A stretch of 64,000 bases of DNA from Neochlamydia sp. S13 (lineage in GTDB: Bacteria > Chlamydiota > Chlamydiia > Chlamydiales > Parachlamydiaceae): NCBI RefSeq assembly GCF_000648235.2, contig NZ_AP017977.1, positions 2,356,001-2,420,000 of the forward strand. The letters are read 5' to 3'. Made by a program: the position numbers and the translations under genes. A model generated the notes under the pieces. That model saw nothing but the letters and a program-made list of their open reading frames with translations, did not search any database and had not been told where the DNA came from. Below, piece after piece: positions 1 through 64,000 of the stretch (its first letter is position 1; each line of letters opens with the position of its first letter).

Positions 1-2
1 TT

Positions 3-245
3 ATTCCTATCGTTGATCTGCTTTTTCAAATCTATATGCTGATGCTTTTTGGCAGAATTATTTCTTCTTGGGCACCGCAACTCATGCAATATAGATTTAT
101 GCAATTTATAGCTTTCTATACAGATCCTTATCTTAATCTTTTTCGAAAAATTATTCCTCCTTTCGGAATGGTGGATATTAGCCCCATTCTTGCTTTTTTT
201 AGCCTAAATCTTCTTAAAGATTTAATTATTTTTTTAATTCGATGA
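3..245 (+). CDS. YggT family membrane protein (5' end outside window)
   Basis: This is the C-terminal part of a small integral membrane protein of the YggT family. The reading frame is open from the first bases of the window with no convincing start codon before the internal Met at 36, so the true start probably lies upstream. The visible part has a hydrophobic segment with the GRIISSWAP motif, a central FYTDPYLNLFRKIIPP stretch typical of YggT proteins, and a second hydrophobic C-terminal segment. The stop overlaps the start of dusB by four bases (ATGA), which suggests translational coupling. The function of YggT is not well defined; in other bacteria it is linked to membrane or osmotic stress and division. 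The family call is fairly sure. Confidence 0.75.
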   Translation: MPIVDLLFQIYMLMLFGRIISSWAPQLMQYRFMQFIAFYTDPYLNLFRKIIPPFGMVDISPILAFFSLNLLKDLIIFLIR

Positions 246-1285
246 AAAATAGAACATCATTTCTCCAGGTGCCTTTTCAGCTAGGGGCTATTCAGCTTCC
301 TAATAATATCTTCTATGCACCTTTGGCGGGATGCTCTGATTATCCTTTTCGTCAAATGTCAGCTAATTATCATCCGGGATTGATATATTGTGAAATGGTC
401 AAAATGGATGCCCTGGTGCGCTTTGACCAAGGAACCTTTCATATTTTGGATTATGCTCGCCGAATGCATCCTATTGGAGGGCAAATCTGTGGAAGTAAAC
501 CAGAAATTGCCGGCCAGGCTGCAAAAATTATTGAAGATTTAGGTTTTGATGTTGTCGACTTAAATTGTGGCTGTCCTGTCGATAAGGTGACTAAGGATGG
601 AAGTGGATCTGGAATGATGAAAAATCCTGCCTTGATTGGAGAGGTTTTAGAAAAAATGGTGGCGGCTGTTAAGATTCCGGTGACTGTCAAGATACGAGCT
701 GGATGGGATGAAAATCTTATCAATGCTCCTTTGATCACACAAATAGCAGAGCAAGCCGGTGCAAAAGCTATATGTATTCATGGCCGTACACGCCAACAGG
801 GTTATCGAGGAGCGGCCAATTGGGATTGGATTAAGGCATGCAAAGAGGTTGCAAAATCGATCAAAATTATTGGCAATGGAGATCTATTTGATGCCTTGGC
901 TGCAGAGAAAATGTTTGAGCATACCGGCTGCGACGCCATCCTTGTCTCCCGTGGAACTTTAGGCCAACCTTGGATCGTAGAAGATATCATTAGAAAGCTT
1001 CAAGGGGAAGAGCCTAGGAGTCGTACTTTAGAAGACTGCCGACAGGCCTTGCTTGAGCATTTCAATTATACGATTAATTATCAACAGACACGCCGTGCTG
1101 TGGTAGACATGCGTCGAGTAGGGTGTTGGTATCTAAAAAAATCTGCTGGAACACGAGCTTTTAGGGAACAAATAAGTAGAGCCGAATCAATAGAGCAGGT
1201 ACAAGATTTGATTTTAAACTTCCCTCTAGGGGAAATGAATGAAAATGAAATTAATGATCAATCAGAAGGTGAGATATCTTGTTAA
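242..1285 (+). CDS. dusB: tRNA-dihydrouridine synthase, DusB type
   Basis: FMN-dependent enzyme that reduces uridines to dihydrouridine in the D-loop of tRNAs in the cytoplasm. The protein is 347 aa, normal for the family. Visible signatures are the N-terminal substrate loop (FYAPLAGCSDYPFR, about residues 24-37), the active-site motif LNCGCPVDK with the catalytic Cys at residue 111, KIRAGWD in the barrel, IHGRTRQQGYRG, and the FMN phosphate-binding IGNGDL and VSRGTLGQPW segments. It overlaps yggT by 4 bp and is probably co-transcribed with it. Most chlamydiae have a single Dus enzyme of this type. Nothing looks missing or truncated. Confidence 0.95.
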   Translation: MKNRTSFLQVPFQLGAIQLPNNIFYAPLAGCSDYPFRQMSANYHPGLIYCEMVKMDALVRFDQGTFHILDYARRMHPIGGQICGSKPEIAGQAAKIIEDLGFDVVDLNCGCPVDKVTKDGSGSGMMKNPALIGEVLEKMVAAVKIPVTVKIRAGWDENLINAPLITQIAEQAGAKAICIHGRTRQQGYRGAANWDWIKACKEVAKSIKIIGNGDLFDALAAEKMFEHTGCDAILVSRGTLGQPWIVEDIIRKLQGEEPRSRTLEDCRQALLEHFNYTINYQQTRRAVVDMRRVGCWYLKKSAGTRAFREQISRAESIEQVQDLILNFPLGEMNENEINDQSEGEISC

Positions 1286-1395
1286 AAAAATTGGCAATCT
1301 TATGAAGATATTATTTAAACTTAAAGACATTCAGCCCACAGAAAGGGGCGGGTTGTCAGCAGCGTCCTCTATGATAACCTCTTAAATTATAAAAA

Positions 1396-1695
1396 ATGAA
1401 CATATTGAATCCTTTCCACGAGCTATTAGAATTACATGTTTTAGTCTCGGGACACGTGCAAGGTGTCGGTTTTCGATCAACTACCCTTCATTATGCCTCT
1501 CAACTGGGACTTACAGGCACCGTGCGTAATCTTAAAGATGGAAGAGTAGAAATTATAGCACAAGGTCCTAAGGAAAAATTAGAAAAATTGCTTTCTCTCC
1601 TTCAAGCATACTTTGGAAGTAGCTATATAGCATGCTTAGAAGTTAATTATAGCCAGCCTTCTACCTCTTATTCGCAATTTCAAATTATCTCCTGA
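1396..1695 (+). CDS. acyP: Acylphosphatase
   Basis: Small cytosolic hydrolase that cleaves carboxyl-phosphate bonds. At 99 aa it is slightly longer than the usual ~90 aa because of a short N-terminal extension. The family signature is complete: HVQGVGFRS with the phosphate-binding Arg at residue 27, and TGTVRNLKDGRVE with the catalytic Asn at residue 45. It lies 110 bp downstream of dusB on the same strand; the spacer holds no recognised feature. It is followed by a long non-coding region with a dead transposase, so it is probably the last gene of its unit. Confidence 0.93.
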   Translation: MNILNPFHELLELHVLVSGHVQGVGFRSTTLHYASQLGLTGTVRNLKDGRVEIIAQGPKEKLEKLLSLLQAYFGSSYIACLEVNYSQPSTSYSQFQIIS

Positions 1696-1704
1696 GAAGT
1701 TGCC

Positions 1705-2519
1705 CTGAGGCTTATTCTCTCCTTAACCTAGTCCTAAATATTGAGTTATAAATTGCAGCTTGCGAAGGTGTAGGTAACTATTCTTAATCCGTTGATAACC
1801 TCTAGTTTTTGTTTATTCATGCTAAAGTTCTCTCTATTCTCCAGCTTTGAGGAAAAACATTAGATTCCTTCTGTTAAGAAATACACACGGCATTCCAGCT
1901 TTCATAGAGAAGCCTGTCTCCTACCTAGCGTTTTTTTTCTTCAGCTTCCTTACCCTAATTTTAGCCCGTGGCTTTTATCTCTTCTTGATAGCCTTGATCT
2001 ACCCATACTTTTTCTAAGCATTTGCATTGATTGCTATTAAAAAGTCTTCTTAAGTCTTCTTTATCAGAGAGGCTGGCTGCTGTTAGATGGCAACCTATTA
2101 AAAAACCTTTAAATATTTACTGAAAATTGTCTTTCTCTTCCTCTAATTTTTTCCCTCCCTCCATCTTAGCCTTTTAGACTGCCATGGCTTGCATTTTTCA
2201 TGCTCTGACTATCCCTTAAGTCTGCTGGCGGCCCTTCTTTTTTTCCATTGACATTCTTTTCTTCTTGCATGGGTATGTATCCATCTTTTCAAATTTCCCG
2301 GTAAGCTTCCGTCTAGGGAAATCATTAAACATACCTTTCCCGGGAGGAAAGTCATGAGGAAGCTATCTTTATTAGCATCCTGGATGATTTACCTAAAGAA
2401 TAGCAACTAATATGCCTTGTTTGGAAGGGGCATAAAGTCTTCTTCCATAGAAAACAGAAAAAAATATGCTTGATTCCTTCCCATTCTTGGTCGTTCAAAT
2501 CTTCAGGATAGCTAAGCAT
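1705..2519 (-). pseudogene. Decayed IS5-family transposase
   Basis: No long open frame survives, but reading the minus strand through several stops and frameshifts recovers the order of motifs of an IS5-family DDE transposase. The N-terminus (from about 2519) reads MLSYPEDLNDQEWEGIK. The first catalytic Asp region reads DSQSMKNASHGSLKG and is followed by GGxxKIRGRERQ. The second Asp region includes LSDKEDLRRLF and VWVDQGYQEE (about 2000-2100). The C-terminal Glu region reads SWRIERTLA followed by RLSTDYE-like residues (about 1760-1850). It belongs to the subtype with DSQSVK and KGRKR motifs, unlike the intact element at 24.5 kb. Boundaries are approximate and terminal repeats were not found. 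Confidence 0.75.
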
Positions 2520-2782
2520 TATGCTTCTTCTGCAGTTAAATTTGCTTTTATTTTATCAAAAAAAGGGGCGGGCGCTTTCTTATAGGCGTCTTGATCAGCT
2601 CTCTCTTGCGGGCATATACTTAAAAGCTGTTTTCAAGGAAAGAGAAGCCTTCAAAGGCTAATTTTTTTAAAGGAGGGAATAAACGAAGTTTTTTAAACAA
2701 AATTATTAAGAGTTTTTTCTATAGGGGTGGCTTTGTTTAGGCTTTTCTCCAGCAAAAAATTTAATATTTATATAAAAAATTA

Positions 2783-3235
2783 TCAAATTTTTATTACCAA
2801 AAAGCTTGGAGAGAAAGCTAAAGGTGGGTAAATTATTCCTATAAGATAGCGTACTCTAGAGGCCAATATGCCAATAGGAGACAAGGCTAACGCTAATGAT
2901 AGATCTAACGCATATAAGGTAAGTTTTTTAATATTTGCAGCTTCATTCAACACATCCTGTCGCTTTATAGGCTTTCTTTTCCAAATCTTCCCTAAACATT
3001 TTGTAATAAGATAGAGACTTAAGCTAGCCACAGTGGCAACTAAGCTTGCAACAGCTCCAACTTTTCTCCCTACTTTAAATAAAGCTGTGATTGGGGAACT
3101 GATTAATTGAATAAAGCAGTAAACTCTCCCTTTCCAGTTAGCCTGCTTGTAAACGCTGGGTACATTTTGTCCAAAATCCTCTCTAAAAGGCTTTAAGACC
3201 TGGTAGCTTAATAAAAATTCATTCTCTAAGTCCAT
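2783..3235 (-). CDS. Hypothetical membrane protein
   Basis: A 150-aa protein that I do not recognise. The N-terminal third is soluble. Two hydrophobic stretches follow: one around residues 45-80 containing alternating Val/Ala/Ser/Leu residues, and another around residues 107-135 (LYALDLSLALALSPIGILA). A basic linker of Lys/Arg lies between them. This pattern resembles small inner-membrane proteins of parachlamydiae that carry paired hydrophobic segments, some of which are inclusion-membrane candidates, but no family can be assigned. It stands alone between a dead transposase and a gene-free stretch. It could be a fragment of a larger gene; whether it is expressed cannot be told from sequence. 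Confidence 0.5.
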   Translation of the reverse strand: MDLENEFLLSYQVLKPFREDFGQNVPSVYKQANWKGRVYCFIQLISSPITALFKVGRKVGAVASLVATVASLSLYLITKCLGKIWKRKPIKRQDVLNEAANIKKLTLYALDLSLALALSPIGILASRVRYLIGIIYPPLAFSPSFLVIKI

Positions 3236-3806
3236 TAATAAGCCCTTCGCATTTTGTTTATTTAAAATTAGATGTCTTGTAATTAATTAGATTTAAATTT
3301 TCCTTAAAATAACTACCTAGGTAATTTAAGCCTTTGAGCCATGCACTTACGCTTTTTGGCATACAGGGCTAATAACTCGTTTCCTCAAGCAAAGCTATCT
3401 TAGAATCTTACCACTTAATCGAATGATTGTTAAGGCCCCTTTAAATTTAGATACTTACTCCAGTTTTATTTGTTTTTTTATTTATTGCAAGGGAAAATTC
3501 TTTAGCTTTGTTCTTTATAAGCAACTCATTCTGAAACTTTTCAGGTCTTTTTCTGGTAGCTGCACCGCATCTTAAGAAATTATCAACCTTCTAAAAGTGT
3601 TGTATGGAGCTAGAAAAGCTAACAAGCGTAAGGATCCTCAACGTGCATTAAACCCCGCTCTTCAAATAAACCTTTTTTTGAAGCTCATCCTTTTAATTCC
3701 TATTTCCTTAACTTTCTATGATATATAGAAAAGGGATGCCTTTTATTAATTATAGAAAGCTTGGCTTAAGTGGATAAGCATTGTATCCATTAACGATTTT
3801 AAGAGA
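3236..3806. other. Gene-free stretch
   Basis: About 570 bases between the small membrane protein and the Cys-rich peptide gene. Both strands are full of stops. I see no recognisable protein fragment or RNA gene. It may hold the promoter of the minus-strand gene at 3235, but no clear -35/-10 pair stands out. Confidence 0.5.
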
Positions 3807-3850
3807 GCATTTTAGAAATGTCTTTTTTTCTTTAAACATTTCTAAAATGC
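3807..3850 (-). terminator. 14-bp perfect inverted repeat downstream of the Cys-rich gene
   Basis: GCATTTTAGAAATG (3807-3820) and its exact complement CATTTCTAAAATGC (3837-3850) flank a 16-nt loop rich in T on the plus strand. It starts 35 bp after the stop of the minus-strand Cys-rich gene, where a terminator would be expected. The stem is AT-rich and no strong T-run follows on the minus strand, so it may instead be an RNA-stabilising hairpin or a protein-binding site. Confidence 0.5.
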
Positions 3851-3884
3851 ATATAGAAAGGGAATAAGGAGATTCTCAAGGATT

Positions 3885-4097
3885 TTAATTAGCAATACTA
3901 GAATTTTTTTCTTGAGAAGATTCTTCCCCTGTAGCGGTCGGGGATAAACCGTGGCATCCCGATTTAGCATAACATCCACAATGCTTATCTTGAGTGCAAG
4001 TACACTGTGAGCACTCGCAGTTATTTATAGCTGGAGCAGCAGTAAGAAAACTAGCTGCTAAAAAAGAAGCACCTAAGAAACTTAGTAAAATTTTCAT
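3885..4097 (-). CDS. Small secreted Cys-rich (metallothionein-like) peptide
   Basis: A 70-aa precursor with a clear signal peptide (hydrophobic residues 3-20, Ala-rich cleavage region near residue 21). The mature part contains seven Cys and two His in about 25 residues, in the pattern C-x-C-x2-C-x-C-x5-C-x-C-x5-C, followed by a polar Ser/Glu tail. Such density of thiolates in a short exported peptide suggests metal binding in the periplasm. The gene lies 187 bp downstream of a CsoR-type metal sensor on the same strand, which supports a role in copper or other soft-metal binding. I do not recognise a named family; alternatives are a small Cys-crosslinked envelope peptide. The gene call is good and the function is inference. 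Confidence 0.7.
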   Translation of the reverse strand: MKILLSFLGASFLAASFLTAAPAINNCECSQCTCTQDKHCGCYAKSGCHGLSPTATGEESSQEKNSSIAN

Positions 4098-4284
4098 GTT
4101 TTTTTCCTTTTTTAAATTATTAATTAATTCTAATTATTATTTTTAACGACTCTAAAGACTCTAATTTTCCCCCAGATCAATCACTGCCCTGCTCCCCATT
4201 CATTTTGATTGCGGAAAGGCTCGCGTGATAATGAAGATGTTTCCTCCCTTCTTATGCTATCTCGAATTACTTTATGCTTAAAAT

Positions 4285-4587
4285 TCAATCAAATCGTTTA
4301 ATCAATATTCTAATCTCTTCAATTTTCTTTTTTTGCTCTTCTTGATTTTGAGAAAGGCAGGCTTCGGTCACGCAGGAGGATAGATGGTTATCCAAGATCC
4401 GCCTTTCAATGCTTTTTATAGCTGAACGGATAGCTCTAAGCTGAGTTAAAATTTCCGGGCAATACCTTTCCTCTTTAATCATCTTTTTTATCCCTTCTAA
4501 CTGCCCGCTTATTCTATTTAAATGCGAGAGTTGATCATGATAAGAGGGGGGCTTGGCTTGTGTATGTTCACCCTTTAAATTTTTCAT
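4285..4587 (-). CDS. csoR: CsoR/RcnR-family metal-sensing repressor
   Basis: A 100-aa all-helical DNA-binding repressor of the CsoR/RcnR/FrmR family. The family fingerprint HLNRISGQLEGIKKMI is at residues 22-37. The Cu(I)-binding triad of CsoR is present with exact spacing: Cys43 (YCPEIL), His68 and Cys72 (NHLSSC). Residue 17 is also His, but the Ni/Co-sensor RcnR ligand set is not obvious, so a copper-type sensor is favoured. The protein is transcribed toward the Cys-rich peptide gene. A poly-C operator-like palindrome lies 25 bp upstream of the start codon, consistent with autoregulation. CsoR-like proteins are uncommon in obligate intracellular bacteria. No copper ATPase gene is visible nearby. 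Confidence 0.88.
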   Translation of the reverse strand: MKNLKGEHTQAKPPSYHDQLSHLNRISGQLEGIKKMIKEERYCPEILTQLRAIRSAIKSIERRILDNHLSSCVTEACLSQNQEEQKKKIEEIRILIKRFD

Positions 4588-4611
4588 AAATACTTTTTGT
4601 GTTATAAAGAT

Positions 4612-4633
4612 ATACCCTACCCCCCTAAGGTAT
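4612..4633. promoter_or_regulatory. CsoR-like operator upstream of csoR
   Basis: The site has outer arms ATACC (4612-4616) and GGTAT (4629-4633) around a core TACCCCCCTA with a run of six C (4620-4625). Known CsoR/RcnR-family operators are short inverted repeats around a G or C tract, so this fits. It sits 25 bp before the csoR start codon, where binding would block transcription. Confidence 0.6.
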
Positions 4634-4867
4634 CAAAGTAATCAAATCCATGTCAACAAGAATGAATTTTTTCATCAACTCTCTCTTCAATTTTCTTTTA
4701 GCCAGACGTTTTTTAATCCAACTATTTCTACCATTTAAAAGAGCTTAAACTAAAAAAAGTTATGCTTGCCTACCGAAAGCTTAATGAGCTTAGTGCATCT
4801 TATTAATTAATATGTCTGAAAATATCTACTGCTAGATTGAGTTATAGGCAAGGTTTTTTGGACAGCA

Positions 4868-4888
4868 TATAGGGTGGGGGGATACCTA
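4868..4888. promoter_or_regulatory. Second poly-G operator-like site
   Basis: A run of six G (4876-4881) lies between TAGGGT and ATACCTA, with TAGG/CCTA arms. It shares the G6/C6 tract, the ATACC half and the AGGGT element with the site at 4612-4633. It is about 240 bp away and closer to the 3' end of kdpD than to any start codon. No gene begins right next to it, so its target is unclear. Confidence 0.4.
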
Positions 4889-4958
4889 AGATGATTGGCA
4901 GAAATTTCTTATATAAAAGTAATGTGTATAAATGTTTATTTGTATCTCTTCATAATTT

Positions 4959-7610
4959 TTACTTGTTCTCTAGAGGAAAATAGAGAGTGAACACTGTTCC
5001 TCTTTTAGGGCGATTATGAACCTCAATTTTTGCTTGATGAAGATCCGCGATTGTTTTTACTACGGCTAGCCCCAAACCCATTCCATTAGATGGCGTGCCA
5101 GGAATTCGATAAAATTTTTCAAAAAGCCGAGGAATAAAATTAAGAGGAATGCCTGGCCCTTCATCCGCGACAGAAAGAAGAACAAATTTTTCCATTTTAT
5201 GAGAAGAAATTAAAATTTCTTTACCTGGCAGAGAGTAAGCAGCAGCATTAATTAATAAGTTACAAAGAAGAAGTTCTATCAAAGAAAAATCATAATAAAT
5301 AGGAGGGATATCTTTATCGACTTCAACTTTTATGATATGTTTTTCAAGGTTTTTTTGTAAGCTTGCTAGGCTCGCTTCAATCACTTCAGAGAGGCTTAGT
5401 AATTTTTTGGAGACTTTGAGAAAGCCTGTGCTTAATTGAGACATAGTCACTATATTCTCTACCATGCGATTTAAATAATTAGAAGATTCTTCAATCTGTT
5501 GAATCTTATGCGAACGAAGCTCTGCATTCTTGGCAAGTTCCGCACTTTTTAGTTCACGTGCTGCTCCCCTGATTGAATGTAGGGGTGTCTTAAACTCCAA
5601 AGAAAGAGAGCTTAGAATGTTATGTTGAATTTTTTCAATCTGTTTAAGATATTCATTTTTTCGTAACTTTTCTTCTTTAAAGGTTCTTTCCACATAATGA
5701 GCTACCTGTTGGCAAATTGTTTGAAGAAGAGTTATTTCTTCTTGTTGTATCACTTTAGGGAAGTTAGGTCGAAAAGCTAGAATGCCTACTGTTTCTTTAA
5801 ATCCTTTTAAGGGTAGGTAAAGATTGTTAACGGATGATAATGTATCTGTAGACCATCCTGCCATTTTTGTGTTTTCAAATACCCAGGTAGCCACCGCTTT
5901 CTCTTTTTCATCTTTTAGCAAATCGGTCTCGACATGGATCATAAGACCATCATCAACTTTTTTCAGAAAAATTTCGGCTCTTCCGTTTAGCAGATTATTT
6001 AGGCGAGCACAGATAGATAAAAATAATTCTTTATTAAAAGAAGTGGTAGCTAGTTCCTTTACAATTTCATAAAGTACTTGTGATTTTTCTTCTCGATGCC
6101 TAAGCAGTTGCTCGCGTTTTTTAATGCGGTCAGTAAGGATGCTTAAAACGCAAGTAGCTGTTGCAAAAGATAAAAACAAACCTATTTCCATTTCTCCAAA
6201 ATAAGCTGAATTAAAAGAAGGTAAAAAAAGCAAGGACCAAATCAAAGAAAAAATTGTGGCCGATAAAACAAGCGGACCTTTTCCTAGGAATAGGCTAAAG
6301 CCTAAAAAGAAAAAAAAGAAAATAAATCCTACCATTTGGTAGCTTAGATATAAGGAGCCTACTCCCCCTAGCATAGCTATAAGTAGGGTAAAAAAAAGGG
6401 CCCATCCATAATCTTTATAGGTGCTTGTAAATTCTACTTTAGCCCAGGGAGATGCATTTAGGGGAACAGAGGCATCATGATGGATTACATGTACATCGAT
6501 ACCGCTAGCCTCTTGATTGAGGATATCAAGAAGATTACTCATTCCCATCAGTTTTTTAAACAAGGTATTTTGTGGACGACCAATAATAATTTGAGTAACG
6601 TTTTTTTGTTTGGCCATCCTTTTTAAGGCTATTCCTATAGAAGTATCTGCAGTCGTGATAACTTCTGCTCCGAGTTCTCTAGCGAGAGAGAGATTTTTCG
6701 CTAGCTGTTTCTGATCCTTTTCACTTAGCTTCTTCCCATTATCGACATGCAAAGCAATCCAAGGAGCGTCTAGGGTAAAGGCATAACGGCGTGCAAGGCG
6801 AATTAAGCGCTGAGAATGAGGGCTGGGGCTAATCGCTACCATTAGGCGTTCAGAAGGTTTCCATAAGCTAGATCTTTCAGCACTAGGCAGTAATCCATGC
6901 AGATCATGATCCACTTTTTCTGCTGTTAGCCGCAGCGCTATTTCTCTTAAAGCCGTTAATCGATCAACTTGGAAAAAATTTTTTGCAGCAATTTCAGATT
7001 GAGGCCCTATATAAACTTTCCCTTCTTTAAGGCGCCTTAAAAGCCCTGTAGGAGTGATATCCACTAACTCGATTTGAGAAGCCCTTTCTATAAGGCTATC
7101 AGGAACAGTTTCACGGATTACAATGCCTGTAATTTCTTCCACTACATCCTTACGGCTTTCAATATGTTGAACATTTAAGGTGGTGTAAACATCGATTCCT
7201 GCTTCAAGGATCTCTATTACATCCTGCCATCGTTTCGTATGGCGCGACCCAGGAACATTGGTATGCGCTAGTTCATCTATAAGAACGATATGAGGCTTGC
7301 GTTTGATAATGGTATCTATATCAAGCTCTGTGAAAATGTTTCCCCTATAGCTAATGGATTTTTCAGGGATACTTTCCAAACCATCCGTAAGAGCAGCGGT
7401 CTCTTTTCGTCCATGGGTGTTAATGACACCTATGACAATATCTACTCCTTCTAAGCGACGCTGTTGACCGTCCTCTAGCATTGCATAAGTTTTACCTACA
7501 CCAGCAGCCATCCCAAAAAAAATTTTAAGTTTTCCTCCTTTACTTTTTTCTTCTTCCCGGTTAATCAACTGAAGTAAAGCTTCTGGATCTGGGCGATCTT
7601 CTTCAACCAT
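4959..7610 (-). CDS. kdpD: KdpD-type sensor kinase lacking the H-box histidine
   Basis: An 883-aa membrane protein with full KdpD architecture. The N-terminal KdpD domain has Walker A (GMAAGVGKT, residues 33-41) and a LIDELAHTNVPGSRH segment. A USP-like domain follows at about 250-375, then four transmembrane segments at about 400-500, a GAF-like region, a dimerisation helix and a C-terminal ATPase. The ATPase motifs are intact: N-box NLLINAAAY, DEGPGIP, FEKFYRI and GMGLGLAV. The H-box reads SLSLEFKTPL: the phospho-accepting His expected at residue 671 is Leu (codon TTG at 5598-5600). No kdpFABC or kdpE lies next to it. In other bacteria KdpD senses K+ limitation and phosphorylates KdpE. Here it may work without phosphotransfer, through ATP binding, phosphatase activity or partner binding. 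Confidence 0.9.
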   Translation of the reverse strand: MVEEDRPDPEALLQLINREEEKSKGGKLKIFFGMAAGVGKTYAMLEDGQQRRLEGVDIVIGVINTHGRKETAALTDGLESIPEKSISYRGNIFTELDIDTIIKRKPHIVLIDELAHTNVPGSRHTKRWQDVIEILEAGIDVYTTLNVQHIESRKDVVEEITGIVIRETVPDSLIERASQIELVDITPTGLLRRLKEGKVYIGPQSEIAAKNFFQVDRLTALREIALRLTAEKVDHDLHGLLPSAERSSLWKPSERLMVAISPSPHSQRLIRLARRYAFTLDAPWIALHVDNGKKLSEKDQKQLAKNLSLARELGAEVITTADTSIGIALKRMAKQKNVTQIIIGRPQNTLFKKLMGMSNLLDILNQEASGIDVHVIHHDASVPLNASPWAKVEFTSTYKDYGWALFFTLLIAMLGGVGSLYLSYQMVGFIFFFFFLGFSLFLGKGPLVLSATIFSLIWSLLFLPSFNSAYFGEMEIGLFLSFATATCVLSILTDRIKKREQLLRHREEKSQVLYEIVKELATTSFNKELFLSICARLNNLLNGRAEIFLKKVDDGLMIHVETDLLKDEKEKAVATWVFENTKMAGWSTDTLSSVNNLYLPLKGFKETVGILAFRPNFPKVIQQEEITLLQTICQQVAHYVERTFKEEKLRKNEYLKQIEKIQHNILSSLSLEFKTPLHSIRGAARELKSAELAKNAELRSHKIQQIEESSNYLNRMVENIVTMSQLSTGFLKVSKKLLSLSEVIEASLASLQKNLEKHIIKVEVDKDIPPIYYDFSLIELLLCNLLINAAAYSLPGKEILISSHKMEKFVLLSVADEGPGIPLNFIPRLFEKFYRIPGTPSNGMGLGLAVVKTIADLHQAKIEVHNRPKRGTVFTLYFPLENK

Positions 7611-8909
7611 AAGATGCTTGCCTTTTTTTTACCTTCTATAACTTTAATTTGAGTTTATCACAAACCAATTGTCTTTCCTTCCTCTTTTTAATTTCTAGGC
7701 TTACTATGCTGTCTCATTAAGGGAGGCAATACACAATTTTATTAACTTAATATAAGAAAAAGCTTTTTATTATTTTTCTTTTCCCTTGAAATAGGGCCTG
7801 CCTTACTTTTCTTTGAAGCCAAAATATGGCTCGGCCAACTTACCATCCTATTGTTCGTAAATTAGGGATAAATTTAATAAATTTTTAACTTATGGATGAA
7901 TGGTAAGCTTGGTTAATTAAAAATTCAACCATTCGAGGCTAGGTCTCCAAGGCAGCTAGATGCTTGAAAAACATAGCAAGCCCTTTGCCTCTACCAATAG
8001 GTTCTGCTTATTCATTTTCCTTTAACCTATGATCAATCATTAGTTCCCTATCTTTCCCTACTAAAAAAATCACCATTGGTAAATGTTGTCGATTTAACAT
8101 TCCAGCAAGCTAAAGCAAGGCTTGCATTGTATTATCTAGCCAGCCATCTTCTTACCTTCTGACTAATCTTGATAAACCCTTGAACTAGAGTCGCATTATT
8201 GTTGTGTAGGCAACATCCTACATAGGTGAGCCTGTAGCGAAGCATTCAAAAAATGCTAGGGGCAGAATTTTCTAAAAACAGCATGCCGATAATCTTTACA
8301 TCCTTTTCAGGTTTTTTTAGGAAGGAATGATTTTAGAATCAATTATTGTGCTTCTGGTGAATCCTCAAGTTTTCCCTCTTGCACCTTTTCCTTTTTTACA
8401 ATAAAAAATGATTGGATAGGGCTAACATGAAACGTTTATGACTACTGGAGTAGATATGTATAGTACAAAAAATGGAAATGCTTCTCCTTAAGAAGCTATG
8501 TTGAGCTTTTTTTGCAAGAAGCGAGCAGATGAGGTAAGCAGACGCGCTAAAAGAAGTTTGTGGTGAATCTTTAAATTGAAAACGAGTAAGGCTCACATGC
8601 TTTTGCTAACTTCCTTCAAAATTTTGCTTGGCTTAAATACTTTAACTTACGCTAGCTGGCACCAGTCATTTTAAAGAATAGCCTGGTAGTTTAATGTCTA
8701 AAAAACTTCCTGAAAGTTATGTAGCAAGGCTATTTTACCTTAAGGTTATTTTTTGATTTAAATGAAGGGGATACGAAAAAGAATGGCTAAAGGAAAGTAG
8801 CCCTTATGAAAGTAAATTTTTATTTTCAATTGTGTTGGATATTAAAATTCAGCTATACATTTATTTTTTAAACATTAAGTTAACTTATATTTTGATCCAA
8901 GGAAGCAAT
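7611..8909. other. Long region without an intact gene
   Basis: About 1.3 kb between kdpD and the propeller/Bmt5-like gene. Reading both strands I find only short frames broken by many stops. On the minus strand around 7950-8300 there are protein-like fragments (for example one with VIFLVGKDRELM), but they match no family I can name and show no KdpC, KdpB or transposase motif. A 66-codon frame at 8396-8596 has an unconvincing composition. The region probably holds worn-down gene remains plus the promoters of the two flanking genes. Confidence 0.45.
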
Positions 8910-11900
8910 ATGTTTGCATTTTCATTTAATCCTATAGCTACTCATACCAACTTAGAAGGTACTTTCACTTTTTTTGAAAAAGCCGGGAGCGAAAAAATTT
9001 ATGCCGAAGTTCCTAAACAAGAAGGTCTTTTTCCTGTAAGCATATCGCCAAAAGTCAGGACCGAGGCATTAACTTATTTATCTTCCGCTGCTAAAATAAA
9101 ACGATTATTACAAGGTTTCTTTGTGCAGCCTACATATCAAGCAGAAGAAAATGCGGTAATCCTTGAGCCGTCCTCTCCTAAGATTGAGACTTGGAAACGT
9201 AAAGCGATGCTAAGATTGCCTCCTGACGCCATCTCTATTTGTCGAGCAGACGGGAAAATCAGCTATGCGATTGGCGATACGGTTACAACATGGGATTGGG
9301 CAACGGATACTTATGAAGTCTTTGGAGTAAAAAATGCTGCGTGCATTACAGCTTTAGCAGAAAGAAGCGATGGCTCGCTGATCTTAGGAGATGAAAAAGG
9401 ACAGCTACATGTGTCAGGAAAAATAATTGATACGAGAGTTCATCAATCTGTTACTGAAATTCTTTATTTTCATGATGCCTGGGCGCTTATAAAATACGAA
9501 AAAATTTCGGAAAAAGAAAGAAGGGAGACAGAGATAAAAAAGCTTAATTTTCTTACAGGCGGAGTAGAGGAAGTGGCGCCGCAGACACAGATTCTAGCTT
9601 TGGGTGATGGCTCCCTTATTATTTTAGATAAAACCAATGGTAGTGTTTGCTGGGAGCAATTCGATCAAACACAAAGAAAATTTATTGACATACCTAGCCG
9701 GGATAAGAAAGAGAAAATTTTTGCTATCCGCTTAGCTTCGAAGACGAAAGTTTTGCTTCTCCAGGAAGACAATAAAGAGTTGCTTACAAGGTATGATATA
9801 GAAACTCAAGCTGAACAAACATGGAAAAATGACCAGCTATGGATTGATTGTTTGCGTAATTGCCCTTATGTTTGTCTAGATGGCCAAACAATTGCTGTTG
9901 GCGCATCTGTGGGAAGAAATGCACTAATAAAATTCTATTATAGAAAGGGCCTTGAAAAAGAGCCTACGAATGCGCATAGAGCTGGCTTTTGGGGTGTCAA
10001 TGCTATGATAACACTTTCAAATGGCTCTATAATGTATGGAACATATACTACCCCTTCAGGAATACATGTGGTAAATAGAGAGGGAAAAATCATTTTTACA
10101 GCAACCTTAGAAGGTGACCCTAAGATTAATTCGTTAACAGAATTATCCGATGGTTCTGTGGCTGTTAGATGCCAAGATTCTATGCTAATTTTTCAGCCTC
10201 ACTTTAAAAATAAATCTATTCCTGCCGACAATGAATTGAAACATACAACCTATTTAGCGAGCTTAGAGGCAGCCTTTAAGCAGGCAAATTTTTATAAAGC
10301 ACGCCGTTATTATGAGAAAGCTAAAAAAATAAAACCAAGCAGCAATGCCCATAGCCTTATTTCTCTTCTTCATCTTAAAAAATCTCTAAATAAAAAGCTT
10401 TATAGACAGATTCTCCTTGCTACCTTATACGGTCAAAAAAATAAAGAGGTAAAAGATATTCATTTAGATCAAGAAGTTTCCACATGGAAAAATAAAACAT
10501 GTAAAAAGAGGTTGTTTATAGGAGAAGGAACTTTTACCTTTACTGAAGCTTTTATCAAGAAACATGAGGAGACTCACCCCCTTTTGGCTTCCTCCATTGT
10601 TGCTACAGAGCTGGCTGTCCCTTCTGAAAAGAAAGAAGAAGTCATGCAGAGAGTCTCCCATCTAAGAGAACGAGGCGTAACAGTATTGTTTGGCGTTGAT
10701 GGACAATTCCTTCATAATCATTTCAAAGAAAAAAGATTTAAACGTATTCATTGGAATTGCCCCTTTACTGGAAAAGGAGTTAATCAAAATATTTTTAAAG
10801 CAGCAATTCCTAAGTTTTTCTTATCTTGCACTCATTTACAGCTAGAGGGAGATCGAGTACATATGACTTTAATGCAAGAAGAAGACGATCCATGGAGAGA
10901 TATAAATTGGAAATCTAGGCAAATACAAAACCCTATCGTCTTGGGTGCTACCTCGGCAGGCTATCGCCTTATAAGAAAGCGTTTGTTTGGACCCAACCGT
11001 TATCCAGGCTATCAGCATGCTGAGACAAGTGGAAAAGATCACTCAACTGGAAGATATCGAGAATTTGTTTTTGAAAAGTCATCCCAGCTTTCTGTAAAAG
11101 AGGAATCTGAATTTTTAGCTTGTATTAGATCTTTAGAGAATGAATTTTCAAAAAATGTAACTCTTTTAAAAGACGTGTATGCTCAATATGTGTCAAGTAT
11201 AAAAGAATCTTTTGAAAAAAGAAAGATAGGCTTGAGGGGTTGCCTCAAAAAAAAATCAAACCCTGCTGAAGTTGATTTTTCCGATAAAGTAAAAGAGTTA
11301 GAAAAGGGATTATATTTAATCCTACAACAAGAGGAAAAAAAATTTGAGGATAAAGTGAAGATTTCAAATTTTAATTTCTCGACCATAGAAAGAAGGAATT
11401 CACAAGATATCCAAGCTGCATGGATGAAGTACGTACAGGAGCTAGAAAGGGATGCTTTAGATAATATGAAAGCCATAGGTAGAAAATATTTACGTTATGC
11501 AGAAGATTTAGAGATCGATTATATTTCTATTTATGCTAATTTATCCGATTATTCACAAGAAAAGGTAAATAAGTCGAAAAAATATTTTATAGATTTGTGT
11601 GAAAACCCAAAAGTACGCTCGTCAATTGATAAAGATGATAAAACCTCTACTAATTTTATAGCTAAATTAGAAACTCTCAATAAAACGTTATCGGATCAAG
11701 GAGGCGAACTGAAAGTAAAAACTTTAAAGATTATAAAAGATTTAAAAATTCTTTCTTTAGCTTATATAAATGCTTTGATGGATCCTAATAAGAAAGAATT
11801 TGCAATTAAAATATTTCAAGGAATAGATAAAAAAAGTGGTCAATCTGGGTCATCTGATGGGATAAACTTTGACTTACAGAATTGTTATTATGAATGTAGT

Positions 11901-11939
11901 AGTGATGAGGATTCTTCTGATTGTTATGACTCTGACTAA
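8910..11939 (+). CDS. Beta-propeller-like protein with Bmt5/DUF2431 methyltransferase-like domain
   Basis: A 1009-aa protein, candidate secreted effector. The start at 8910 is chosen because AAGGAAG precedes it at good spacing; an in-frame ATG-like start at 8832 has none. Residues about 80-430 contain repeated beta-rich units with DGS turns, like a WD/PQQ-type propeller. Residues 435-515 look helical and TPR-like. Residues about 530-710 match the DUF2431/Bmt5 fold, known mainly from eukaryotic 25S rRNA uridine methyltransferases: FIGEGTFTF (SAM-binding Gly loop), ERGVTVLFGVD, RIHWNCPFTGKG, QNIFKAAIPKFF, and YPGYQHAET at the end. The rest is coiled-coil with an acidic Ser/Asp tail. It stands alone, followed by a hairpin. 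The activity and substrate are inference; the domain match is judged by eye. Confidence 0.75.
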   Translation: MFAFSFNPIATHTNLEGTFTFFEKAGSEKIYAEVPKQEGLFPVSISPKVRTEALTYLSSAAKIKRLLQGFFVQPTYQAEENAVILEPSSPKIETWKRKAMLRLPPDAISICRADGKISYAIGDTVTTWDWATDTYEVFGVKNAACITALAERSDGSLILGDEKGQLHVSGKIIDTRVHQSVTEILYFHDAWALIKYEKISEKERRETEIKKLNFLTGGVEEVAPQTQILALGDGSLIILDKTNGSVCWEQFDQTQRKFIDIPSRDKKEKIFAIRLASKTKVLLLQEDNKELLTRYDIETQAEQTWKNDQLWIDCLRNCPYVCLDGQTIAVGASVGRNALIKFYYRKGLEKEPTNAHRAGFWGVNAMITLSNGSIMYGTYTTPSGIHVVNREGKIIFTATLEGDPKINSLTELSDGSVAVRCQDSMLIFQPHFKNKSIPADNELKHTTYLASLEAAFKQANFYKARRYYEKAKKIKPSSNAHSLISLLHLKKSLNKKLYRQILLATLYGQKNKEVKDIHLDQEVSTWKNKTCKKRLFIGEGTFTFTEAFIKKHEETHPLLASSIVATELAVPSEKKEEVMQRVSHLRERGVTVLFGVDGQFLHNHFKEKRFKRIHWNCPFTGKGVNQNIFKAAIPKFFLSCTHLQLEGDRVHMTLMQEEDDPWRDINWKSRQIQNPIVLGATSAGYRLIRKRLFGPNRYPGYQHAETSGKDHSTGRYREFVFEKSSQLSVKEESEFLACIRSLENEFSKNVTLLKDVYAQYVSSIKESFEKRKIGLRGCLKKKSNPAEVDFSDKVKELEKGLYLILQQEEKKFEDKVKISNFNFSTIERRNSQDIQAAWMKYVQELERDALDNMKAIGRKYLRYAEDLEIDYISIYANLSDYSQEKVNKSKKYFIDLCENPKVRSSIDKDDKTSTNFIAKLETLNKTLSDQGGELKVKTLKIIKDLKILSLAYINALMDPNKKEFAIKIFQGIDKKSGQSGSSDGINFDLQNCYYECSSDEDSSDCYDSD

Positions 11940-11940
11940 G

Positions 11941-11964
11941 CCTTTAATCTAGCTAAATTAAAGG
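11941..11964 (+). terminator. Hairpin after the Bmt5-like gene
   Basis: CCTTTAAT (11941-11948) and ATTAAAGG (11957-11964) form a perfect 8-bp stem with an 8-nt loop, directly after the stop codon at 11937-11939. A short TTT follows. It is a plausible but weak intrinsic terminator. Confidence 0.5.
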
Positions 11965-12339
11965 TTTCAAGAGAGCATGCTTACCTGAAGATACTTAAGG
12001 CTTGGATTATGTTCTAGAGTAACAAAACTGAATAAATGCTCTTTCTTCTCTTCTTTTTACCTTACTCTAAGGCGAAAAAAAGATTTCTTAGCCAACAGCT
12101 TGTAAGTAAGGGAAGAAAAATCGAAGCTTTTTTTAATACTATAGCTGGAATAAGAGAGATTCTCCGAATTAATTTATTGAGCTATTCTTCTTACCATGGG
12201 TGATATCATAGCTAAGGAGAAAGACGCTTGGCTGGTGTTTGGCAATGCCTCATAATCCTTATCTAATCTGCGGTATTTGATAAACTACGCTTTAAAAAAA
12301 CTAAGTCTGCATACCTAGCCCTCTGAAAGTTGCCTCTCT

Positions 12340-13031
12340 ACTTAATGAGAGGAATTTTATGAAGTACGGGATTACATAAGAAGTAGCTTGAAAGCGTAAC
12401 CCAGCAAATGTCCTTTCTATTCTCTACCTTTTTGTTTAGATCTTTTAATGGCTGTTAAATCAATATCCTATAAAGCTGCTTCTGATTCCATCTCTTCCCC
12501 GCTATATCCTGTACGGGCAAATATTTTTTTGGCCATACAACTTTTTCAGTGAAAAAATAAAACAGCGCATTTAGCTCATTTCTGTCATTGCAAACCATGC
12601 TGCATACTATAGCTGCATTAATAGTTGATCCACCAATAGGCGTCTTTTCCTACCTTTAACTTTCATACCCTCTCCGTATCAGCAGAGCCCTTTTTTCAAT
12701 AGTTTTGACACTTTGGCTATCGACTATAGCTACACTTAAGTTCTATTAATCTACCCGCCCTTTGGCAAAGCGAATGTCTTAAATAAGTGTTAATTTGTTC
12801 GAATAAATGGCTCTGTTTTCATCAATAAATTAAAGGATAAACTGATTTCCAAGATGGAAGATCATAAGGAAGATCTGTCCATTAGCAACTTGTCTTCAAG
12901 ATGTAAAATGTTGGCATTGAGTATCTTTTGTTTAGGGCGCTTAAGTGGCCTACCAGCTTTTTTTATACAATATATTCAAGAACTTGTCATTCTCGATCAT
13001 TTAAGATACTAGGATAAACTTTTTTGTCATA
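12340..13031 (-). pseudogene. Second decayed IS5-family transposase
   Basis: A dead transposase on the minus strand, recovered across frameshifts and stops. The N-terminus near 13010 reads VYPSILNDRE then QVLEYI, and KKAGRPLKRPKQKILNANIL follows. The first catalytic Asp motif is well preserved as IVDSQSVKTIEKRAL (about 12690-12735), then KVKGRKRRLLVD (about 12635-12670). The catalytic Glu region reads ERTFAGLRFQATS (about 12370-12410). It is of the same IS5 subtype as the remnant at 1.7-2.5 kb but not a close copy of it, and unlike the intact element at 24.5 kb. The flanks 11965-12340 and 13032-13207 show no gene. Ends are approximate. Confidence 0.75.
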
Positions 13032-13207
13032 TAGGCTTCAGCTAAACAGCCTATATTTTAGCTTATTTTAATACCTAAGAGGAGCCTTTAATTATGTAAG
13101 TTTTTATTTTTATTGATAATTAATTTTTATTTCTTGACTTTAAAATATTATAAAGATATAAGAAGGGAGAGTTTTTTATATTAAATTTGAATAATTAAGT
13201 TACATAA

Positions 13208-14653
13208 ATGCAAATTAATAATTTATCTTATTTCCCCCCTACTCTGCTAAATCCTTCTTATTCTTTTTCCTCACCCATTTTGCGCTTACCCGAAGAGCTT
13301 CTTACTCTTATTTTTTCTTATCTTTCTGTGAAAGATTTAGTCCATGCAGGCATGGTATGTCGCCAATGGAATAGGATAAAAGAAGACCCTATTCTTTGGA
13401 CCTCGCTTTATCGTTATGATTTTCCATTTTTTACTTCACCTAATTCGTCATATACTAGGGCTATGTATATTAATAGCTTTGTAACTCAAAATAACTTAAA
13501 AGCAGGAAAGATTCAAAAAGAAATTGAGCTACCACCGTATGTGGGAGGGAAAACATTCTTTGATTTTTCTGATAGTGCTGGCTTTCTATTAGTAGAAGTT
13601 GCTGACAAAACGCGTCTATGGAATTTAGCCCACGGCCGGTTTCAGGATTCTCCTACTCAGCTTAAGGGTGACATTTGCTCTTTGTTTTCGCCCGATGGAA
13701 GCCTACTAGCGACAGCCTCTTCGGATGGTACTGTTCATCTTTGGAATATCATTACCTCTGCACTTGTCCACAATCTTAAAGGACATACAGGCATGGTGAT
13801 CCATGCAGTTTTTTCCGAGGATGGAAAGATGCTTGCCATCCTTTCGGATGATAGATTAGTGCACCTTTGGAAAATCTCTACAGGAGAATGCTTACATATC
13901 TTTTCCCATAATGAAGAGATCATTCATGCGATTTTTTCACCTGATGGAAGAACTCTTACGGTAGAAGATGATAATAATAAATTACATCTTTGGGACATTG
14001 CCAAGGGTCAACCTATCCATGTTTTAAATTATGAGGGAGAAATTTATGAAAATGTTTTTTCTCCTCATGGAGAGTTACTCGCTACCATCTTTGAAGAAAA
14101 AACTGTACGTGTTTGTAAAGTGCCTACTGGTGAGCTTCTCTATACATTAAACCATGAAGGAGACTTATGGGATTGCTGCTTTTCACCCGATGGAAATTTA
14201 CTAGCAACGGCTTCACAAGATCATACCGTGCGCCTTTGGGAGGCTGTGAGTGGCAAGCTTCTTCATACCTTTAAGCACGCTGGGGAAGTCAATAAGGTCG
14301 CTTTTACACCTGATGGAAGTAAGCTTGTCGCAGCATGTCAGGAGAATTATGCTATCCTTTGGGACATCTGTTCTGGACAAGCTATCCATTACCTTAAACA
14401 CGAGAAGGAAGTGCAAAGTGTGTTTTTTAGCGCTGATGGTAGTATCCTTGTAACGACTAATTTCCAAGGACAAGTGAATCTTTGGACAGTAGCAGAAGGG
14501 GTACAATTTGCTAATTTAAAAAGCGCCAGCACTATTTATAATGAAATACGCGTGGCTTTTTCTAAAGATGGAAGTATGATTGCTCTTGCAACAGATTCCA
14601 GTATTCGTATTTTAAGTTTTAATCCTCTTTTTCTTAATTCTTCGTTTTCATAA
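13208..14653 (+). CDS. F-box + WD40 repeat protein, candidate effector
   Basis: A 481-aa protein with a eukaryotic-type F-box at residues about 24-70 (LRLPEELLTLIFSYLSVKDL, then VCRQWNRIKEDPILW), followed by about eight WD40-like repeats (about 110-470). Repeats carry the usual FSPDG turns and VRLWE or VHLWN ends, for example LLATASQDHTVRLWE. In eukaryotes F-box proteins bind Skp1 and present targets, held by the WD40 propeller, to the Cullin-1 ubiquitin ligase. Secreted F-box proteins are known from amoeba-associated bacteria, so this one may redirect host ubiquitination. No strong Shine-Dalgarno sequence precedes the ATG. The gene stands alone; secretion is inferred, no signal peptide is visible. 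Confidence 0.85.
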   Translation: MQINNLSYFPPTLLNPSYSFSSPILRLPEELLTLIFSYLSVKDLVHAGMVCRQWNRIKEDPILWTSLYRYDFPFFTSPNSSYTRAMYINSFVTQNNLKAGKIQKEIELPPYVGGKTFFDFSDSAGFLLVEVADKTRLWNLAHGRFQDSPTQLKGDICSLFSPDGSLLATASSDGTVHLWNIITSALVHNLKGHTGMVIHAVFSEDGKMLAILSDDRLVHLWKISTGECLHIFSHNEEIIHAIFSPDGRTLTVEDDNNKLHLWDIAKGQPIHVLNYEGEIYENVFSPHGELLATIFEEKTVRVCKVPTGELLYTLNHEGDLWDCCFSPDGNLLATASQDHTVRLWEAVSGKLLHTFKHAGEVNKVAFTPDGSKLVAACQENYAILWDICSGQAIHYLKHEKEVQSVFFSADGSILVTTNFQGQVNLWTVAEGVQFANLKSASTIYNEIRVAFSKDGSMIALATDSSIRILSFNPLFLNSSFS

Positions 14654-14947
14654 ATTTAATCTATATTATTCAGAACTTAAGCTAGCAGGTAATAGTTTTT
14701 ATACGCTAGCTAGAGCAGCTTGGATGGTTGACAATCTTGCAGCATAGACCTGCGAGAAAAGCTTGAAAGGTTTATTTATATAATGGCCTTAAGCAAGTAG
14801 CTCTAAATTAAGCCTAGTTCGCTAGCCTTCGAATATTTAAAAGTTTTTTATTTTAAATTTATAGAAGGCTTTTAAGTTCTTTAGCCTCTGGCTAAAACAA
14901 CTCTATTAACAAAAGTTTTTAAATTAAGTCTAATAGACTTTATCCTT
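14654..14947. other. Short convergent spacer without a gene
   Basis: This lies between the convergent F-box/WD40 gene and the helicase gene. AGCTAGC near 14682 and GCTAGCT near 14705 could form a 7-bp hairpin after the F-box gene, but no T-run follows. Nothing else is seen. Confidence 0.4.
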
Positions 14948-17209
14948 TTAGCTAGAATTATTTTTAGCTAGATAGGTAGTTTTTTTATAAAAATTTTGCA
15001 TATATTCGCGTAACTTCTCACTGGGAATAAAAATATGCTGGCAAGGAGGGAGGCTATTCAAAAATTGCTGTCCATATTTTTTTGTAATCAACCGTGTGTC
15101 CAAGCATACAATACAACCTCTATCATTTTTGTTACGAATAAGACGACCAAAACCTTGTTTGAATTTCACGATTGCATTAGGTAAAGAATACTCCATAAAA
15201 GGGTCGCCCCCTTTAGCTAATATTGCCTCGGTACGTGCTTGAGTAATAGGTTCGGTAGGTACCTTAAAGGGTAGTTTAACAATGATGACACAGCGAAGTG
15301 CCTCTCCTACTACATCGACTCCTTCCCAAAAGGAGTCTGTTCCAAATAACACAGATCGATCGGTCTTTTTAAATTTATTAAGCAGGGTTTGACGATTGTC
15401 ATCGCCTTGTTTAAAAAGAGTATATTTATATTGCTGAAGACGTGCTTGTAAAACTTGGTAACATATTTTAAGCATATTGTATGAAGTAAAAAGCACAAAA
15501 GCGTTTCCATGGCTGGCCTGAATGCATTCCCAAATTTTCTCTGCTGCTGCTAAATTAAATCTGCTATCAAGAGGATTAGGAATATCGTTAGGGATAGCTA
15601 ATAAAGCTTGCTTGCGGTAATCAAAAGGAGAATCATAGATGTTTTCTGTTAGCGTAAGCTTGCTTATGTAAGAAGGAGTAAGCCCTAAGCGTTGCTTGGT
15701 AAAAGTAAATTGCTTATTGGTAGCCAAGGTAGCACTGCAAAGAACTACGCTACTAAAGGGTTTGAATAAATACTCGGCTAAAGCTTTTGCAATATCTAAT
15801 TCGGCATCTGCAATATTTACATTAATCATTGTTTTAAGCAGCTGGGCTTCAATCCACCTTACTTTACTAGGAGGGGGAGCTGTATCTACAAACTGTTGCA
15901 GGATAAAACTCGCGTCTGCCAATCGCCCGCAAAGAGCTTCGATTTCATAACGAATACCTTTAGAGACTTCATTAAGAGGCTCTTGACCTAGCGCTTTAAG
16001 AGCATTTTCGATGCTACTGATTACTTGTACATACTTTTGTAAGCTAGTAGCTAAAGCGTGAATATGACTTTTAATTTCTCCTACCCATAAAGTATGCTTA
16101 TAATGCTCAGGCAAGAGGCGGAGTTTGTTTTCATTAGAATGTTCTTCATTAGGCCTTATACCAGCTTTTGCTATGTTAATGAAAGCATGGAGCTTATCAA
16201 AGCCTTCAGTAATCAGCTTAAGAAGATCGATACGTATGCCTGGAAGATCAATATTGAATTTACTTAAAAGGGAGCTGATTTCTGTTGGGGGCGCTTTAGA
16301 ATTATAGTGAGCAAGAATTTTTTCTTTAAGTTGAGCTAACTTCCCTTGAGTTTTACCGCCCTTTTCTGCTGCTAAACGTCCTACCACTCGCAATAGATCT
16401 AGCTGATTTACTTTTTGAGCAAAATATTCTGTAGCAATATCTTCAATATGATGAGCTTCATCTAAAATAACTTTGGTATAAATAGGCAAAATGGAAGGGT
16501 CTTGATAATTTTTAGATTCAGCACGGCTAGCCAAATCAGCAAAAAGCAAGTGGTGATTGACGATCAACAGATGCGCCTCGTTAGCTTCTTTTCGAGCCTT
16601 AAAAAAATGGCAGTCTTGATAAAAAGGGCATTGGCTTTTACTGCAAGTATCATTTTCTGCACAGACCTTGTCCCATAAGTGTCCAGAAGGCTCAAAAGTT
16701 AAGGAAGACTTAGAACCATCATAGGTCGTATGTGCCCAAGCATCAATACGAGCAAATTCCTCTGCTTCTTGAGGGGCAAGAAGGAGTTGCTCTGCGCGTG
16801 TTTCTTCTACTTTTCGCAAACATACATAGTTGCGCATCCCTTTTACAAGCACTGCTTTGACAGTGATATTAAGCGCTTGGGCTACGATAGGAATATCTTT
16901 TAAAAGAAGTTGCTCCTGCAGGGTGATTGTATGCGTGGAGATAACCGAACGTTCTTTTCTTTGGGCTGCCCAGAGAATAGCAGGAATAAGATAAGCAATG
17001 CTTTTACCCGTCCCTGTTCCTGCTTCTATTAAAGCTATTTGATCTTTATTATAAGCTTCAATGATGTTTTGCATCATTTTCTGCTGCTCTTCACGCGATT
17101 CAAAACCTTTTATAATTTTACTAAGGTTTCCTTCAGGTTGAAGAATTTTTAAGGCTTTCTGAGCATCAACTCCTTCAATGTTCTTTTCTCTGGGTAATAT
17201 GCTGCTCAT
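14948..17209 (-). CDS. DinG/YoaA-type ATP-dependent DNA helicase
   Basis: A 753-aa superfamily 2 helicase of the XPD/DinG group, a 5'-3' DNA helicase acting in repair or replication-fork maintenance. Walker A reads EAGTGTGKSIAYL (about residues 62-74) and the DEAH box reads VILDEAHHIED. Four Cys between them (in YVCLRK, then within CAENDTCSKSQCPFYQDC) are in the position of the iron-sulfur cluster ligands of this family. The C-terminal helicase motifs include SATLATN, GTDSFWEGVDVVG and the motif VI region QGFGRLIRN. No N-terminal exonuclease domain is present, as in YoaA. It follows rpoD on the same strand after 313 bp with its own spacer. The gene is complete; whether it is DinG or YoaA is not settled. 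Confidence 0.88.
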   Translation of the reverse strand: MSSILPREKNIEGVDAQKALKILQPEGNLSKIIKGFESREEQQKMMQNIIEAYNKDQIALIEAGTGTGKSIAYLIPAILWAAQRKERSVISTHTITLQEQLLLKDIPIVAQALNITVKAVLVKGMRNYVCLRKVEETRAEQLLLAPQEAEEFARIDAWAHTTYDGSKSSLTFEPSGHLWDKVCAENDTCSKSQCPFYQDCHFFKARKEANEAHLLIVNHHLLFADLASRAESKNYQDPSILPIYTKVILDEAHHIEDIATEYFAQKVNQLDLLRVVGRLAAEKGGKTQGKLAQLKEKILAHYNSKAPPTEISSLLSKFNIDLPGIRIDLLKLITEGFDKLHAFINIAKAGIRPNEEHSNENKLRLLPEHYKHTLWVGEIKSHIHALATSLQKYVQVISSIENALKALGQEPLNEVSKGIRYEIEALCGRLADASFILQQFVDTAPPPSKVRWIEAQLLKTMINVNIADAELDIAKALAEYLFKPFSSVVLCSATLATNKQFTFTKQRLGLTPSYISKLTLTENIYDSPFDYRKQALLAIPNDIPNPLDSRFNLAAAEKIWECIQASHGNAFVLFTSYNMLKICYQVLQARLQQYKYTLFKQGDDNRQTLLNKFKKTDRSVLFGTDSFWEGVDVVGEALRCVIIVKLPFKVPTEPITQARTEAILAKGGDPFMEYSLPNAIVKFKQGFGRLIRNKNDRGCIVCLDTRLITKKYGQQFLNSLPPCQHIFIPSEKLREYMQNFYKKTTYLAKNNSS

Positions 17210-17471
17210 GAAAATTGGGAAGGGTGAAGTAAAAGTAAAATTAATTTAGAATTTGAATTGAACTATATCGCTTTACAAGGATCTTTTCAAGGCCCCTCTA
17301 CTTTTTTAAAAATAAAGAGTAAATTTTATTTTTTAAATGTAAGGATAAGGAGTAAGTTCAGCCTATGGATTAATTTTTAGGGCTACGGGTGAAAAGAGTG
17401 TTAAGAAGCCTATTCTATTCCTCTCCTGCCTTTTATGATTGCGGTTTACTTTTTTGTTGAAGTGATAAAAT

Positions 17472-17508
17472 AACTTTAGCTTTTTCGCTTATAGAAAAGC
17501 TGGAAGTT
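17472..17508 (-). terminator. Probable terminator after rpoD
   Basis: On the minus strand the sequence downstream of the rpoD stop can fold with AACTT/AAGTT outer arms (17504-17508 with 17472-17476) and GCTTTT/AAAAAGC inner arms. An AT-rich stretch with several T follows. The stem is interrupted, so this is a moderate call. Confidence 0.45.
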
Positions 17509-17522
17509 AAAAATCCCTCCCT

Positions 17523-19187
17523 CTATTCAACCTCTAGCAAATCTAAAAAGGCTTTTAACTGTTTAGAGCGGGTAGGATGGCGCATTTTCCTTAGGGCTTT
17601 GGCTTCAATTTGCCGAATACGTTCTCTAGTTACATTAAACTCTATTCCTACTTCTTCAAGCGTTTTAGGCTTACCATCTAATAATCCGAAACGTTGAATA
17701 AGAACTTTTCTTTCCCGATCCGTTAAGGTAGAGAGCACTTCATTCATCTTATCTTTCAAAATGGAGTATCCTGTGGCTTCTGCTGGTGAATCGGCAGCCG
17801 TATCTTCTAGGAAGTCTCCAAATTGGCTCTCTCCTCCATCACCTACTTCTGCTTGTAAAGAGATAGGATGCTGGGCAATCTTATAAATCTCACGCACACG
17901 CTCAGCAGTGATACCCAGCTCTACAGCAAGTTCTTCAGGATTGGGCTCTCTACCCGTTTCCATCATCAACTTTTTAGCGCCCCGTAAGACCTTGTTAATG
18001 GTTTCAATCATATGTACAGGTATGCGGATAGTCCTAGCTTGATCGGCGATAGCACGGGTAACAGCTTGGCGAATCCACCAAGTTGCATAGGTAGAAAATT
18101 TATAGCCACGTCGATACTCAAATTTTTCCACGGCTTTCATAAGGCCCATGTTACCTTCCTGAATCAAATCTAAAAAGGAAAGGCCTCTATTCGTATATTT
18201 TTTGGCGATAGAAATAACCAAACGTAAATTGGACTCGACCATTTCTCTTTTGGCTTCCTGACTTTTGTCCATCCAACGCTGCAGCATCCGTACGTCTTTT
18301 TTAAACTCTTCTAATGTCCTACCTGCGGCAATTTCACGTTTTTTAAGTTTTCGTTTGGCAGAGGCTAGCTTGGCAGCAGCAAATTTATTTCTTTCTGCCC
18401 GAGGAGTTAATTCTTGAATTTCTTTTTCTAATTGTAAAAAGCGGTCATAGGCTCTTAAGATAAGTTCGCCAAAGTCTTCAATAATGTTATGCCTAACATG
18501 AAAGCGACGTAAGTAAGCTTGAGTACGAATACGACATTTCTCTACTTCTTCTAATAGCGAGGGCTTATTCTCTTTATTTAGGTCAGGATCATCGATTTTT
18601 TTAAGAAGCTCTACTAGATGTTGCTCTTCCTGTTTGAGAAGAGCGCATAGTTTAGGTAAAAGATTAAGAAACTCTTGCTTATTAGGCACTTCTTTTTCTG
18701 CCACACACTTGTCAAAACGCTCTTTTCCTTGTAGCAAATATTGAGCAATTGCTATGGTCTCAGCAGTGGAGTAGCCAAAACGCATAATGATGCGTTCAAT
18801 TTGGATTTGCGCTTTTTCGATTCGTTTGGAAATTTCAACTTCCTCTTCCCGGCTTAAAAGGGGAACAGAGCCCATTTCTTTTAAGTACATTCTTACGGGA
18901 TCATCAGGAGTGCCTTCAGAACGTTTAGGAAGGCCTTCTAATTCTTTCGCTTCTTTCTTACGCTCCTTTTGGCGCTCAACTTCAGATTGATTAAGGATTT
19001 GGACGTCCATGCCACTTAAAAAGATCAACACTTGATCAATCTGCTCGGGCGAATCAAAAGACATGGGAAGAATATCGTTAATTTCCTCGTAGGTGATATA
19101 CCCTTGCTCTTTAGCAATGGAAACGAGTTCATCCACTTTCTGTTGATGTTGGTGAGAAAAATTGCTTTTAAAGTTATCTTTATTCAT
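17523..19187 (-). CDS. rpoD: Primary RNA polymerase sigma factor (sigma-66 type RpoD)
   Basis: The main sigma factor, which directs RNA polymerase to housekeeping promoters. It is 554 aa, close to chlamydial sigma-66 (about 570 aa). The order of regions is complete: N-terminal region 1.1 with a helix containing [15 protein letters not shown], region 1.2 ([19 protein letters not shown]), a charged non-conserved region, region 2 ([20 protein letters not shown], then [19 protein letters not shown]), region 3, and region 4 with the helix-turn-helix [19 protein letters not shown]. The divergent neighbour is the CoiA-like gene, with 278 bp between them. It is followed by a hairpin and the DinG-like helicase gene. 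Confidence 0.97.
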
Positions 19188-19465
19188 GTTGCTTTTATGT
19201 AATGGTATTGACGAATTGCAAATTTTTTGTGTAATATGTGTTTAAAAGCCTTATTGAAAGGGTAGCTTTGTCGGCTCATAAAACGTTGAGAAAGTAATAT
19301 TACAATCAATATTTCCTTAAAAAGGGTATAGGAATATTTAACTATTATATTGATTTTTGTCAATCTATACCATCTTTTTCTTTTAAATAATGTCCCAGGG
19401 AAAAATCAACTTCATACTTGGATAAATGCATTTTGTCAAAAGATTTTTAAGCGAGCGAAAAAGTT

Positions 19466-20338
19466 ATGCACTTTTATGCCTTAGATGAAAAAGAAAATCT
19501 GGTGCCTGCTCATCAAGCAGATAAAAGTCTGCATTATTATTGTAGGGAGTGTCTAGGCCTCGTCAAATCGCGGGGAGGCCTTTTAAGACAGATGCACTTT
19601 TACCATCTAGAGCCCAATCGATCCTGTCGACAAAATGGCAAATCCCTTGTCCAATTACAGGTGCAGCATTATTTACAAAATTGCTTACCTGATTGTGAAT
19701 TAGAGAAAGAATTTCCTCTTATCAATCGCATTGCAGATGTGTACTGGGAAAAAGAGGGCTTAATAATAGAAATTCAATGCTCCTCCATCTCTGCCCGTGA
19801 AATAGAGGAGCGCAATCAAGATTATGCTAGAATAGGTTATCAAGTTCTTTGGATATTACACGATCGCTTATTCAATCGCCATCGTTTAACAGCCGCTGAA
19901 TATTTTCTACAAGACTCCTTACATTATTTTACCAATATCGATTCCGAAGGAGTAGGATATATTTATGACCAATGGGATAGAATAGAAAAAGGCAAGCGTG
20001 CGCTTACTCTAGGCTTTCGAAAAGTAAATTTTTTCTCTTACCACTCTCATCTTAAAGAATCCTTGGCTTTAGGTAGCTATCCACCTTGGATAAAAAAAAG
20101 GCTGGAATCATGGAGAGGATATTTTACAGGCGATTATTTGGACTATTTCTTAAACATGCAAGAATCAGAAAAAGCTGCTTTATTGTCAGCTCTTTCAGTA
20201 GATGAGCAATCAGGAATTATGCAAGTAGAAGAAAACCTCCAGCCAGGGGTAAAAAGAAAGTTAAAAAAATTAATCCGTCTAATTAGCTTTTCGTATCGCT
20301 TAGGATTAAATTTTATCCTTGAGAAATTAGCAAAATAA
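19466..20338 (+). CDS. CoiA-like competence protein / nuclease
   Basis: A 290-aa protein of the CoiA family, first known as a competence-induced factor needed for processing incoming DNA. The N-terminus has a zinc-binding-like YYCRECLGLVKSR with HFYHLE downstream (residues 25-52). The nuclease-like core (PD-(D/E)xK type) is seen as RIADVYW and IIEIQCSSIS with the following REIEERNQDY helix (about residues 88-122), typical of CoiA. The C-terminus is helical. It is encoded alone, divergent from rpoD and convergent with rpsT. In an obligate intracellular bacterium it may serve recombination or DNA uptake between co-infecting cells, which is inference. Confidence 0.8.
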   Translation: MHFYALDEKENLVPAHQADKSLHYYCRECLGLVKSRGGLLRQMHFYHLEPNRSCRQNGKSLVQLQVQHYLQNCLPDCELEKEFPLINRIADVYWEKEGLIIEIQCSSISAREIEERNQDYARIGYQVLWILHDRLFNRHRLTAAEYFLQDSLHYFTNIDSEGVGYIYDQWDRIEKGKRALTLGFRKVNFFSYHSHLKESLALGSYPPWIKKRLESWRGYFTGDYLDYFLNMQESEKAALLSALSVDEQSGIMQVEENLQPGVKRKLKKLIRLISFSYRLGLNFILEKLAK

Positions 20339-20403
20339 TATTGCTGCGGAGCAATTGCCCTTTATCTTCTAAAATTTATCGTGCAAGTGCTTCGCAAAGG
20401 TGT

Positions 20404-20694
20404 TTATAAGGCTTTAGCCGCGCGAGCAGCAAAACGTGCTTTAGTGCGATTAGCTTTATTAACTTTATAGACGCCTTTTTTTACACCTTTATCCATTAGG
20501 CTGTAAATTTCACTTAAATGCTTATGATTTAATGCCGCATCTTTTTTGGAAAGATTTTCTTCTAGAGCACGTACCGCTGTTCTGACTTGCGATTTAAACA
20601 CTCTATTAATCTGATTTCTTTTGATACTTTGAAGATCTCTTTTTAATGCCGACGAACGTTTTTCTTTTTTTTTCTCGCTAGGTGCTTGAGCCAT
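20404..20694 (-). CDS. rpsT: 30S ribosomal protein S20
   Basis: Small basic protein that binds 16S rRNA early in 30S assembly. It is 96 aa with the typical Lys/Arg-rich helices: SALKRDLQSIKRNQINRVFK, a central AVRALEENLSKKDA, and the C-terminal GVYKVNKANRTKARFAARA. The length and motif order are normal for bacterial S20. It is transcribed on its own, convergent with the CoiA-like gene and divergent from the pseudouridine synthase gene. Confidence 0.95.
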   Translation of the reverse strand: MAQAPSEKKKEKRSSALKRDLQSIKRNQINRVFKSQVRTAVRALEENLSKKDAALNHKHLSEIYSLMDKGVKKGVYKVNKANRTKARFAARAAKAL

Positions 20695-20834
20695 TTTCCC
20701 TCTTAAATGTTTAATGACATAAATTTATATAAGAAGAAATTATAGGCATTACTGTATAATTCGTCAAAGCCAAACTGAAATGCTTGGTATTAAAAACATT
20801 TACCCTTAATAGCATTAAGCTCAAGAAGTATCGT

Positions 20835-21680
20835 ATGAAACTTACCTTAGACCAAAATCTTTCATTGTTAGACGCCTTAACTCTTTTATCCCCAAATAGT
20901 TCTAAAACAACTCTACGCTCCTGGTTAAAAGAGGGACGGGTGTATGTCGATGAAAGTGTAGAAAAAGTCAGTAGCAAGCTGATTAAAAAAAATCAAACAA
21001 TTACCGTAGGAGCAAGGCCAGATCCTTATATACAAGATTTACGGATATTATATGAAGATTCTCATTTAATAGTGATTGATAAGCCTTCGGGTTTATTAAG
21101 TGTGACTAGCGCTTTTGAAAAAGATAACACCGCGCATGCTCTTTTAAAAAAACATTTTCGTCCGCGTAAGGTCTATGTTGTTCATCGGTTGGATCAAGAT
21201 ACTTCTGGTGTGATGTTATTTGCTTTTTCAGAAAGGGCTTATGAAAAATTAAAAGCAATTTTTGCGGAACACCATATTGTAAGAGAATATATAGCTATTG
21301 TAGAAGGCCGTATGGAACAATCCCAAGGCAAATGGGAATCCTACCTTTATGAGGATGAAAATTATTTTGTACACTCTTCTTTAAATCCAGAGCGTGGTCG
21401 TTTAGCTATCACGCATTATCAGGTTATAGAAATGAGTAAGCACTATTCCTTAGTAAAATTTACTCTAGAAACAGGAAGAAAAAATCAAATTCGCGTTCAA
21501 TGTAAAGCTGCAGGCCATCCTGTGCTAGGAGATCTTAAGTATGGTTCTTCGGTTACTCCTGTGCGCAGGCTATGCTTGCATGCTCAAGGGTTAGGATTTA
21601 ATCATCCTATCAATGGCAAACATATGCAATTTAAATCTTCTCTTCCACAAGCTTTTAAAAAATATTTTAAAAATGCATAA
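20835..21680 (+). CDS. RluA-family pseudouridine synthase with S4 domain
   Basis: A 281-aa enzyme that isomerises specific uridines in rRNA (or tRNA) to pseudouridine. I chose the ATG at 20835 because the protein then starts right before the S4 RNA-binding domain (residues about 1-62, including SWLKEGRVYVDE). An upstream TTG at 20784 would add 17 residues without family support. The catalytic domain has ILYEDSHLIVIDKPSGLLSV and VVHRLDQDTSGVMLFA, where the Asp of HRLDQDTSG is catalytic, and the C-terminal GRKNQIRVQCKAAGHPVLGD. It is close to the RluD/RluC group; the exact target cannot be told. It overlaps the next gene by 8 bp. Confidence 0.92.
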   Translation: MKLTLDQNLSLLDALTLLSPNSSKTTLRSWLKEGRVYVDESVEKVSSKLIKKNQTITVGARPDPYIQDLRILYEDSHLIVIDKPSGLLSVTSAFEKDNTAHALLKKHFRPRKVYVVHRLDQDTSGVMLFAFSERAYEKLKAIFAEHHIVREYIAIVEGRMEQSQGKWESYLYEDENYFVHSSLNPERGRLAITHYQVIEMSKHYSLVKFTLETGRKNQIRVQCKAAGHPVLGDLKYGSSVTPVRRLCLHAQGLGFNHPINGKHMQFKSSLPQAFKKYFKNA

Positions 21681-22116
21681 AAATCTGTTGTGGCTTTCCT
21701 TTTTATCTTTAGCCGCAGGCGTGGTAGGTTGGTTTACTTTTCGAGCGCTTTATTTGACCTGTTTTTACCTAGCTTTTACGGCCTCTGCTCCTATAGAAAA
21801 CATTCAATGGGCCATCGAGCCACTAAGCGAAGATCGTGTGGTAGTTAAAGCAGACTATCGCTTTACGGTGAATAATAAAGAATATTACGGAAAAACTTTA
21901 TTTAAAAATGATGCTTATCGAAATCCCTGGGCAGCAGAAGAAGCTTTAAAAGCATATAAAGGCCGTAAGCAAAGGGTTTGGTATTCCCCTGTACATCCTC
22001 AATATTCTTCTTTAGATCAATCTTTCCCCTTTAAAGAAAACATTTATGCAATCATTTTATGGATTCTATTGCTTTATTTTTTTAGGATAGGATGGTATGT
22101 AGCCAAGCATACATGA
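21673..22116 (+). CDS. DUF3592-like two-TM membrane protein
   Basis: A 147-aa protein with a transmembrane segment at each end and about 85 residues between them on one side of the membrane. I chose the ATG at 21673, which overlaps the pseudouridine synthase stop by 8 bp; the in-frame ATG at 21613 would give a longer overlap and break the hydrophobic start. The middle part has the layout of DUF3592 proteins: a beta-rich YRFTVNNKEYYGKTLF, then RKQRVWYSPVHPQYSSLD, with the usual Y-x-P-x-x-P near the second membrane segment. Function is unknown. It is probably translationally coupled to the synthase gene. Confidence 0.7.
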   Translation: MHKNLLWLSFLSLAAGVVGWFTFRALYLTCFYLAFTASAPIENIQWAIEPLSEDRVVVKADYRFTVNNKEYYGKTLFKNDAYRNPWAAEEALKAYKGRKQRVWYSPVHPQYSSLDQSFPFKENIYAIILWILLLYFFRIGWYVAKHT

Positions 22117-22535
22117 GCGTTTACTACTGTAGCTAATATATTAGAAAAAGGTACTAATAAAAATTATTAGCCTACAACAAAAGATTTCAGGGGGCACTAG
22201 TTTTTTCCCTTCCCTCGTTATATAGAGAAACTTTTTAATAACCTTTCTCAGCCGCGGGCTTCTAATTTTTATAAGATTTAATTATAAGCTAGTTGATCGT
22301 GGCAGAACTCATAAAGGCCTTGCCTTGTAGCCAAGCGCTAATGCTAGCCTTTCTTCCTCTTGAGATTGGCTAAGAATAAATGTAAAAAGTTACTTCGGCA
22401 TTAAATCTCTTCAAAAAATTTAAAGATTTATTTTATTTTGATTTTAAGGGAAATAATGTAAAAAATTAATGTTGAGGTTTAAACTTATTAATCCTTCTGG
22501 CAAGATATCTTCTTAATATTTAATAAATTGAATTT
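22117..22535. other. Gene-free spacer
   Basis: About 420 bases between the DUF3592-like gene and the PAS protein gene. Many stops occur in all frames and I see no RNA gene, transposon fragment or strong terminator. The last 100 bases are AT-rich and probably carry the promoter of the downstream gene. Confidence 0.45.
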
Positions 22536-23768
22536 ATGTATAAATCCTATAGCTCACGTTACACCATCTTACTGATCATTATTGCCTTCTACCTTTTGCC
22601 TATAATGCTTTTGAGTAGCTATGGGAGGCTGTATATGCCCGTGCAAAAAGGATGGAATTTACTGGCTTTTGGAATATTCTGTAGTAGTATAGGGCTTCTA
22701 GGGATTTTTTGGATGATGTGTCGTTTAAGCCATAAAGCCGAGCATGGTACAAGGGATAATCATTTATCTGCTGCAGAGGCTTCAGAGTTTTCCCCTAAGC
22801 AGTCCAATATTGTTGAGCTGGACATGACTCAAGCCAAAGCGCTAGAAGATCTTCAAGAACAGTATAATGAATTACATGAACATGTACTGGCTGTTCAGAA
22901 AGATTTAGAGGCAAAAACTAAAGAATTGCTGGAAAGAGAACAGAATAATCAGCATTTACAAGAAAAGCTTAGTGCTTCTGCAGCAGAGTATGAAATGAGC
23001 AAGCAGGCTTATGAATCCGCTTTAGACCAGCAAAAATTGCTTTTAGTCGATTCTCAAAAAACAATCACTGAGCAGCGCGAATGCATTGATAAAAAATTGC
23101 AGCAAATTGCTCAGCTAGAGATTAAAGTGTCGGATTTGACGTATGAAATTAAAACCTTGATTCAGTTAGCAGAAATTGAAAATCAAAGCATGCCTATTTA
23201 CTCGAGTCTGCCTTTAGAGCAGGCAGGCTCTATCTATCCTCCTCTTTCTGACATATTTGAAGAAGAAATTTCCTGTCTTCCCGAAAAAAAAGTTCGAAAT
23301 AGCATTCAAGCCAATATACAATTAAAACGCTGCATTGACATTGCCCAAAAAATTACAGGAGCAAGTCATTACTATAACACTTCTTCACGCTTTAAAGATT
23401 TGGCTGTCGATAATTATACTCTAGATTTAAGACGCCTCTTTGATAGTTTACGAGCAGAAAATGCCAGCGCAATTATTTTTTATTCTCAAAAAGAAAATAA
23501 AATTTTATTTGTTAATAATCAATGCAGGAGCCTGCTAGGCTGGAGTCCAGATAAATTTGTTCAGAGCTTTAATGAAATTGTAGAGCCGAGCAAAGATATT
23601 TGGAGGCAGGGTATTGCCAGTTTAGCTATTAAAAATGACAATCATATCAGCCTGAAGATGAAATCTAAAGCAGGAGCACAGGTAGAGGTTCATGCTCTAT
23701 TAGGCATCATCCCTACTGGTATTTTTCGCTATCATGTGCTAGGCATCTTATACTCTTCCTTATCTTAA
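22536..23768 (+). CDS. Membrane-anchored coiled-coil protein with C-terminal PAS domain
   Basis: A 410-aa protein. Two transmembrane helices lie at the N-terminus (about residues 10-30 and 41-63). A long Glu/Gln/Lys-rich coiled-coil follows (about 90-210). After a linker, the C-terminal ~110 residues look like a PAS sensor domain: an AIIFYSQKENKILFVNNQCR start, LLGWSPDKFVQSF helix, and LKMKSKAGAQVEVHALLGII strand pair. No kinase, cyclase or HTH domain is attached, so any signal must pass to a partner. It is preceded by a 420-bp gene-free spacer and followed by rsmD. I do not know its role; it may be a sensor scaffold. The PAS call is judged by eye. Confidence 0.65.
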   Translation: MYKSYSSRYTILLIIIAFYLLPIMLLSSYGRLYMPVQKGWNLLAFGIFCSSIGLLGIFWMMCRLSHKAEHGTRDNHLSAAEASEFSPKQSNIVELDMTQAKALEDLQEQYNELHEHVLAVQKDLEAKTKELLEREQNNQHLQEKLSASAAEYEMSKQAYESALDQQKLLLVDSQKTITEQRECIDKKLQQIAQLEIKVSDLTYEIKTLIQLAEIENQSMPIYSSLPLEQAGSIYPPLSDIFEEEISCLPEKKVRNSIQANIQLKRCIDIAQKITGASHYYNTSSRFKDLAVDNYTLDLRRLFDSLRAENASAIIFYSQKENKILFVNNQCRSLLGWSPDKFVQSFNEIVEPSKDIWRQGIASLAIKNDNHISLKMKSKAGAQVEVHALLGIIPTGIFRYHVLGILYSSLS

Positions 23769-23849
23769 ATAAAAAGGACAATAAATTTTCTCATAAGTAA
23801 AAAAATTTAGTTTTTTTGTCGAGGGAAAATTAATTTTTTAAAGTCATTT

Positions 23850-24434
23850 ATGTTATATATCATTGCAGGTCGCTATAAAAACAGGAAAATTCAGTTTCCT
23901 AAACATACTCTCACTCGGCCCACCACCAATAAGCTACGGGGAGCTCTCTTTAATATTTGTCAAACTTATATAGAAGACGCTTCTTTTTTAGATCTTTTTT
24001 GTGGATCAGGGGCGATGGGGCTAGAAGCTATAAGCAGAGGGGCGGCTCAAGCAACCTTTGTAGATGAAGCTAAAGCAAGCCTCCAATGTGTGCGTGAGAA
24101 TATACAATCTTTAGGGGTAGAAAAGCAAGTCCGCCCCTTATGGGGAGAGGCTAGGGCTGTGTTAAAAAAGCTAGCAAAGCAAGGAGAGCAGTTTGATATC
24201 ATTTATATTGACCCTCCTTACGAAACTAAGGGTTTATCAGAAGAGATCATCAGCATGATAGATGAAAGTAACCTGTTAAAGGTTGAAGGAATGTTATTTA
24301 TTGAAGAAAGCAAAGCACTGCTAATAGATAAAGAGAAATGGCTTACCTTGCAATTAGAAAGTGCGCGAAAGATGGGGTGTACCCAACTTATACAGTTTAA
24401 AAAGATTAGCTGTCCTCAATCCCCCCTGCTTTAA
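23850..24434 (+). CDS. rsmD: 16S rRNA (guanine966-N2)-methyltransferase RsmD
   Basis: A 194-aa SAM-dependent methyltransferase that modifies G966 of 16S rRNA in the 30S particle. The family's N-terminus (IIAGRYKNRKIQFP and TRPTTNKLRGALFNI) is present. Then come SAM-binding motif I (FLDLFCGSGAMGLEAISRGA) and the catalytic DPPY motif (IIYIDPPYE). The length fits the family. It ends 97 bp before the inverted repeat of an insertion sequence, and the tail looks complete. Confidence 0.93.
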   Translation: MLYIIAGRYKNRKIQFPKHTLTRPTTNKLRGALFNICQTYIEDASFLDLFCGSGAMGLEAISRGAAQATFVDEAKASLQCVRENIQSLGVEKQVRPLWGEARAVLKKLAKQGEQFDIIYIDPPYETKGLSEEIISMIDESNLLKVEGMLFIEESKALLIDKEKWLTLQLESARKMGCTQLIQFKKISCPQSPLL

Positions 24435-24530
24435 GAAAAGTTTTTTTTCTAGGATAAGGTAAAAAATAAATTTTACTTAACCACAGCTGGATCTACAGTT
24501 GAATTAGCTTTTTTCTTTTAGTTAGGCAAT

Positions 24531-24547
24531 AGACCTCTTTCGAAACT
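24531..24547 (+). repeat. Terminal inverted repeat of the IS (left)
   Basis: AGACCTCTTTCGAAACT, identical to the reverse complement of 25428-25444. Its last base is the first base of the transposase stop codon on the other strand. With one more base each side (T/A) the match extends to 18 bp. Confidence 0.9.
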
Positions 24548-25373
24548 CACGTATTTAATTCCCAGTTATAGATTGCTGCAATCAAGTTGAAGCGAAGTGC
24601 AAATCTTTTACGTCTATTTCTGTAGCGATCGGCTATAATTTTAAAGCGCTTAAGGAGGCCAATCACGTTTTCATTGGCAACTCTTTCTCTGGATAAACTT
24701 TGGTTTGTTCTTTTATCCTCTTGAGTTAAAGGCTTCTTCTTACTTTTTTTCTTGGGCATCTGGGTTTGGGCATGCAGCTTTGTTAATCCTTGATATCCTG
24801 AATCGGTTAACACTCTTATTTGTGGATTGATTTTAACCTGAGATTCTTTGAATAGCCTAAAATCATGCTTTTTGCCGTTGCCAAATGAGGTACAAATTAC
24901 TTTTTTACTCTTCTTATCGACTACAACTTGGGTCTTTAGGGTATGTTTTTTCTTTTTCCCTGAATAATAGCGCTTTTGTTTTTTTTAGGGCGCTCAATAG
25001 GCGTTTCTGTAGCATCAACCAAAATAACCTCATATTCCGTATCGCTTTTCAAAAGCTCTTTACGTCCCGGTAAAGCAAAATCTGGATGCTTGATTAACGT
25101 ATCTTCAATCCATTTCACCGCTTTATAAGCTGAGCTTTCACTGATTCCATAGCTTTGACTAATATGGAAATAGGTCCTATATTCTCGCATATATTCCAAG
25201 GTCATTAGCAGCATGTCTTCTAAACGTAGTTTATATTTACGCCCGCCTTTAATCTTCTTGGCCGCATCGGCTTGCTGTAAAATTTGCACCATCTTATCAA
25301 AGGTACCACGCTTTACTCCTGTCAATCTGCGAAATCGTTCATCATCTAATTTCTCTATCTTATCAAATTTCAT
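24547..25373 (-). CDS. IS5-type transposase made by -1 frameshifting (orfA-orfB)
   Basis: DDE transposase in two frames. OrfA (25373 down to 24936, 145 aa) holds the helix-turn-helix part (SYGISESSAYKAVKWIE) and the first catalytic Asp in VILVDATETPIERP. OrfB (ending at 24547) holds TLKTQVVVDKKSKKVICTSF, the second Asp in VLTDSGYQGL and the Glu in NENVIGLLKRFKI. The join at the A-AAA-AAC heptamer (24978-24984) makes a protein of about 275 aa, reading IERPKKN then QKRYYSGKKKKHTLK, as in full-length relatives. The nucleotide count fits exactly one -1 shift. Without the shift a 145-aa product forms, which may act as a regulator. A single-base mutation is the alternative. Confidence 0.8.
24978..24984 (-). 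other. A-AAA-AAC slippery heptamer
   Basis: On the minus strand the sequence CCT-AAA-AAA-AAC contains the canonical -1 heptamer in the correct phase relative to orfA. Slipping back one base leaves orfA and enters orfB. Such heptamers are well known from IS elements with split transposase genes. Confidence 0.75.
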
Positions 25374-25427
25374 GGTGCCTCCTTTAAATGTTGAGTTACC
25401 ATTTTACTAAAATTTACATTTTATTCC

Positions 25428-25444
25428 AGTTTCGAAAGAGGTCT
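25428..25444 (-). repeat. Terminal inverted repeat of the IS (right)
   Basis: AGTTTCGAAAGAGGTCT on the plus strand, the exact complement of the left end. It lies 54 bp upstream of the transposase start, so it may overlap the transposase promoter. Confidence 0.9.
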
Positions 25445-25572
25445 AATTTTGCTCTTTTTTGTTTCTTAAAATTGTTCCTTATCTCAATCAAAATAGCATC
25501 TACTCCACATATTTTTTGACTTTACTTCCCCTAAAATATTAAACTCATTCATTAACTCGAGGTAAAGAACGC

Positions 25573-27207
25573 ATGCATTTAAAAATTTTGACAATTTTTT
25601 TTCTTTTAAGTACTTCATTATGTTGGGCCAAAGATAATTTTGTTGCCGATTTGACAGTTAAAATTCCCATGCGAGATGGTTATGAATTACCGGCAGATAT
25701 TTATTTTCCCGCGGATGGAAGGGAAAAAAAAGCTCCTTGTATCTTATTAAGATGCCCGGCGGGTCGCAAAGCAATGCCTTGGGTGGGATATACCTCTCTC
25801 ACCCATTTTGGCTATGTAGTAGTCATGCAGGATACCCGAAATGCTTTAGATATCAATGGGAAGACGGCTCCTTTTATTACCGATGGCTGGGGAGCTTTAC
25901 AAGATGGGTATGATACAGTTGAGTGGTTAGCAAAAAGTCCTTATACGAATGGAAAGATTGGGACCTTAGGCTTTTCAGCCGTAGGCTGCACTCAACTGCT
26001 ACTAGCACCTTCTGCACCTCCATCTCTTAAATGTCAGTATATTGGAATTGCTGCAGGTAGCTTATACCATCACGCCATTTTTCCAGGTGGACAGCTTCAT
26101 AAAAATCAGGTAGAAGGATGGCTAGGATATTATTCTAAAGATACAGGGGTTTTAAGCTTTGTAAGCTCTCAGCCTTTTTATAATGCATTTTGGGAGGAGT
26201 TAGACTCAATCAAGGTGGCACAAAAAGTGAGAGTGCCAGGATTTTTATATGGAGGGTGGTATGACACCTTTTTGCAAGGGACCATCGATGCTTTCGTATC
26301 TCGGCAGAATCATGGAGGGAAAGGCGCTTTAGGAAAGCAGAAATTGTTGATAGGGCCGTGGACTCATTGGTGGCCTATATCCTCTAAGCTAGGTGATTTT
26401 CCTGTTCCTCCTCAAGGATTTTCTCCCTCTTATGATATGTCTCCTCAACGTTGGTTTGATTATCACCTTAAAGGCATAGAAAATGGTGTAGATCAATTGC
26501 CTCCCGTGACCTATTACGTGATGGGTCCTTTTGATGGCTCGCCTTCGAAAGGAAACGTATGGAAAACTGCTGAAAATTGGCCCATACCTGCTAAAAATAA
26601 AGCTTTTTATTTGGGGCAAAGCCATAAATTAATGACCGAGATAACAAAAGAAAAAAGGGTCGTCTATTCCTTTAATGCTGACCCTAAAAATCCTGTTCCT
26701 ACAATAGGAGGGCGTAATCTCTTTCTAGACTGTGGCCCTAGAGATCAGCGAGCGATTGAAAGTCGTTCCGATGTACTGGTATTTACTACTGAACCCTTAG
26801 AAGAAGACCTGGAAGTCACTGGCCATTTATTAGCTAAATTATATGTAACTTCCAATGCTTCTGACACCGATTTCGTCGTACGTTTAAGTGATGTCTACCC
26901 GGATGGGCGTAGCATTTTAATTTCCGATGGAATCCATCGAACGGCCATTCAATCTCCTCAGCTAAAAAGATGGGCTTCTTGGCAAAAGCCTTATGAGATT
27001 GAGATTGATTTAGCTTCTACGAGTATGGTTTTTGCCAAAGGGCATTGTATAAGAGTCTCAATTTGCGGTTCAAATTTTCCTCGCTATGAGGTTAATCACA
27101 ACGTGGGTTTATTAGAAATGGCTTCTGGTCGGTGTGCTATAGCCCGCAATAAAATCTATACCGGCCCGGCTTATCCTTCACGCCTTATTTTACCCCTAGT
27201 TGAATAA
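25573..27207 (+). CDS. Secreted CocE/NonD-family hydrolase (X-Pro dipeptidyl-peptidase S15 fold)
   Basis: A 544-aa alpha/beta hydrolase with a signal peptide (about residues 1-19, ending CWA), so it acts in the periplasm or outside the cell. The S15/CocE features are VKIPMRDGYELPADIYFP at the start, VVVMQDTRNA, and DGYDTVEWLAKSPYTNGKIG. The nucleophile elbow is GFSAVG with Ser135. The acid is likely the Asp of GGWYDTFLQG and the base the His of IGPWTHWW. The C-terminal jelly-roll domain (PepX C-terminal type) begins around VFTTEPLEEDLEVTGHLLA. Family members hydrolyse esters, amides or proline peptides; the substrate here is unknown. It lies just downstream of the IS, which has not disrupted it, and is convergent with mcsB. 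Confidence 0.88.
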   Translation: MHLKILTIFFLLSTSLCWAKDNFVADLTVKIPMRDGYELPADIYFPADGREKKAPCILLRCPAGRKAMPWVGYTSLTHFGYVVVMQDTRNALDINGKTAPFITDGWGALQDGYDTVEWLAKSPYTNGKIGTLGFSAVGCTQLLLAPSAPPSLKCQYIGIAAGSLYHHAIFPGGQLHKNQVEGWLGYYSKDTGVLSFVSSQPFYNAFWEELDSIKVAQKVRVPGFLYGGWYDTFLQGTIDAFVSRQNHGGKGALGKQKLLIGPWTHWWPISSKLGDFPVPPQGFSPSYDMSPQRWFDYHLKGIENGVDQLPPVTYYVMGPFDGSPSKGNVWKTAENWPIPAKNKAFYLGQSHKLMTEITKEKRVVYSFNADPKNPVPTIGGRNLFLDCGPRDQRAIESRSDVLVFTTEPLEEDLEVTGHLLAKLYVTSNASDTDFVVRLSDVYPDGRSILISDGIHRTAIQSPQLKRWASWQKPYEIEIDLASTSMVFAKGHCIRVSICGSNFPRYEVNHNVGLLEMASGRCAIARNKIYTGPAYPSRLILPLVE

Positions 27208-27233
27208 TGTTTGCTTTATTTAATAAGGAAAAA

Positions 27234-27260
27234 AGCTTGCTAATTTATAATTAGCAAGCT
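27234..27260 (-). terminator. Strong intrinsic terminator between hydrolase and mcsB
   Basis: AGCTTGCTAATT (27234-27245) and AATTAGCAAGCT (27249-27260) form a perfect 12-bp stem with a 3-base loop. On the minus strand a run of five T follows, 16 bp after the mcsB stop codon. On the plus strand a TTTATTTTT stretch follows a few bases later, so it may work for both convergent genes. Confidence 0.8.
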
Positions 27261-27275
27261 AAACAAGCTTTATTT

Positions 27276-28349
27276 TTAAACTCTTAGATGCGCTTGAAGG
27301 AGAGCTTTATGGATAAACTCTGCTCTTTTATGGACAATTTCTTCTTGAGGGAGATGTGTTTTCTCATGAAATTCTGCTAGCAAATGGGATCTTCGACAAT
27401 TAAAGAATAGTTGATTGATGGATTGGCGGGAGATGCCTTCTACCCAGCCCATTTCAATTCCTAATTTAAGGAGACTGATAGCGTTGAGGGCTTCAATAGC
27501 ATCAATTTGATAAGAATGGGTCAAAATACCAAAGGCACGACTGATTTTATCCTTAATATAAGGATCGCTACTGGCTCGAATTTGATTTCTAGCAGTGTTT
27601 TCTTCGACAACCATTTTAGTGGCAAAGGCATTTAAATTAGAAATGATCGATTCCTCGGTAACGCCTAGGGTATAGTTATTTTGCACGACTAGCAAATCAC
27701 CAATAATTTCTTTGGGAGAGCCTCGAAGGCCAAAGCAAGCAATGCTTTCCTCTTTATTTTTTTCTACTATTTCCTCCATTTTTCCCGTATGAACAAGAGC
27801 GGGAAGTTGAAGATAGATAGAAACAAGTAAAGCTGTGCCGCAGCTACCTATATCTGCAGTAAGAAAGCCATATTTAGCATTATAGGCAAAAGAAATGTTC
27901 TGGCCGATAGTGGTTTCAATTTTCAGAAGTTTATTCCAGGCTTTTTCTAGTTCGCCTTTACATTCGATAAGCTGCAAGTGGAGGTGATTGCGGATATTAA
28001 AAGAAGCTAAAAATTGCCCCGAAGCGTCAATGATAAAAGCTTCTCCTAAATGAGCCTGGATAAAATTATCATTAGACCAAAAATGTTCTCCTAGAAATTC
28101 TTTCTCAAAAGGTTCCATTTCTTCCGCCCGAATAAGAGTGGCTGTCTCGAGTAGATCTAAAGATAGAATTTCTTTGCTTAAAACTGAAACCACCTGCTTA
28201 CGTCGCTCTGTACTAAGTTTGCCGGGGAAATTGAATTTCTCAAGATTTCGATGCAGATGAAGAATGGAAGCTAGCCAAATGTCATTATCATTGTTTTGCC
28301 AAAGCTTTTTCTGGTTAATAATAACATTAGATTTATTATTGTTGGCCAT
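27276..28349 (-). CDS. mcsB: McsB-like protein arginine kinase homologue with degenerate active site
   Basis: A 357-aa member of the ATP:guanido phosphotransferase family. The start at 28349 is preferred because GGAG lies 7 bases upstream; an ATG at 28364 would add five residues. The gene overlaps mcsA by 14 bp. McsB normally phosphorylates arginines on proteins to mark them for ClpCP. Compared with B. subtilis McsB as I recall it, SSRIRLAR is ASILHLHR here, NEEDHIRIQ is NIRNHLHLQ, and the catalytic Cys of TSCPTNVGTG is Asp166 (TADIGSCGTA), with a Cys at 170 instead. LRG and QNNYTLGVTEE are kept. The fold is thus retained but ATP-binding arginines and the catalytic thiol are not. It may be a pseudokinase or a phospho-arginine reader. 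Confidence 0.85.
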   Translation of the reverse strand: MANNNKSNVIINQKKLWQNNDNDIWLASILHLHRNLEKFNFPGKLSTERRKQVVSVLSKEILSLDLLETATLIRAEEMEPFEKEFLGEHFWSNDNFIQAHLGEAFIIDASGQFLASFNIRNHLHLQLIECKGELEKAWNKLLKIETTIGQNISFAYNAKYGFLTADIGSCGTALLVSIYLQLPALVHTGKMEEIVEKNKEESIACFGLRGSPKEIIGDLLVVQNNYTLGVTEESIISNLNAFATKMVVEENTARNQIRASSDPYIKDKISRAFGILTHSYQIDAIEALNAISLLKLGIEMGWVEGISRQSINQLFFNCRRSHLLAEFHEKTHLPQEEIVHKRAEFIHKALLQAHLRV

Positions 28350-28896
28350 TACTTTTCTCCACATTTTCCTCTGTCAAAGCTCTAATTTGATCACGCAGCC
28401 ATGCAGCCTGCTCATAATCTTCTCTCTTTATTGTCTCATTGAGGGCTTCGTTAAGAGCTAGTAGACGTAAAGAAGGGCTGATTTCTCTAACCTCACCGGG
28501 GCTGCGTCCTATATGAAGAGGAAAAATTTTTTTATTAGCTTTTACGCGAGGAGGAACTTTATCGAGAATGAGGAGTTCTTGTAAGATAATGTCATCAAAA
28601 ACTTCGTAGCAATTGCTACATCCTAAAGAGGCTCCTACGCGTAATGCTTCTAAAGAGGTATTGCATTCCCCACAAGCCAGGCTTGTTTCCCCGACCATAT
28701 GGCCCATTTCTTTTTCACTTGTTTGGCCATGGAGCTTACGTCGAAAGATAGGGCAGTCTGAGCACATGCTGGTTTGTGAGACAGTATTTCCGATGAGCTC
28801 CGTATACCAAATGGCCACAGGTTTTTTGCATTCTGTGCATTCAATGGGGCGTTCAGGAACTTGCTCTTCAAAAAATTCAAAGGCCTTTTTAACCAT
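28336..28896 (-). CDS. mcsA: McsA-like zinc-finger protein with UVR domain
   Basis: A 186-aa partner protein of McsB. I chose the ATG at 28896 because everything upstream in the frame lacks family features. It has four Cys pairs in CxxC form (ECTECKK, MCSDC, ACGEC, GCSNC; residues about 20-100), the zinc-binding part of McsA, and a C-terminal UVR motif (LNEALNETIKREDYEQAAWL) that in McsA and UvrB/UvrC mediates protein contacts. In Firmicutes McsA activates McsB within the ClpC/CtsR stress system; no ctsR or clpC is next to it here. The mcsA-mcsB overlap and shared terminator indicate one operon. Confidence 0.88.
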   Translation of the reverse strand: MVKKAFEFFEEQVPERPIECTECKKPVAIWYTELIGNTVSQTSMCSDCPIFRRKLHGQTSEKEMGHMVGETSLACGECNTSLEALRVGASLGCSNCYEVFDDIILQELLILDKVPPRVKANKKIFPLHIGRSPGEVREISPSLRLLALNEALNETIKREDYEQAAWLRDQIRALTEENVEKSNGQQ

Positions 28897-29466
28897 AATC
28901 GATCTTTTGATAGATGTTATATATTTACACCTACTATAGAAAATGTGAGCAAAAAAGTATAAATTTATTTTCGTAGGTAGAGTGTTTTTTTGCTTATTTG
29001 GTTTTGGCACCCATTAGAGGGCGTTTTTATCTATAGCCGACAGGATTCTAGTAGAGGCTTAAGCTTACCATTAGCTTGCAAAGAGCTTAAGGTTTTATCT
29101 CTTCATTTGTAAAAGTTAATTTTTAGTGAGTTTTTAAATGCTAAGAGCATAAACCTATTCTAATATCCTTTACAGTTAAGTTTGATCCATTTATAGGAGG
29201 GAGGGGCGCTTAATAACAAAAGGTAGGCAGATTAGGACTTTAATTAGATGCAAGTTAAATATAAACCATGAAAGATGGAAAAGCAGATGCTTTGTAAGCT
29301 TGAGAGGCCTATTTAAAGGATAAAGTATTTCTAAAGGCAAAAAATGAGGGATCTGATTTACGGGTAATTGGCTTGATAAATGCTTAACTTAAATTAGCAA
29401 GATTAAAAAGTTAAAATTACCTTAAAGCTTGAGATGAAGTGTAACATAGACATTGCTTAAAAGCTT
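28897..29466. other. Gene-free stretch upstream of mcsA
   Basis: About 570 bases between mcsA and the tRNA genes. The first part should contain the mcsA promoter. A frame upstream of the chosen mcsA start is open for 38 codons but has no family similarity. No RNA gene or repeat is recognised elsewhere. Confidence 0.45.
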
Positions 29467-29538
29467 GAGACTTGATGGACTCGAACCATCGACCCTCTCA
29501 TTAAAAGTGAGATGCTCTACCGACTGAGCTAAAGTCTC
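29467..29538 (-). tRNA. tRNA-Lys (anticodon TTT)
   Basis: A 72-nt cloverleaf on the minus strand. The acceptor stem pairs GAGACTT with AAGTCTC, the D-arm has TAGCTCAGTCGGTAGAGC, the anticodon loop CTTTTAA gives TTT, and the T-arm contains GGTTCGAGTCC. CCA is not encoded. It lies 8 bp from the tRNA-Glu gene, so both are probably one transcript. Confidence 0.95.
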
Positions 29539-29546
29539 GTGCAATT

Positions 29547-29620
29547 GACCCCAAGGGGATTCGAACCCCTGTTATCGGAATGAAAATCCGGTGTCCTAGG
29601 CCAGGCTAGACGATGGGGCC
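29547..29620 (-). tRNA. tRNA-Glu (anticodon TTC)
   Basis: A 74-nt cloverleaf on the minus strand. The acceptor stem pairs GGCCCCA with TGGGGTC with one G-T pair. The anticodon loop TTTTCAT gives TTC, and the T-arm has GGGGTTCGAATCCCC. The first anticodon-stem pair appears to be C-A. CCA is not encoded. It is the first of two tRNAs downstream of frr. Confidence 0.95.
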
Positions 29621-29628
29621 TGACTAGC

Positions 29629-29657
29629 ACCTTATAAGATTGAGAAATCTATAAGGT
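29629..29657 (+). repeat. Inverted repeat just upstream of tRNA-Glu
   Basis: ACCTTATAAGAT and ATCTATAAGGT form a stem with one bulged base and a 6-base loop, followed on the plus strand by ATTTTT. It lies between frr and the tRNA genes, 8 bp from the tRNA 5' end. On the transcribed minus strand no T-run follows. It may be a processing signal or a weak terminator. Confidence 0.4.
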
Positions 29658-29721
29658 ATTTTTCTTCAAGTTTCCTTAAAGAGGCCTAATGTTACAGGAT
29701 TTTGACTTTTATAAGCAATAA

Positions 29722-30273
29722 CTAAATGGTGATAATTTCTTTTTCTTTTTTTTCTGCTAGCTCGTCAGCTTCTTTGCAAAACTTATCTGTCAACTCTTGG
29801 ACATTTTTCTCATTCTTTTTCAGCCCATCTTCAGTAAGCTCACCAGCTGTCTTCTGTTTTTTGGCAGCTTCATTAAATTCTCGGCGTATATTACGAATAC
29901 TAATTTTTGCTTCTTCTTTCTTTTTATGGCATTGCTTGACCATCTCTTTGCGCATATTTTCATCCATAGGAGGAATCTTAATGCGGATAGAATTAGCATC
30001 CACGATAGGCATAAAGCCTAGATTAGCTTTTTCAATGGATTTGCCAATTGCATTTGTTGTAGAAGGATCAAAAGGAGTAATTAAAAGCGTACGTGCTTCA
30101 GGGGCTGTCACATTAGCAACTTCTTTGATACGCATGCTAGAGCCATAAATTTCTACAAAAATGCTATCTAACATACCCGCATTGGCACGATTGGTGCGTA
30201 TAGATTTTAAATCATTTTTCAAATGTTCAATCGCTACTAACATTTTAGATTTTGCTTGTTCAAGAATATTCAT
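29722..30273 (-). CDS. frr: Ribosome recycling factor
   Basis: Splits post-termination ribosomes together with EF-G. The 183-aa length and sequence are typical: [19 protein letters not shown] at the N-terminus, [20 protein letters not shown] in domain [22 protein letters not shown], and the C-terminal [14 protein letters not shown]-like helix. It lies 50 bp downstream of pyrH in the common bacterial order pyrH-frr, and upstream of two tRNA genes. Confidence 0.97.
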
Positions 30274-30323
30274 TATACAACTCCATTTTTCCTATGTTCA
30301 GACTGTCTCTTCATAGACTTTTC

Positions 30324-31046
30324 TTAACTAATTAATGTTCCATTTTCCGTTTTCGATAATATTTGTTTTAAAGATTCTTTTCCAAGAGCTTCCATGCTAA
30401 ACACAAAAATAGGAAGCTGATTATTCATGCAAAGAGCGATGGAAGTTGTATCCATAACTTCTAGCTTTTCTGCAAGATATTGAGAGTAAGACAAAGTCAT
30501 ATATTTTTTTGCTTGAGGAAATTTTAAAGGGTCTTGAGTGTAGACACCCTTGACTTTGGTAGCCTTAAGCAAAACATCAGCTTGTATTTCGCAAGCACGT
30601 AGGGCAGCAGCGCTGTCCGTAGTGAAATAAGGATTACCGGTGCCACCTACGAAAAGGACGATATGGCCAGCAGCAAGGTAGTCGTTAGTGCGGTTCCAGT
30701 TATAGCTTTCGGCCACCTTAGGGCATTCAAGGGCGCTTATTAGCTTAGTTGTACAGCCAATAGAGGTTAAGGCTTGCTGTAGGGCTATACCATTCATGAG
30801 GGTAGCTAACATGCCCATTTGATCTGCAGCAGAGCGAGGGATTTTTGAGTCTTTTAATTGAAGACCTCGAAAAAGATTTCCTCCTCCAATGACCAAAGCT
30901 AATTCAAAACCTTCTTGCTTTATATTTTTTAGCGCGCTAGCTAACTGCTGCGTAGTAGGAAAATGGATGCCAAAAGGCTGCTCACCTAATAGGGTTTCTC
31001 CAGAAAGTTTTAACAAGATTCGCTTGGCGTTAGATAGATTTGTCAT
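30324..31046 (-). CDS. pyrH: Uridylate kinase (UMP kinase)
   Basis: Phosphorylates UMP to UDP for pyrimidine nucleotide synthesis; a hexameric amino-acid-kinase-fold enzyme. I chose the ATG at 31046 (240 aa), which puts RILLKLSGETLLG at the N-terminus as in the family; an ATG at 31094 would add an unusual hydrophobic stretch. The GGGNLFRG motif, the DQMGMLATLMNG segment and VGGTGNPYFTTDSAAALRA are all present, as is the late EVMDTTSIALC. Next in the operon is frr. The usual upstream neighbours tsf and rpsB are not seen; a secreted-protein gene lies upstream. Confidence 0.95.
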   Translation of the reverse strand: MTNLSNAKRILLKLSGETLLGEQPFGIHFPTTQQLASALKNIKQEGFELALVIGGGNLFRGLQLKDSKIPRSAADQMGMLATLMNGIALQQALTSIGCTTKLISALECPKVAESYNWNRTNDYLAAGHIVLFVGGTGNPYFTTDSAAALRACEIQADVLLKATKVKGVYTQDPLKFPQAKKYMTLSYSQYLAEKLEVMDTTSIALCMNNQLPIFVFSMEALGKESLKQILSKTENGTLIS

Positions 31047-31319
31047 CACTCTTCTCATCTTACAAAAAAGGTATAGATTAAACAAAAAATACATTCTAGA
31101 AAACCTTAATTGCTACGTGCCTTTAAATAGGATTTAAGGTCAGCGCCATTAAAGCTGGCTTGCAACTTCCTGAGCAATGGATTGAAAATTTATTTCAAGG
31201 GATTTTAGGCAACTTAAGGCGCGACTTTCAAGCTGGGTTTAAAAGTAGGTGAGGAATGAAAAGGATAAAAAACTTAAAATATATTTAAGAAACAATTGAG
31301 GATTTTCTTATATAAGAAA

Positions 31320-31793
31320 TTAAGATTGCTGCGAAGAAGTGGAAGAGTAGCTCTCATAGATTTTGATATGCATAATTTTCCAATCGCCTTCTTGATTAGC
31401 CAGATCAAATTCAAGGTAAAATTTTTGATTAGCTGGCGAGCCTTTTAACAAGATTTGGTAAGTAGCTTGATCTTTGGCTACATTAGTAAAGGAAACATTA
31501 TTTCTAGTGAGTTGAATAGTTAAAACTTTTCCATAAAGGTCTTGGGTGAATAGCCGAAAATAGTTGAAAGAAGAGGCTTTTTGAAACTCCTTACTTGTAC
31601 TTAGAAAATAAGCGTCATTAATATTTCTTTGTTGAATGCGTTCAAGAAAGATTTGTATAGCCTGGACTACAGCTAATTCTTCCTGCTCCGTGGGAGGCTG
31701 TAAAGATAAACGTTTTTCAAAAAAATCTATAACAGACTCTTCAGCAGCTAATGATAAAGATAGAGTGGTAAATAAAATAAATAAGTATTTCAA
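31320..31793 (-). CDS. Small secreted protein, NTF2-like/DUF4864-type fold
   Basis: A 157-aa exported protein with a signal peptide (residues 1-16, LSLSLAAEE). The mature part has a helix ending in IQIFLERIQQRNINDAYFLS, which is the hallmark of DUF4864-like or SnoaL/NTF2-like secreted domains. A strand region with KFYLEFDLANQEGDWKIMHI follows, and a Ser-rich tail. It starts 10 bp after the TPR membrane protein gene on the same strand, so they form an operon. Function unknown. No catalytic residues can be named. Confidence 0.65.
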   Translation of the reverse strand: MKYLFILFTTLSLSLAAEESVIDFFEKRLSLQPPTEQEELAVVQAIQIFLERIQQRNINDAYFLSTSKEFQKASSFNYFRLFTQDLYGKVLTIQLTRNNVSFTNVAKDQATYQILLKGSPANQKFYLEFDLANQEGDWKIMHIKIYESYSSTSSQQS

Positions 31794-31802
31794 TGGATGC
31801 TC

Positions 31803-32849
31803 TTAAGAAAAAGGTTTAAATAAGCCATAATTTTCCATTAGGCTTTCTGCCTTTTTATAATGCGTACGTTTTAATTCTTCATACACACGTAGTCCCTGCG
31901 CATTGAACCCTTGTTGGAAGTAAAGGAGGCCCAGTTTATAAAAAGTTTCTCGATCACCAGGGTTTAATTTTAAGATGGTTTCATATTCTTTAATTTCTTC
32001 TTTAGGCATTTGTAAATCCCGATAGCTATAAGCTAATTGCGCATGAACCCAGGGATCATTGGGCGCATAATCATTAAGGACCTTAAATTCTTCAATGGCT
32101 CGTTCGGCAATTGCACGGAATTTTTCTTCCATCTGAAAGGAATAGCGCTCTACAGGCATCCAACGTTCTTCATCATAGCCCTCTAACTTACGCGGATCTA
32201 CGTAAAGCCCGGAAAGCATAACATAAGCATTGGCAAGCGAGGCATGGACTTCCAAGCTGGTCGGCTCACACTTGACAAGCTTGATATTCTCTTCTACAGA
32301 AGTTAACAAGAGAAGTTCTTTAAAGCGATGGACATCTTGCCAATGCCACCAGCAGCTAAATTTTTCTATAAAAGAATGTAAAGATTTTAGCCATTGAGGG
32401 AAGGAGTAGAAATTATACTCTTTGCCGTGAAGGTTATTAGCTAATTTGCAACATGCATTGGCTAAAGCAATATGATGCTCTGGGCAGCCTTCTTGATAAT
32501 TCAAAAGGCTTTTGCAAGCAGCCAAATAACGTTGAATGATCTCTTTATGCTGCTCAGGCTTCTTAGTCTGGTAATAAACTTTCAAAATGAAATAAGAAAA
32601 AAAAGTAAGAAATACTCCAGCTAAACACATAGCCAGTAAAGCTGATTGTGTCAATAAGCTAAAAAAGGTAACCATTAAGATACATTCAATCCCACCTAAT
32701 ATTAAAAAAATTAAGTGTAAGATCACATAAGATCGCATCATACCCTCAAACTGAGGAATAATAGAAGCAATGATAGGGTTGATGTGGTCGTTATAAAAGA
32801 AGGTATTAGCTTGAAAGTAAGTTTCTCCTTCAATGCGGGAGGATGACAT
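31803..32849 (-). CDS. Membrane-anchored TPR protein
   Basis: A 348-aa protein with two transmembrane helices at about residues 40-62 and 66-92 and a cytoplasmic or periplasmic C-terminal half with tetratricopeptide-like repeats (for example EFKVLNDYAPNDPWVHAQLA and ILKLNPGDRETFYKLGLLYF). TPRs mediate protein-protein contacts. It is followed after 10 bp by the small secreted protein gene. I do not recognise a named chlamydial family. Membrane topology of the TPR part is not determined. Confidence 0.75.
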   Translation of the reverse strand: MSSSRIEGETYFQANTFFYNDHINPIIASIIPQFEGMMRSYVILHLIFLILGGIECILMVTFFSLLTQSALLAMCLAGVFLTFFSYFILKVYYQTKKPEQHKEIIQRYLAACKSLLNYQEGCPEHHIALANACCKLANNLHGKEYNFYSFPQWLKSLHSFIEKFSCWWHWQDVHRFKELLLLTSVEENIKLVKCEPTSLEVHASLANAYVMLSGLYVDPRKLEGYDEERWMPVERYSFQMEEKFRAIAERAIEEFKVLNDYAPNDPWVHAQLAYSYRDLQMPKEEIKEYETILKLNPGDRETFYKLGLLYFQQGFNAQGLRVYEELKRTHYKKAESLMENYGLFKPFS

Positions 32850-33070
32850 GGTAACACTCTTGATAAAGCTTCAGGAAGACCTTTTATAAGGTTTGCTCTA
32901 AATTTAAACAAGGCTTTTTATGTTAGCACCCCGTTTTTGTTAGCTGTGAGAGCCTTAATTCTATAATTCATTAGGTAATTTCAAGGAAATGATGAGCAAT
33001 GCGATGGATAGTTTATGAAAAAAGTAATCAACTACAGAAAGGCAGTATAAACCCGGGAGATGCTTTTTCT

Positions 33071-34003
33071 TTAGCTAGTCGTTTGTTGGTCTACCCTAAC
33101 GCTAGACTTTTTTAATTCTTCTTGATAGAAAAGACTTAAGCCTAGCAAATTAAGGGCCGAAGAAATGAAAAAAGCTAGGCCTAGCTCCTCTCCTAAGAGA
33201 GCCCACCCGAATAGAGCAGAAAACATTGAAGTGGAAAAGCCTGCAAAAGACATAAAAGTGGCAGAAAAACGTTTCATCAGCCAGCCATAAAGATTATAGC
33301 AGATAAGATTTGAAACAAGTAACAACCAAGCGGCACAAATAAAGAAGGGGACAAGGTTATTGAGATTAACAGGTACTGGCTTCCAATCTTCTACTAACAT
33401 CGAATGAAAAAGGGTAATGATCCCACCTATCAGCATGCTCATTCCATTGGCAAATAAAGGCGAGTAAAGATTTTCATTAACGAGCTGACGTAAAAGAATC
33501 CATCCATAAACACTTGTGGTAGCTGCAATGATTACAGCTAACTCTGCCCAAGAAAACATAAAGAAATGGCCCGCTTTTTGCTCTGCAGATGTTTCACTGA
33601 GTAACATGGGAAGTATGCCTACAAATCCAATCATTAATCCTATCCATTTTTTTATCGACATTTTTTCTGTGAAAATAAAATAGGAAAATAAAGCAGATAT
33701 AAAGGGAGAAAGGCTATAGATAAAACATGTTTTAAAAGAGGTTAAATATTTAAGACCCCAAAATTCGAGTACATTGGTAATATAAATGTTAAAGAAAGCC
33801 AGGCGTAAGATACGGCCAAAGCTGTGCCAGTTCATGGAGATGCGGGCGCCCTTGCGGTAAAATTCATAGGCTAAAAGAAGTATACCCGCCACTAGCATGC
33901 GCGATCCAATCAGAAAAAAAGGCTGTGCATATTCTAGAGCGACTTTGCCGACTGTGAAAACGCTAGCAAAAAGGGCAAAAAGTACAAATACAAAAAACAT
34001 CAA
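33071..34003 (-). CDS. EamA/DMT-family transporter
   Basis: A 310-aa integral membrane protein with about ten hydrophobic segments in two homologous halves of the drug/metabolite transporter fold. Family signs are RMLVAGILLLAYEF in the first half, FIYSLSPFISALFSYFIFTE with EKMSIKKWIGLMIGFVGI, and in the second half SGFSTSMFSALFGWALLGEE-like residues followed by SALNLLGLSLF. Substrates vary in the family, from metabolites to SAM and nucleotide sugars; for this one it is unknown. Its flanks are short spacers; it is not clearly in an operon. Confidence 0.85.
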   Translation of the reverse strand: MMFFVFVLFALFASVFTVGKVALEYAQPFFLIGSRMLVAGILLLAYEFYRKGARISMNWHSFGRILRLAFFNIYITNVLEFWGLKYLTSFKTCFIYSLSPFISALFSYFIFTEKMSIKKWIGLMIGFVGILPMLLSETSAEQKAGHFFMFSWAELAVIIAATTSVYGWILLRQLVNENLYSPLFANGMSMLIGGIITLFHSMLVEDWKPVPVNLNNLVPFFICAAWLLLVSNLICYNLYGWLMKRFSATFMSFAGFSTSMFSALFGWALLGEELGLAFFISSALNLLGLSLFYQEELKKSSVRVDQQTTS

Positions 34004-34132
34004 TGGATCTCTTTTAAATTATTTATAGGATATAGCAAAAAGCAAAAAGATTCAATTAAGAAGGAGCAAAAGCTTGCCGGGCACATTAATTTCCATCTTT
34101 AAATTTTTTTTGAGGGGATCGGTATAATTGAT

Positions 34133-37100
34133 TTATGCCTTCTCACTCCATTCTATGGCGTGTAGGTTAAAACTTAAATGCGCTAATTTGAGTAGATAAA
34201 GGGGGTGAAGGGGTTGGAGCTTTAATGCTTTACTCCAGGCTTGAATGGCATCGCTGAGATGATTTTGTTCTTCTTCTATACAAGCCAGCGACCTCCATGC
34301 TTCTTCATCATGGGGAGTAATTTGTAAAATTTGCCTCAGATGATAAAGGGCAGAGCCAAAATCTTTCTCAGTTTTATTAATTATCGCTAGTTGCTTATAG
34401 GCTTCAACATAGTAAGGATTTAAATCAATTGCTTTTGAGAAAGCTTGTTTGGCACTTCGATTAAGTTTTAAATGAGTTAAAACTTGACCTTGAAGATACC
34501 AGGCTTCTGGAAGGTAAGAGTGCTTTTCATTAATTTTCTTAAGAATTTCGTGTGCTAATAGAAGTTTCTCAGATCTATTATCGCAGCTATCCGCTGAATA
34601 ATTGAAACAAAAAACAAGCTCTTTAGCTGAAAGCAGCTGAAGGGAGATACTTTGAGGGTATAACTGTAGCTGATGTTCTAATAGCTGTGGTCTTTTATGG
34701 AAAGATCTATTTTCCTTAAGGTCTATGCCAAAATTTTGAGGAGTTGAAAATGAAGCAAGATGATCTATTTCAAAGTGCCTAAAATGTATAGAGGCAAGAT
34801 CAGGTCTTCCTAGGAGGGTAAGCGCTTGGCCATATAATCGATGAACACTCAGATCCTGCCGACAATTTAAAGCAAATAGTTCTTTAAAAGAAGAAACGCT
34901 ATCAGGATATAGACCAATTTCAAAATAAATTTGACCTAAAAGCAATAAAGCTTTTTCTCGTGGCGAGCCCTGAGCGTTTTGTAAGGCTTCATGTAAATCT
35001 TTAACAGATTCAGGGTAATTTTTTAATGTATAAGCAAGCTGGGCCCTTTCTAAAAGAAGATCAGGAAGGGGATTTTTAACTTCACGAAAATAACTTAAGG
35101 CTTGGGCTAAATCTTTTTCGACATACAGAAAATAGCGGGCAGCAAAATCGTAGGCATTAAAACTATACAAATGCTTTTTAAGGATATTATAAGCCGTAGA
35201 GCCCCTTTCTTCGAGAAAATTAAAGGGACTGTGCTTTAAAAAGGTAGCAAATATTTCTTCGGCTTGCTCTCTTTGATCTTGGGCAAGATAAGATTGGATA
35301 ATCATTCCTTGAACGGCAGGAATTTGTTGCCTAGAAGGAGCCAGTTGAGAATACAAGTTAATTACTTGCAGCCAATCCTGCTTTTGAAAGGCGGCAATAT
35401 AAAATCCTAAGAGGACTTCATCATGGAATCCATCATTTTTAGCCCTTTGAATTTGCGACAGCCAACCAATGCCTGGTTCGGGCTGAGATACTAGTAAATA
35501 GCCTAAACCTAGGCGCAGCTTATTATCATCAGATAAAGGCTGATGATCGGAGAGAAGTCTCAGAAAAGAGGCGCCTTCCTTCTCTCCCGTAATGAGCATA
35601 GAAACGGCCAGAGGCTCTAAGATAGAAAAATCTAGACTGTTTAAATGCTTAGCATGTTCGACCACCTCAAAATATTTCCCTTCTTGATAAGCTGCCAAAA
35701 CAGCTATACGGCGAGCTGCTTGATTGCAAGGAGTAACTTTAAGCACTCCTAAAGCTTTATCGGCAGCTAAGGTAAACTGCTTTTTTTTGTACAAGTATTG
35801 TGCATCTGCTATTTGATTAGCAATTTCTGCTGCCTCCAGAACGGGCAGAGAATTAAAATTAAATTGTTGTACAGCTTGTTGAATAAAGGCAAACTGGTGA
35901 ATATTATCTTGAAGAACTGCCTGTCGATATATTTTAATGACTGCACGTTCAATATCTTGCTGGAACTCTTTTAGCTCTTCTTCGAAGGGTAAGGAGGTGG
36001 CTAATTTTATAAGATTGATGGCTTTTTGAGGTTCATTTTTAAGCGACCAAAGACATTCGGCTTTTTGCAATAGCTGCCGAGCTAAAGTATAGCGCTGGAA
36101 AGCCCTTTTTTCTAAAGCCTGCCATAGGTCAAGATAGGAGTAAATTTCTTTAAAAATTTCAGGATTATCCTCAATCAATCTTAAGATTTTAGATGTTAAA
36201 GCATTGATGAGTGTTGGCAGGCATGAGGAATCAGAAGAGAGAAGCTTTTGGCTGAGAATCCAACCTTCTTTCCAGTAATGAAGGCGGCCTTTTTTTATCG
36301 CTTCTTGCATAGAGGCTGTTAATTGTGAGGCCAATAGCTGATTAAAATTACCTTCATGCAAATGGTCTGCTATTCCTTGGATAAATTGCGAAGCTTCCTC
36401 AATATTTCCTGTAAGGGTCATCTCAGTAAATCTTTGAGCAAATCGCTTACTTATTTCCTCTAATTGAGTAGAAGCCTGCATTTTTTCTAACGTCTGAAGA
36501 TAAAGCGGTAAGTTTATAAATGTAGAGCCTTCAATTTCTTGCAAAAGCTGTTCTTTAAAGGAATGAGCGAGGGAGCTTTTTTCTTGTATGTAATAGACAT
36601 TGTATTCGGGTAGCAATTGGAGATAGCCAGCAGCTTTTTGAAAAGCAAAAGGGCGTGCAGGTGGGAGCAATGTTTCGGCTTCTTTCCTGTAGCTTAAAGC
36701 TAATAGAAGGTTAGCATCATGCTTGGTAGCCGCTGAAGAGGTAAAAAGCATTTCTTTCAAAGCTTGGCGGGCTTCCTCCAATTGGCCTAGCTCAATTTGA
36801 GCGTATAAACAATCAAGCCTCACTTTATCTTCTGGAAGATGACGTTGAAAGCTTGCTTCCATCCACTTAGATAGCCAGGGTCTAGATTGGCTAGCTTGCC
36901 AATGGGTAAGGGCTTGAGGATAATCTTTAAGCAGATAAAAATAGTTGCCTTTAAAGAAAAGGAACCAAGGATGATCAGCATTAGTATACAAAAGGCATTG
37001 ATCAAGCGCTTGTTGTAAGGTTTCAGTATCTTTTTGTAAAAAAGCATTCAAGGCTAGATTTAATGATAATTCGAAAGCGGTGTTGCTTCTTTTATTAGCC

Positions 37101-37381
37101 GGATGCTGCAGAGCCTCTAAAAAATAAGGTTGTGATTTTTCTACTCCTAATTTCTCACGGGTTATATACCCTTCATATAAATAAAAATCTGCTAATGAAA
37201 TAGGATGATCGCCATGTAAGAGATGGTGGCGTGCTTCATCGTATTGTTGGCTAGCAAAATGCTCATAAGTTTGGTTAAGAGTGCTTCTTGAATCAAAAGC
37301 AAACCCTATAAAGAGAGCAATAAACAGCAAGCTAAAACAAAACGAAAGAGTAAAAATTTTAAAATAGGACATTAGAGTCAA
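34133..37381 (-). CDS. Large TPR-repeat protein with N-terminal membrane segment
   Basis: A 1082-aa protein with a hydrophobic N-terminal segment (about residues 10-30) that could be an uncleaved anchor or signal peptide. The rest is almost all helical, with many TPR-like units: FLYEGYITREKLGVEKSQPY near the start, LLLGQIYFEIGLYPDSVSSF in the middle and AKQAFSKAIDLNPYYVEAYK near the end. It probably forms an extended superhelix in the periplasm or on the surface. It is divergently transcribed from the response regulator gene, with about 150 bp between them, which may place it under that regulator. No enzyme domain is seen. Confidence 0.75.
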   Translation of the reverse strand: MTLMSYFKIFTLSFCFSLLFIALFIGFAFDSRSTLNQTYEHFASQQYDEARHHLLHGDHPISLADFYLYEGYITREKLGVEKSQPYFLEALQHPANKRSNTAFELSLNLALNAFLQKDTETLQQALDQCLLYTNADHPWFLFFKGNYFYLLKDYPQALTHWQASQSRPWLSKWMEASFQRHLPEDKVRLDCLYAQIELGQLEEARQALKEMLFTSSAATKHDANLLLALSYRKEAETLLPPARPFAFQKAAGYLQLLPEYNVYYIQEKSSLAHSFKEQLLQEIEGSTFINLPLYLQTLEKMQASTQLEEISKRFAQRFTEMTLTGNIEEASQFIQGIADHLHEGNFNQLLASQLTASMQEAIKKGRLHYWKEGWILSQKLLSSDSSCLPTLINALTSKILRLIEDNPEIFKEIYSYLDLWQALEKRAFQRYTLARQLLQKAECLWSLKNEPQKAINLIKLATSLPFEEELKEFQQDIERAVIKIYRQAVLQDNIHQFAFIQQAVQQFNFNSLPVLEAAEIANQIADAQYLYKKKQFTLAADKALGVLKVTPCNQAARRIAVLAAYQEGKYFEVVEHAKHLNSLDFSILEPLAVSMLITGEKEGASFLRLLSDHQPLSDDNKLRLGLGYLLVSQPEPGIGWLSQIQRAKNDGFHDEVLLGFYIAAFQKQDWLQVINLYSQLAPSRQQIPAVQGMIIQSYLAQDQREQAEEIFATFLKHSPFNFLEERGSTAYNILKKHLYSFNAYDFAARYFLYVEKDLAQALSYFREVKNPLPDLLLERAQLAYTLKNYPESVKDLHEALQNAQGSPREKALLLLGQIYFEIGLYPDSVSSFKELFALNCRQDLSVHRLYGQALTLLGRPDLASIHFRHFEIDHLASFSTPQNFGIDLKENRSFHKRPQLLEHQLQLYPQSISLQLLSAKELVFCFNYSADSCDNRSEKLLLAHEILKKINEKHSYLPEAWYLQGQVLTHLKLNRSAKQAFSKAIDLNPYYVEAYKQLAIINKTEKDFGSALYHLRQILQITPHDEEAWRSLACIEEEQNHLSDAIQAWSKALKLQPLHPLYLLKLAHLSFNLHAIEWSEKA

Positions 37382-37530
37382 CCTTAAAAATCTTCTATAC
37401 TAAACTTTGTAAAAAATTTTTTAATGAAAGAAAAAACCATTAAAAAAAGTATTTTAAAATTTGATGAAATAAAAATCCAGCCTATGTTAAAATAAATTAT
37501 AAAAAGAATTTACCTTGAGAAAGGCGTATC

Positions 37531-38226
37531 ATGCAAAAATCAAAAATTGTCCTGCTTGAAGATGAGGAAGATATAGCTGCATTGATTAAATTACAAGCAG
37601 ATATTTCTGGATATAAATTGCATACAGAAACTGATGGTCTGAATGGATTAAGGGCCATTGAAAAAGAAAAACCGGATTTAGTTATTTTGGATATTATGCT
37701 TCCTGGCTTAAGTGGTCTAGATGTTTGCCGAAAAATGAAAACTCATCCCGAATTAAAAGATATCCCTGTCATCATGATTTCTGCAAAAAGTGAGGAATTA
37801 GATGTAGTGTTAGGGCTGGAATTAGGGGCCGATGATTATGTTGCGAAGCCTTTTTCTCCTAAAGTTTTATTTTCACGCGTTCGAGCTGTACTACGACGTG
37901 GCAAAGATCTCCCTGAAAAAGCTTTAAAAACTATTGCATTTGGTAATTTTACGATGGAAGTAGAGCGTTATCTAGTAAGAAAAAACGATAAATCTATATC
38001 TTTAACCCTGTCAGAGTTTGGGATTTTAAAGCGCTTGGTAACAAATATGGGTAAGGTTTTAACACGTAACCAATTGCTTGACGATATTCAAAATAGTGAC
38101 GCTTTTGTGGTGGATAGAAATATTGATGTGCACATTGCTTCTCTTCGTAAAAAATTAGGCCCCAACTTTCAGTGGATTGAGACGGTCCGGGGAGTGGGCT
38201 ATCGTTTCTTAGAAGAGGAAGAATAA
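37531..38226 (+). CDS. PhoB/OmpR-family response regulator (orphan)
   Basis: A 231-aa two-domain transcription regulator. The receiver domain has the acidic pocket (LLEDEED, residues 8-14), the phospho-accepting Asp54 in VILDIMLPG, Ser84 in MISAKSEE and Lys106 in AKPF, so it is fully equipped. The C-terminal winged helix shows SLTLSEFGILKRLV, RNQLLDDI and the typical end VRGVGYRFLEEEE. No histidine kinase gene is adjacent; the only kinase-like gene in the window, kdpD, lacks its His. It is divergent from the large TPR gene. The sequence fits PhoB better than KdpE, but this was not tested. Confidence 0.92.
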   Translation: MQKSKIVLLEDEEDIAALIKLQADISGYKLHTETDGLNGLRAIEKEKPDLVILDIMLPGLSGLDVCRKMKTHPELKDIPVIMISAKSEELDVVLGLELGADDYVAKPFSPKVLFSRVRAVLRRGKDLPEKALKTIAFGNFTMEVERYLVRKNDKSISLTLSEFGILKRLVTNMGKVLTRNQLLDDIQNSDAFVVDRNIDVHIASLRKKLGPNFQWIETVRGVGYRFLEEEE

Positions 38227-38269
38227 TAAATAGGACTGCTTTTCTATAGGCTAAGTGAAAAAATCACCG

Positions 38270-39140
38270 GCTAGATAGAATTCACAAAACCATGTGGAAG
38301 GACTAAAAGATAGAAGACCTAAAATAACTCGCAGAAAAAGAGCTTTAACGTTTAAGCAAGAAAAAGCATTTTTAGAGCGAGTAGAAAAAGGGACTAAATC
38401 TGAAGAGAACATCAATGTTTTCCATTTACGTGATTTGCAAGCTATATTAAAAAAAGAGTTTAGCAAAAACTTAACCGTTCCAGGAATTTGGGCAATTTTA
38501 CGTCGCTGTCACTATGCCACCCTTGGCCCCCCCCCTTAAGCACTATAAAGCCAACTTAAGAGAACAAGAAGCCTTTAAAAAAATTCCAGAATTCATTACC
38601 ACTTTAAACAAACAATTTCTTAAACAAAAGATCGAAGTTTGGCTTGAAGATGAAGCAAGGCTTTAGGCAACAAAGCACCTTTACTAGGAGATGGGCAAAG
38701 AAAGGAACTAAGCCAAAAGCTCTTAAGGCAGACAGAGTATAAAAAGTTCTAGGTAGCTACAGCTGTTTGCCCACGTTCAGGGAAGTCAGAAAGAATGATT
38801 CTTCCTTTCCTAAATAGCCAAGGGGTTAGAAATTCTTCTTAAGCAAATTAATCAATCATTACCAGCTTCTTTTCATGCCTTATTAATTTTAGACCGAGCC
38901 GGTTATCATATTAGCAAGTCAATTAAGTTTCCTCTTAATATTCACCTTTTCTTCTTGCCTCCTTATAGTCCTGAACTTAACCCGGTTGAAAACATGGGGC
39001 ACTATTTGCGCAGCCATTATTGGTCCAATCGTATCTACAAGGGTTACAAAGAGCTAGAGAAGATGGCGATAGCTTCGTGGGAAAAGGTATGCCTAAACAA
39101 AAAAAGGATAAAAAGCTTATGTGTTGTATCGTATGCTTAA
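38270..39140 (+). pseudogene. Broken IS630-family transposase
   Basis: A decayed transposase on the plus strand. Readable parts are VEGLKDRRPKITRRKRAL (from about 38294), LRDLQAILKKEF, then after a frameshift HYKANLREQEAFKKIPEF and VWLEDEARL (second catalytic-type Asp/Glu cluster), RRWAKKGTKPKA, and LPPYSPELNPVENMGHYLRS (about 38957-39016) that holds the final catalytic Glu. These are IS630/Tc1-like DDE motifs. The first break is at a run of nine C (38527-38535): removing one C restores the frame into HYKANL. Further stops follow. The 5' end of the gene appears to be missing. Confidence 0.8.
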
Positions 39141-39625
39141 TTGTAGAAAGTGTTAATTGAAAACGTATTATTCTGAAATGTGGCGAGAAATCACGGTGAT
39201 ACAAAAACAAAAGTAGGAATTAAGGGTAAGAGAGCAAAAGCTGGATGGGATCGAGACTCCATGATGGAAATGGTAAAGGGTAAATAAAATCTTCATGCAA
39301 TTTCCCGGGCATAAGGCAGTATTTACGGCGGCGAGCTAAAATATTTTAGTATCTTTATCACCTAATGTTTAAAGGGGATGAAGAGGCTTGCTTTCAAAAA
39401 GCTTTAAGGATACAGAGAACTTCCCGGCCTATCAAGAGCCATTAACCTTTAAAGTTCTCTGCTAAAGCAGGGGTAAAGTCTTTAGCAATTCATTACATTC
39501 CTCTATTTTCAAGCTTTATGGCTAAGGCTCTATTTCTAGCATTTTCTTGTATGTTTTGCGTTTTTCCCTATATGATGCCCTAAAGAAAGATTAAAAAAAT
39601 CATCAAATTTAAAGAAGGCCATACA
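39141..39625. other. Spacer before the LRR gene
   Basis: About 485 bases after the IS630 remnant. There is no gene I can support; one short frame (KVGIKGKRAKAGWDRDS) is not recognised. The last 40 bases contain an A-rich stretch and AAGAAGG before the LRR start, a likely ribosome-binding site. Confidence 0.45.
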
Positions 39626-41380
39626 ATGAATCCTAGCTCTTTTAGCAGCATTGAAAGCGTGCCTAATGAAATACTAGTCCCTATTTTAAAGGCTTGTGCT
39701 AGCCCTTCCTTATTTAGTGTATGTGGAAGATGGCGCCAACTGCTAGCTAATGAAGTCATGCCTTCTCTTTATAAGCAAATAGGTAAAATGCATGTTCCTC
39801 AAGGAGATGTTAACGAGCAGGCTTTTATTTTAGATAAGCTTTATAAGCTAGAAGAAGGGCTTTCTAAAACAGCAAAAGTAAATGCAATCTTTAAGCAAAT
39901 TTTTACTCTAGCTAGATTCCTTTATCCCTTAGAATTTGAATGGAAAACCGAAGAAAAAAAATATCTTACTCTGGCTAATTATTCCTTTTATCTCTTAAAT
40001 ATTAATCGCCTCTTAATTTGGAAACAAATCCCTGGGGGAGAGAAATATTTAAGCCGAGAAGAAATCAAGTATTTGCCTTTAGAAGAAAAAGGAAAGCTTT
40101 TTAGTAAGTGGATTAAAAGGCATGGCAAAAAACTTATGAAGCTAAACTTACAAGGAATTGGCTTAACCTTTTTACCTCCAGAGATAGGGCAATTAACAAA
40201 ACTGAAAGATCTTGACTTAAGAAACAACCAATTTACCTTCCTTCCGGCAGAAATAGGGCAACTATCACAGCTGCAAGCGCTTGATTTAAGCAACAACCAG
40301 CTTACCTTCCTTCCGGCAGAGATAGGCCAGCTATCGCAATTGCAAGGGCTCGGCCTAGGCAACAACCAACTTACCTCCCTTCCGACAGAGATAGGGCAGC
40401 TATTGCAACTGCTATGCCTTGACTTAAACAACAACCAACTTACCTTCTTTCCTGCAGAGATAGGGCAGCTATCACAGCTACAAGAGCTTGGATTAAGCAA
40501 CAATCAGCTTACCACTCTTCCTACAGAGATAGGGCAGCTATCGCAACTGCAAGGGCTTATCTTAAACAATAACCAACTTACCTTCTTTCCTGCAGAGATA
40601 GGGCAGCTATCGCAGCTGCAATTGCTTGAATTAAGCAACAATCAACTCACCTCCCTTCTTGCAGAGATAGGGCAACTATCGCAACTGCAAAAGCTTGGAT
40701 TAAGCAACAACCAGCTTACCTCCCTTCCCGCGGAGATAGGGCAGCTATCACAGCTGCAAGAGCTTGAATTAGATCACAACCAGCTCACCACCCTTCCCAC
40801 CGAGATAGTGCAGCTACTACAGCTGCAAGGGCTTGGTTTAAGCAACAACCAGCTTACTCTCTTTCCCCCAGAGATAGGGCAGCTATCACAGCTACAATTG
40901 CTTGGCTTAAGCAACAACCAGCTCACTACCCTTCCGGCAGAGATAGAGCAACTATCACAGCTGCAATTGCTTGAATTAGGTCACAACCAGCTTACCACCC
41001 TTCCGGCAGAAATAGGACAGCTATCACGGCTGCAATTGCTTGGCTTAAACAACAACCAGCTTACCACCCTTCCTTCAGAGATAGGGCAGCTTTCTCGGCT
41101 GCAAGAGCTTGGCTTGCATAGAAATCGACTCACTACCCTTCCTATCGAAATAGGGCAGCTATCACAGCTACAAGAGCTTGGATTAAGCAACAACCAACTT
41201 ACCTCTCTTCCTTCAGAGTTAGGGCAGCTTTCTCGGCTGCAAGAGCTTTACTTAAACGGCAATCACCTTACCTCCCTTCCTGTCAAAATAGGACAGCTAC
41301 CAGCTCTACGAAAGCTTCAGGTGAAAGAAAATCCACTGGAAAATATTCCAGGAAAAATAAAGCAGCGTTTTTGCTTATAA
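39626..41380 (+). CDS. F-box-like + leucine-rich repeat protein, candidate effector
   Basis: A 584-aa protein. Residues about 9-50 look like an F-box (ESVPNEILVPILKACASPSL and VCGRWRQLLANEV), followed by a helical region to about 185. From residue 190 to 579 come 17 consecutive 23-residue leucine-rich repeats of the bacterial LPxEI type (consensus LSQLQELGLSNNQLTxLPAE, then IGQ), preceded by one diverged unit. LRRs bind partner proteins; F-box plus LRR is the layout of eukaryotic SCF ubiquitin ligase receptors. It is paralogous to the protein at 53583, with closely similar N-terminal halves. Such LRR genes are expanded in Neochlamydia-type symbionts. No signal peptide is visible; type III secretion is assumed, not shown. 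Confidence 0.85.
   Translation: MNPSSFSSIESVPNEILVPILKACASPSLFSVCGRWRQLLANEVMPSLYKQIGKMHVPQGDVNEQAFILDKLYKLEEGLSKTAKVNAIFKQIFTLARFLYPLEFEWKTEEKKYLTLANYSFYLLNINRLLIWKQIPGGEKYLSREEIKYLPLEEKGKLFSKWIKRHGKKLMKLNLQGIGLTFLPPEIGQLTKLKDLDLRNNQFTFLPAEIGQLSQLQALDLSNNQLTFLPAEIGQLSQLQGLGLGNNQLTSLPTEIGQLLQLLCLDLNNNQLTFFPAEIGQLSQLQELGLSNNQLTTLPTEIGQLSQLQGLILNNNQLTFFPAEIGQLSQLQLLELSNNQLTSLLAEIGQLSQLQKLGLSNNQLTSLPAEIGQLSQLQELELDHNQLTTLPTEIVQLLQLQGLGLSNNQLTLFPPEIGQLSQLQLLGLSNNQLTTLPAEIEQLSQLQLLELGHNQLTTLPAEIGQLSRLQLLGLNNNQLTTLPSEIGQLSRLQELGLHRNRLTTLPIEIGQLSQLQELGLSNNQLTSLPSELGQLSRLQELYLNGNHLTSLPVKIGQLPALRKLQVKENPLENIPGKIKQRFCL
40193..41365 (+). repeat. 17 tandem 69-bp LRR-coding units
   Basis: The DNA coding for LRRs is made of exactly 17 units of 69 bp in frame, from 40193 to 41365. 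Many neighbouring units are near-identical at DNA level (for example GAGATAGGGCAGCTATC recurs), which favours unequal recombination or slippage that adds or removes whole repeats without frameshift. The antisense strand stays open over long stretches only because of this repetition. Confidence 0.9.
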
Positions 41381-41659
41381 ATGAAATGGCTTGCGTCCTC
41401 ATCAGCTAATAGGTTATCGGATGAAATAATACGCCTTTGAGCAGCTTTTTATGCAAACCTATGCTTAATAAAAATCTCTTTTTAAGGAGAAAGTCAGCTT
41501 TTAAAGAGTTAATTCCTTTTTCTAGGCTATACAGATAAAGTTTCTTCAAGCAGTATTACATCTCCAACGGCTTCCTCGCTAGTTAAAGGCCTAGTGTTTA
41601 TTACGTGATTGGATAAGAAGCTTGCCCAGAACTTCTATTATTTAACTCAACCTTAAACC

Positions 41660-43057
41660 CTAACTAAGATTGGTAAACTTATTTTCTTTAAGCTTTTTCA
41701 GCCGCTCCAGATCTATTTTAGCATAGGTAATACGTTGAAGAGAGAGATGGACTTTTCCTGGAAGGTTTTTTTTATAACGCGAGACATATTTACATTGAGT
41801 GATGCAAACTTCTCCTTCTTGGCGCTCTTTAGCTTTGCTGTAGAAAAGAGCTGCATGAATGGCATCTAGTAGAGATTCTTCATCGGGTTTAAGATGCTTA
41901 CCCAGATGTAAAATGACATGCGATCCAGGGACATCTCTAGCATGTAGCCAATAATCTGAGCCATGGGCATAAGTAAAGGTTAATTTATCGTTAGCATGGG
42001 CGTTCTTACCCACCCATATCTTTAACCCTGCTTGAGTAACAAATTCGTGATAAGGTAAAGATAAAGTCTTCTTGGCTAGTTTGTTCTTTATTATTTTTTT
42101 AGATAGGCCCTCATGTCTCTGACAAAAACTTTCAAGCTCTTGCTTAGTTTCTATCTGTTGCACCTGTTCTAGCATTAAAGATAACTTTTCTACGGCTTGA
42201 TGGGCCTGCTTTAACTGAGCGGAGAGGGGGTCAATTGCTTTCTTTAATTTTTTACTTTTTTGAAAGCGCTTAGAGACTTCTTCTGAGGGCGGCAAGGTAG
42301 GATCTAAGTTTAAAATGACTTCTCCATTATCTTTCAACCAATCATTGACACTGACCTGCCTTAAGCCCTTAGTTATCTTATATAGATTGGCTTGAAGAAG
42401 GGAAGCTTCATGGTGTGCTTGTTCCCAAAGAAGTGCTTTCTCTAGCTCTTCAGAAAATTTAGCTTCAGCTTTCTGGGCTTTATTTAATTTATTTTTTAGC
42501 TCGCCAACTAGCGTATTTCTTTTTTTAAGAAATTCAGCTTCTAACTCTTTATGTCTGTAGATAGCTTCAACTGAAGCACTAGTAGTATCTTCAGGAGAGC
42601 CGAGTGATAGAAGAGGAGGCAGAGTTTTAGGAGGAAGATAAGAAGTATGGATAGTAGGATGTAAAGAAACTAGGATACTACGTTGGCTATCCACAAGATA
42701 GCAATTGGGTTTTTTAGGAATAAGCTCGCTGATAAGAGTTTGGGTGAGCTCGCCTTTTTTTAAAACCATTCGTAAAATTCTATCTTCATTGACAAGTTCA
42801 CAGCTTTTTAAATACCACCCCCGTAGGTGCTGAGTCAGCTTTTTAGAAAAAAATGAAGAAGTATCTTGGCCAGAGTATTGGGTAAGATGAAAACGTAAAA
42901 AGGCTTCTTGAAAACAAATCAATAAAGGGGGAGCCTCTTTGAAATGAAGGACAATCTTTTGAGGATGTGGAGCTGTGCAATAATCAAAAAGCGCTTCTTT
43001 TAAAGAAGAGTTAATTTCTTTAAGAAGTTTTTTCATTTGCTCGATTGTTAATGACAT
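41660..43057 (-). CDS. NFACT/RqcH-like protein (Fibronectin-binding A homologue)
   Basis: A 465-aa protein of the NFACT family, whose member RqcH works in ribosome quality control by adding Ala tails to stalled peptides on 50S subunits. The N-terminal NFACT-N domain includes VNEDRILRM with the Asp-Arg pair important in RqcH; a central coiled-coil covers about residues 170-320. The C-terminal NFACT-R domain has IWVGKNAHANDKLTF and DYWLHARDVPGSHVILH, the strongest family signature. It is shorter than the ~570 aa RqcH of Bacillus. It starts 3 bp after metK, so both are one operon. The link with translation rescue is family knowledge. Confidence 0.88.
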   Translation of the reverse strand: MSLTIEQMKKLLKEINSSLKEALFDYCTAPHPQKIVLHFKEAPPLLICFQEAFLRFHLTQYSGQDTSSFFSKKLTQHLRGWYLKSCELVNEDRILRMVLKKGELTQTLISELIPKKPNCYLVDSQRSILVSLHPTIHTSYLPPKTLPPLLSLGSPEDTTSASVEAIYRHKELEAEFLKKRNTLVGELKNKLNKAQKAEAKFSEELEKALLWEQAHHEASLLQANLYKITKGLRQVSVNDWLKDNGEVILNLDPTLPPSEEVSKRFQKSKKLKKAIDPLSAQLKQAHQAVEKLSLMLEQVQQIETKQELESFCQRHEGLSKKIIKNKLAKKTLSLPYHEFVTQAGLKIWVGKNAHANDKLTFTYAHGSDYWLHARDVPGSHVILHLGKHLKPDEESLLDAIHAALFYSKAKERQEGEVCITQCKYVSRYKKNLPGKVHLSLQRITYAKIDLERLKKLKENKFTNLS

Positions 43058-43060
43058 ACT

Positions 43061-44242
43061 CTATCCTGCGGCAAAGGATTCCATTTTTACGCATTCTAAC
43101 AAGGAAATAATCTTATCTGTTTTTTCCCAAGTAAAGTTTTCTTCATGGCGCCCAAAATGCCCACCAAAAGCGGTAGAACGATAAATAGGCCTTTTTAAAT
43201 TAAGCATTTGAATGATACCTTTAGGTGTTAAATCAAACACTAAAGGGACAGCCCTGCTGAGAATATTTTCGCTTACTGAACCTGTACCAAAGGTATCAAT
43301 TTTAATAGAAATGGGATGAGCAACACCAATGGCATAGGAAATCTGCACTTCACAGCGCCGGGCTAATTTGGCCGCCACGATGTTTTTTGCCACATAACGC
43401 GCTGCATAGGAAGCGGAACGGTCTACCTTAGAAGGGTCCTTACCTGAAAAAGCCCCACCTCCGTGATGGCCCATTCCTCCATAAGTATCTACAATAATCT
43501 TTCTTCCGGTAAGCCCACAGTCTCCCGCAGGGCCTCCAATAACAAAACGGCCGGTAGGATTAATGTAGAAAAGAGTATGATCTGTAATAAAGCCTTTAGG
43601 GGCTATCCTATGCACAAGTGCTTTCATATCATGGACGATTGTTTCTCTTTTAACTTCTTCTGCATGCTGTACGGAGATAACGACGGTATGAAGACGAATG
43701 GGTTGATGTTTTTCATTATATTCGATTGTAATTTGCGTTTTAGCATCGGGTCTTAGATAAGGAAGTTGTTTGTTTTGCTGAATGCAATGAAGTTCTCGAA
43801 CAATTTGATGGGCTAGCGTGATAGGCAGAGGCATTAACTCGGGTGTTTCTTCACAAGCATACCCAAACATTAAGCCTTGATCGCCTGCACCTTGTTCTTT
43901 ATAAAGGCCTTCTCTTTCATTGACGCCTTGTGCGATGTCTAAAGATTGCTTATGAATGGAAGTTAGCACGCCACATGAGCGATAATCAAAGCCCTCTTGT
44001 GCTTGATCGTATCCTATATATTTGAGGGTGTTACGTACGATTTCTTGATAATCCACTTGCGCTTTGGTCGTAATTTCTCCTGCGACAACGACAAGACCCA
44101 AAGTTACCATTGTCTCGCAGGCCACTCTAGAGTCTTCATCTTGTTCAAGGCAAGCGTCTAATATAGCATCAGAGATTTGATCAGCCACTTTATCAGGATG
44201 ACCAATTCCTACTGATTCGGAAGTAAATACGGAATGTTTCAT
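43061..44242 (-). CDS. metK: S-adenosylmethionine synthetase
   Basis: Makes SAM from methionine and ATP. I chose the ATG at 44242 (393 aa), preceded by GGAAAGGG at good distance; the in-frame ATG at 44269 would add nine residues without family match. Signatures are [20 protein letters not shown] at the N-terminus, [12 protein letters not shown] in the middle and [20 protein letters not shown] for the nucleotide-binding loop. It is complete. Chlamydiaceae lack metK and import SAM from the host, so this organism can make its own, like several environmental chlamydiae. No SAM riboswitch-like structure was recognised in the 190 bp upstream. Confidence 0.96.
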
Positions 44243-44457
44243 GCTTATCCCTTTCCTTAAAGTTAACAAACGATAGCATGGCTCCTGCTATAGTTTAAAT
44301 CAAAAGATTAACTACTTAAGAAAGAAAAGTACACTTCAAAATATAACAAGCTCTTTTGTTTTTCAGCCCCATCAGCTGATAAATAGTCTTACGAATAAAT
44401 AACAATCTATCTTTCATTTGATAAAGGAAACCCACTAGTATTTGCTGGTCGTCTACT

Positions 44458-45273
44458 TTAAATCTCAAACTTCATTTTTAAAGGAATGTTTACTTTATCG
44501 ATGGGATGTCCAAGAAACTTTGAGCCATGCAAGCGAAATTTTTCAGGATAATCAGAGACATAAAAGCGATGAGAAGGTTTTTCATCAGGGGAGGCATGTA
44601 AATTATAAGTATCTAAAGTGAGTGACACATGTTCTGCACAGGTGCTAGCCGAATCTACGATATAGACATGCGGGCCTATTTCCTTTTGGATCAAAGGACG
44701 AAGAAGAGGATAGTGAGTGCATCCAAGAAGTAATGTATCAATGCTGCTTTGCTTTAAAGGGGCAAGATAATCTTTAATAATCAGCTGAGTGGCCGGATGA
44801 TCAAATAGATGCTCTTCAATAAGGGGCACTAACAGGGGGCATGGCATGGAGTAAACTTGGCAAGAGGGAAGCTTCTTTTTAATTTGTTGCGGATAAATAC
44901 CTGATTCAGTGGTCGCTCGCGTAGCAAGCACGCCTATTCTTAGGTGGCGTGAAGCTTTAGCAGCATGCTCCACCCCTGGCTGAATCACATCAACAATAGG
45001 GATTTTAAGGATCTGTTTCAACTTATCCACGGCATAGGCTGAAGCTGTATTGCAGGCGATGACTAGTAATTTAATTTGATGTTCCATTAAAAAGATGGCG
45101 TTTTCTATAGAATAACGCAGAATTGTATCGGCACTTTTGTCGCCATAAGGCAACCTGGCCGAGTCGCCGAAATAAATAAGTTTTTCATGAGGAAGCTTAT
45201 GCATGATTTGTTTCATCACTGTTAGCCCGCCGATACCTGAGTCAAAAATTCCAATCGCTTGCGAATTACTCAT
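44458..45273 (-). CDS. murI: Glutamate racemase
   Basis: Converts L-glutamate to D-glutamate for peptidoglycan precursors. It is 271 aa with IGIFDSGIGGLTVMKQI at the N-terminus, the first catalytic Cys in VIACNTASAYA and the second in LLGCTHYPLLRPL, which together form the two-Cys racemase pair. It overlaps the start of the preceding LysM gene end by 4 bp (ATGA arrangement) and so belongs to the Tol-Pal/LysM transcription unit. Chlamydiaceae have no MurI, so its presence points to an environmental chlamydia with its own D-Glu supply. Confidence 0.95.
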   Translation of the reverse strand: MSNSQAIGIFDSGIGGLTVMKQIMHKLPHEKLIYFGDSARLPYGDKSADTILRYSIENAIFLMEHQIKLLVIACNTASAYAVDKLKQILKIPIVDVIQPGVEHAAKASRHLRIGVLATRATTESGIYPQQIKKKLPSCQVYSMPCPLLVPLIEEHLFDHPATQLIIKDYLAPLKQSSIDTLLLGCTHYPLLRPLIQKEIGPHVYIVDSASTCAEHVSLTLDTYNLHASPDEKPSHRFYVSDYPEKFRLHGSKFLGHPIDKVNIPLKMKFEI

Positions 45274-45992
45274 GGGATTCTAAGATTTTGGCCAACAACG
45301 ATCTTATCATGGGAAAGGCCATTAAGCTCTTTAATGGCTTGAATAGTCGTTTGATGCTTACGCGCAATTTTTTCTAAAGTGTCGCCGGGTACCACCTTAT
45401 AAATCCTAACGGATGGAAGCTCAGCTTTTTCCGAAAGGCCGCTTGTGGGATTTAAAGCCTCTGCAACGGATTTAATCGCTTGATGAAGGTTGTCGATGTT
45501 TTGATTTTGAAATTCAATAATTTTTTCAAATTCCGTGAGCTTTTGCTTATACTGAGAGAGTGTGGTCGCTATTTCATTCGTGTAGGTTTTAAACTGTTTA
45601 ACATCAGAAATTATCCCTTGAGTAAGTAGCTCAAGGCTATTAATTTTCATTTCCAGAGCTTTAGAAGAATCTTTCCATGCTTCTGTTTGCGCATGCCCTG
45701 CTTCTATCCATTGCTGGCGCATCGAGTCGATAATCGTTTCTAAAGTACGGACTTTCTCATCATAGGTTTTGATTTCAATTTCGTGATTGCTGACCTCATG
45801 ACGCAAATCATCCAGATTATCGCGCATTTCACGTAAAACCACGGCTGTTTGATCGTTATAATAACGAGTAGGGGCCGCTTCAATATTGCCTAAACAGCAA
45901 AGTTTTAAAGGTAGGATAAGGAATATGATAGTTTTTATCAGTCCAGGTTGCTTCCGCAACCTGAGCCTTGAAAAGAAGATTTCTATAAACAT
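45270..45992 (-). CDS. Coiled-coil protein with C-terminal LysM domain
   Basis: A 240-aa envelope protein, positional counterpart of chlamydial CT601. It begins with a hydrophobic segment (about residues 18-38) that should export or anchor it, followed by a coiled-coil (about 55-190) and a C-terminal LysM domain (YKVVPGDTLEKIARKHQTTI to the end), which binds peptidoglycan glycan strands. It starts directly after pal with a 1-base overlap, and its end overlaps murI. Its role is likely to help septal or envelope peptidoglycan remodelling along with Tol-Pal; no hydrolase domain is attached. Confidence 0.85.
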   Translation of the reverse strand: MFIEIFFSRLRLRKQPGLIKTIIFLILPLKLCCLGNIEAAPTRYYNDQTAVVLREMRDNLDDLRHEVSNHEIEIKTYDEKVRTLETIIDSMRQQWIEAGHAQTEAWKDSSKALEMKINSLELLTQGIISDVKQFKTYTNEIATTLSQYKQKLTEFEKIIEFQNQNIDNLHQAIKSVAEALNPTSGLSEKAELPSVRIYKVVPGDTLEKIARKHQTTIQAIKELNGLSHDKIVVGQNLRIP

Positions 45993-46720
45993 TATCTTTG
46001 ATAGATTTTAAATTCTGCTCGACGATTTTGTGCCCAGGCTTCTTCGTGACTTTCCATCACGGCAGGACGTTCTTTACCATAAGAGATCGTAAAAATATTA
46101 TCAGGACTGGCGCCTTCGGCAATCAGAGCATTACGAACAGCGTTAGCACGACGCGAACCTAAAGCTAGGTTATAAGCTTCTGCTCCTCTTTCGTCAGTAT
46201 GCCCTTCAATAAAAATATAGGTATTAGGATTTCTTTGCAGATAGTCTACTACTTTGCGTAAGATAGTCATATTTTCCTGTCCTTTGATCAAATTGCTATT
46301 ATAATCAAATTTGATACTTTGGAAAATACCTGAAAGGCCTTGAATAGTACTAGGATCTTTGAAAAATTGAATGTCGGGAATAGTACTGCCTGGATCACCT
46401 GGATTTTCTCTCGGCTGTTGGCTAACAGACTCTGCCATTGCTAACTCGGCATCGTGGGGCTGATCTTGTAACGGTATAAAGTCTTCGTTAGCATAAATGT
46501 TAGCAGAATTGCTTTGCTTACCCATGGTATAAAATTCGTCAGGAGAATAGACCTGGCGTGAATCTCCGTGTTTACCGCCAAGAGATTTAACACCTCTTCC
46601 AATATGACGCCCAGCGGTTTTCGTATCTTCCCATACATCATCGCTCGTGCGCCTGCAGCTTGTAAAGGATAAGCTAATGAGAAATATATTCAAAAGCAGG
46701 CAATAGGGAGCTAGTTTCAT
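45992..46720 (-). CDS. pal: Peptidoglycan-associated lipoprotein Pal
   Basis: A 242-aa lipoprotein of the Tol-Pal system. The signal ends in a lipobox-like LISLSFTSC, so Cys21 should be lipidated and the protein anchored in the outer membrane. The C-terminal OmpA-like domain has YIFIEGHTDERGAEAYNLAL with the peptidoglycan-binding Asp/Arg, then GSRRANAVRNALIAEG and ISYGKERP. A long linker of ~100 residues separates the two. It lies after a 400-bp spacer from tolB and just upstream of the LysM gene. Confidence 0.95.
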   Translation of the reverse strand: MKLAPYCLLLNIFLISLSFTSCRRTSDDVWEDTKTAGRHIGRGVKSLGGKHGDSRQVYSPDEFYTMGKQSNSANIYANEDFIPLQDQPHDAELAMAESVSQQPRENPGDPGSTIPDIQFFKDPSTIQGLSGIFQSIKFDYNSNLIKGQENMTILRKVVDYLQRNPNTYIFIEGHTDERGAEAYNLALGSRRANAVRNALIAEGASPDNIFTISYGKERPAVMESHEEAWAQNRRAEFKIYQR

Positions 46721-47120
46721 AAAATCCTCGGCTTTGTGGCTATAAATAATTATAAAAATGAGATAGTAACATAAAAGGGGAAATATTCTGAAAGAGCTTT
46801 TTTAATTAGCTTGTTTTACAAAGGAAAGATAGGAGGAAAACCCTATCTTTCTAAAAAGGCTTTAGATAGTTTATCCTTTTAACACTAAGCTGCTTATGTT
46901 TTGAGCTGTTTTAGGCGTATGATCCTGAAAAGCTATAAAAAGGCTTGCTACTGGGCTTTAAATTTTTTGCTCTTACTGGAGCGATTTTTGTAGAGTTTAT
47001 TATAGCCTTTTAAATTTAGCCAGGGTCAAAGCAAAAGCTTTGAGGATCAAGCCAAGTAGCCGATGGAAGAAAAGTGCCCTCAGGGGACTTAGAGCTTGAC
47101 TAGCAGTATAAGGCAACGAG
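46721..47120. other. 400-bp spacer between tolB and pal
   Basis: An unusual gap inside the otherwise tight Tol-Pal block. No open frame, RNA gene or transposon fragment is evident on either strand. It is likely to carry a separate promoter for pal-LysM-murI and perhaps decayed sequence. Confidence 0.4.
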
Positions 47121-48497
47121 CTATTTGCTAAATTTAGGTTCCCATGCAGGAAAGCGCTTCAGACCTTCTCCCGAGGAAATTTTTACTGCTTCTGGTTGAT
47201 GCAAATTGATCAAATAAAGTTCGCTGTTATTATTGTCCGCAGAGTTAAAGACAAGATGTAAGCTATTAGGAGCCCAGGTGGGATTTTCTTTATGACCACC
47301 TCCTTTAGTAATTTGCCTTTCTTGCTTTTTGTCAAAATCATAAATCCAAATTTGGCGGGTGTCGTGGCTCTTTGCGCAGTAAGCTAGCTTACTGCCATCG
47401 GGGGACCAGGCAGGGGCGGTATTTTCACGATTTGATTTGCTAATCAAGAGAGCTTTAATGTTTTTAAGGCTTGCCCCGGGCGCTGGGATGTCTATGACAT
47501 AAATACGGGGCGATCCATCTTTGTTAGAGACAAAAGCAATTTTACTTCCATCTGGGCTGAAGGTAGGAGTTCCTTGCGTGGCTAGATAAGTAGAAAAAAT
47601 TTGTTGAGGTTTACCTATAGCCCCTTTTTCAGGATCAAACGTTTGCAGGAAAAGATCAGGGTTGCCGGTATAGTCGCAAATGAAAGCTACCTTATCCCTT
47701 TGTTTGGTAATAGCGGGCATTAATTGATTACCTTTAAGTAAGCTGAAGCGCCGGCCTACTCCATCTTTTAAGGAAGCTATATAGATTTTTGACTGCCCTG
47801 CTCGATAAGAAACATACATGATACTTCCACTCGCGTGGCCTTGTTGGGGAGGAATATAGGTAGGGGTAACAATCAGACTGTTTTCATGTGTAATTTGTCT
47901 GGCATTGGCGCCATCGTAATCAGCTTCCCATACTTCAGCAATAGACTTAAGGCCATGAGAGGTTTTGCAGGTGTAAATTATTCGCGTGCTGGCTATTCCT
48001 TCATTGCCAAATAAGCTTTTATGGAGGCTATCGGCTAGACGATGTATTTGCCGGCGATCTTGGCTAAGGTCTCCACTTAAAGGAATATTATTTACTGATT
48101 TTTCATGATCACTGCTCAGGGAAAGCATTCTTGCCGACATTTGATTGTCTTTAATCAATATTTTTAATACATAGTAAACATTCAGGCTTTTCCAGCTAGA
48201 GCTATTAACGGCATCAAGAAAGTTGCCAACAGGGGCTTTAGACTCATTTTTCAATGTAAAGGTCATGCCATTATGATTTAAGTCAAATTGTAAAACCTGC
48301 TCTAGCTGCTGGGTGTAATGAGCAGTAAAAGCAGGATTTTCTTGATAAAAGGGAGCTAGATAAAGAGGCATTAGCTTACTTTCCGTCGCTAATCTAACTA
48401 CAATTTTTTCATTGTCTTCGTTTGCTAGGGCTGACAGATTTTGCTTAAAGGCTAAAAAAAGAAAGAAAATAATAAAATAATATTTTAGATGAGTCAT
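47121..48497 (-). CDS. tolB: Tol-Pal system protein TolB
   Basis: A 458-aa periplasmic beta-propeller protein. It has a signal peptide (about residues 1-22), an N-terminal TolB domain, and a propeller with the repeated PTFSPDGSKIAFVSNKDG, PAWSPDGSKLAYCAKSHD and PTWAPNSLHLVFNS blades typical of TolB. It connects Pal and TolA during outer-membrane constriction. It overlaps tolA by 4 bp (ATGA). The length is normal. Confidence 0.93.
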   Translation of the reverse strand: MTHLKYYFIIFFLFLAFKQNLSALANEDNEKIVVRLATESKLMPLYLAPFYQENPAFTAHYTQQLEQVLQFDLNHNGMTFTLKNESKAPVGNFLDAVNSSSWKSLNVYYVLKILIKDNQMSARMLSLSSDHEKSVNNIPLSGDLSQDRRQIHRLADSLHKSLFGNEGIASTRIIYTCKTSHGLKSIAEVWEADYDGANARQITHENSLIVTPTYIPPQQGHASGSIMYVSYRAGQSKIYIASLKDGVGRRFSLLKGNQLMPAITKQRDKVAFICDYTGNPDLFLQTFDPEKGAIGKPQQIFSTYLATQGTPTFSPDGSKIAFVSNKDGSPRIYVIDIPAPGASLKNIKALLISKSNRENTAPAWSPDGSKLAYCAKSHDTRQIWIYDFDKKQERQITKGGGHKENPTWAPNSLHLVFNSADNNNSELYLINLHQPEAVKISSGEGLKRFPAWEPKFSK

Positions 48498-49594
48498 AAT
48501 TCATTACTTAATTGAATGATAAAAGTATATTCCGACATGTTTGCAAAATCTTTTCCTAGAGGAGGAAATTTTAACGTAGGCAAGTTTTTTTCTATATAGA
48601 GGCGATTTAAGTGGCTAGGAGATTTAATGATATTTACCTTGATGGCTCGGCCTAAGCGATCGACTGTTAATTTTAGTTGAACTTCCCCGTGCTCAGGTAA
48701 TTTTAGTAAAAGTTTAAGCCGGCTAGCTAACTCATCTCTATAGCTTCTCTCTACTGCGCTAGAAGGAAGGGTATAAGCTGCAGGGAGAGTATCTGTTTGC
48801 AAAGCAGGGATGGTAGCAGCTGAGGCGAGTGCCGTCTGACTTGCTTGAGAGGAAGAAGCATTTCGATGAGCTCGGCTCTGCTCAAGCTTGGCAAGGCTGG
48901 CCTGGGCAGCTGCAAGAAGTTTTTTCTGTTTCTCCTTGGCTTCGGGGCTTGCTTGGGAATTAGGGCTTTCACGTTGAGCCTCTGCAGAAGACTTTTTCAA
49001 GGGGGCTTTTATCGGCTTTTTTTCAGCAGGCTTGGCTGCAGTAGATGCAGGACTAACGCTTTTTTTAGTATTGTCTTTCTTAATAGATGGTTTGCCGGTT
49101 TTTGAATGGGTGGATTGAGGAATTGCATTTTCTTTTTTAGGGACTGCTTTTTTATTGGGCGTCTGTTGAATAGCGGTAGAGTTCAAAGCTTTTATGTTTT
49201 TTTTATCGGTTGAAGAAGGGGTTTCAATTTTTTGAGTAGATTCTGTAGGAGCCGGAGAACTTGTGTGAGGTTTTGCTTCTTCTACGTTAAGAGGGATAGG
49301 GGGAGGAGAGGCAATAAGTTTAGCAGCAATTTCTTCGGGAGATTTTGGACTGGGAAGAATATTAGAATTTAGAGCCAATTTTTCTTTGTTCTCACTAGGG
49401 AGGGGAGAGGATTTTGTTTGAATTTTTGGGGGAGTGAGCGGAATTGTATGCACCACTAGACGTTCGTTGTATTGGCGAGGAGCTTGTTTGGAAAAAGGGA
49501 GCAAGATCATTCCTAAAATCATTCCAACATGGATTATGATGACCCCGAGAGTGATTGGCCATAACGTCTTATCGTGGAGGTAGATACTACTCAT
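48494..49594 (-). CDS. tolA: TolA/TonB-like energy-transducing protein
   Basis: A 366-aa inner-membrane anchored protein with one N-terminal transmembrane helix (about residues 13-34), a long Pro/Lys/Ala/Ser-rich region (about 50-270) that would span the periplasm, and a C-terminal TonB/TolA-like domain (VQLKLTVDRLGRAIKVNIIK and LPTLKFPPLGKDF). In position it equals CT598 of C. trachomatis. It sits between tolR and tolB; the start is 14 bp after the tolR stop. It is low in sequence conservation, so the call relies on layout and position. Confidence 0.82.
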   Translation of the reverse strand: MSSIYLHDKTLWPITLGVIIIHVGMILGMILLPFSKQAPRQYNERLVVHTIPLTPPKIQTKSSPLPSENKEKLALNSNILPSPKSPEEIAAKLIASPPPIPLNVEEAKPHTSSPAPTESTQKIETPSSTDKKNIKALNSTAIQQTPNKKAVPKKENAIPQSTHSKTGKPSIKKDNTKKSVSPASTAAKPAEKKPIKAPLKKSSAEAQRESPNSQASPEAKEKQKKLLAAAQASLAKLEQSRAHRNASSSQASQTALASAATIPALQTDTLPAAYTLPSSAVERSYRDELASRLKLLLKLPEHGEVQLKLTVDRLGRAIKVNIIKSPSHLNRLYIEKNLPTLKFPPLGKDFANMSEYTFIIQLSNEL

Positions 49595-49607
49595 AATAGT
49601 TAAAAAA

Positions 49608-50039
49608 CTAGGCAGGTTTAAGAATCACATCTAATTGAGTAAATCCTGCTTTTTCAGCTGTATTCTTAACGGCTTGATAGGTTCCAAAGTGGGCCGTGCG
49701 GTCATGATATAACTGGGGCTGGGCAGCAGGATAACGTTTTTTGGCGTCTTTTAACAAGGTAAATAGTTGTTCTAGAGTTACCATTTGTTTATTAAACCAA
49801 ATAGTATTATCTTTGCGCACATGAATGGAGATAGGGCTGCTAGCTTGAACAAAGTTTGAGCTGCTTTCGTGCAAGCCAGAGGCCGCCTGGGCAAGCTCTA
49901 CATTATCAAGCTCCAGCAGAGGAGCTATCAAAATAAATATAATTAAAATGACAAAGACCACATCAATTAGAGGGGTTAGATTAACAGTAGGTTCTTCGAT
50001 ATTTTTATGGATAGAAGCCTGAATGAATCGCCTGTTCAT
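49608..50039 (-). CDS. tolR: TolR/ExbD biopolymer transport protein
   Basis: A 143-aa inner-membrane protein with one transmembrane helix near the N-terminus. The proton-channel motif VNLTPLIDVVFVILIIFIL has the conserved Asp of the TolR/ExbD family. The periplasmic part follows (ISIHVRKDNTIWFN and later PQLYHDRTAHFGTYQAV). Its start overlaps tolQ by 4 bp. Confidence 0.93.
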   Translation of the reverse strand: MNRRFIQASIHKNIEEPTVNLTPLIDVVFVILIIFILIAPLLELDNVELAQAASGLHESSSNFVQASSPISIHVRKDNTIWFNKQMVTLEQLFTLLKDAKKRYPAAQPQLYHDRTAHFGTYQAVKNTAEKAGFTQLDVILKPA

Positions 50040-50785
50040 GAGAAGTCCACTTTTCTATATTGCAGCTCTACAGCACCCAACATTTCGTTGGCAAAGCTTT
50101 CCATTTCAATCTCAAAATCGCGAATAGCATGTTTTAAATAATTATAGCCAATTAGAGCAGGAATGGCGTCGATGAGCCCTAAAACTGTTGTCGCCAAGGC
50201 AAGAGAAAGCCCACCTAGTACCATTTGAGGCGTGCTGCCTGATGCTTGTACCTGGAAGTCTGAAAAGCTTGTCAATATGCCCCACACAGTGCCAAGTAAT
50301 CCTAAAAATGGAGCTAGGCTTACCACCGTGGATAGGATAAAAAGATTTTTTTCTAAATTTTTAGTTTGATGAGCGATTTGAGTAGCTAAAGAGCCTTGTA
50401 TAAAATCAATATCCGTAAGAGAAAGAAACGGTACACTTTGTTCAGTCTCCCTATTTTTTTGCATCACATACTTATTTTTATTAAAGATTTCCATCGTCTG
50501 TTTTTTAAGAAGAGAATAAAGATCCATGTAGGGGTTGCTATTTTTTACCCTACTGGCAGCTTCACAGTCTAAATTCAAGGGATTTTGTTTCTGAAGCTGA
50601 AAGATATCATAAAAACGAGCCGCTTGTTTTCTTGCTTGGTAGGTTTGCCAGATTTTATGGAGTAAAATAATCCAGGTTATCATGGATAGTAGAAGGAGGC
50701 CAATAAAGATCAATTTGCCTAAAAAATCAGAATGTATATAGGCTTCATAAAAGGGATTAGTAGCTATAAAAATGTTTACATTCAT
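50036..50785 (-). CDS. tolQ: TolQ/ExbB proton channel protein
   Basis: A 249-aa inner-membrane protein with three transmembrane helices: one near the N-terminus and two in the C-terminal half. The MotA/TolQ/ExbB signature is seen in LFILSTVVSLAPFLGLLGTV and LSLALATTVLGLIDAIPALI. It forms the motor with TolR and is first in the tolQ-tolR-tolA-tolB-pal order. It is divergent from dsbD with about 50 bp between starts, so the promoters probably overlap. Confidence 0.94.
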   Translation of the reverse strand: MNVNIFIATNPFYEAYIHSDFLGKLIFIGLLLLSMITWIILLHKIWQTYQARKQAARFYDIFQLQKQNPLNLDCEAASRVKNSNPYMDLYSLLKKQTMEIFNKNKYVMQKNRETEQSVPFLSLTDIDFIQGSLATQIAHQTKNLEKNLFILSTVVSLAPFLGLLGTVWGILTSFSDFQVQASGSTPQMVLGGLSLALATTVLGLIDAIPALIGYNYLKHAIRDFEIEMESFANEMLGAVELQYRKVDFS

Positions 50786-50835
50786 TCATAAATCCTTTAA
50801 AGTATAGCCTTTAATTAAAAAAGAAGGGTTTTACA

Positions 50836-53091
50836 TTGGCAGTCAAATTCCGGCATATAACTTATAGGTTACTCGGCTTTTTGATCATTTTCATCTCTCT
50901 CTTATACAGTGAAAATCCTTCTCAAGTCAATCAACTTCATTCATTTCCATCTAATCTTGGCTTAATCGAGCCTTTAGTGAATGACTCTTCTTTACCTATT
51001 AAAGCTTATGTGCATTCCGAAACGCTAAATTTTAAGGCGGCCGAGCCCTTTTGGATAAAAGTTAGCCTTACCATAGCTCCCTCGTGGAATATTTATTGGA
51101 AAAATCCAGGAGATGCAGGCATGCCTGTTTCGGTTACTTGGGAGCTGCCACCTGGGTTTAAAGCCGGTGAGCTTCAATGGCCTTATCCGCAACGTTTTGA
51201 ATCACCCTCATCCATTGGCTTTGGCTATGAAAATGAGGTGCACTTTTTGTGTCAGATCTTTCCCCCCGAGAATCTCAATCATTCTGACACTTATAAGTTT
51301 AGAGCGACTATTAAATACTTAGCCTGTTCAGATTCAGCCTGCTTACCAGGTGAAACTAACGTGCAGATGAACCTGACCTCTACTTCTTTTGCCCCAGTCA
51401 TGGACAAGTCTTTAACCTCTATTTTCGAGCAAGCGCGTCGTTTGCTGCCAAAAACTCGTGGGAATATTACGGCCAAGCGTATCAATGATTTGATAGAGCT
51501 CAACATGCCATCTCCCTTAGCGCCAGCAGAGAAAATTTTAAATATTTTTTTCTTTCCCGAGGAGGGGCAAAGCGTAGATTATCATTTAGAGCCTTCTATC
51601 TCTTTACAAGAGAGTTCTTTTTCTTCTTACTCTATTGCCTTTAAAGAGAAAGATTCTTCGTTGCCTACAACTGTTCTTAAAGGTGTTTTAGTTCTGACTA
51701 TCCAGCAGGCAGAAAAAATAGCCACGGAAGCTATCGAGGTAGCTGTGCCTATCCAAGATCTTAACAAAGAAAATTCTGTCTGGGCTTTCAATGAGGCTTT
51801 CCCTCGCTCCTGGAATATCACTTTGTCCTCCAAATCCAGCGATTATGAGGGCGGATTGGGAATGGCTTTGATATTAGCTTTTTTGGGCGGAATGCTTTTA
51901 AATTTGATGCCTTGCGTTCTACCGGTAATCTCTTTTAAAATTTTAAGCTTCGTTAAAATGTCGGGGCAAAGCCGTCAGTTGACTTTACAGCATGGCTTGA
52001 TGTTTAGTGCAGGCGTTCTAGTTTCTTTTTGGATATTGTCTGCAGCTCTTTTGATTTTAAAGGCTTATGGCCATGCTGTAGGCTGGGGATTTCAGCTGCA
52101 AGAGCCTGCTTTTGTCGCTTTGTTGTCAGCGGTCCTATTCATTTTTAGTTTAAGCTTATTTGGTGTATTTGAAATAGGAATCAAAGTGGGCTCTTTTGCG
52201 GGACAGCTACAGCATCAAGGGACAAAAAAGGGAAGATGTGCTTCCTTTTTAAGTGGGGTACTAGCCACGCTCATAGCTACCCCTTGCACGGGCCCCTTTT
52301 TGGGTACAGCAGTGGGTTTTGCTATGACTTTACCTTTCTACTTGTCTTTTTTGATTTTCACTTCCTTAGGAATGGGAATGGCGTCTCCTTATCTTATCCT
52401 ATCTGCTTACCCCTCTTTTCTGCGTTTTTTACCTAAGCCGGGAAAATGGATGGAGACCTTTAAACAATTCATGGGCTTTATCATGCTTGCTTCCGTGTTA
52501 TGGTTAATGTGGGTTTTTGCAGCTCAAACAAATGCATTAGCTCTTATCCTGTTATTAGGGGCTTTTTTTATGATAAGTATGGCTTGTTGGATTTACGGGC
52601 GCTGGGCGACCCCTCTTCATTCCAAATTAAGCTGTAGGATTGCTACAAGCGTAGCCATCTTTGGACTGCTGGCTAGTCTATATGCTTTACTTTATGCTTC
52701 TAAGTCTACCTCCCCCTCTATCTCTTTTTCTCCTGCTATAGCTGAGCAAGAGGTTATATGGGAAGAGTTTTCTCCCCAACGACTAGCAGAGTTAACTTCT
52801 CAAGGTATTCCTGTTTTTGTTGATTTTACAGCGAAGTGGTGTTTAATATGCCAAGCTAATCATATGATATTGGGAGGGGCGGACGTTCATGCTCAATTTA
52901 ACGAGCAGGGCGTAGTGCGGATGAAAGCTGACTGGACAAAAAAAGATGCCGCTATTACGGAAGAGCTGCAAAAATTTGGGCGCCATAGCGTACCCCTGTA
53001 TGTGCTTTATCAGCAGGAACAAGAGCCTTTTATTTTTCCTCAATTATTGACTCCTAGCTTAGTCATCAACAAATTAAAAGCTATAAAATAA
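50836..53091 (+). CDS. dsbD: Thiol:disulfide interchange protein DsbD-like
   Basis: A 751-aa membrane protein that carries electrons from cytoplasmic thioredoxin to the periplasm. The start is TTG at 50836, preceded by AAGAAGGG; no nearby ATG fits and the chosen start gives a clean signal peptide. The N-terminal periplasmic domain has KYLACSDSACLPGE with two Cys. The central CcdA-like domain (about residues 335-590, eight helices) has the two key Cys in LMPCVLPVISFK and IATPCTGPFLGTAVG. The C-terminal thioredoxin domain has FTAKWCLICQANH with the CxxC pair. The divergent arrangement with tolQ matches chlamydial CT595-CT596. Confidence 0.93.
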   Translation: MAVKFRHITYRLLGFLIIFISLLYSENPSQVNQLHSFPSNLGLIEPLVNDSSLPIKAYVHSETLNFKAAEPFWIKVSLTIAPSWNIYWKNPGDAGMPVSVTWELPPGFKAGELQWPYPQRFESPSSIGFGYENEVHFLCQIFPPENLNHSDTYKFRATIKYLACSDSACLPGETNVQMNLTSTSFAPVMDKSLTSIFEQARRLLPKTRGNITAKRINDLIELNMPSPLAPAEKILNIFFFPEEGQSVDYHLEPSISLQESSFSSYSIAFKEKDSSLPTTVLKGVLVLTIQQAEKIATEAIEVAVPIQDLNKENSVWAFNEAFPRSWNITLSSKSSDYEGGLGMALILAFLGGMLLNLMPCVLPVISFKILSFVKMSGQSRQLTLQHGLMFSAGVLVSFWILSAALLILKAYGHAVGWGFQLQEPAFVALLSAVLFIFSLSLFGVFEIGIKVGSFAGQLQHQGTKKGRCASFLSGVLATLIATPCTGPFLGTAVGFAMTLPFYLSFLIFTSLGMGMASPYLILSAYPSFLRFLPKPGKWMETFKQFMGFIMLASVLWLMWVFAAQTNALALILLLGAFFMISMACWIYGRWATPLHSKLSCRIATSVAIFGLLASLYALLYASKSTSPSISFSPAIAEQEVIWEEFSPQRLAELTSQGIPVFVDFTAKWCLICQANHMILGGADVHAQFNEQGVVRMKADWTKKDAAITEELQKFGRHSVPLYVLYQQEQEPFIFPQLLTPSLVINKLKAIK

Positions 53092-53582
53092 ATTTTCTGG
53101 AAATTAAAATATTAGGTAATTAATTTTTTCAACCTTTTATTCGTTAAAAGCTCTTGCTACTCTCCAACATTTGTTAGATAGCTGATTTTCTAGCTTCCTC
53201 TTGGCTAAAAAACTTTAAAATTTAAGTAAGTTTTTCTTTATTTATATTTGGATCGATCGCATTCGGTTGCCTGCGACATACCTGTAGCTAACAAACAGAG
53301 CCCTATTATCTCTTTTTAATTGCCCTAATGGCTCTTAAGTTATTTTATTAGAAGACGTATACTAGAGCATAAGGGAGAAGTAGGTAGGGAAAGGGCAGCG
53401 ACATTTTTTGCTCTGCACAAATACTTGGAATACTTGCTAGTAGGATTATTTACCTAAAATTGTGGAGCTTTTCTTGCTTGTCCTGCTTCTAAAATTTGCT
53501 TGCTTTTTTTGTTTTTATATATATATTTAATCTTATAAAAAAGCACAAAAATAGATATACAACTTAATAAGTAGGACCACCT
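53092..53582. other. Gene-free spacer before second LRR gene
   Basis: About 490 AT-rich bases after dsbD. No frame, RNA gene or transposon trace was recognised. The last 60 bases, ending in TAAGTAGGACCACCT before the ATG, probably contain the promoter and a weak ribosome-binding site of the LRR gene. Confidence 0.45.

Positions 53583-64000: not shown

Follow-up and report, generated by a model that had tools for sequence, protein, structure and literature searches.

Apparent loss of the arginine-kinase active site from McsB across the Chlamydiota, and a candidate kinase-independent role for McsA-McsB at ClpC

The window, as the whole 64,000-nucleotide stretch analysed here is called, comes from Neochlamydia sp. 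S13 (a 2.8-Mb Chlamydiota genome of a family common to many Parachlamydiaceae MAGs). The genes and features at the mcsB locus, all on the minus strand, are as follows.

27234-27260 (-): intrinsic terminator 3' of mcsB, a 12-bp stem and a T run
27276-28349 (-): mcsB, putative pseudokinase gene, 357 aa, P domain at about 17-250 and D domain at about 251-347 (family searches, fold, residue alignment)
28336-28896 (-): mcsA, 186 aa, four CxxC motifs and a C-terminal UVR motif, overlapping mcsB by 14 bp
29466-29538 (-): tRNA-Lys(ttt), in the ancestral block
29546-29620 (-): tRNA-Glu(ttc), in the ancestral block
29722-30273 (-): frr, ribosome recycling factor, in the ancestral block
30324-31094 (-): pyrH, UMP kinase, in the ancestral block

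The likely start of mcsB is the ATG at 28349, with GGAG seven bases 5' of it. Its ORF matches Pfam ATP-gua_Ptrans (E 5e-30), the sequence of PDB 6fh1 (E 2.5e-38) and NCBIfam NF002191 at 385 bits, above the cut-off of 381, so that standard annotation would give it the name 'protein arginine kinase'. On the Pfam, NCBIfam and PDB matches, homology of 27276-28349 (-) to the McsB family is beyond doubt, and the similarity is full-length, with an McsB fold that includes the D domain. The AlphaFold2 model (pLDDT 92.9, pTM 0.90) superposes on solved McsB structures with a TM of 0.86 for 6fh1 and about 0.82 for 6tv6. An earlier reading made from the sequence only had claimed a retained fold and coupling to mcsA; both hold, the latter through the overlap and the terminator hairpin that follows mcsB (27260-27234 (-), -14.4 kcal/mol, z -3.1). 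Elsewhere in the window, 24547-24813 (-) and 24936-25373 (-) look like split halves of an IS5-type transposase and lie beside a CocE/NonD hydrolase gene.

The positions that correspond to known functional sites of McsB are as follows.

28248-28271 (-): residues 27-34, ASILHLHR, degenerate first ATP-Arg motif by alignment (B. subtilis SSRIRLAR; R29>I, R31>H, R34 kept)
27984-27998 (-): residues 118-122, NIRNH, degenerate NEEDH motif by alignment (E120>I, E121>R, D122>N); the next Arg, R125, is H124
27864-27887 (-): residues 155-162, AYNAKYGF, counterpart of the loop through which S. aureus McsB touches the zinc finger of McsA; conserved across the Chlamydiota (by entropy; loop role from PMC12467219)
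27837-27854 (-): residues 166-171, DIGSCG, by alignment with D166 in place of catalytic Cys167; C170 is a lineage-typical Cys
27708-27734 (-): residues 206-214, FGLRGSPKE, degenerate lid by alignment (R207>F206, E212>S211)
27324-27338 (-): residues 338-342, IVHKR, former pArg receptor motif RDxxR by alignment (R337>I, D338>V, R341 kept)

Nine ATP-binding and catalytic residues (B. subtilis R29, R31, E120, E121, R125, C167, R176, R207 and E212, the last being the position of E314 in arginine kinase) are present in all five Firmicutes reference McsB that were aligned (B. subtilis, G. stearothermophilus, Paenibacillus, Acetoanaerobium and Monoglobus), and the window protein keeps none of them. 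The five Arg that bind the ATP phosphates (R29, R31, R125, R176, R207) are I29, H31, H124, L175 and F206, while catalytic Cys167 and the carboxylates E120, E121 and E212 are D166, I119, R120 and S211. In the pArg receptor site R337-D338-x-x-R341, which reads I338, V339 and R342, the last Arg alone is kept. The sequence-only reading had described an McsB homologue without its arginine-kinase site and with its McsA partner in place, and this description stands: loss of both ATP-binding Arg from SSRIRLAR (A27-S-I29-L-H31-L-H-R34), NIRNH for NEEDH (N118-I-R-N-H122), Asp166 for the catalytic Cys of TSCPTN and a Cys four residues further on, at 170, can all be read in the ORF. The alignment adds losses that it had not listed (R125>H, R176>L, R207>F, E212>S, R337>I and D338>V). 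In B. subtilis McsB, each of the changes R29K, R31K, R34K, R125K, R176K, R207K and R337K singly abolishes activity (PMC7235348), and C167S is described as kinase-inactive; six of those seven essential Arg are gone from the window protein (I29, H31, H124, L175, F206 and I338), R34 alone being kept. Judged from these known mutants, chlamydial McsB is very probably devoid of arginine-kinase activity.

The genome search found McsB in 170 of 234 Chlamydiota genomes, and 108 further sequences from representative loci, the Chlamydiaceae-type family included, were aligned with that of the window. Of the nine residues, these 109 proteins retain none in 75 cases, one in 29 and two in five, never more; Cys167 occurs in none of them, and its position is Asp in 68 and Asn in 25 of the 108. 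What is retained at the catalytic columns approximates background composition (Arg 17 observed vs 19.3 expected, Glu 22 vs 26.6, Cys 0 vs 1.1), and these columns vary more than random ones (P about 0.011). The same residue loss is seen in the Chlamydiaceae-type McsB (loci L032-L038 and L111, in genomes of 1.0-1.4 Mb, an assignment that leans on this size and on the tRNA-flanked mcsAB given for C. trachomatis in PMC10128030), which are 31-38% identical to the window protein. The alignment with Firmicutes and Chlamydiaceae-type McsB that had been proposed as a check thus gave nine of nine residues in the references and at most two in the Chlamydiota, so that the loss itself is confirmed, but not its earlier framing as the trait of one homologue. 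That loss of the active site belongs to the whole phylum is strongly supported by these alignments. A genus-specific loss is rejected on the same grounds. A second, canonical McsB elsewhere in the phylum is also rejected, as none of the 234 genomes carries one (model NF053707, best score 199 bits against a cut-off of 500).

Two observations concern the sequences compared. Three MAGs deposited as 'Chlamydia trachomatis' (L170, L171 and L178) encode McsB 40-41% identical to the window protein, above the Chlamydiaceae-type range, and are probably mislabelled environmental Chlamydiota. The sole non-Firmicutes outgroup McsB in the comparison is a phosphagen/arginine-kinase-like gene annotated as hypothetical, with nine of nine catalytic residues, on a plasmid of Candidatus Bandiella woodruffii, a ciliate-dwelling member of the Rickettsiales (NZ_CP110821.1; L203:2641-3738 (+)).

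Recent work on C. trachomatis takes McsB to be an arginine kinase and has led to a model of pArg-triggered, ClpCP-driven differentiation (PMC10128030, PMC11708050). Phylum-wide loss of the McsB active site runs contrary to current assumptions for Chlamydia, where the literature and NCBI naming both say arginine kinase. We found no paper in the open-access literature that reports catalytic loss of chlamydial McsB, although a subscription paper may have it, and the literature searched contained no measurements of activity or interaction for a chlamydial McsB. An enzyme that is still an active arginine kinase, with catalytic groups supplied from elsewhere or by McsA, is in line with the database name and the 2016-2024 literature; it is nevertheless highly unlikely, with the five ATP Arg, the Cys and the three carboxylates at chance frequency throughout the phylum. 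Also against it, McsA R96, on which stimulation depends in B. subtilis, is changed in most Chlamydiota, and no YwlE-type pArg eraser was found in the LMW-PTP P-loops that were read: the sole LMW-PTP of the window's genome has an Ile P-loop, CLGNICRS, and Ile is found in 28 of 28 loci with a readable P-loop. The P-loop of YwlE reportedly carries Thr.

The genome search found no CtsR in the window's own genome, and mcsAB is not adjacent to clpC; the B. subtilis control genome gave no match for CtsR, Clp_N or ATP-gua_Ptrans though B. subtilis has these genes, so that the negatives of this control are unreliable for the mcsAB operon. Chlamydial ClpCP2P1 degraded pArg-casein and not unmodified casein (PMC10128030), a result that fits a pArg reader and counts against a kinase-free reading. 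B. subtilis McsA and McsB are listed in that reaction mix (PMC10128030), so that an adaptor effect may have contributed to it.

Two further roles suggested by the sequence-only reading are weakened. One is a phospho-Arg binder: across Chlamydiota McsB, R337 is mostly I or L and D338 mostly P or A, with R341 kept. The other is an active site shifted to Cys170, which is common (81 of 108, with Ser in 20), but the five phosphate-gripping Arg and the catalytic carboxylates are gone or random. Repurposing of the enzyme for a new active site or chemistry, built for example on N118, D121, H122, D/N166 and C170, likewise seems improbable. N118 and H122 are near-invariant, D121 is mostly D, N or E, and 166 is mostly D or N, beside the frequent C170; yet canonical McsB conserves N118, H122 and, mostly, D121 just as well, so that these may be structural, C170 is replaced by Ser in a minority, and there is no new conserved basic cluster to hold phosphates.

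The gene nevertheless bears no sign of decay. Between the window and the nearest genome of the same genus, the only pair compared, dN/dS is 0.043 for mcsB (dS 0.35) and 0.045 for mcsA, which rejects a pseudogene reading of mcsB. A functionless, decaying relic would account for the lost active site and for the complete absence of mcsAB from some lineages, but it is the least credible of the explanations weighed here given this ratio, invariant zinc Cys in McsA, fold residues that are near-invariant across Chlamydiota McsB and reading frames that are open throughout. New lineage-specific, near-invariant residues have also appeared, mostly in the D domain (W25, H89-F90, H278-S-Y-Q, W302 and R319-R320-x-H322-L), and those of the D domain (H278-S-Y-Q, W302 and R319-R320-x-H322-L) are not found in Firmicutes McsB.

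The order pyrH-frr-tRNAGlu-tRNALys-mcsA-mcsB is seen in the window, in the Chlamydiaceae-type loci whose flanks gave a match, and in L126, L136 and L161; pyrH-frr lies 5' of mcsA in several more loci, while many other lineages no longer have the block intact. This common block points to vertical inheritance of mcsAB from the phylum ancestor, and so to loss of the active site near the base of the Chlamydiota. Horizontal gain of mcsAB has been suggested from the flanking tRNAs (PMC10128030); a recent gain is not supported, as these tRNAs belong to the ancestral block.

McsA and McsB occur in 171 and 170 of the 234 genomes, respectively, and are nearly always present or absent together, with mcsA directly 5' of mcsB in practically every locus with enough sequence. 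The eight zinc Cys and the UVR core of McsA are invariant in 104 of 104 Chlamydiota sequences, and the window itself has an adjacent partner with four CxxC motifs and UVR. In S. aureus McsB, the loop equivalent to residues 155-164 contacts the McsA zinc finger (PMC12467219). This loop is conserved in the Chlamydiota alignment (mean entropy 0.98 vs 2.06 for the P domain), although the Cys that it positions in active enzymes is gone. The mcsA frame has just 139 codons in L122 (CP058704.1, a single-contig MAG) and L004, beside an intact mcsB, and this is a frameshift or sequencing error. In G107-G109 (family f23) the McsA match is weak (E about 1e-5 to 1e-6) and McsB is absent, perhaps a further step of reduction.

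The N-terminal domain (NTD) of ClpC in the window's genome has Glu at both pArg pockets (equivalents of E32 and E106, in YLGTEH and YVGTEH), and NTD identity is roughly 88% or more among the matches listed. Family f27 (G173-G204) is without mcsA and mcsB and mostly keeps ClpC, so that ClpC does not require McsA-McsB. Since the pockets also serve an allosteric function in their own right (PMC12583610) and the domain is kept without mcsAB, their conservation is not diagnostic of a pArg pathway, and it was rejected as proof of pArg signalling.

The non-catalytic adaptor, already named in the sequence-only reading, is the best that remains of its proposals, as a role that we infer. The chlamydial protein would be a pseudokinase throughout the phylum and, together with McsA, would serve ClpC as an adaptor or regulator independently of kinase activity; for the full adaptor mechanism we judge the balance to be slightly favourable. 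McsB would have lost ATP binding and phosphotransfer while its phosphagen-kinase fold, dimerisation domain and McsA-binding loop remained; the zinc fingers of McsA would grip McsB in a stable complex that may dock on the ClpC NTD, where McsB or McsA might present or protect ClpC(P) substrates without catalysis. Chlamydial McsA-McsB thus probably guides proteins to the protease ClpC with no phosphorylation of them. A kinase-independent role is suggested because McsA is retained, because the ClpC NTD binds McsA/McsB in Firmicutes (PMC12583610), because B. subtilis McsB C167S keeps partial, kinase-independent adaptor activity, and because mcsA and mcsB transcripts rise about fourfold on ClpC overexpression in C. 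trachomatis. The adaptor activity in B. subtilis is a small difference in the half-life of a substrate whose degradation runs via ClpX, not ClpC, which counts against the adaptor reading here, as do the distance of mcsAB from clpC and the presence of ClpC without mcsAB in family f27.

The new D-domain residues, absent from Firmicutes McsB, and the persistence of ClpC without mcsAB in family f27 would also suit a pseudokinase that does not deliver to ClpC and is instead a scaffold, a thiol or heat sensor, or an inhibitor for McsA or another partner, working through the lineage-specific D-domain surface. This is a real but clearly lesser possibility, given that McsA keeps its UVR motif, that McsA/McsB is a known ligand of the ClpC NTD in Firmicutes and that the mcsAB transcripts respond to ClpC. 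Returning to the kinase-independent ClpC adaptor, chances seem even that in the phylum ancestor an arginine kinase became a non-catalytic McsA partner, with pArg-free targeting to ClpCP and possibly a new ligand or chemistry for the fold.

If the enzyme is dead phylum-wide, the ClpCP differentiation model of C. trachomatis needs another signal, the name 'protein arginine kinase' is wrong for Chlamydiota genes, and inhibitors designed against the chlamydial McsB ATP site would be misdirected. Chlamydiota McsA-McsB would then be a natural system for a kinase-independent role at ClpC.

Among known systems, Firmicutes McsB (B. subtilis, G. stearothermophilus, S. aureus) shares the fold, the two-domain layout, the order and coupling of mcsA-mcsB and the structural residues R34, N35, F41, P42, N119, H123, G162, T165, G172, N225, E251, R272 and R341 (B. 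subtilis numbering). It differs in that the window protein has none of the nine catalytic and ATP residues and has lost the pArg receptor R337/D338 and pArg194, in that the window's genome is without CtsR and has mcsAB away from clpC, and in the lineage-specific D-domain motifs. CT675 (McsB/KarG), which the literature describes as an arginine kinase, and CT676 (McsA) were compared through the Chlamydiaceae-type loci, which share the degenerate motifs (for example ITTFSLSR, NFRDH and TNPRE). Phosphagen kinases (arginine kinase, creatine kinase) have the same P-domain fold (Foldseek TM about 0.57); unlike them, the window protein is without the catalytic residues, and an McsB-type D domain replaces the N-terminal helical domain. 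B. subtilis McsB C167S offers a parallel in that it is non-catalytic but still plays some part in Clp-dependent degradation, although it is a laboratory point mutant and not a natural lineage.
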